From positions 1 to 34,085 of the forward strand of contig JAFGOQ010000221.1 of assembly GCA_016926405.1 (NCBI GenBank): a stretch of 34,085 bases of DNA. Reading direction: 5' to 3'. Both the position numbers and the translations under genes were made by a program. Position 1 is the first letter of the stretch. Each line of letters starts with the position of its first letter. Of this stretch, positions 1 through 34,085 are shown piece after piece. Below the pieces are notes generated by a model that did no database searches, was not told where the DNA came from, and saw only the letters and a list, made by a program, of their open reading frames with translations. The stretch is from Bacteroidales bacterium. GTDB lineage: Bacteria > Bacteroidota > Bacteroidia > Bacteroidales > UBA6680.

Positions 1-2
1 AC

Positions 3-719
3 CCTTTATACTATAAAGACTTTTTTGAGAATTATGGCTTTCAAAATTATTTTAATCAATATTCGTATGAGCGTTTAGTTGAGAGTAATCTTAACCCACT
101 AATTATTGATAAAGCAAAACGTATTGAGGAATCGGGCGATTATCATTGTGAGAATCTATCTTTAAAGAATAAGAAGAAGTATGCTGCCGATTTTGCTGAA
201 ATTTACAATCAAGGATGGGCTAAATTTCCTGGTATAAAAAAGATGTCGTCACAACAAGTTGAGCTAATTATAAAATCGATATCACCAATTTTAGATCCAA
301 AGCTTACCTATTTTGCATATCATAAAAATCAACCCGTAGGGTTTTTTATTATGATTCCCGACATTAATAATATTGTTAAACGACTTAATGGAAAGATGAA
401 TCTTTTAGGGAAAATAAGGTTCTTCTTAATGATGAAATATTTTCTTAAACCTACAAAAGCTGTTGGTTTAATTTTTGGTATTGTACCTAAACATCAGGGT
501 AAAGGTTTGCATGGTTATTTGGTTAACGAATTTGCAAAGAATGTCTTCAATAATAAATTTCAGTATAAAACTATTGAGTTAAATTGGATTGGCGATTTCA
601 ACCCATCGATGATGAAGGTTTGTAATGAGATTGGTGCCAATATTATTAAAACACATGTTACTTATAGATTTTTAATAGATAAAAATATTGTGTTTTCGCG
701 CGCAAAGAAACTTAGCTAG
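3..719 (+). CDS. GNAT-like N-acyltransferase, 5'-truncated by the window edge
   Basis: The frame of ORF 243..719 is open back to base 3 (PLYYKDFFENYGFQNYFNQYSYERLVESNLNPLIIDKAKRIEESGDYHCENLSLKNKKKYAADFAEIYNQGWAKFPGIKK-MSSQQ...). GNAT-like segment 'GLIFGIVPKHQGKGLHGYLVNEF'. Confidence 0.75.
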   Translation, partial: PLYYKDFFENYGFQNYFNQYSYERLVESNLNPLIIDKAKRIEESGDYHCENLSLKNKKKYAADFAEIYNQGWAKFPGIKKMSSQQVELIIKSISPILDPKLTYFAYHKNQPVGFFIMIPDINNIVKRLNGKMNLLGKIRFFLMMKYFLKPTKAVGLIFGIVPKHQGKGLHGYLVNEFAKNVFNNKFQYKTIELNWIGDFNPSMMKVCNEIGANIIKTHVTYRFLIDKNIVFSRAKKLS

Positions 720-755
720 TTTATCTTTGTTGCAAACTATAAAACTAGTATTGCA

Positions 756-1334
756 ATGGATAAATTTGAATCAACTATTATAAGTCATGATGTAGCTAAT
801 AAGATTAGTGTTACAAGAATCATTTTGTCGTCGCTATTTATCTGGGCTGTTTTTAATATTTTAATATATAATCAGGTAGTACAAAAGTCGTCTGATAAAG
901 CACAGGTAGAGTCTGTTGTTTTTATTTCGACTTTAGTTTTTTTACTTATATCTGCTCTATTCCTTGTTTATCGTTTTAAAGGATACTTAAGAAAAGTTGG
1001 TAGGATAGTGATTTCTGAAGACGAGATTACTATTTCGTCGAAAGTGTTAGCTGATATACTTAAGGTTGACCAGGTAGACGATTTGATTTTAATTTACAGT
1101 CATTACAAAGTTCCATTGTTGCTTTTGCCAGGAAACAAGAATAGCATAGAATTTAAAAGAGATAACAAAAGATATAAGTTCGAATTTTTAATCCGTTCGA
1201 AAAAAGAGTACAATAAATTAGTCTCAATTGTTGAGTTGTGGTACAAAAATGGTATACAATTGCACGAAACCGATTCGCGTGGATACTCTCAATATCTTCT
1301 TAAGCCTGTTGAACCAGAAGAGTTAGAGGATTAA
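756..1334 (+). CDS. hypothetical membrane protein (two N-terminal TM segments)
   Basis: 192-aa ORF with two hydrophobic stretches near the N terminus. TATCTTTG (Bacteroidetes -7-like TAnnTTTG) at 722-729 upstream. Confidence 0.65.
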   Translation: MDKFESTIISHDVANKISVTRIILSSLFIWAVFNILIYNQVVQKSSDKAQVESVVFISTLVFLLISALFLVYRFKGYLRKVGRIVISEDEITISSKVLADILKVDQVDDLILIYSHYKVPLLLLPGNKNSIEFKRDNKRYKFEFLIRSKKEYNKLVSIVELWYKNGIQLHETDSRGYSQYLLKPVEPEELED

Positions 1335-1396
1335 TTAGGGTATTCATTACGATCATTCATTTATTCTATCAATCATTTTTATTACTACTTGGGTTT

Positions 1397-3463
1397 ATGA
1401 AGAAATCATTTGTTATTATACTTTTTCTTAGTGTTGTATTTAGCAGCAAAGCACAGAAGGATATCTCTACAATATTGCGTTATTCAGATACTACTAGTTT
1501 TAATTTTACAAACGAGTGGCAATATTTATCGACAGATATTTATCTTTTTAATGCGCCTGAATTTTCGAAATTAATTAACGAGTTAAATGTTGGGTTGTAT
1601 GGTAAAAAGAGAAAACGCCGTAAAAGTAAAGTAGAAGAGGAGTGGCTCGAATATCTGTTTATTTCGGCCAAGCTTAAAAATGTTAGTTTCTTTGGTAATA
1701 AAGATATTACCTATCCGCTTTATAATTTTCAGGTTGAGACTGGCGGAAAAGATAAGAACCGAAAGTATGTAAATCATCAAATTGATCATATTCGTATTAT
1801 AGATAATTTGCCTCTTTATACTGCTCGCGATTATATTGATGCAGAGATTAGCGTTAAGGCTTTAACCGATAATAGTAGTAATATTATTCTTGGGCTTATT
1901 GCTCGTCAGTTGCAGAATATTGCTGGTATATCAAATCCTTCGAAAGCAATTTTATCTATTGTTGGCGAATTTGGGCACTTTATGGAGAATAGTTCTCAGA
2001 AGAAAGAGTATCAGTTTAGTTCTTCAATAAGACTTTTTGAGCAGAATAATTTTGATACCAGATTGCACTCGCTTAAAATATATGAGCTAAATACCGATAA
2101 TAGTTCTCCCGATAAGATTAACACAAAACCATTGGCTACCTTTTTTCGCGACAACGATAACCCTCAAATAAATCGCGATAAGTTAGATTCAATAATAAAC
2201 TATAAATCGTATCCAATATTAGTAGTTGCAAACTACAAATCGCTATATAAAATGGAAGAGGTTTCGGGCGATGAAATAACATTTGCATCAATTGAAAAAC
2301 GAAAATTGAAAATTGAAAGCGACTTCCGTAGTGGACTTATAAACACCGAAACATACCGACAAGAGACCGATTTTATTTCGTTTATCACCCAGTTTGCTCA
2401 TCTGAAAAGTAATTTAGAGATGTATAATCTGAATTATAAAACGGGTAATTCCGATGCTGTTTTCATGACTCTTTTTAATGTTCTTAAGTATTACCGTCAG
2501 CTTAACGAGCTGTTTAAGCAGATGGAATTTAAATACAAATCGAACAGTACTTATAAAACTGTTTTTAGAGCCGAGTATAAATCGATAATTGGCTTCGCTA
2601 ATATTTATTTAGAGAGCGATCATAACCTTAAATCGGGTAAAGAGATGATTAATACTCTTGCAATGTTAGAGTCAAATAAGCTCGATAAGGCCGATTCGGT
2701 AACTGTTGAAAATAACCTTCGTAATCTTCATTTTATCGATGCTTTCGATAAATCAATAGTTCAGAAGTCGGTTGCTGGTGAGTCTATTAATAAGTATGTT
2801 GAGGTGCTTGAGCAGCAGTATTATAATAAATATTTTAAGATTGATATCGATAAACTTGATGCAACAATAGCTCATCCTAGAAACAACAGTTATCGCGATA
2901 ATATTCAACATAAAATAGTTGTAACAAATTGTTTGTCGTGTCGCGAAAATGGTAAAAAGGCAATAGAAAAGTACAACAACAAATTAAGTGAATATCATAA
3001 AATTGTTATGTTGAAAAATGTTGATAGTCTTACTGTTTCAATAGAGAATAAGATGTTTGACATTTGGGATAAACGCGATTTGCTTCGCGAAAATTTCGGC
3101 AATTTACCTGCCGATAGTTTGCTTTCGGAAAGTACTAAACTTCTGAAGAAAAAATATCTTCAGGTTATTCGCGATGTCGACGATCTATCGGCCTTGTTAA
3201 AAATAAATGTCTCGGAAAAAGAAAATGTTATTATTGCCGAATACATTGTTAAGCTTGAGACTCTTCCTACTGATATAATGCAAAATATTGACTTTATTTG
3301 CACCAAAATGCCAGAAATGTGTCGTAAACAAGTTGTTGTTAAAAAAGATACTGTTAACTTAATTGACACTTTACTTGTTAATAAGAATGTTGATAGTTTA
3401 TTGGTTAACAAAAATATTGATAGTCTACAGATAGCTAATTTTGAAACACTAATTGTTAAGTAA
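1397..3463 (+). CDS. secreted hypothetical protein with signal peptide
   Basis: 688-aa ORF starting MKKSFVIILFLSVVFSSKAQ. No family recognised. Confidence 0.7.
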   Translation: MKKSFVIILFLSVVFSSKAQKDISTILRYSDTTSFNFTNEWQYLSTDIYLFNAPEFSKLINELNVGLYGKKRKRRKSKVEEEWLEYLFISAKLKNVSFFGNKDITYPLYNFQVETGGKDKNRKYVNHQIDHIRIIDNLPLYTARDYIDAEISVKALTDNSSNIILGLIARQLQNIAGISNPSKAILSIVGEFGHFMENSSQKKEYQFSSSIRLFEQNNFDTRLHSLKIYELNTDNSSPDKINTKPLATFFRDNDNPQINRDKLDSIINYKSYPILVVANYKSLYKMEEVSGDEITFASIEKRKLKIESDFRSGLINTETYRQETDFISFITQFAHLKSNLEMYNLNYKTGNSDAVFMTLFNVLKYYRQLNELFKQMEFKYKSNSTYKTVFRAEYKSIIGFANIYLESDHNLKSGKEMINTLAMLESNKLDKADSVTVENNLRNLHFIDAFDKSIVQKSVAGESINKYVEVLEQQYYNKYFKIDIDKLDATIAHPRNNSYRDNIQHKIVVTNCLSCRENGKKAIEKYNNKLSEYHKIVMLKNVDSLTVSIENKMFDIWDKRDLLRENFGNLPADSLLSESTKLLKKKYLQVIRDVDDLSALLKINVSEKENVIIAEYIVKLETLPTDIMQNIDFICTKMPEMCRKQVVVKKDTVNLIDTLLVNKNVDSLLVNKNIDSLQIANFETLIVK

Positions 3464-3480
3464 ACCTTTTAATAGTAGTT

Positions 3481-3987
3481 ATGGAAAATAGAGACTCTTT
3501 AAGAATATGTGTTCTTGGTTACGGAGTAAACGTTTCCGAAAAAAATAAAGAGTTAGCTAAAGAGGCTGGCAAATATATAGCCGAGGCTGGATTTGTTACT
3601 GTAGTTGGTAATTTACAGGGAACTTTCTTTGAGGCCTTAAATGGTGCAAATAGTAATAATGGTAAAACATCGTTAATTCTTTCTAAAGATATCACATCTG
3701 AACCGCCTGTTTATTGTACCGATATATTATTTGTTGACAACGAACAGGCTAAACATTTACAAATGGCTAAAACATGTTGGGCTACTATTATTATTGGAGG
3801 TGGTGAAGGTTCACGTGATGTTGTTAACTTAATGATTGATCAGGGGTGCAAAATTGTTGCAATTTCTGGTTCAGGTGGTATTGCCGATAGTTTACTTTCA
3901 GATAAAATATATAGAACATCGTCGGTTTCCGATGGTGTAAATTGGATTAAAGAAATATGTTATGCAGTCGATAAAAACAATTTTTAA
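3481..3987 (+). CDS. SLOG/TIGR00725-like Rossmann protein
   Basis: 168 aa; 'RICVLGYGVNVSEKNKELAKEAGKYIAEAGFVTVVGNLQGTFFEALNGA' and 'ATIIIGGGEGSRDVVNLMI' resemble LOG/SLOG architecture. Confidence 0.65.
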   Translation: MENRDSLRICVLGYGVNVSEKNKELAKEAGKYIAEAGFVTVVGNLQGTFFEALNGANSNNGKTSLILSKDITSEPPVYCTDILFVDNEQAKHLQMAKTCWATIIIGGGEGSRDVVNLMIDQGCKIVAISGSGGIADSLLSDKIYRTSSVSDGVNWIKEICYAVDKNNF

Positions 3988-5167
3988 AGTAGGTTTAGGT
4001 CCTTCTAGTTCTCATACAATAGGTCCGGGTAGAGCAGCAGAGATGTTTTTAGAGAAGCATCCTTCTGTTAAAAAGTTTAGAGTTACTCTTTATGGTAGCT
4101 TGGCTGCAACAGGTAAAGGTCATAATACCGACAAGGCCATAGAGAAGATTCTAAAATCGGATGTTGAAATTGTTTGGAAAGAAGATATAGAGCTACCAAT
4201 GCATCCTAATGGAATGCTGTTTGAAGCTTTCGACGATAACAATAAAGTAATTGATAGTTGGGAAGTTTATAGTGTTGGTGGTGGTGCTTTAAAAGATACT
4301 TTAAACACTTTTCAAGATTCGCCAGATATTTATCCAATGACAACTATGAACGATATTCTTAACTGGTGTAAAACCGAAGGACGATCGTTTTGGGAATATG
4401 TTGAGAAAGTTGAAGGACCTGAAATTTGGGATTTTCTTGCCGATATATGGAAAATTATGCAAGAGACAATTGAAACAGGACTCGACAACGAAGGTGTTCT
4501 TCCTGGCCCTTTGCGTGTAATTCGTAAAGCTTCGTCGTATCATACAAAAGCCAATATGGCCGCTTTTGATATAAAAACCAAAGGAACAATTTTCTCGTAT
4601 GCCCTAGCTGTTGCCGAAGAGAATGCTAATGGTGGTAGAATTGTTACCGCTCCTACATGTGGCGCTTCGGGTGTGTTACCTGCGGCTCTATATTTTGCAT
4701 ACAAAAACCAAGGTATTAGCGAATCGCGAATACTTAGAGCTTTGGCTATTGCTGGTCTTATTGGTGCTTTGGTAAAGACAAACGCTTCAATATCGGGTGC
4801 CGAAGTAGGTTGCCAAGGCGAGATTGGTACAGCTTGTTCTATGGCTTCCGGTGCTATGGCTTATTTGCTTGGCGGTACTCCTGCTCAGGTTGAATATGCT
4901 GCCGAAATGGGTATTGAGCATTATTTAGGTCTTACCTGCGATCCAATTTTAGGGTATGTTCAGATTCCTTGTATTGAGCGAAATGCTTTTGCTGCCGATA
5001 AGGCTCGCGAGAGTGCTATATTTGCATTCTTCTCCGATGGTGCTCATAAAATCCCTTTCGATCAGGTGGTTCAAACAATGCTTGAAACAGGGCGCGATAT
5101 GCAATCCAATTATCGTGAGACAAGTAAAGGTGGGTTAGCCAGAACTTGGAAACCTCTGTTACCATAG
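3962..5167 (+). CDS. sdaA: L-serine ammonia-lyase (iron-sulfur, single chain)
   Basis: N-terminal 'KVGLGPSSSHTIGPGRAAE'. Conserved cysteine segments 'APTCGASGVLPAA', 'GCQGEIGTACSMASGAMAYLLGG' and 'LTCDPILGYVQIPCIERN'. Confidence 0.92.
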   Translation: MQSIKTIFKVGLGPSSSHTIGPGRAAEMFLEKHPSVKKFRVTLYGSLAATGKGHNTDKAIEKILKSDVEIVWKEDIELPMHPNGMLFEAFDDNNKVIDSWEVYSVGGGALKDTLNTFQDSPDIYPMTTMNDILNWCKTEGRSFWEYVEKVEGPEIWDFLADIWKIMQETIETGLDNEGVLPGPLRVIRKASSYHTKANMAAFDIKTKGTIFSYALAVAEENANGGRIVTAPTCGASGVLPAALYFAYKNQGISESRILRALAIAGLIGALVKTNASISGAEVGCQGEIGTACSMASGAMAYLLGGTPAQVEYAAEMGIEHYLGLTCDPILGYVQIPCIERNAFAADKARESAIFAFFSDGAHKIPFDQVVQTMLETGRDMQSNYRETSKGGLARTWKPLLP

Positions 5168-5179
5168 ATAATAAATAAT

Positions 5180-5268
5180 GATGGTGTCCAAAAAAATATT
5201 TCAATTGTCATCCTGAGCGGAGTAGAAGTATGACAATTGAATAGCAATCTTTTTTTTTGGACACCATC
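5180..5268. repeat. Composite inverted repeat/hairpin containing a TCATCCTGAGCGGAGTAGAAG core
   Basis: Outer arms gatggtgtccaaaaaaa (5180-5196) and tttttttggacaccatc (5252-5268). Inner arms ttcaattgtcat (5200-5211) and atgacaattgaa (5230-5241). Confidence 0.85.
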
Positions 5269-5283
5269 GCAAAACAGATAGTA

Positions 5284-5901
5284 ATGACTAAAAAAATTTA
5301 TTTCTGTATTCTCTTTTTATTTGCCTTAGTTGCTTTACATGCAAACAATAATACCATAGCTAGGCTGGCAAATAAAATCGAAAAAGATTCAACCATTATT
5401 CAATTCTCTGAGTCAATAAAGGCTTTTAGTAATATTCAACCATTGGTTAAAAACAATTGGTTAGTTGAGTATTATATTGCTTTTGGTAATGTGCAAATTG
5501 CTATGCTATCAGATGAAAAGAAACAGATAATAGATTTTTTACATAAGTCTACTACACATATTAATATTGCCGATTCGTTATCGCCAAACAACTCCGAAAT
5601 ACTATCTGTAAAAGCTTTTATAGCGCAGGTGACAATAAAAACTAACAAGCTTAAAGCTTTAAAAATGTCGCGCTTGGCCGATAATTATTTAGATACGGCT
5701 TTAATGATAAATCCAAATAACCCACGAGCAATGTTTTTAAAAGGACAAAATTTGTTCTATACTCCAAAAGCTGTTGGCGGTGGGAACAAAAAGGCGTTGC
5801 CCTTTTTTATTAAGGCTCGCGAATTATTTAAAAACAACACCAATTTTCCTAAATGGGGTGCCAGTCAAAACCTCGATCAGATAAAAATATGCAGCAAATA
5901 A
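5284..5901 (+). CDS. secreted TPR-like hypothetical protein
   Basis: The track start at 5257 is TTG inside the hairpin arm. ATG at 5284 gives a signal peptide, MTKKIYFCILFLFALVALHANN. TPR-like 'YLDTALMINPNNPRAMFLKGQNLFYTPKAVGGGNKKALPFFIKARELF'. Confidence 0.65.
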   Translation: MTKKIYFCILFLFALVALHANNNTIARLANKIEKDSTIIQFSESIKAFSNIQPLVKNNWLVEYYIAFGNVQIAMLSDEKKQIIDFLHKSTTHINIADSLSPNNSEILSVKAFIAQVTIKTNKLKALKMSRLADNYLDTALMINPNNPRAMFLKGQNLFYTPKAVGGGNKKALPFFIKARELFKNNTNFPKWGASQNLDQIKICSK

Positions 5902-6533
5902 AAAATGTTATTTGGGACTGGAATGGCACTATTTTAAACGACATAGAGCTTTGTATTAATTGTATAAATGTTGTTTTACGAGAGCGTAATATTCCTGAGC
6001 TTACCTACGAACGCTATATCGAAATTTTTGGATTCCCTGTTAAGGATTATTACGAGCGTGCTGGATTAAATTTTGCCAACGAACCTTTTGAGATTCCTGC
6101 CAAGCAGTTTATCGATCTGTACCATAACAACTGGAGTAGCTGTTCGGTTTTTACCGATGCTACAAAGGCGCTTAAACATTTTCAAGATAAAGGTATTAAG
6201 CAGTTTGTTTTGTCGGCCATGGAACATAATGCGTTGCAAAAGCAGACCAACCATTTTGGTGTTGATGGTTATTTTAACCACATTCAGGGTATCGATAATC
6301 ATTTTGCCGAAAGCAAACTGCAAACAGGTAAAAATCTTATGCAGCAATTTAATATTAATGCACAAGAGACTCTTTTTATTGGCGATACAACACACGATTT
6401 TGAAGTTGCACAGCAACTAGGTGTGCAATGTGTGTTAGTGGCTAAAGGACATCAGAACTTTAATATATTAAAAAGAGCAACAACTAATGTGTATAAGTCG
6501 TTGCTCGATTTTATTTATGATGAGTTAAATTAA
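5889..6533 (+). CDS. HAD-superfamily phosphatase (phosphoglycolate phosphatase-like)
   Basis: Internal ATG at 5889 puts the HAD motif at the N terminus: MQQIKNVIWDWNGTILND. Also 'LSAMEHNALQ' and 'FIGDTTHDFEVAQQLGVQCVLVAKGHQ'. Confidence 0.85.
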   Translation: MQQIKNVIWDWNGTILNDIELCINCINVVLRERNIPELTYERYIEIFGFPVKDYYERAGLNFANEPFEIPAKQFIDLYHNNWSSCSVFTDATKALKHFQDKGIKQFVLSAMEHNALQKQTNHFGVDGYFNHIQGIDNHFAESKLQTGKNLMQQFNINAQETLFIGDTTHDFEVAQQLGVQCVLVAKGHQNFNILKRATTNVYKSLLDFIYDELN

Positions 6534-6550
6534 CTTCTGTAATATCTCTT

Positions 6551-7840
6551 TTATCGCTTGTCGACAAAAGTAATAGGTTTGCGACTCATTTCCGGAAACT
6601 GTCGTTTGTAAATTTCGCTAATACTGTCGAATTTTACTGTTGGTGCAACACGCAGCTTGGCTCTAAAATGGTCTTTAATTTTCTTTTCGAATTGCTCCGA
6701 GGTGTTTTTACTTCCTATGTGAATTAAAATATCGTCGGTGCCAATGTTGTTTGTCGAAACCTCTACAATGTAATTCTCAATCTCTTCAAAATCGTTAAGT
6801 AAATCGTATAACGATGGTGGATAAAGGGTTGTTCCTTTATATTTTATCATCTGTTTTTTGCGGCCAATAACCGGTCCTAAGCGCATAGTGTTTCTGCCAC
6901 ATTCACACTTTTCGGTATAGTGATAACAAATGTCGCCCGTTTTAAAACGTAACAGTGGCATTGCCTCAACACCAATAGTTGTTATTGTAACCTCGCCAGG
7001 TTCGCCTTCGGCAACAGGCATGTCGTTATCGTCTAAAAATTCAACAATAATCATCTCGGGATGATGGTGCCCGCCTTTGCCCTGTCCGCATTCGGTAAAG
7101 GCCGTTCCCATTTCGGTAGAGGCGTATGTTGAGTATAGTTTAATATCCCACTTCTCGCGAATTTTCTGCCCTAAAGTGTTAAGTTCAAGGTTTGCATTTC
7201 GCATCGACTCGCCAATACAGATAGCCTTTTTAATAGAGCTGTTTTTATAATCGATGCCATTTTTCTCGGCATAATCAATTAGCTTAAGCAAAAACGAAGG
7301 AACGGTAATAAAGGCGTTTGGTTTAATTCGTTCAATGGTATCAAACTGTAATCCTGGGTTACCTGGACCCACGCGAACAATACCTCCGCCAAGTTTTCTT
7401 ATGCCTGCGTAATATGCCATTCCTGCCATAAATCGTCTGTCCATAGTTACCATAAGCTGGTAAATATCGTCGTTTGTTCCGTCGGCACAAGCAAACGATA
7501 TGTACTCGTTGTAAGCTAATCGTTCGATGTCTTTGTCGGTTAAGGCAAAAGTTACAGGATCGCCCAAAGTACCCGATGTTGTTGTATAGTCTACAACTTT
7601 ACCTTTGTCAACACATAAAAAGTCCATATTGCGTGCTTGCAAATCGTCTTTTGTGGTTGTTGGTATCTTTGTTAAATCTTCGAGAGTTTTAATATCGCGA
7701 GTATTGATATTGTGTTTCTCGAAAAGGTTTTGATAAAACTTCGAGTGATTTTTAAGGTAAACCAATAGTTCCGAAAGCCTATCTTCCTGATAAGCTTTTA
7801 TATCTTTTGTTGACTGAGTCTCTATTTCGGGTATAAACAT
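6551..7840 (-). CDS. AMP-binding enzyme, phenylacetate-CoA ligase/PaaK-like
   Basis: 429 aa; 'TTTSGTLGDPVTFALTDKD', 'YSTYASTEMGTAFTECGQGKGGHHHPEMIIVE', 'RFKTGDICYHYTEKCECGRNTMRLGPVIGRKKQMIKYKGTTLYP'. Confidence 0.85.
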   Translation of the reverse strand: MFIPEIETQSTKDIKAYQEDRLSELLVYLKNHSKFYQNLFEKHNINTRDIKTLEDLTKIPTTTKDDLQARNMDFLCVDKGKVVDYTTTSGTLGDPVTFALTDKDIERLAYNEYISFACADGTNDDIYQLMVTMDRRFMAGMAYYAGIRKLGGGIVRVGPGNPGLQFDTIERIKPNAFITVPSFLLKLIDYAEKNGIDYKNSSIKKAICIGESMRNANLELNTLGQKIREKWDIKLYSTYASTEMGTAFTECGQGKGGHHHPEMIIVEFLDDNDMPVAEGEPGEVTITTIGVEAMPLLRFKTGDICYHYTEKCECGRNTMRLGPVIGRKKQMIKYKGTTLYPPSLYDLLNDFEEIENYIVEVSTNNIGTDDILIHIGSKNTSEQFEKKIKDHFRAKLRVAPTVKFDSISEIYKRQFPEMSRKPITFVDKR

Positions 7841-7949
7841 TTATGATAAATTTTAAAAGCGCATAAAGTTAAAAATATATTAGGTTGGTTTTTGTTGATG
7901 TTGTAAAAATGTGTCACCCAAAAAGAATGAGAATGTTATAAAAACTCTA

Positions 7950-7986
7950 TTTCAATTGACATCTTGAACGGAGTAGAAGGATTCTC
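7950..7986. repeat. Diverged second copy of the 5200-5230 repeat core
   Basis: ttcaattgacatcttgaacggagtagaagga (from 7950) differs at 4 of 31 positions from ttcaattgtcatcctgagcggagtagaagta (from 5200). Confidence 0.7.
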
Positions 7987-8062
7987 TTATTTAATATAGA
8001 ATGTTACTAATGCACTCAACTTAACAAATGATGAAAAAAAAGCTCCCACAGCTACAGCTATA

Positions 8063-8800
8063 TTAGTTTACCGATGGCTCCTCAACAGATTTATTATCTG
8101 CAAGCGAATTCGATATACGCACACTCGATACATCTTTCGCAATCAGATTGTTAATCTGCTCAACAAGAATAGTTAACTCTGGTTTATTAGTTGCCTGTTG
8201 TTGCAAATCAATCATATTTAACAGGTTTCTCAAGCCAATAACCAAAGGTTTACGACTATCTGCAAGTGTATTGTTATTAGTGCTAATAACACTTGCGCGT
8301 TGCAAAACAAGGTTCTCGAAATTTGTTTGATTAGTTTTTATACTATCAACCCATCGAGTACCTTCTAATTTGCTTACCGAAGAAAGCAAAGGTTCAGACG
8401 TAAGCTCTTTTAAAAGATTTTTAAGAGCAGCAGTCTCCTCGGCATAACCATACTTATATAGTTCTTTGCCGTAACGCTCAATAGAATTATTTATCTGCTG
8501 AGCTGCTTGTTGCCAACCCTCTTCTTGGCTGTATAAACAAGCTTCAAGATACTTTTTAAAGGCAATAAACGATGCGTCGCGAAGTTGGTCGGCATTGTCA
8601 ATTGCTACTGTTAACGGATCGGTTGCATTGCGCATTAAAGCATTCTGAAAATTAGTAAAAGCTATTTTTACCAAATTCATAAACACCTCAACCCCTAGAC
8701 CCATTGTCAGAATTTGCGAATTCTCGATTAATGCAATCAAGTCTTTAGCAATCGTATAAAGAGCATTATTCGAGAATATCGTAAAGGGTATTTTTCTCAT
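8063..8800 (-). CDS. DUF6261-like hypothetical protein
   Basis: 245-aa all-alpha ORF (MRKIPFTIFSNNALYTIAKDLIALIENSQ...). Resemblance to the Bacteroidetes DUF6261 family is from memory and not searched. Confidence 0.6.
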   Translation of the reverse strand: MRKIPFTIFSNNALYTIAKDLIALIENSQILTMGLGVEVFMNLVKIAFTNFQNALMRNATDPLTVAIDNADQLRDASFIAFKKYLEACLYSQEEGWQQAAQQINNSIERYGKELYKYGYAEETAALKNLLKELTSEPLLSSVSKLEGTRWVDSIKTNQTNFENLVLQRASVISTNNNTLADSRKPLVIGLRNLLNMIDLQQQATNKPELTILVEQINNLIAKDVSSVRISNSLADNKSVEEPSVN

Positions 8801-8884
8801 AATATTCTCATTTTGTTTTTTAGTCTATTTTTTTTTGACTATTAAAAAATAGTCAACCACGTATTATACCATTAGCTTAGTATA

Positions 8885-8943
8885 CTCTACTCTTCAATAA
8901 TAAGTTTGCATTAACAATGCAAACTTATTATTGAAGAGTAGAG
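8885..8943. repeat. Perfect inverted repeat: 28-bp arms, 3-nt loop
   Basis: ctctactcttcaataataagtttgcatt (8885-8912) / aac / aatgcaaacttattattgaagagtagag (8916-8943). Every pair was checked. Confidence 0.97.
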
Positions 8944-9079
8944 CAACTATAATAATACTTTTGGTATTAAAATTTTAACCGAACACTTTAAAACAGTAGG
9001 AAATATGATTTATGTAATAATTGTTAGGGCAAAGTTTTTCCAAAAAACGTATTTTCTCACTGTAGGGCTATGTTTCAAG

Positions 9080-9330
9080 TTCTGATTTTCGTCCATCCGA
9101 CTGGAAAATTCATTTTTACCTTCTGTTTTTCAACCATCTCACCAGATATATGAATTTTAGATTCTGTTTTTCGACCCTCTGGCTGGAGAGTCGATTTTCG
9201 GATCTTGTTTTTCGTCCCTCTGGCTAGAGAGTCGATTTTCGGATCCTCTTTTTCGTCCCTCTGACTGGAGAGTCAATTTTCAGATCTTGTTTTTCGTCCC
9301 TCTGACTGGAGAGTCGATTTTCAGATTCTG
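9080..9330. repeat. 41-bp-period tandem array (six units plus a 5-nt partial)
   Basis: Unit starts at 9080, 9121, 9162, 9203, 9244, 9285 and 9326, all exactly 41 bp apart. Consensus about ttctgtttttcgtccctctgactggagagtcgattttcaga. Confidence 0.95.
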
Positions 9331-9958
9331 ATAAACATTTAAATAGTTGTAATGGTTGCTTTTAGTCTATAGGAAAAATATTTGCGTAGTAATTATTTAC
9401 GCTTAAGCCTTTAACATAAGATATATTTTACATTAAAAAATGTATCTGTTAAAATTTTGAGAATGAAATGCCGATGCACCTAAAGTTATAGACAAATTTA
9501 TTATTAACAGCATTTACAAATTATCGGTATTACTAAAATATAGCGGGTAGCTATTGTGGGAGCTTATTATTTCAATATTATTTTAGTTCAGTACGTCAAT
9601 GATCGTTTAAGGGACTACTAAAATAGCATGTTATTTTGTTGTTTAAAAATTTTTTCGACATAAAATATATCTGCGCGGTAGTTTTTAACATGTTTAATGG
9701 CATGGTGTTGCTATTAACAAAAGTAAATTTACAATTACATATAAATTCCATCTTAATTAACCCAATTTTATGTTTCACGATTGCTTATTGTGGCTAGGGT
9801 TGCTTGTTAAAAAAACATACTAGAATGGTATACATTTATATATAATTATTTATAGTGTACCGTGTAAAAATTATATTTTGCATCTTCTTTTTATGAATAA
9901 ACTTATACATGTATTGCGCTTGTCAATGCCCTAGCAAGCAATACCCAATAAAACGAAT

Positions 9959-11290
9959 ATGAACTTTGAACTAGATAAACAGACAATTAAAGATCTTGAA
10001 ATATTTGGAGATAGAAACTCTAATGATTCGATATTTAACTTCTATAATAAGACAAAAACCAATGGAGGAAAAGAGCGTTTGATGTATTTAATGGAGAATC
10101 CATTGAGCGATTTACAACAGATACAAGAACGGAGTGAACTAATAAAATATATTTCATCAATTAAATTAGATTTAAAAATCACTCCAGATCAATTGGGTTT
10201 TATTGAGACTTATATTCGATTAAATACATTGCCACTACGAAATAATGTAATTGATGCTTTTTATCAAAATCTATCTTACCGAATAAAACCAAGTAACGAC
10301 TATTATCTTATTCAAGTAGGCATTCGACAATTAGTTTATTTAATAAAGCATATAAAGGAATTAATTAATTGTTTGAATAAAGATATCCCCGAGGAGTTAT
10401 TTAGGTTAGTAGGTAATTTGAACGAGTTTATTAAAAATATTGATTTAGGTGCATTAGAAACCAAAAGTAAAATTGGTTTTAAAGATATTAGTCGCCTAGA
10501 TTTTATTTTTAGAGCGAAGTATAAAAAAGAGTTACATGGTTTTATTAAAACAATATATCTTTTAGATTGCTATTGTTCTATAAGTGAAGTAGCAAACGAG
10601 AATAATTTAGCCTTTGCTCATTATATTAATTCATCAACTCCTACTCTTACAATTAGCAAATTACATCACCCATTATTAAAAAATGCAGTTCCTTATGATA
10701 TATCAATAAAAGAAAACAATAACATGTGCTTCTTAACTGGTCCAAATATGGCTGGTAAATCGACCTTTTTAAAGACAATAGGGCTGTCGATATATCTTTC
10801 GCATTTAGGTTTTCCTGTTCCTGCAAAAGCAATGAAAACCTCAATTTACAATGGTATTATAACAACTATTAATTTATCCGATAGTTTAAATTTAGGCTAT
10901 AGTCATTTTTATAGCGAGGTTAGAAGGGTTAAAGAAACAGCTGTTAAAATTAAAGCTAACCAAAAACTGTTTGTTATATTCGACGAATTATTCAGAGGGA
11001 CAAATGTAAAAGATGCATTTGATGCTTCGTTATTAATAATTGAAGCTTTTTTGAGAGTTAAGCAAAGCACATTTTTTGTCTCAACACATATAACAGAAAT
11101 TGCCGAAGAGATTAAGAAGCACTCAAATATTGATTTCAAATACTTCGATTCGAAATTAGTTGATAACAAACCTGTTTATAATTATAAACTATGCAATGGG
11201 GTCACTCATGAAAGTCTTGGTATGTTTATAGTTAAAAACGAGGGGATTGTTGAGATACTGGATTCGATAAGCGAACTCGAAATAGTATAA
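9959..11290 (+). CDS. short MutS-family ATPase (MutS-like, no mismatch-recognition domain I)
   Basis: 443 aa; Walker A 'FLTGPNMAGKSTFLKTIGLSIYLSHLGFPVPA', 'SHFYSEVRRVKE', Walker B/D-loop 'LFVIFDELFRGTNVKDAFDAS', 'FFVSTHITEIAE'. Confidence 0.88.
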   Translation: MNFELDKQTIKDLEIFGDRNSNDSIFNFYNKTKTNGGKERLMYLMENPLSDLQQIQERSELIKYISSIKLDLKITPDQLGFIETYIRLNTLPLRNNVIDAFYQNLSYRIKPSNDYYLIQVGIRQLVYLIKHIKELINCLNKDIPEELFRLVGNLNEFIKNIDLGALETKSKIGFKDISRLDFIFRAKYKKELHGFIKTIYLLDCYCSISEVANENNLAFAHYINSSTPTLTISKLHHPLLKNAVPYDISIKENNNMCFLTGPNMAGKSTFLKTIGLSIYLSHLGFPVPAKAMKTSIYNGIITTINLSDSLNLGYSHFYSEVRRVKETAVKIKANQKLFVIFDELFRGTNVKDAFDASLLIIEAFLRVKQSTFFVSTHITEIAEEIKKHSNIDFKYFDSKLVDNKPVYNYKLCNGVTHESLGMFIVKNEGIVEILDSISELEIV

Positions 11291-11334
11291 TCTATAACTA
11301 TTGCAAAGAGACAAGTCAAGGCAAAAGGGAAACA

Positions 11335-11884
11335 ATGCCTGCTGGAATAATTACTAATACTACATTCCAAAAGCAATTAGCTATTAATTTATATGATGCA
11401 GCTGTTGGAACAGAGGTTGGCGTTCTTTCTGCTACCGATGTTGATGCAAACGATGTTTTAACATACACTATTGCCGACAATGATAACTTTAAGGTAGAAG
11501 GCGATAAGCTTGTTACCAAATCAACATTCGATTACGATACAAAATCGGAGTACAAATTAACTGTAACAGCAACCGATAAAGGAGGTTTAAAAGTAGAGAA
11601 TGAGTTTACAATAACAATAACCGAGGCTAAGGCCACAGCAATTAATAAGGCTGTTAATGGTAATGTAAAGATTTATCCTAACCCTGCTGTTTCAACAGTT
11701 ACTATTAAAACAACTGTTATAATAAACAGAGTTGATATTGTTAATGTTTCTGGTACTGTTGTTTATTCAACCATTGTTAATACAACAAACACTACTGTTG
11801 ATGTTAGTTTTACAATCTGGAATATATACCCTAAGAGGCTACACATCTGATGGAGTTATAACAAAGCAATTTGTTAAGAAGTAA
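11335..11884 (+). pseudogene. Frameshifted remnant of a T9SS-secreted protein (cadherin-like domain plus C-terminal sorting domain)
   Basis: Cadherin-like 'VGVLSATDVDANDVLTYTIADNDNFKVEGDKLVTKSTFDYDTKSEYKLTVTATDKGG' followed by CTD-like 'VKIYPNPAVSTVTI'. After a shift near 11810-11817 another frame reads SGIYTLRGYTSDGVITKQFVKK and stops at 11882-11884. No signal peptide. Confidence 0.8.
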
Positions 11885-11909
11885 TACATATTGCACATAA
11901 TAATAACAT

Positions 11910-11946
11910 AACCCCTCTTGGATACTATTTCCAAGAGGGGTTTTTA
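11910..11946 (+). terminator. Rho-independent-type terminator
   Basis: aacccctcttgga (11910-11922) / tccaagaggggtt (11930-11942), then a T run. Confidence 0.85.
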
Positions 11947-12080
11947 ATATTTAGCTATTATAAATTTATTTATTTAGACAGTAAAGAGTTGTCACTTTAC
12001 ATATATTGCCGAAATGAGTCTGCTATTAACTATAAATTCAAATAGTTGTTATCATTATTACTCATCAAATATGAGTGTGT

Positions 12081-12773
12081 TTAAACAATAATCAACTTCT
12101 CCCATTCGCCAGTTTGGTTGGGGTTTATATTAATATCGGGAACTCTTATTAATGGCGACTCCGAGAAATATTTCGAAAGATAATTTGAAAATATATTGTA
12201 TGAATCTTCGGCAATAAATTTATCTTTTGCAGGGTACTCGTTATAAACTAGTGCTGCAAGTTTAATGTTGTTGTTTCGCATATATTCAAGGCTCAGAAGA
12301 GTATGATTTACACTTCCTAAACGCGACGAGGTTACAAGTATTACAGGTAGGTGATAATCTTTAATAAAATCGGCCGATGTGTAATTTCCGGTAAGAGGTA
12401 CTATCAGTCCTCCTGCTCCCTCGAGTAAAATAACATCGTAGTTTGGAGTAAGATTAAAAACTGTATCGGCAATTTTTTTTGTGTCAATAATTTTGTTTTC
12501 AAGGCGTGCAGAGAGATGTGGCGAACAAGGATGGTTAAAAAGATATGGGCATGTTTGACCCGCTTTATCTTCGGGCAAAAGCTCAATACCAGCAATTCGT
12601 CGATGTTCAATAATATCGTCCGAAATATTTTGGCAGCCTGTTTGAGCTGCTTTTACTGTTATTGCTTTTATGTTTTTTGATAGTAGATATTTATAAAAAA
12701 GCCCTGTAACAATTGTTTTCCCAGCATCGGTATCGATACCGCTAATGAAATATATTTGAGTAAATTTTTGCAT
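12081..12773 (-). CDS. bioD: dethiobiotin synthase
   Basis: 'YFISGIDTDAGKTIVTG' P-loop, 'LLEGAGGLIVPL'. Start set at the internal Met (MQKFTQ), removing most of the overlap with bioC. Confidence 0.93.
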   Translation of the reverse strand: MQKFTQIYFISGIDTDAGKTIVTGLFYKYLLSKNIKAITVKAAQTGCQNISDDIIEHRRIAGIELLPEDKAGQTCPYLFNHPCSPHLSARLENKIIDTKKIADTVFNLTPNYDVILLEGAGGLIVPLTGNYTSADFIKDYHLPVILVTSSRLGSVNHTLLSLEYMRNNNIKLAALVYNEYPAKDKFIAEDSYNIFSNYLSKYFSESPLIRVPDININPNQTGEWEKLIIV

Positions 12774-12783
12774 GATTTTATTG

Positions 12784-13536
12784 TTATTTCTTTTTTGCAA
12801 CAATGTAAATTGGGTTGTAGGTTAATGAAAAGCCCTTATTTGAGTGAAACAATTTTCTATATTCTTTTTCGAAATTATTAAAATCAGAAGGAGTCCATTT
12901 CTCTCGTGAAATGGCATTTGTACCTGTGTTTTTCATGTGTTTAAGTACCTCCAGAGGTGAATTAAAATATAGAGTGATATTTTCCGACTCAAGTAATAAT
13001 ATTTCGAATTTATCTTCTATTGAATTTTTTATCTGCTCAACCGATGGATATTGAATTCCTGAACCTGTAATAGAACTAATTTCAGTAAAATTATGGGCTC
13101 CGTATGTGTTGTAAATAAGCAGTCCATTTTCTGTTAAGGCATTACTTGCCTTAATTGCAAACATTGGCAAATCGGTAAGCCATTGTAATGCCGACCCCGA
13201 TATTATTAAGTTGTTATTTGAAGGGAAGTCGATAGTTTCAATATCGCCCATAGCAAAGCTATGATTAGCTTTAAAATTGTTAAAACAACCTTTTGATTCG
13301 AAAACAAGATCGTTAAAAACAAATTCTGATGATGAGAATTTAGCTTCTAATAACCTCGATAGAATGCCTGTTCCACAGCCAATTTCGAATATCTTTTTTG
13401 GTTCAAAAGAGGGCGGAATAAGCTGAATTAATTTATTGTTAATTATAGTTTGTGCCGTAGCGTGTGAATTATATGTATTAAGACTTTTGCGAAATCGTTC
13501 GCAAATAAGTTGTTTGTTAATTAGTTGATTAATCAT
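12784..13536 (-). CDS. bioC: malonyl-ACP O-methyltransferase
   Basis: SAM motif 'KKIFEIGCGTGILSRLLEAKF', 'ISGSALQWLTDLPMFAIKAS', and location between bioG and bioD. Confidence 0.88.
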   Translation of the reverse strand: MINQLINKQLICERFRKSLNTYNSHATAQTIINNKLIQLIPPSFEPKKIFEIGCGTGILSRLLEAKFSSSEFVFNDLVFESKGCFNNFKANHSFAMGDIETIDFPSNNNLIISGSALQWLTDLPMFAIKASNALTENGLLIYNTYGAHNFTEISSITGSGIQYPSVEQIKNSIEDKFEILLLESENITLYFNSPLEVLKHMKNTGTNAISREKWTPSDFNNFEKEYRKLFHSNKGFSLTYNPIYIVAKKK

Positions 13537-14192
13537 TATAATAATGTTCCAATATTAATTGTGTTGAAAGGAAAATGAGCTCCTTTAATTTCAGTTATAA
13601 CAGTATTGTTTTCTGTTTGCCAATATCTTTTCTGATTTTCAGCCGAAAAAATAAGATCGTCGTTTGTAATTATTGCACAGTCGAAAATATTCTCGGCTTT
13701 TGTGCTTTTGTTAATGCTATCAAACAAAAATTGGAGCTCCTTTTTTTGATCTTCCCAACAGCCAGTGGCAAGATATCTTTCTATTTCGCTCAGCATACGG
13801 CTTCCTCCTGCAATTCGAGTATTGAATTTTTTTAGGTTTCGCTCGTTTAGGTTTGTTAATGTCCCTTCAAAAACAGCTTTTGGAATGCCAAAGTTATCGC
13901 TTATTGGATTTAAAGTTCCGTTTATTGCAATAGCCTTATCTATTTTTATATTCAATTTTTTTACGATAAAAGGTGCTACCCAAACTCCCAGCGACCAAGC
14001 AACAACAGTTATGTTTTTGTAATCTTTTTCAATTTTAACATCATCAGTATTAAAATTTGAGTATCGATACAGTATCAATTTATCGTAATTTGGAACATCT
14101 AAAATAGGTAGCATCTTTTCGTCGAAGCCCCAACCATTAAAAAATATTAGCAGGTTTTTATTGGTGCTATCTTTTATATACTTATTGTTCAT
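13536..14192 (-). CDS. bioG: DUF452/BioG-type pimeloyl-ACP methyl ester esterase
   Basis: 218 aa; 'LLIFFNGWGFDEKML' and 'VVAWSLGVWVAPFIV' (nucleophile-elbow-like). Overlaps bioF and bioC ends in the operon. Confidence 0.82.
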   Translation of the reverse strand: MNNKYIKDSTNKNLLIFFNGWGFDEKMLPILDVPNYDKLILYRYSNFNTDDVKIEKDYKNITVVAWSLGVWVAPFIVKKLNIKIDKAIAINGTLNPISDNFGIPKAVFEGTLTNLNERNLKKFNTRIAGGSRMLSEIERYLATGCWEDQKKELQFLFDSINKSTKAENIFDCAIITNDDLIFSAENQKRYWQTENNTVITEIKGAHFPFNTINIGTLL

Positions 14193-15339
14193 TAATAATT
14201 GTTGAGGTTTGATTTATCGATACAGGAAGTGTTCCGATAATTGAACTTACTTTATTAATATCTTCAGTAGTTAATGTAGCTGAAAGCGAGAAGCGTATTC
14301 TTGCGGTTCCCTGTGGAACAGTTGGGTAACGAACAGGACGTGCATCAATATGATTGTTTTTAAAAATTTCGTACCACTGCAAAGCAAGTGAGTTATCGAA
14401 AGCCATAAACGGAACAATTGCAGATTCACCAAGAGTCTTAAAGCCGTTGTTTGTTATAGCAGAACGTAAATTAGATGATATACTTTTCAGGTATTCGCGC
14501 TCATGATTCATTGACTGCACTTTATTCATAACAAAGCGAGACCACGCAAAATTAATTGGTGCTAGAGCTGTTGTAAAAATAAATGAGCGCATTCTGTTTA
14601 TCAGAAATTCTTTAACCACGCTATGGCAAATTACAAAAGCTCCTACCGAAGCAATTGCTTTTCCAAGAGTCCCTATAATAATATCTACATCATCCATTAT
14701 TCCTAATTCTTGACAAAGACCAAGACCTGTTTCGCCATATAGCCCAAGGCTGTGTGCTTCGTCAACAATTAGAAAAGCACCATATTTATTTTTTATATCG
14801 ACAATCTCTTTAAGTGGAGCCATATCGCCATCCATACTGTAAATAGATTCTACAGCAATAATAATATTATCGAATTTTCCTTTAAACTTTTCGATAATGC
14901 GAATAAGGTGATTAACGTCGTTATGTTTAAAGCGTTCAAAATGTGCATCAGATAATCTAATTCCATCAATGGTGCTAGCATGAATCATCTTATCGGCAAT
15001 AATAAGGTCTGTCTTTGTTGTTATTGCAGGAAGAAGACCACAGTTTGCATGGTATCCACTATTAAATGCTAGTGCTGGTCGATTATACATGCGTTCTAAA
15101 TCACTCTCAAACATTACACTTTGAGAATGATCGCCAGCAAGTAGTCGCGACGAATAAGAACCAAATCCGATTTTTGATTTGGTTAACTCAAGAAACTCTT
15201 CACGTAAATTTTGGTTTGTAGCAATGCCTAAGTAATCGTTACCCGACATATTAATAAAGAACGGATCGGTGTTAACGGCGTAGCGATAACAATTATCGGT
15301 CTTTATTTGCTCAATCTGGTTTTTAAGTCTTTCTAACAT
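14182..15339 (-). CDS. bioF: 8-amino-7-oxononanoate synthase
   Basis: 'MSGNDYLGIATNQNLREEF', 'LIVDEAHSLGLYGETGLGLCQELG', 'DIIIGTLGKAIASVGAF'. Confidence 0.92.
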   Translation of the reverse strand: MLERLKNQIEQIKTDNCYRYAVNTDPFFINMSGNDYLGIATNQNLREEFLELTKSKIGFGSYSSRLLAGDHSQSVMFESDLERMYNRPALAFNSGYHANCGLLPAITTKTDLIIADKMIHASTIDGIRLSDAHFERFKHNDVNHLIRIIEKFKGKFDNIIIAVESIYSMDGDMAPLKEIVDIKNKYGAFLIVDEAHSLGLYGETGLGLCQELGIMDDVDIIIGTLGKAIASVGAFVICHSVVKEFLINRMRSFIFTTALAPINFAWSRFVMNKVQSMNHEREYLKSISSNLRSAITNNGFKTLGESAIVPFMAFDNSLALQWYEIFKNNHIDARPVRYPTVPQGTARIRFSLSATLTTEDINKVSSIIGTLPVSINQTSTIINEQ

Positions 15340-15342
15340 AAT

Positions 15343-16623
15343 CTATAAGTTAGTTAAAACTTTGACCATTTTCTCTGTTAAAACAGAAATTTCTTTATCT
15401 GTTATAATAAAAGGAGGCATTGTGTATACCATTCTTCCAAATGGACGAATCCAAATACCCTCTTTTACAAACATCGGCTGAATAGTTTTCATATCAACAG
15501 CCTCGTGCATTTCAATAACTCCAATAGCACCTAGTACTCTAACGCTTTTTACCGATGCTAATTTCTTAGCCCTTTCTAGCCCTGCAATTAGTTGTTTTTC
15601 GATGTTTTTAACACGTTTTTGCCATTCTGTTTCTAGCAAAAGGTTGATGCTAGCAACTGCCACAGCACAAGCTAGAGGGTTTCCCATAAATGTTGGTCCG
15701 TGCATAAAAACACCTGGCTCTGCCGATGATATAGTGTTTGCTATATCGTCGGTGCACATTGTAGTAGCAAAACTCATATAGCCACCAGTAATGGCTTTAC
15801 CAAGACACAGAATATCGGGAACAATATTGGTATGGTTCATTGCGAAAAGTTCGCCTGTACGACCAAAGCCTGTTGCTATCTCGTCGAATATTAATAGTAT
15901 ATTATGCTTTTTACAACATGCCGATAGTTTGTTTAGATATTCGGGATGATAAAACCACATTCCACCAGCGCCCTGAACAATAGGCTCAAGAATAACCGCT
16001 GCAATTTTATCTCCTTTTGCCTCAATTACCGATTCCATTTCAAAGAAATCTGAGTCGTCCCATTGCTCATTAAAAGCCACTTGGGGTTGCGAAACGAAGT
16101 TTTGAATTGATAAGCGTTTGTTAAATATTGAGTGCATTCCATTAACAGGATCGCATACCGACATTGCATGCCAAGTATCGCCGTGATACCCATTTTTTAT
16201 TGTCAGGAATTCATTTTTAGACGACTCGCCTTTAGCATGCCAATACTGAAGAGCCATTTTCATAGCAACCTCAACTGCAACCGATCCCGAATCGCAATAG
16301 AAGACTTTTGTGAACTCTTCAGGTGTTATTTTCACAAGTAATTTTGCCAATTCAACAGCAGGTTGATGTGTTAATCCACCGAACATAATGTGCGACATTT
16401 TCTCGGTTTGCTTTTGTATGGCATTGTTTAATACAGGGTGGTTATAACCATGCACAGCAGCCCACCACGAAGACATTCCGTCGATAAGCTCACGTCCATC
16501 GTTTAATCGTATGTTACAACCTGTTGCACTCTCAACATGAAAAACCTCTAATGGATTTGTTGCCGATGTGTATGGATGCCAAATGTGTTGTTTGTCGAAG
16601 TCTAATAATTCCTTGTGGGTCAT
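15343..16623 (-). CDS. bioA: adenosylmethionine-8-amino-7-oxononanoate aminotransferase
   Basis: 'HIWHPYTSATNP', 'ELIDGMSSWWAAVHGYNHP', 'ILLIFDEIATGFGRTGELFAMNH', 'CLGKAITGGYMSFATTMCT'. Start set at the internal Met (MTHKELLDFDKQ). Confidence 0.94.
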   Translation of the reverse strand: MTHKELLDFDKQHIWHPYTSATNPLEVFHVESATGCNIRLNDGRELIDGMSSWWAAVHGYNHPVLNNAIQKQTEKMSHIMFGGLTHQPAVELAKLLVKITPEEFTKVFYCDSGSVAVEVAMKMALQYWHAKGESSKNEFLTIKNGYHGDTWHAMSVCDPVNGMHSIFNKRLSIQNFVSQPQVAFNEQWDDSDFFEMESVIEAKGDKIAAVILEPIVQGAGGMWFYHPEYLNKLSACCKKHNILLIFDEIATGFGRTGELFAMNHTNIVPDILCLGKAITGGYMSFATTMCTDDIANTISSAEPGVFMHGPTFMGNPLACAVAVASINLLLETEWQKRVKNIEKQLIAGLERAKKLASVKSVRVLGAIGVIEMHEAVDMKTIQPMFVKEGIWIRPFGRMVYTMPPFIITDKEISVLTEKMVKVLTNL

Positions 16624-16685
16624 ATTGTATTTATGTATTGATTGTAGAGACAAAGCGAGCCTTGTCTCTACTGTAAAAAAATCTG

Positions 16686-17654
16686 TTATTTATTTTTTTC
16701 AAGAGAGAATCCTGCAGCTTCAAATTTTTTAAAATCAGTTTTTACATCCGACCCTATTGTTGTAAGAAGATCGCCAACTAAAGCCGAATTAATACCAGCT
16801 TGCATTGCCTTATCTTCAATGTGTTTAATAATATTTCGTCCACCAGCAAATCGAAGGTTGGCATCGGGATTAATAAAGCGAAACAGAGCAATTGTAGTAA
16901 GAACTTCGTCGTCGGTAAGAGGTGTTGTTCCTTCCATTGGTGTTCCTTCAATAGGATTTAATATGTTTAAAGGAATTGATTTAACACCTATTTGTTTTAG
17001 TTCAAAAGCCATTTCTATTCGCTGTTCCATTGTTTCGCCCATGCCCATAATTCCACCCGAGCAAACTTTTAAACCAACTTCTTGTGCCATCTTAATTGTT
17101 TCTACTTTTTCGTCGTAGGTGTGGGTAGAACAAAGATTTGGAAAGAAAGAGCGAGCAGTTTCTAAATTACAGTGATAGTGTTCAACACCTCTGTCTTTAA
17201 GTTTTTGGAGTTGATCGCGATTAAGAAGCCCCATTGAAGCACACATGTGAAGTTTTGTATTGCTACGTATGTCATCATAAACTTTTAGCAATTTATCTAA
17301 TCGCATATTGTCTAAAGCTCTACCACTTGTTACTAAGCTAAATCGGTTTACTCCGTAATTATCGTTTTGTTTAGCAACTTCTAATGCTTCTTTAGAGCTT
17401 ATCACATCGTAAACTTCTATGTTAGTATTATGATGGACTGATTGCGAACACCACTTGCAATTTTCGGAACATTTTCCCGATCGAGCATTTAAAATAGAGC
17501 AGGTGTCGAACTTTTTACCAGCAAAGGTATCGCGTATTTCGCCGGCCGATTTATAAAGTAGCTCTTTATCTTGGCTTTTATATAGTTCTATAGCTTCGTC
17601 GAACGATATCTGGTTACCCTTTAATATGTTTTCTTTAATAGATAGTATTGACAT
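16686..17654 (-). CDS. bioB: biotin synthase (radical SAM)
   Basis: 'ILNARSGKCSENCKWCSQSVHHNT' CxxxCxxC cluster, 'CSGGIMGMGETMEQRIEMAFEL', 'RFAGGRNI'. Confidence 0.95.
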   Translation of the reverse strand: MSILSIKENILKGNQISFDEAIELYKSQDKELLYKSAGEIRDTFAGKKFDTCSILNARSGKCSENCKWCSQSVHHNTNIEVYDVISSKEALEVAKQNDNYGVNRFSLVTSGRALDNMRLDKLLKVYDDIRSNTKLHMCASMGLLNRDQLQKLKDRGVEHYHCNLETARSFFPNLCSTHTYDEKVETIKMAQEVGLKVCSGGIMGMGETMEQRIEMAFELKQIGVKSIPLNILNPIEGTPMEGTTPLTDDEVLTTIALFRFINPDANLRFAGGRNIIKHIEDKAMQAGINSALVGDLLTTIGSDVKTDFKKFEAAGFSLEKNK

Positions 17655-17688
17655 AATTTTAAAAATTTTATAAAAAAATAAAGGCTCC

Positions 17689-18015
17689 CTACCAAAGTAG
17701 ACAGCCTGAAAAAGTATATATGTTTAATGTAAAACCTACAGCAAGATAAATATCAGCATTTACTATTGGTAGTAATGTTGATAATAATTGTTGTTGTTCG
17801 CTTTGTTCGATATCAAAATCGTTTTCATCTTTTTTTGTCGAATCAAAAGAGAAAGAAAATAGATTCAGAAGTTGTTTCTCAACCTCTTTAATCATACCAA
17901 CAATAAGGTGGCCAATGTGCACAACTTTACCTATTACAGTAAAAAGAGCGTAGCTTTTTCTACTCCATCGGGTAAAAATAAAAATCTGATTGTTATGTAA
18001 ATTAGCTGTTTGCAT
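17689..18015 (-). CDS. small hypothetical protein upstream of bioB
   Basis: MQTANLHNNQIFIFTRWSRKSYALFTVIGKVVHIGHLIVG...; ends 35 bp upstream of bioB on the same strand. The track start at 18018 is TTG; ATG is at 18015. TATCTTTG on the minus strand just upstream. Confidence 0.55.
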   Translation of the reverse strand: MQTANLHNNQIFIFTRWSRKSYALFTVIGKVVHIGHLIVGMIKEVEKQLLNLFSFSFDSTKKDENDFDIEQSEQQQLLSTLLPIVNADIYLAVGFTLNIYTFSGCLLW

Positions 18016-18183
18016 CAATGGTGCAAAGATAAGTTTTTTTTATTAGAGCACCGAAATTGAGAATAATGTTATGCTAATTATTTGATGTTAAATGACATTA
18101 TTTTTTTTGATGAATAAATAGTGCTATAATGACAATGGATTGTATTTAATACTAAATTTCGCCTTTTAAAAAAAGGCTTATTA

Positions 18184-20151
18184 ATGAATGTAACCATTAG
18201 GGAATCAGTATTATCTGATTTAAGTTTTCTTGAGGATTTAGAGCAAAAATGTTTTCCGAAGTTTCAGCAATCTTCACGACGCTCGTTGCGTCATAGCTTG
18301 TCGAGTCCTTTTCAGAGAATATTGATTGCCGAAGTAAAGCAAAAGGGCGAGAATATTTCTGTTGCCTCGGCTGTGTTGAATCAGTATAGCCGTACTTTGC
18401 GAATATTTTCGATTGCTGTGTTACCACAATATATGGGTAAGGGAATAGGCGAAAGTATTCTTAATTACATTAAAAATATTGGCGATAAAAATGGTTACGA
18501 GAAGCTATCGCTGGAGGCGTTAAAATCGGATACAAAGCTTATTAACTGGTATACTAAGGCTGGTTTTGTGAAAACTGCTGATTTGCCAAATTACTATTCA
18601 GACAATATAGACGGTGTACGAATGGTGTTGTCGCTCTCGGCACTAGGCGATAAGAATGCAATGTCCAATATTGTTGTTGTTGATAATCCAAAGAAATGGA
18701 AGCTCGAAATTGAAGGCGTTAGAGTTGTTTCATCGAAGAAATATCTCTCCGATCACGAATTTCAATCGCTAAAAAATGCTCGCATTTTTAACCTTTCAGG
18801 ATCGTACCGCTACCAGAGTATGGGTTATTATGTTTCGTTACTTGCCTCGGCTCGTGAGCATCGTGCTATTCCTAATGTTACTACTATTCGCGATTTTAGA
18901 AATGTTTCTATTATACGAACAGTTGCTCAAGATATTGACGATTTATTACAAGAGTCTCTGAAAAAAGTATCGCAATGCAGCTTCTCATTTAACATATACT
19001 TTGGTCAGACCATTGATAAAAATTATAAGCAGTTAGGACAAAGTTTGTATCGTCTTTTCGAAACGCCTATTATGAACGTTGTTTTTAATAAAACCGATCG
19101 ATGGGTTATTCAGAAGGTAAGCCCACTGAGCATGGATAAAATTGACGATACTGATTTTAACTATATTCAGAAATTTGCTCACGATTATTTTTGCAAGAAA
19201 CGTTTTCAGCGTCATCGTTTTAATAATTATAAATACGATTTGGCTATTTTAGTTAATCCAAACGAGCAAAATCCGCCATCGAATGCAGAGGCGTTGAATA
19301 ATTTTAAAGAGGCTGCTCGTAAAATTGGTTTCTATACCGAATTTATTACAAAAGACGACTACGATAGATTAAGCGAATTTGATGCTCTTTTTATTCGCGA
19401 GACAACAAATGTTAACGACTATACTTACCATTTTGCTCGAACAGCTTATGCCGAGGGTTTAGTTGTTATTGATGATCCTTGGTCTATATTGCGCTGTTCA
19501 AATAAAATATTCTTGGAAGAGCGTATGCGTCAGAATAAAATATTGACGCCAAAAACCTGGATTTTGACTCGCGACTCTTTAAAAAAGAAAAATTGCGACG
19601 AAGCTTTTACCTTTCCTCTTGTTTTGAAACAGCCCGATAGTGCTTTCTCTTTGGGTGTTACAAAGGTTAATAATGCCGAAGAACTTTCTGTTTCGTTGAA
19701 TAATTTATTTAAGAAAAGTGATTTAATTATTGCGCAGGAGTTTTTACCTTCGGACTTTGATTGGCGCATAGGAGTGTTAGATCAGAAGCCTCTGTTTGCT
19801 TGTAAATATTTTATGGCAAAAGGGCATTGGCAGATAATGAATTGGGAGAAAACGGGCGACGATAGTCTTGGCGATTCAACCACTTTACCAATTGAAGAGG
19901 TTCCCGAAGCCGTTTTAAAAGCGGCAACTAAAGCTGCTGGCTTAATGGGCGATGGTCTTTATGGTGTTGATTTAAAAATGATTGATGGCAAAGTTTACAC
20001 AATAGAAGTAAACGACAATCCAAACATAGATCAAGGTATTGAAGATCTTGTTCTTAAAGAGTCGTTGTATTTAAGAATTATGCAATCAATTTATAATAGA
20101 ATTGAAATGTCTAGAAATATTGACAGATTTGTGTCGGTAAAAGCAGATTAA
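18184..20151 (+). CDS. GNAT N-acetyltransferase fused to RimK-like N-terminal (RLAN-type) and ATP-grasp ligase domains
   Basis: GNAT 'IAVLPQYMGKGIGESILNYIKN'. ATP-grasp 'FPLVLKQPDSAFSLGVTKVNN', 'IIAQEFLPSDFDWRIGVLDQKPLFACKYF', 'GLYGVDLKMIDGKVYTIEVNDNPNIDQG'. Confidence 0.85.
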   Translation: MNVTIRESVLSDLSFLEDLEQKCFPKFQQSSRRSLRHSLSSPFQRILIAEVKQKGENISVASAVLNQYSRTLRIFSIAVLPQYMGKGIGESILNYIKNIGDKNGYEKLSLEALKSDTKLINWYTKAGFVKTADLPNYYSDNIDGVRMVLSLSALGDKNAMSNIVVVDNPKKWKLEIEGVRVVSSKKYLSDHEFQSLKNARIFNLSGSYRYQSMGYYVSLLASAREHRAIPNVTTIRDFRNVSIIRTVAQDIDDLLQESLKKVSQCSFSFNIYFGQTIDKNYKQLGQSLYRLFETPIMNVVFNKTDRWVIQKVSPLSMDKIDDTDFNYIQKFAHDYFCKKRFQRHRFNNYKYDLAILVNPNEQNPPSNAEALNNFKEAARKIGFYTEFITKDDYDRLSEFDALFIRETTNVNDYTYHFARTAYAEGLVVIDDPWSILRCSNKIFLEERMRQNKILTPKTWILTRDSLKKKNCDEAFTFPLVLKQPDSAFSLGVTKVNNAEELSVSLNNLFKKSDLIIAQEFLPSDFDWRIGVLDQKPLFACKYFMAKGHWQIMNWEKTGDDSLGDSTTLPIEEVPEAVLKAATKAAGLMGDGLYGVDLKMIDGKVYTIEVNDNPNIDQGIEDLVLKESLYLRIMQSIYNRIEMSRNIDRFVSVKAD

Positions 20152-20221
20152 ACAAAAAAAATTAATAATATTAGGTTTACAAATAGATAAACCAATTTCA
20201 AACTTTATAATATAGTTTTAG

Positions 20222-20605
20222 ATGAGTACAAATAAATTAAGAGTAATCACAGATTTCGAAAAACTAAGCACCGAACTTCAAGAGCAGGTGAAGCTTGTTT
20301 ATCCAGAAGGTTATAGCCAACATCTTATTACTTTTACAAATCAGAAAGGTGAATTGGTAAGTGCTCTTCGTTTTGAAACCGATGATAAGATTTATATGAT
20401 TCGTATGTCGGTTCAAATGGCTAGAGATCTTGTTGATGACGATCCTGATTTCGACGATTTAGGAAATCTTATGGATGATACAAAAGCTGAATATGCTGAT
20501 AAACACTCTGATGTTGACTATTTGTCGGAAAACGAGAATTACGATGACGATGATATTGCAGATACTAGCGACGACGATGATGACGACGACGATGATGAAG
20601 ATTAG
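20222..20605 (+). CDS. hypothetical protein with extreme acidic C-terminal tail
   Basis: 127 aa; ordered N-terminal part followed by ...ENYDDDDIADTSDDDDDDDDDED. Confidence 0.75.
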   Translation: MSTNKLRVITDFEKLSTELQEQVKLVYPEGYSQHLITFTNQKGELVSALRFETDDKIYMIRMSVQMARDLVDDDPDFDDLGNLMDDTKAEYADKHSDVDYLSENENYDDDDIADTSDDDDDDDDDED

Positions 20606-20697
20606 TAATATTTCATTTTAAAAATAATTAAATTGCTACTTGTTTACGAGTGGCAATTTTTGTAATCTGTAATTTATAATTGTGTAAAATTAAACCT

Positions 20698-21537
20698 ATG
20701 AATGACGAAACTTTACGTTATGTACTATTAATATTCGGAACTCTGTTTGTTGTAACTGTAACGTCGCTTTTTTTACGCAAACTAATTTCTATAGCAATTA
20801 AAAAGAATAGTAAGATATTGGGTGTTAGTCCAACAACTTATGTGTTTCTAAAAAATTCAATTAGTTTTATTCTTTACTCGGTAGGTATTTTCTGGATATT
20901 CTATAATATACCTTATTTTAAGACACTTGGTTCGGCACTATTTGCTGGTGCTGGTATTTTTGCCGCTGTTATTGGATTTGCATCACAAAAAGCATTCTCG
21001 AATATAATCAGCGGACTGTTTATTCTTATTTTCAAGCCTTTTAGAGTTGGCGATATTATTGAAGTTTCGGCAAATAGTAAAGGCGTTGTTGAGGAGATCA
21101 CTCTTCGTCATACTGTTATTCGCGACTATGAATTTCGAAGAGTTGTAATTCCTAATGCAATTATTAGCGAACAGACAATTATTAACAGCACAATTACCGA
21201 CGAGAAAATTAGAAAGCATATTGAGATAGGTATCTCGTACGAATCGGATATCGATCTGGCTATAAAGATTATTCAACAAGTTATTGAAAAACATCCTTTA
21301 GTATTAGATAATAGAACAAATGAAGAGAAAGAGCTGAACGAACCAATTGTTCCTATTAAATTAATTGGCTTGGGCGATTTTGCTGTCACACTTAAGGCTT
21401 ATGCTTGGGTTAAAAACAATGCCGATTCGTTTGCACTATTAACCGATTCACTTTATTCAATTAAAAAAGAATTTGTTAAACAAGGTATCGATATTCCGTA
21501 TCCACATCGAACAATTGTTTATAAAGACAAAAAATAA
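20698..21537 (+). CDS. mscS: MscS-family mechanosensitive ion channel
   Basis: 'LFAGAGIFAAVIGFASQKAFSNIISGLFILIFKPFRVGDIIEV' matches the MscS pore and beta-domain. ATG at 20698 preferred over TTG at 20680. Confidence 0.88.
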   Translation: MNDETLRYVLLIFGTLFVVTVTSLFLRKLISIAIKKNSKILGVSPTTYVFLKNSISFILYSVGIFWIFYNIPYFKTLGSALFAGAGIFAAVIGFASQKAFSNIISGLFILIFKPFRVGDIIEVSANSKGVVEEITLRHTVIRDYEFRRVVIPNAIISEQTIINSTITDEKIRKHIEIGISYESDIDLAIKIIQQVIEKHPLVLDNRTNEEKELNEPIVPIKLIGLGDFAVTLKAYAWVKNNADSFALLTDSLYSIKKEFVKQGIDIPYPHRTIVYKDKK

Positions 21538-21555
21538 ATCGTTAAACAACTGCTT

Positions 21556-22560
21556 ATGACTAATATTAAATATGCAAATCCAGATTTACTTGATTTCTTT
21601 GAAAATACATCGCTAATAGAGTATTCAAAAGAAAATTATAGTCGTAAGCAGTTTGATAATATTGATGATGTTTTCTTTAATGAGATTAACGGTGTAAACT
21701 GGTTGAATATTTATGGGTTTAACCATAAGAAGCAGATTAAAGAGATTATTGAAAAAAATAATCTCGATGAGTTTCTTATTAATATAACACAAGACACCAA
21801 TCATAGAAATAAAGTTATTGAGCTTGAAGACTCCTTATGTTTAACATTAAAGATTTTAATTTTCGAAGATCAGGAGCTTCAGTTTGAACAGATGATTTTT
21901 ATTGCTTCGCCAAATTATGTGTGGAGTATTCAGGAGAAAGTTGGCGATTATTTCGAAGAAATTAGAACTAGAATACGAGAAAACCGAGGTATAATAAGAA
22001 AACGAAATGCCGATTATTTGCTGTATCGACTAATTGAGACAATAATTGATAACTACAGTATGTCGCTCGAAAAACTTCTTCAGAAAAATAAAGAGTTAAT
22101 TGATTTAGAAAATATTAAGCCCGATCCGCAATTTGCTATTACTGTTGAAAGTGGTAAGCAAGATCTTTTTAAAATGAAGAAAGCGCTTGTTAGTTTGCGC
22201 GAAGCAATTAGTGGGTTAGAAAAACTAGATATAGATAATTTTAGCACCCATTATTTTAGCGAAGTAAAAGAACAGGCTAGCTTTATGATTGATGATATTG
22301 ATTTTAATCTTCAGCAGCTAGAGAGTAGTATAAATCTAATTTTTAATATTCAAAGTCATCAGCTAAATCAGGTTATGAAAACACTTACTGTTTTCTCGGT
22401 TATTTTTATTCCGTTAACTTTTTTGGCTGGTGTTTACGGAATGAATTTTAAAAATATTCCCGAGCTCGAAACCCAATATGGATATTTTGTTATCTGGGGT
22501 GTAATGGTTCTTATTGCAATATTAGCAGTTAGTTATTTTAGAAGAAAAAAATGGTTCTAG
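21556..22560 (+). CDS. corA: CorA-family Mg2+/Co2+ transporter
   Basis: C-terminal 'VIFIPLTFLAGVYGMNFKNIPELETQYGYFVIWGVMVLIAIL' with the GMN signature. Confidence 0.92.
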   Translation: MTNIKYANPDLLDFFENTSLIEYSKENYSRKQFDNIDDVFFNEINGVNWLNIYGFNHKKQIKEIIEKNNLDEFLINITQDTNHRNKVIELEDSLCLTLKILIFEDQELQFEQMIFIASPNYVWSIQEKVGDYFEEIRTRIRENRGIIRKRNADYLLYRLIETIIDNYSMSLEKLLQKNKELIDLENIKPDPQFAITVESGKQDLFKMKKALVSLREAISGLEKLDIDNFSTHYFSEVKEQASFMIDDIDFNLQQLESSINLIFNIQSHQLNQVMKTLTVFSVIFIPLTFLAGVYGMNFKNIPELETQYGYFVIWGVMVLIAILAVSYFRRKKWF

Positions 22561-22883
22561 TGGCTATTGGTTAATATGGTTTACATAGAGCAAAAATATT
22601 TTAGCAATGTGTTTCTACTTGTTTTTAGAGTGTTTATATAGCCTTTCAGTAGAAATACCAAAAACCAACCTTTATTTGCGACATGGTTTAATTAAAACCG
22701 ACTGTTTAAATCAATACCAACGGTTTAGAATCAACTTATGTCTCTAAACATCAATACTTGTCACGAAAAAATATCGTTTTTTTCTTTAAAAAGTTCAAAA
22801 TAATGGCTTTTTAAGCTCGTTTTGCTAATTTTTGCATTCGAAAAACCCAGTAAAATCGGGCATTTCAGAGGGGGTGTAAAATG

Positions 22884-22959
22884 ATACCTATGGAAGAAAA
22901 ATTTCATACCTATGGAAATAAAATTCCATAGGTATGAAAACTTAGAATCATACCTATGA
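22884..22959. repeat. Four evenly spaced ATACCTATG sites, two forming a 16-bp-arm palindrome
   Basis: Sites start at 22884(+), 22906(+), 22927(-) and 22950(+). Palindrome tttcatacctatggaa (22902-22917) / ttccataggtatgaaa (22924-22939). Confidence 0.93.
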
Positions 22960-23055
22960 CAAAAAGAGTAGATACTAATGAAATTTTTCACTGTAAAGTA
23001 AAAAGTTTATTTTTTATAGTTGTTGTAAAATACACGTAGGTGTGTATTTTTTTCG

Positions 23056-23463
23056 TTACGCCTTTGGTCTCGATTTAAAAAACTTATCAATAATATTGAA
23101 CTTTATAAGCGATAAATAAAATGCACAGCCAATAAAAGCGCCAGTTGTATTGGCAATAAAATCTAACAATTCGGTACTTCTGTCGGTAAAAACCGATCCT
23201 TGTAAAATTTCAATCATTCCGCCATAAACTAAACAGACTGTAAAGGCTGTTATAAAATGATTAAATTTTGGGGCTTTGTTTTTTGTGTGATCAAACAGCA
23301 TTAAAACTGCTAAAAGCGCATAAAATCCAAAATGAACGAGCTTATCCATGTGCGGAAAATCGAATAATTTTTCGGCACCAGTATCTTTTAACGACATAGT
23401 GCTTAACACAAAGATTACTAAACCCCATAGTGTTGATGTCCAGTATTGTAATATAACTTTCAT
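23056..23463 (-). CDS. VanZ-like family membrane protein
   Basis: 135 aa; 'SLKDTGAEKLFDFPHMDKLVHFGFYALLAVLML', 'GGMIEILQGSVFTDRSTELLDFIANTTGAFIG'. Confidence 0.85.
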   Translation of the reverse strand: MKVILQYWTSTLWGLVIFVLSTMSLKDTGAEKLFDFPHMDKLVHFGFYALLAVLMLFDHTKNKAPKFNHFITAFTVCLVYGGMIEILQGSVFTDRSTELLDFIANTTGAFIGCAFYLSLIKFNIIDKFFKSRPKA

Positions 23464-23632
23464 AATTGTAAATAGATATAGTTACTTTAATAGTATAAAT
23501 TTTGAAAGGGGTAAAAATAGAATGCTTTTTTTGTAAAAAAATAGCATTTTGTTTTTTTAACAATAAATAATTGTGTGAATTTGAGTTACTATATTGAATA
23601 TATATTAGTTACTTTTGAAAAAAATAAATCTA

Positions 23633-24769
23633 ATGGCAGGTATTTATATTCATATTCCTTTTTGTAAACAGAAATGTTATTACTGTGACTTTTTCTCGGT
23701 TGTGGGATTTAAAGAGAAAGGCAATTTTGTTAAGTCGTTACTAAAAGAGATTGATATTCAAAAGAATTATCTTGGTAATGCTTCTGTTGATACTATTTAT
23801 TTTGGTGGAGGAACACCTTCGTCGTTAGATATTGAAGAGGTAAAAGTTATTCTCGATAAGTTATACTCTACATTTAATATTAGCAGTGATGCAGAAATTA
23901 CCTTTGAGGCTAATCCCGAAGATTTAGAGTACGGCTATCTGCCCGATTTAAAAGAACTTGGAATAAACAGATTAAGTATAGGTATTCAGTCGTTTAACGA
24001 CGACGATTTGCTTTTTATGAATCGTAAGCACTCTAGTGAGCAAGCCATAAAAAGTGTTGAGCGAGCAATAAAAGCAGGCTTTACAAATATAAGTATCGAC
24101 CTTATTTACGGTTTTCCTAATCTTGATTTAGAGCGTTGGAAATCTAATTTAGAAATAGCTTTAAGTTTGCCTGTAACTCATATATCGGCATATCATTTAA
24201 CAATAGAAGAACGTACAGTTTTTTCGCACTATCTAAAAAAAGGTATTATTACCGAGATGGACGAAGAGGATAGTGTTGAGCAATTTAGTTTGCTTATCGA
24301 GATGGCCGAGAAATCGGGTTTTATTCAATACGAAACTTCTAATTTTGCCAAAGACAATATGATTTCGAAACACAATTCAAACTATTGGAAACAGGTACCT
24401 TACCTTGGTCTTGGTCCTTCGGCTCACTCGTATAATGGAGAAAGCCGTCAGTGGAATGTGTCGCTTGTGAATAAATACATTGATGGAATAGAGGCCAATA
24501 ATCCAGAATTTGAAAAGGAGATTATTGACGATAATATGGCTTACAACGAATATATTTTAACGTCGCTCAGAACAATGTGGGGCATCGATTTAGAATATGT
24601 AAAGGAAAGATTCTCAGCTGATAAATATAATTTTCTTTTAAGCGAAATTGAGAATCAAATAGAACTAAAACATCTTAAGTTAACAGATAATAAAGCTGTT
24701 TTAACAAAGAAAGGTCTTTTTGTTTCCGATGCTATTATGTCTGATTTAATGATAATAGTAGAAGAGTAG
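23633..24769 (+). CDS. hemW: HemW-like radical SAM protein (coproporphyrinogen III oxidase-like)
   Basis: 'AGIYIHIPFCKQKCYYCDFFSV', 'DTIYFGGGTPSSL', 'RLSIGIQSFNDDDLLFMNRKHSSEQA'. ATG 23633 preferred; the track start at 23615 is TTG overlapping a TACTTTTG promoter-like element. Confidence 0.92.
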   Translation: MAGIYIHIPFCKQKCYYCDFFSVVGFKEKGNFVKSLLKEIDIQKNYLGNASVDTIYFGGGTPSSLDIEEVKVILDKLYSTFNISSDAEITFEANPEDLEYGYLPDLKELGINRLSIGIQSFNDDDLLFMNRKHSSEQAIKSVERAIKAGFTNISIDLIYGFPNLDLERWKSNLEIALSLPVTHISAYHLTIEERTVFSHYLKKGIITEMDEEDSVEQFSLLIEMAEKSGFIQYETSNFAKDNMISKHNSNYWKQVPYLGLGPSAHSYNGESRQWNVSLVNKYIDGIEANNPEFEKEIIDDNMAYNEYILTSLRTMWGIDLEYVKERFSADKYNFLLSEIENQIELKHLKLTDNKAVLTKKGLFVSDAIMSDLMIIVEE

Positions 24770-24807
24770 GTTTTAATAATTAACATTTTGTTACTTTCGT
24801 AGCAATT

Positions 24808-25983
24808 ATGGATAGTAAAGATCAAATTAAAAATAAGTTTAACGAGCTTAATTGTTGCGTTATTGTGCCTACTTACAATAATGCATCTGTTATATCTCCT
24901 GTTTTAACAAAGTTAAAATCGTATACAAATAATATAATTGTTGTAAACGATGGCTCTACCGATAATACCCTTTCGGTATTGGCTAATTGTGGAGTGCAGA
25001 TTGTTTCGTATGCTAAAAACCGCGGAAAAGGAATAGCATTACAACAGGGTTTTTCGTATGCCATTAGTAAGGGTTTTAAATATGCTATTACTATTGATAG
25101 CGATGGCCAGCATAATCCCGACGATTTAATTTTATTTTTAAATAAAATTGAAGAAGGAAGTAGAGCAATTATTCTTGGAGCACGAAATATGGAGCAGGAG
25201 GGCGTTCCTGCTAAGAGTAGCTTTGGTAATAAATTTTCTAATTTTTGGTTTTGGTTTGAGACAGGTTATAAAGTTCCCGACACCCAAACAGGGTACAGAT
25301 GTTACCCTCTGAAATATGTTGCTAACAAAAAGTACTTTACTAATAAGTACGAATTTGAGATAGAGGTAATGGTGCGAGGTGTTTGGAGCGGATTGTCAAT
25401 AGAATCGGTTCCTGTTAGTGTATACTATGCTCCTAAAGAGGAGCGTATATCGCATTTCCGCCCTTTCAAAGATTTTACTCGGATAAGTATACTTAATACA
25501 TTTCTGGTTTTTATACTGCTTCTTTATATTAAGCCTCGAAATCTTTATAGATTAATTAGACGAAAGAGTTTTAAAGATTTTTTAAAAGAAAATGTTCTGC
25601 AATCAACCGATAGTAATGTAAAAATGGCACTATCGGTAACACTCGGAATATTTATGGGTATTGCACCAGTATGGGGCTGGCAAATGATGATTGCTCTGTT
25701 TTTTGCACATGTTTTAAAGTTAAACAAAGCGGTTACTCTTATTGCTTCTAATATAAGCTTACCACCAGTAATTCCTTTTTTGCTATACTTTAGTTATGTT
25801 ACAGGTGGTTATATTCTTGGAACAGGCAAAACAACTCTTTCGCTAAGTAATATTTCGTTTGAAAAAGTTTATACCGATTTATTTCAGTATCTGGTTGGAT
25901 CGCTGGCTTTTGGAGCTATGTTGGCTGTGGTAGTTGGAGCTATTTCGTTTTTGTTGTTGAAAATATTTAGGAGAGGTTTTTAG
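24808..25983 (+). CDS. GT2 (polyprenyl-phosphate mannosyltransferase-like) glycosyltransferase fused to a DUF2062-like membrane domain
   Basis: 'CVIVPTYNNASVISPVLTKLKSYTNNIIVVNDGSTDNT', 'TIDSDGQHNPDDL'. C-terminal 'KMALSVTLGIFMGIAPVWGWQMMIALFFAHVLKLNKAVTLIASNISLPP'. Confidence 0.9.
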   Translation: MDSKDQIKNKFNELNCCVIVPTYNNASVISPVLTKLKSYTNNIIVVNDGSTDNTLSVLANCGVQIVSYAKNRGKGIALQQGFSYAISKGFKYAITIDSDGQHNPDDLILFLNKIEEGSRAIILGARNMEQEGVPAKSSFGNKFSNFWFWFETGYKVPDTQTGYRCYPLKYVANKKYFTNKYEFEIEVMVRGVWSGLSIESVPVSVYYAPKEERISHFRPFKDFTRISILNTFLVFILLLYIKPRNLYRLIRRKSFKDFLKENVLQSTDSNVKMALSVTLGIFMGIAPVWGWQMMIALFFAHVLKLNKAVTLIASNISLPPVIPFLLYFSYVTGGYILGTGKTTLSLSNISFEKVYTDLFQYLVGSLAFGAMLAVVVGAISFLLLKIFRRGF

Positions 25984-25985
25984 GG

Positions 25986-28900
25986 ATGAGTGATATTTTT
26001 CATAGACTGTTCTTGCTATTTAGCAGGCATAAAATTATTTATTGGCTAGTAATTCTTTTTACAGTATTTGTATCGGCGCTGTTTGCATCGAAACTAAAAT
26101 TTGTTGAAGATATTACTCAAATACTACCAAAAGGTCCAGAAACAGCACAGCTTAAGCATATTCTAAATAACTCGGAGTTAACCGATAGGCTAATATTTCA
26201 TATTTATTCTGACGACGAAAATCAGATTGATAAAATTGTTGCTACTGCCGATTCGGCTCAAAAACTAATTACAAATCAGGTTCCAGATACTTTAGTAAAA
26301 GATCTCTTTTTTAAAGTTGATCAATCAAATATCAATAATCTTTACAATTTGGTCTATAATAATCTTCCTCTTTTTTTAGAAGATGACGATTATACTAAAA
26401 TTGATTCGGAATTAAACTCGCAACATATTGCAAACACACTAAGAGCTCATTATAAAAATTTAATGTCGCCTGCTTCGTTTGCTTTAAAGAAGTACATAGT
26501 TAAAGACCCATTGAGTCTTACCCCCATTGTATTAAAAAAACTGCAGGGTGTTCAGTTCGACGATAATTTTACTCTTAATAAAGGATGGATTATTACTAAA
26601 GACAAAAAGCATCTTTTGTTTTTTATCCAACCTCGATATTCAGCAAGCGAGACATCAAAAAACACAAAGCTTGTTAATAAACTAGAGGAGATATCGAGCA
26701 CACTAAATAAATTAAATAGTAATGTTACTACCGAATATTATGGTTCGGCTGTTGTGGCTGTTGGTAATGCAAACCGCATAAAGTGGGATATTATTTTAAC
26801 TGTTAACATAGCAATGGCTTTGTTGCTTATAGTTATTGCGGTAGTTTTTAAACGTAAATCGGCTTTTTTCATAATATTTATTCCTGTGTTAATGGGTGGC
26901 TTGCTATCTGTGGCAGCTCTGTTTCTTATTAAAACAACAGTTTCGGCTGTGGCACTGGGAATAGGTTCTGTTCTTTTAGGAATAAGTATCGACTATTCGT
27001 TGCATATATTTTCGCACGCACGAAATGGAGCTTCGGTAAAGCAGCTGTATAAAGATTTAGTTTTCCCTGTATTGCTGAGTAGTTTTACTACTGCATCGGC
27101 TTTTTTGTGTCTTTTCATAATTAAATCGGATGTGTTAAACGACCTTGGTATGTTTGCCGCTATAAGTGTTGTTTCGGCAGCTTTGTTTGCTTTAATATTT
27201 ATTCCACCACTGATTTATAATGGAAAAAAGAAACAAGATAAAGCCGAATCGATAAAAACACCAATAGTTGATAAAATAACACAATACCCTCTACATAAAA
27301 ACAAGTGGTTGGTAAGTGCTGTTCTGCTTTTTACTGTTGTGATGTTCTTTACTGGCAAGGGCGTTACTTTCGACGACAATATGGATAAGATGAATTATCA
27401 GTCGGAGAAATTAACCAACACAGAAAAGAGCATAAGTGGAATTACTAGCGAATCGAAAAAAGCAGTTTTTGTTTTTGTTGAGGGTAAGAATAGACAAGAG
27501 GCTTTCAAGAAGAACGAAATCTTGGTTAGCAAACTCGAAAAGCTAAAAGCCGACTCTATAATATCCAGATATCGTACTGTTAGTTCGCTCTTGCTATCAG
27601 ACTCGTTGGCAAAAATAAAAATAGATAAATGGAATAACTTCTGGCACAACGGTAGAGCTGAAAAGCTTGAGCAAATGCTTATTGCCGAAGGAAAAGAGAT
27701 AGGTTTTAAAGAGAGTTCTTTTAAGGGGTTTTACAAGTTTGTAAATAGAGATTTTAACAATTTATCTGAACAAGACTATTTGGCATTTGAGAGTCTTTTT
27801 TATAAAGGATTTATTTCGGAGAAAGAGAGTAACTGTTCGGTGATGAATCTTATTAATGTAGCAGCCGAAAATCGTTCGTTAGTATATAAAGAGCTTAATA
27901 AGGAGAAAGGTGTTTCGATACTTGATAAGCAGTATATTACAAACTCTTTAGTTTCGCATCTTAATACTGATTTTGATAAACTTATTTTACTATCCACTCT
28001 TGTTATTTTTGTAATTCTTTTAGTCTATTATGGTAGAATAGAGTTAGCCTTAATAACAATAATACCAATGATTATATCTTGGATTTGGGCTATTGGATTA
28101 ATGGGCGTTTTTGGTATTTCGTTCAATATTTTTAATGTAATAATATCGACTTTCATTTTTGGTTTAGGAATAGACTATAGCATATTTATTATGCAAGGAA
28201 TGTTGCTACAATATAAATTTGGTGGCGACGATAATATGCCTTCATATAAACTCTCTATTTTACTTTCTGGTATAACTACTGTATTAGCAATAGGGGTTTT
28301 AATATTTGCAAAACATCCAGCATTAAAATCAATTGCAACAATGAGCATTGTTGGTATTTGCTCTGTTGTATTAGTTACCTATACAATTCAGCCTATTCTT
28401 TTTAATTGGTTGGTGAAAAAGGGTGGTAACGAACAGGAGAATCCACGTAATATAATAAACACAATATTTACACTTCATGCAGCCTTTTCTTTTTTGTCGC
28501 AATCGATAATAATTATTGGGTTTATTCCTGTTTTGTATATATTGCCTATACGCAAAAAATATAAAAAGCAATTTTTCCATTGGCTTGTATGTATAATGAG
28601 TAAGATCTCTGTCTACTCTTATTTTTATGTCCGTAAAGATATTGTGAACCCTTTTAATGAACGCTTTAAAGAACCTGCGGTTATAATCTCGAACCATCAG
28701 AGTCATATTGATTTAGTGTTGTTGTTAATGCTAAATCCAAAAATTATTATGCTAACCAAAGATTGGGTTTGGAACAACATTATTTTTGGTCCAATAGTGC
28801 GTTATGCCGATTTTATCTCTATCGATCAGGGTGTCGATAAATCAATAGAGAAGATTAAAGCTAAGATTGATCAGGGATTCTCTATTCTTGTCTTCCCCGA

Positions 28901-29834
28901 AGGAACTCGTAGTAAAACGGGTAAAATACGTCGTTTTCATAATGGAGCGTTTATGCTTGCCGATAAACTTAACCTACCTGTTTTGCCAATTATATTACAG
29001 GGTGCCGACCATGTTATGCGCAAGCAACAAAAAAACTTACAGGTAGCTAAATATATTACTATTAAACTTTTCGAGCGTAAAAATCCAAAAGATCTTGGCG
29101 ATAGTTATAAAGATCAGGCTAAGGCTTTTACAGAGTTTTATCGCAACGAGTTTAAAGCATTATCAAAAACCGAGCAGGCACCAAAATATTACCGTCGTGT
29201 TTTAACAGGTAAGTACATGTATAAAAGTCCTGTATTGGAATGGTACATGAAGGTTAAAATGTCGCTTGAAAACAACTATAAATATTTTAACAGTATAATT
29301 CCAGACAACGCTCGTGTTACCGATATTGGATGTGGTTATGGTTTCTTATCGCATATGCTTAAGCTAATGTCTGATGAGCGTACAATTCTGGGAATTGATT
29401 ACGATGCCGATAAGATTGCTGTGGCATCAAATATTTATCCTTCAGATAAAAACATAACATTTAAGGCTGGTGATATAAATACTATTATTATTCCCGAAAG
29501 CGATGTGTTTATTATGCTTGATGTTTTACATTATATGCCCGAAGAGTTGCAGAATAGTGTAATTGATAGATGTTGCAAGGTCTTAAGTAACGATGGATTG
29601 ATAATAATAAGAGACGCCAATAAAAATTTACAAAAGCGACATAGAGGAACTAAACTTACCGAACTTTTTTCAACAAAAAGTGGGTTTAATAAAACAGGTT
29701 ATGGAGAGCTTACTTTTGTGTCGTCTGAATTAATAGAGGATGCTGCTAAGCGTAATAACTGTTCTTTGCAAGTGGTTGATAGTACTAAGCTAACCTCTAA
29801 TATTGTTTATTTATTGAGAAGGAATAATATATAA
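25986..29834 (+). CDS. MMPL/RND-type lipid exporter fused to PlsC-type acyltransferase and SAM-dependent methyltransferase
   Basis: 1282 aa. Two MMPL-like halves ('GIGSVLLGISIDYSLHIFSHARNG', 'FIFGLGIDYSIFIMQGML'); PlsC motifs 'NHQSHID' and 'FPEGTRSKTGKIRRFHNGAFMLA'; methyltransferase motif 'VTDIGCGYGFLSHML'. Confidence 0.93.
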   Translation: MSDIFHRLFLLFSRHKIIYWLVILFTVFVSALFASKLKFVEDITQILPKGPETAQLKHILNNSELTDRLIFHIYSDDENQIDKIVATADSAQKLITNQVPDTLVKDLFFKVDQSNINNLYNLVYNNLPLFLEDDDYTKIDSELNSQHIANTLRAHYKNLMSPASFALKKYIVKDPLSLTPIVLKKLQGVQFDDNFTLNKGWIITKDKKHLLFFIQPRYSASETSKNTKLVNKLEEISSTLNKLNSNVTTEYYGSAVVAVGNANRIKWDIILTVNIAMALLLIVIAVVFKRKSAFFIIFIPVLMGGLLSVAALFLIKTTVSAVALGIGSVLLGISIDYSLHIFSHARNGASVKQLYKDLVFPVLLSSFTTASAFLCLFIIKSDVLNDLGMFAAISVVSAALFALIFIPPLIYNGKKKQDKAESIKTPIVDKITQYPLHKNKWLVSAVLLFTVVMFFTGKGVTFDDNMDKMNYQSEKLTNTEKSISGITSESKKAVFVFVEGKNRQEAFKKNEILVSKLEKLKADSIISRYRTVSSLLLSDSLAKIKIDKWNNFWHNGRAEKLEQMLIAEGKEIGFKESSFKGFYKFVNRDFNNLSEQDYLAFESLFYKGFISEKESNCSVMNLINVAAENRSLVYKELNKEKGVSILDKQYITNSLVSHLNTDFDKLILLSTLVIFVILLVYYGRIELALITIIPMIISWIWAIGLMGVFGISFNIFNVIISTFIFGLGIDYSIFIMQGMLLQYKFGGDDNMPSYKLSILLSGITTVLAIGVLIFAKHPALKSIATMSIVGICSVVLVTYTIQPILFNWLVKKGGNEQENPRNIINTIFTLHAAFSFLSQSIIIIGFIPVLYILPIRKKYKKQFFHWLVCIMSKISVYSYFYVRKDIVNPFNERFKEPAVIISNHQSHIDLVLLLMLNPKIIMLTKDWVWNNIIFGPIVRYADFISIDQGVDKSIEKIKAKIDQGFSILVFPEGTRSKTGKIRRFHNGAFMLADKLNLPVLPIILQGADHVMRKQQKNLQVAKYITIKLFERKNPKDLGDSYKDQAKAFTEFYRNEFKALSKTEQAPKYYRRVLTGKYMYKSPVLEWYMKVKMSLENNYKYFNSIIPDNARVTDIGCGYGFLSHMLKLMSDERTILGIDYDADKIAVASNIYPSDKNITFKAGDINTIIIPESDVFIMLDVLHYMPEELQNSVIDRCCKVLSNDGLIIIRDANKNLQKRHRGTKLTELFSTKSGFNKTGYGELTFVSSELIEDAAKRNNCSLQVVDSTKLTSNIVYLLRRNNI

Positions 29835-31327
29835 TGACAAAATACGATATAGCAGTTATAGGTAGTGGAATAGGTGGATTGTCGTCGGCAGCTATTATGG
29901 CTAAGCAAGGTTTTAAGGTTGTTGTTATTGAAAAGCAGAAAATTCCTGGTGGCTATCTTCAATCGTTTACACGTTTTAAAAAGAATTTCGATACAGGATT
30001 GCACTATATTGGTAGCATGGGGCAAGGCCAGTTTATGGATAAGATTTTTAATTATCTAGGAATAAACGATAGAGTAGATTTCGCTGAATTCGATAATGAT
30101 GCTTTCGACATAATTTATTTTAATAATAAAACATTTGAGCTTCCTATTGGTCTCGAAAATTTTAAAAAAGCCTTAATAAATTATTTTCCTAGTGAAGAGT
30201 CAGCAATAATAAAGTACATTGATTTAATCAACGAGATTGTCGATTCGCTTCATGTTTTTAATCTAAGAGTTGTTCCCGACGAATACGATTTTCATAACCA
30301 ATGGGCTTCTGAATCGGCATATAAGGTAATTTGTGGTCTTACAAGCAATGTTGAGTTACAGAATATATTGTCGTCGGCTAATATTCTATATGCTGGTACA
30401 AAGGAGTGCACATCGTTTTATACACATGCAATTATTCAGTATACCAATATTCAGGGATGCAAAAGACCTATTGATGGTGGTAATAATCTTGTAAATGCTT
30501 TTATCGATATTATTAAGGAGAATGGAGGCAAAGTTATTTGTGGTAATGGATTAAAGAGTTTTAATATTATTGATAACAATATTGAATCAATTAATCTTGA
30601 TGATGATCAAAGAGTAATAGCCGATAATTATATATCAACTATTCATCCTCAGCAGCTTGTTAAAAATATTGGGACACCTTATTTTCGTAAGGCTTATATA
30701 AATAGGATAAATAGTATTAAAAATACAATGTCGTCGTTTGTTATTTACTGTACCTTAAAACCAGGAACGATAAAGTACTCAAACCAAAACCATTTTTGCT
30801 TTACAGGTAACGATGTTTGGGTTGCCTCTAATTACAGAACTGATAAGGCTCCCGACTATTTTTATCTGCTTACACCTGCTCATACTATTAACGATAAGTT
30901 TTCGGAGAAATTAGAGATAGTTACACTTATGGACTATTCTGTTTTTGATGAATTTATTGAGAATGGTATTGTAATAGACAGGAAAGGATACAATAAACTT
31001 AAGCAGGAAAAGGCCGACGAATTATTATCTATAGCTGCAAAATATTTCCCCGATCATATTTCCGCTATCGATAAAATAAATATAGCAACACCACATACTT
31101 TTCAGCGATATTCTGATACTGTTAAAGGATCATCGTATGGTATGGTAAAAGATTATAAAAAAGCCGAATCGGTTTATTTTAATCCGCGAACGCGAATACC
31201 AAATCTGTTTCTAGCAGGTTCAAATATCAATACACACGGAATTGTTGGGTCTGCTATAACTTCGGTATTAACTTGTGGAAAAATTGTAGGGCTTAATAAA
31301 CTTATTAATGAAATAAATAATGGCTAA
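29834..31327 (+). CDS. CrtI/retinol-saturase-like NAD(P)/FAD-dependent oxidoreductase
   Basis: 'YDIAVIGSGIGGLSSAAIMAKQGFKVVVIEKQKIPGGYLQSF', 'FDTGLHYIGSMGQG', C-terminal 'LFLAGSNINTHGIVGSAITSVLTCGKIVG'. One-base overlap with the preceding CDS. Confidence 0.88.
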   Translation: MTKYDIAVIGSGIGGLSSAAIMAKQGFKVVVIEKQKIPGGYLQSFTRFKKNFDTGLHYIGSMGQGQFMDKIFNYLGINDRVDFAEFDNDAFDIIYFNNKTFELPIGLENFKKALINYFPSEESAIIKYIDLINEIVDSLHVFNLRVVPDEYDFHNQWASESAYKVICGLTSNVELQNILSSANILYAGTKECTSFYTHAIIQYTNIQGCKRPIDGGNNLVNAFIDIIKENGGKVICGNGLKSFNIIDNNIESINLDDDQRVIADNYISTIHPQQLVKNIGTPYFRKAYINRINSIKNTMSSFVIYCTLKPGTIKYSNQNHFCFTGNDVWVASNYRTDKAPDYFYLLTPAHTINDKFSEKLEIVTLMDYSVFDEFIENGIVIDRKGYNKLKQEKADELLSIAAKYFPDHISAIDKINIATPHTFQRYSDTVKGSSYGMVKDYKKAESVYFNPRTRIPNLFLAGSNINTHGIVGSAITSVLTCGKIVGLNKLINEINNG

Positions 31328-32987
31328 AAAACACTCTTTTAAAGGTTTAAAGCGTTTTTTTATAATTACGGTATTACTAATTACAACTTTTGTAATTTAT
31401 TATAAGATAGATGTAAAGATGACTCCACCTCCTTTTGTCAAAACGGAGTTATTGGATATTAAAATAGATAAGGATTCGGCTATCTATAGCTATAATAATA
31501 ATTGGCTATTACAGAATAAGTTTGGTTTATGGGAACTTATGATATCTGGCGATGCCGAGGAACTAGGAGCTATAAATGGAGCTCTTACACAAGAGTTGGC
31601 AGCATATCAGGAAGAGGCTTTTGTTGATAGGCTAAAAGAGATGATTCCTTCGGAATCGTACATTAATTCGCTAAAATATTTTACATCGTGGTTTAATCGC
31701 GATATGGACGAGTATATCCCTCAAGAGTATTTGGTTGAGATATTCGCAGTGTCGCAATACGCTTCACACGATTTCGACTTTATAGGTGATAATTACGACA
31801 GAATTTTAAACTATCATGCTGCCCACGATATTGGTCATGCTCTTCAGAATTTAAATCTTGTTGCTTGTACTGGCTTTGCTGGATGGGATAGCTACTCAGC
31901 CGATTCGTCGCTTATTATTGGACGTAACTTTGATTTTTATGTTGGTGATAAGTTTGCCGAGAATAAAATTGTAGCTTTTTATAAGCCAAAAACGGGTAAT
32001 AATTTTATGCACATTACTTGGGGTGGACTTATCGGTACTGTTTCGGGAATGAATGATAAGGGACTAACAATAACATTAAATTCGGCTAAGAGTAATATTC
32101 CTATGTCGGCTCGCACACCAGTTTCTATTGTGGCTCGAACTATCTTACAATATGCTAGTAATATCGATGAAGCATACACAATTGCAAAATCATACAGAAC
32201 TTTTGTTACCGAGACTTTTTTAATAGGATCGGCTGCCGATGGTAAGGCTATGCTTATTGAGAAAACACCAGATACTACAATGCTTTTCGATTATAAGAAG
32301 GACTATATTGTTGCAACAAATCATCTTCAACATAAAGTTTTTGATAACGATGAGCTTAATATAGAGAACATAAATACAAGTGCATCGAAATATCGTTTTA
32401 ACCGCACCGAACAACTTCTTAACGAGAATAAAAAGCTGAATATTGAAAATGTAGCCAAAATACTGCGCGACAGAAAAGGTATCGATGACCAAAATATTGG
32501 AGTAAGCAACGAGAAGGCTATTAACCAAATGATAGCTCACCACTCTGTAATTTTTAAGCCCGAAGAGTTAAAGGTTTGGGTTTCTACTTCTCCATATCAA
32601 CTTGGCGAGTATGTTATGTACGACCTTAATGTGATGTTCTCTGATACTTTTAATGTGAAAGGTTATAACTCAAATATGCGTCAAACAATTGCTGCCGATA
32701 CTTTTTTGTTAAGTAAGGAGTATTCCGATTTTAAAAAATATAAGAGTTTGCACAAGTATATTTCAGAGTGTTTAAAAAGCAAGGTTAATGCAAATAAGGA
32801 TTCTCTAATAAGTTTCGAAACTCTTAATCCTATGTTCTTCGAAACATGGAAAATACTTGGTGAGTACTACAAGATGGTTGCTAATAACCAGAAGGCTACA
32901 CAATGTTTCAATAAGGCTCTATTATTAGAATTACCACGAACAGTAGATAAAGAGCGAATTGAAGAAGAATTAAATAGTCAAGAATAA
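31320..32987 (+). CDS. membrane-anchored C45-type (acyl-CoA:6-APA acyltransferase-like) Ntn hydrolase with TPR-like C terminus
   Basis: N-terminal TM segment. 'NLVACTGFAGWDSYSADSSLIIGRNFDFYVG' resembles the C45 autoproteolytic Cys and GRNFD segment; 'WGGLIGTVSGMNDKGLTITLNSA'. Confidence 0.82.
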   Translation: MAKKHSFKGLKRFFIITVLLITTFVIYYKIDVKMTPPPFVKTELLDIKIDKDSAIYSYNNNWLLQNKFGLWELMISGDAEELGAINGALTQELAAYQEEAFVDRLKEMIPSESYINSLKYFTSWFNRDMDEYIPQEYLVEIFAVSQYASHDFDFIGDNYDRILNYHAAHDIGHALQNLNLVACTGFAGWDSYSADSSLIIGRNFDFYVGDKFAENKIVAFYKPKTGNNFMHITWGGLIGTVSGMNDKGLTITLNSAKSNIPMSARTPVSIVARTILQYASNIDEAYTIAKSYRTFVTETFLIGSAADGKAMLIEKTPDTTMLFDYKKDYIVATNHLQHKVFDNDELNIENINTSASKYRFNRTEQLLNENKKLNIENVAKILRDRKGIDDQNIGVSNEKAINQMIAHHSVIFKPEELKVWVSTSPYQLGEYVMYDLNVMFSDTFNVKGYNSNMRQTIAADTFLLSKEYSDFKKYKSLHKYISECLKSKVNANKDSLISFETLNPMFFETWKILGEYYKMVANNQKATQCFNKALLLELPRTVDKERIEEELNSQE

Positions 32988-33019
32988 TTAAGACAAGATT
33001 AACAAGATTATATGATTGA

Positions 33020-33061
33020 CATGATTGTCTTTTTTTTCACTTGAGAAGAAAGACAATCATG
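33020..33061. terminator. Hairpin between convergent genes, possible bidirectional terminator
   Basis: catgattgtcttt (33020-33032) / aaagacaatcatg (33049-33061) with T run in the loop side; imperfect symmetry extends outward. Confidence 0.7.
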
Positions 33062-33080
33062 CTAATCCTGTTCATTTAGA

Positions 33081-34070
33081 TTACTGATTGTAGTACGAAG
33101 ATAGACGTCTACTAAACAGTTTTTTATTTACATCGTTTATCTGATCAACAAATTTACTTATTAGTGCTTCGCGCTGTTTTATATCGTAATTGGTTAGCTT
33201 ATTAAGATCGCTATAAACAATTTTATCTACGCAGTAGCCATATTGATCAAGCGACATTACAACAGCGGCGTTAATATCGTCGAATACAATAACCGACGGT
33301 AATTGCATTGCCGAATAGTTTACGGCTGCTTTAAGTACTGCCAGACCTATATATTCAATTTGTGTTTTCCCTAAATAGTATCCGCCCAATATAAGTCGAA
33401 CAATATCTATTCGAGCCTTCTTTTTAATATCTCTGTCTACTAAAGTTCTGTATTCTTTATCGTTGGTGTTAAGGAAATCGGAGATAAACAGATCTGGAAG
33501 TTTTTTAATATCTCCCAAGTTATCTTCTTTTTTACGAGCTTTATACTCCTTAATAGCAAGTTTTTGTGTTTCTGGAATGTAATATTTCCATTTACGAGTG
33601 CGTTTAAACGACTTAGTCATTGGGTTGGGCTTCCAGTTGCTTTTTGGTCGTTGCAGGTATGGAGCGTCAAGTCGTAAATAGTTTTTCTCCAGAGCAAACA
33701 AGGTACAGTTAATAAAATGACTCCACTCTCCGCTAATGCGCGAATGTACGGCATTCCACAGTGTTCTATTATCAACAGTAAGGTATTCTTTTACATCTTT
33801 CGATGAGTCGAGAACAAACTCCTGACCTTTAATTTTCTCAATAAGCTGATTTTTTAAACTTGCAGGGTAATATGTCTTGTCAAAATTTTCATCCGAAATG
33901 TTTGAGTGATAAAGCTCGTCTACCTTGAAAACGAAATTTTTGTCTTCGTTATTAGTCACACGAATAACAAATTTATCGTCCCAATTCATCGACTTAATAG
34001 GATCGTTTTGTTGCGCTTTTCCTGCAAAGAAACAACTCGCAAGAGTTGTCAGTAAAATCAGTTTCTTCAT
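33081..34070 (-). CDS. secreted hypothetical protein with signal peptide
   Basis: 329 aa; MKKLILLTTLASCFFAGKAQQ signal peptide. No family recognised confidently. Confidence 0.65.
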   Translation of the reverse strand: MKKLILLTTLASCFFAGKAQQNDPIKSMNWDDKFVIRVTNNEDKNFVFKVDELYHSNISDENFDKTYYPASLKNQLIEKIKGQEFVLDSSKDVKEYLTVDNRTLWNAVHSRISGEWSHFINCTLFALEKNYLRLDAPYLQRPKSNWKPNPMTKSFKRTRKWKYYIPETQKLAIKEYKARKKEDNLGDIKKLPDLFISDFLNTNDKEYRTLVDRDIKKKARIDIVRLILGGYYLGKTQIEYIGLAVLKAAVNYSAMQLPSVIVFDDINAAVVMSLDQYGYCVDKIVYSDLNKLTNYDIKQREALISKFVDQINDVNKKLFSRRLSSYYNQ

Positions 34071-34085
34071 ATAATAAATACTATC

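Follow-up and report, generated by a model that had tools for sequence, protein, structure and literature searches.

Four co-oriented, tightly packed plus-strand open reading frames stand together in the stretch of Bacteroidales DNA analysed here (34,085 nt, hereafter the window), and they raise the question of whether they form a lipid module of their own or a detached part of a known pathway. A sequence-only reading had taken them for an orphan, possibly undescribed, module acting on a polyene, isoprenoid or other lipid made elsewhere. Our analysis indicates that the quartet is very probably the flxT-U-V-W assembly and export segment of the flexirubin-type aryl polyene pathway, which in this genus is split into chromosomal blocks.

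The quartet and its transcription unit

The quartet comprises a flxT-like gene (24808..25983, +; 391 aa) for a GT2 glycosyltransferase with a C-terminal DUF2062 membrane domain, a flxU-like gene (25986..29834, +; 1282 aa) for an MMPL/RND exporter fused to a PlsC acyltransferase and a SAM methyltransferase, a flxV-like gene (29834..31327, +; 497 aa) for a CrtI/CrtD-fold FAD oxidoreductase, and a flxW-like gene (31320..32987, +; 555 aa) for a predicted C45 Ntn acyltransferase/amidohydrolase with an N-terminal membrane anchor and a C-terminal TPR-like tail (the letters flxT to flxW are given by the gene order of Chitinophaga filiformis). The spacing is a 2-base gap, then a 1-base and an 8-base overlap; positions and spacing agree with the sequence-only reading, and its four domain calls were recovered by Pfam and NCBIfam. 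Directly 3' of the flxW stop, between convergent genes, lies an AT-rich long hairpin (33013..33068; RNA fold -28.8 kcal/mol, z = -6.0, with none of 200 shuffles equally stable), the probable bidirectional terminator of the unit. The single transcript that had been suggested is consistent with so strong a hairpin right behind the last stop. In promoter and terminator scans the sites were no commoner than in shuffles, and the lone long hairpin after flxW was significant by itself. The gene 38 bases upstream, hemW (23615..24769, +; TIGR00539), adjoins the quartet in two genomes of the same genus (G001 and G002) too and is a conserved genus neighbour outside the pathway proper.

Homology and gene order across the Bacteroidota

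The likeness to aryl polyene and flexirubin tailoring and export that had been noticed from the letters proved right, by homology and by gene order. The flxT product (PF00535 and PF09835) is 45-68% identical to the GT2 encoded immediately upstream of FlxU in relatives and 34% identical to the GT2 domain of Escherichia coli ApeJ. In flxU, Pfam places the PlsC part at about 28668-28997 and the SAM methyltransferase at about 29304-29636; full-length relatives with the identical fusion are 33-57% identical, and in E. coli the MMPL part matches ApeM and the PlsC part ApeD. The ape cluster of E. coli CFT073 (apeA-apeR; PMC8253772) has a homologous GT2, RND exporter, PlsC acyltransferase, LolA, thioesterase, dehydratase, ketosynthases and ACPs, but the domains are fused otherwise (GT2 with acyltransferase, exporter separate) and no homologue of FlxV, FlxW or FlxP and no ammonia-lyase match was found in it.

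In C. filiformis DSM 527, type producer of flexirubin, the order is KS-MT-halogenase-KS-ACP-KS-KS-deacetylase-LolA-lipoprotein-dehydratase-GT2-MMPL-oxidoreductase-C45-AcpS-FlxY, which fits the published anchors for flxI to flxY; the literature names the region flxP-flxY (PMC3992019). The flxA-flxY and dar system of C. filiformis and C. pinensis (PMC3992019) thus has these four genes in unchanged order, after the dehydratase gene and ahead of the FlxY ligase gene, and in many Bacteroidota the quartet is likewise embedded in a contiguous cluster, between ketosynthase/ACP/LolA/dehydratase genes and the FlxY ligase gene. Among about 98 FlxU-like neighbourhoods fetched across the phylum, 50 have the genes for GT2, MMPL, oxidoreductase(s) and C45 in direct succession, an order far beyond chance. 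The four-gene set is therefore already assigned to a characterised pathway, at the level of the cluster and not enzyme by enzyme.

A probable split flexirubin pathway in this genome

The quartet might have been taken over from a flexirubin cluster to serve, independently of it, a different lipid that is not an aryl polyene: 16 of the 50 intact quartets have no ketosynthases within about 10 kb, and in this genus the quartet is not contiguous with the ketosynthase genes and lies about 45 kb from flxA. Against this, the flx ketosynthase is kept where modules are separated or FlxU stands alone (FlxN was found in 28 of the 29 genomes tested, which were selected in most cases for a FlxU set apart or for a lack of FlxA, and most of them also have FlxA), and the genome studied here encodes the rest of the pathway. 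The absence of an acyl-AMP ligase reported by the sequence-only reading holds for the immediate neighbours of the quartet, but flxY, encoding the acyl-CoA ligase of flexirubin biosynthesis, was missed in the same window (6551..7840, -), 17 kb away and beside a biotin operon; its product scores 722 bits against NF053551 (FlxY_rubin; cut-off 520) and shares 69% identity with the ligase encoded after the module in a relative. On two other contigs (C139 and C58) are FlxA tyrosine ammonia-lyase (NF053541, 842 bits; cut-off 700), the DarB dialkylresorcinol synthase (NF053539, 596 bits; cut-off 550) with an adjoining flavodoxin-like DarA candidate, DarH (471 bits; cut-off 300), four ketosynthases including the FlxN type, one more ketosynthase-like gene, and two ACPs. 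The flexirubin genes thus lie in at least three separate blocks, and genome-wide searches led us to reject true orphan status; a recruited module serving another lipid is, on this evidence, highly improbable.

Co-occurrence points the same way. Among 99 relatives, a FlxU-like exporter was present in all 18 genomes with FlxA and in five of the 81 without it (P = 1e-15). In two genomes of the same genus, a single contig carries all the pathway blocks inside about 71 kb. Contiguity of the quartet with ketosynthase genes is usual, not obligatory, given the many contiguous relatives and the precedent of split polyene clusters: the Azoarcus arcuflavin arc/dar genes lie in unlinked parts and the pigment needs both (PMC3949708). 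That system also has a GT, LolA, acyltransferase, exporter and polysaccharide deacetylase in common with the present one; it differs in its xanthomonadin-type starter, and the arc genes listed in the portion of the paper available to us include no C45 or CrtI-like gene.

Some components were missing from the draft genome (92% complete). The LolA gene flxQ was not found, nor were flxR (lipoprotein) and flxS (dehydratase) seen; contig C139 ends 57 bases past flxP, so that the missing flxQ is probably an assembly gap, and all three genes are present in G002. No FlxJ ring methyltransferase was found in the draft, and, in a further difference from the Chitinophaga cluster, neither FlxJ nor the FlxK halogenase stands between the ketosynthases.

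FlxV and FlxW

FlxV has a GxGxxG motif near 29861 and the DTGLHYIG segment, as had been noticed, at residues 53-60 (29990-30013). Pfam and NCBIfam place it among CrtI/CrtD-like FAD proteins, and the closest PDB match of its AF2 model (pLDDT 89.7) is CrtD (4rep). With this fold and sequence similarity, the quartet could serve to tailor and export a carotenoid or another isoprenoid, with a carotenoid as the substrate of the flavoenzyme; the scores against carotenoid equivalog models were nevertheless all far under the cut-offs (best CrtD, 115 bits against 549.7), and the genes in cis in relatives are aryl polyene genes. We therefore reject an isoprenoid substrate, a reading with hardly any probability left. 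Of the substrates first suggested, a polyene made elsewhere stands; positive support for the isoprenoid goes no further than the shared fold.

Literature searches found no functional study of FlxV or FlxW. The 2014 proposal for C. pinensis, published from cluster context (PMC3992019), made FlxV a chain-building beta-keto reductase and FlxW the ligase that joins polyene and dialkylresorcinol. FlxV belongs with the FAD proteins that have the amine-oxidase/CrtI fold and is no typical ketoreductase. FlxW belongs to the C45 family, as it exceeds the cut-off of the model (NF040521, 211 bits against 85) and its predicted N-terminal nucleophile, Cys183 (31866-31868), is invariant in 24 aligned sequences, with the start of the NAAA beta-subunit aligning beside it; the activity is predicted. 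Its AF2 model (pLDDT 89.7) has isopenicillin N acyltransferase, acid ceramidase and NAAA as top PDB matches, Ntn enzymes with which it shares the fold and nucleophile Cys at 12-19% identity, but to whose architecture it adds a membrane anchor at the N-terminus and a TPR-like tail at the C-terminus. FlxW is probably a periplasm-facing enzyme.

The distribution of FlxW bears on the same proposal. It is present in all nine DarB-positive relatives, as a joining role would have it, but also in eight relatives in which DarB had no match, which disfavours a role specific to dialkylresorcinol; and it tracks the methyltransferase domain fused to FlxU (17 of 17 with the domain, none of six without). Both observations argue against the joining role, and a BtrH-type acyltransferase (DarH by its NCBIfam name) is already encoded with the dar block. 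The 2014 assignment of FlxV and FlxW is thus rather unlikely. In the tree of the MMPL part, five of the methyltransferase-less FlxU proteins form one clade, and the pairing may for this reason reflect a single evolutionary event; the remaining one (G080) falls among paralogues in another clade.

A role of the fused domain as the ring methylase is disfavoured, Chitinophaga having a separate ApeB-like methyltransferase as well, at the FlxJ position and 46% identical to E. coli ApeB. The FlxU domain differs from the known ring-methylation enzyme and probably acts in the same late step as FlxW. A gene resembling the ApeB-like methyltransferase is also present in Carboxylicivirga.

Proposed working and significance

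What is established here is the identity of the genes, their context and co-occurrence, their domains and folds, and the conserved nucleophile; from these we infer every chemical step of the following scheme. An aryl polyene acid would be made from tyrosine in the cytoplasm by FlxA, FlxY, ketosynthases and ACPs encoded elsewhere. A lipid anchor would be built, and the polyene transferred onto it, by FlxT together with the PlsC domain of FlxU; E. coli mutated in apeD or apeJ builds up polyene acids that are not attached, and the exporter proposed there is ApeM (PMC8253772). The polyene lipid would cross the inner membrane via the MMPL domain and be carried to the outer membrane by LolA/LolB-like proteins. 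FlxV may oxidise, desaturate or isomerise the polyene. FlxW would face the periplasm from its inner-membrane anchor and may remodel an amide or ester bond in the lipid after export, probably in a late step shared with the methyltransferase domain (which substrates these three act on, and in what order, is guesswork). A further reading, improbable on balance, gives FlxV, FlxW and the methyltransferase of FlxU a joint late step that is specific to the Bacteroidota and does not depend on dialkylresorcinol: the aryl polyene would be linked or re-linked to an amino lipid at the periplasmic face, with the FlxP deacetylase freeing the amine and FlxW forming or cleaving the amide.

The finding is largely ordinary, a known system that is split, and splitting has precedent; it removes a false new pathway, whose orphan look came solely from the window containing a single block of a split cluster. 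The published guesses for FlxV and FlxW (ketoreductase, resorcinol ligase) fit poorly with their families or distribution, and the joint distribution of FlxW and the methyltransferase fused to FlxU offers a testable lead in a widespread pigment family. If the amino-lipid step is true, many dar-less 'flexirubin' clusters would make an undescribed aryl polyene aminolipid.

Organization of the quartet

Pfam and NCBIfam assigned the four forward-strand genes to a GT2 and DUF2062 protein (putative flxT, 24808-25983), a fused MMPL, PlsC acyltransferase and SAM methyltransferase protein (flxU, 25986-29834), a CrtI/CrtD-like FAD protein (flxV, 29834-31327) and a C45/AAT Ntn enzyme (flxW, 31320-32987; NCBIfam 211 bits, cut-off 85). 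Their co-orientation and near-zero spacing (in gene order 2 bases apart, then overlapping by 1 base and by 8 bases) were borne out, with coordinates exactly those of the sequence-only reading. Because a long, very stable AT-rich hairpin (33013-33068, z = -6.0) lies 3' of flxW between convergent genes, the quartet is likely a single transcript terminating there. By eye, a TAnnTTTG-like stretch about 10 bases 5' of the first start codon (24780-24808) resembles a Bacteroidota-type promoter, and the quartet may therefore have its own promoter, separate from hemW. The reverse-strand protein at 33081-34070 had no Pfam or NCBIfam match; its same-genus homologue (58%) sits between FlxY and hemW, not after flxW.

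The quartet probably belongs to a split flexirubin pathway

In order-level relatives, a thioesterase-KS-ACP-KS-KS-deacetylase-LolA-lipoprotein-dehydratase series (KS, ketosynthase) runs straight into the quartet, an arrangement that, out of 80 named loci, recurs in those from Bacteroidales, Marinilabiliaceae, Carboxylicivirga, Labilibaculum and many Chitinophaga. Locus L078 is that of Chitinophaga filiformis DSM 527, the species of flexirubin discovery (PMC3992019), and its Pfam order is KS (I), methyltransferase (J), FAD halogenase-like (K), KS-like (L), ACP (M), KS (N), KS (O), deacetylase (P), LolA (Q), lipoprotein (R), dehydratase (S), GT2 (T), MMPL-PlsC-methyltransferase (U), CrtI-like (V), C45 (W), AcpS (X) and FlxY (Y). 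This lettering agrees with the published anchors of C. pinensis, in which C, I, L, N and O are ketosynthases, F and S dehydratases and Y a ligase, and P to U include a deacetylase, LolA, a glycosyltransferase and an exporter (PMC3992019); the quartet is thus, as judged from gene order in C. filiformis, flxT-flxU-flxV-flxW.

The earlier suggestion of an orphan, possibly undescribed module found no support in the organism's own genome (a 2.9-Mb draft of 233 contigs, the window being C66), where a ketosynthase search gave five matches, three on contig C139 and one on C58. C139 carries, as a run, BtrH-like acyltransferase, ABC ATPase, ABC permease, thioesterase, KS, KS-like, ACP, KS, KS and polysaccharide deacetylase genes, and C58 carries, likewise as a run, dehydratase, KASIII, flavodoxin, LpxL-type acyltransferase, ACP, KS, FabG and ammonia-lyase genes. 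Scores above the curated NCBIfam cut-offs identified the ammonia-lyase as FlxA ("flexirubin biosynthesis tyrosine ammonia-lyase"), the KASIII as DarB and the BtrH-like protein as DarH. No acyl-AMP ligase had been seen next to the quartet; FlxY ("flexirubin biosynthesis putative acyl-CoA ligase", 722 bits, cut-off 520) was overlooked on the reverse strand of the window itself (6551-7840). C139 stops 57 bases past the deacetylase (locus L006, 13720-13777), where flxQ, flxR and flxS would be expected next.

In two same-genus genomes (G001 and G002), a single contig holds the dar genes and an flx block ending in flxA (from flxS onward in G002; the G001 contig begins inside the block, at flxP), followed by a divergent biotin operon and FlxY, then hemW and the quartet about 45 kb from flxA; the entire span is about 71 kb in G002. 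The pathway in this genus is therefore split inside one chromosomal region, and the quartet is a split member of the known flexirubin kind. The aryl polyene cluster of Azoarcus is likewise in two unlinked parts, both essential for pigment (PMC3949708), and offers a precedent. The genes of the quartet stay together even apart from ketosynthases: they follow one another directly in 50 fetched neighbourhoods, of which 16 have no ketosynthase in view. The biotin operon (bioB, bioA, bioF-like, bioC, bioD; window 12081-17654, reverse strand) lies between flxA and FlxY in both same-genus genomes, a conserved biotin and flexirubin neighbourhood.

Co-occurrence across 99 relatives also went against an orphan: with FlxA accepted at 53% identity or more, the FlxU-like MMPL protein was present in 18/18 FlxA genomes versus 5/81 others (Fisher P = 1.3e-15, indicative only, since related genomes are counted as independent), and in all nine relatives with DarB. 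In a set of 29 genomes chosen mainly for FlxU-like genes apart from other flx genes or for absence of FlxA (four comparison genomes included), 28 had an flx ketosynthase, the exception (G080) carrying just a distant MMPL paralogue.

Predicted roles of the four proteins

The proposed role in flexirubin-like tailoring and export gained support. FlxT is homologous to E. coli ApeJ (GT2/acyltransferase), and the PlsC and MMPL domains of FlxU to ApeD (PlsC type) and ApeM (RND), respectively. In E. coli mutants that lack apeD or apeJ the polyene acids stay unattached, and export has been proposed to involve ApeM with the Lol-like ApeL/ApeN (PMC8253772); by analogy, FlxT and FlxU would assemble the lipid anchor and export the polyene.

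No counterpart of FlxV, FlxW or the FlxP deacetylase was found in the E. coli aryl polyene cluster. Since the modelled fold of FlxV (AF2 pLDDT 89.7; best PDB match 4rep, TM 0.78) resembles CrtD and phytoene desaturase, it most likely acts on the polyene in a redox or isomerisation step. FlxV had earlier been supposed a ketoreductase; it falls outside the ketoreductase families. FlxW has a fold like that of isopenicillin N acyltransferase, acid ceramidase and NAAA. The nucleophile, Cys183, does not vary in the alignment, and the C-terminal end of the protein is a TPR-like tail. A helix at residues 7-32, behind a lysine-rich N-terminus, may anchor FlxW in the membrane, which would place the enzyme in the periplasm.

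The MMPL tree contains a second, separate paralogue clade (about 820-1000 aa, methyltransferase-less) from G003, G005, G020, G036 and G080 (loci L038, L037, L035, L034 and L030). Lone MMPL-PlsC-methyltransferase genes (L115, 6740-19313; L126, 3595-16765; L134) share a conserved, by eye unrelated-looking setting with peptidyl-tRNA hydrolase and pterin/folate-type genes; in the genomes of L115 and L126, the two tested, C45 lies elsewhere.

C45 was present in exactly the 17 relatives whose FlxU carries the methyltransferase domain and in 0/6 whose MMPL protein lacks it (three of these, G003, G005 and G036, being FlxA genomes), and DarB was absent from eight C45 genomes; FlxW thus tracks the fused methyltransferase, not resorcinol synthesis. 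Among 24 further genomes, picked mainly for C45 not adjoining FlxU, 22 had C45, often distant from FlxU. As the methyltransferase-less proteins nearest FlxU cluster together in the tree, a single gain or loss may account for the pattern. For FlxV, FlxW and the fused methyltransferase the analysis raises a modest question, with the FlxW-methyltransferase pairing as its one new lead.
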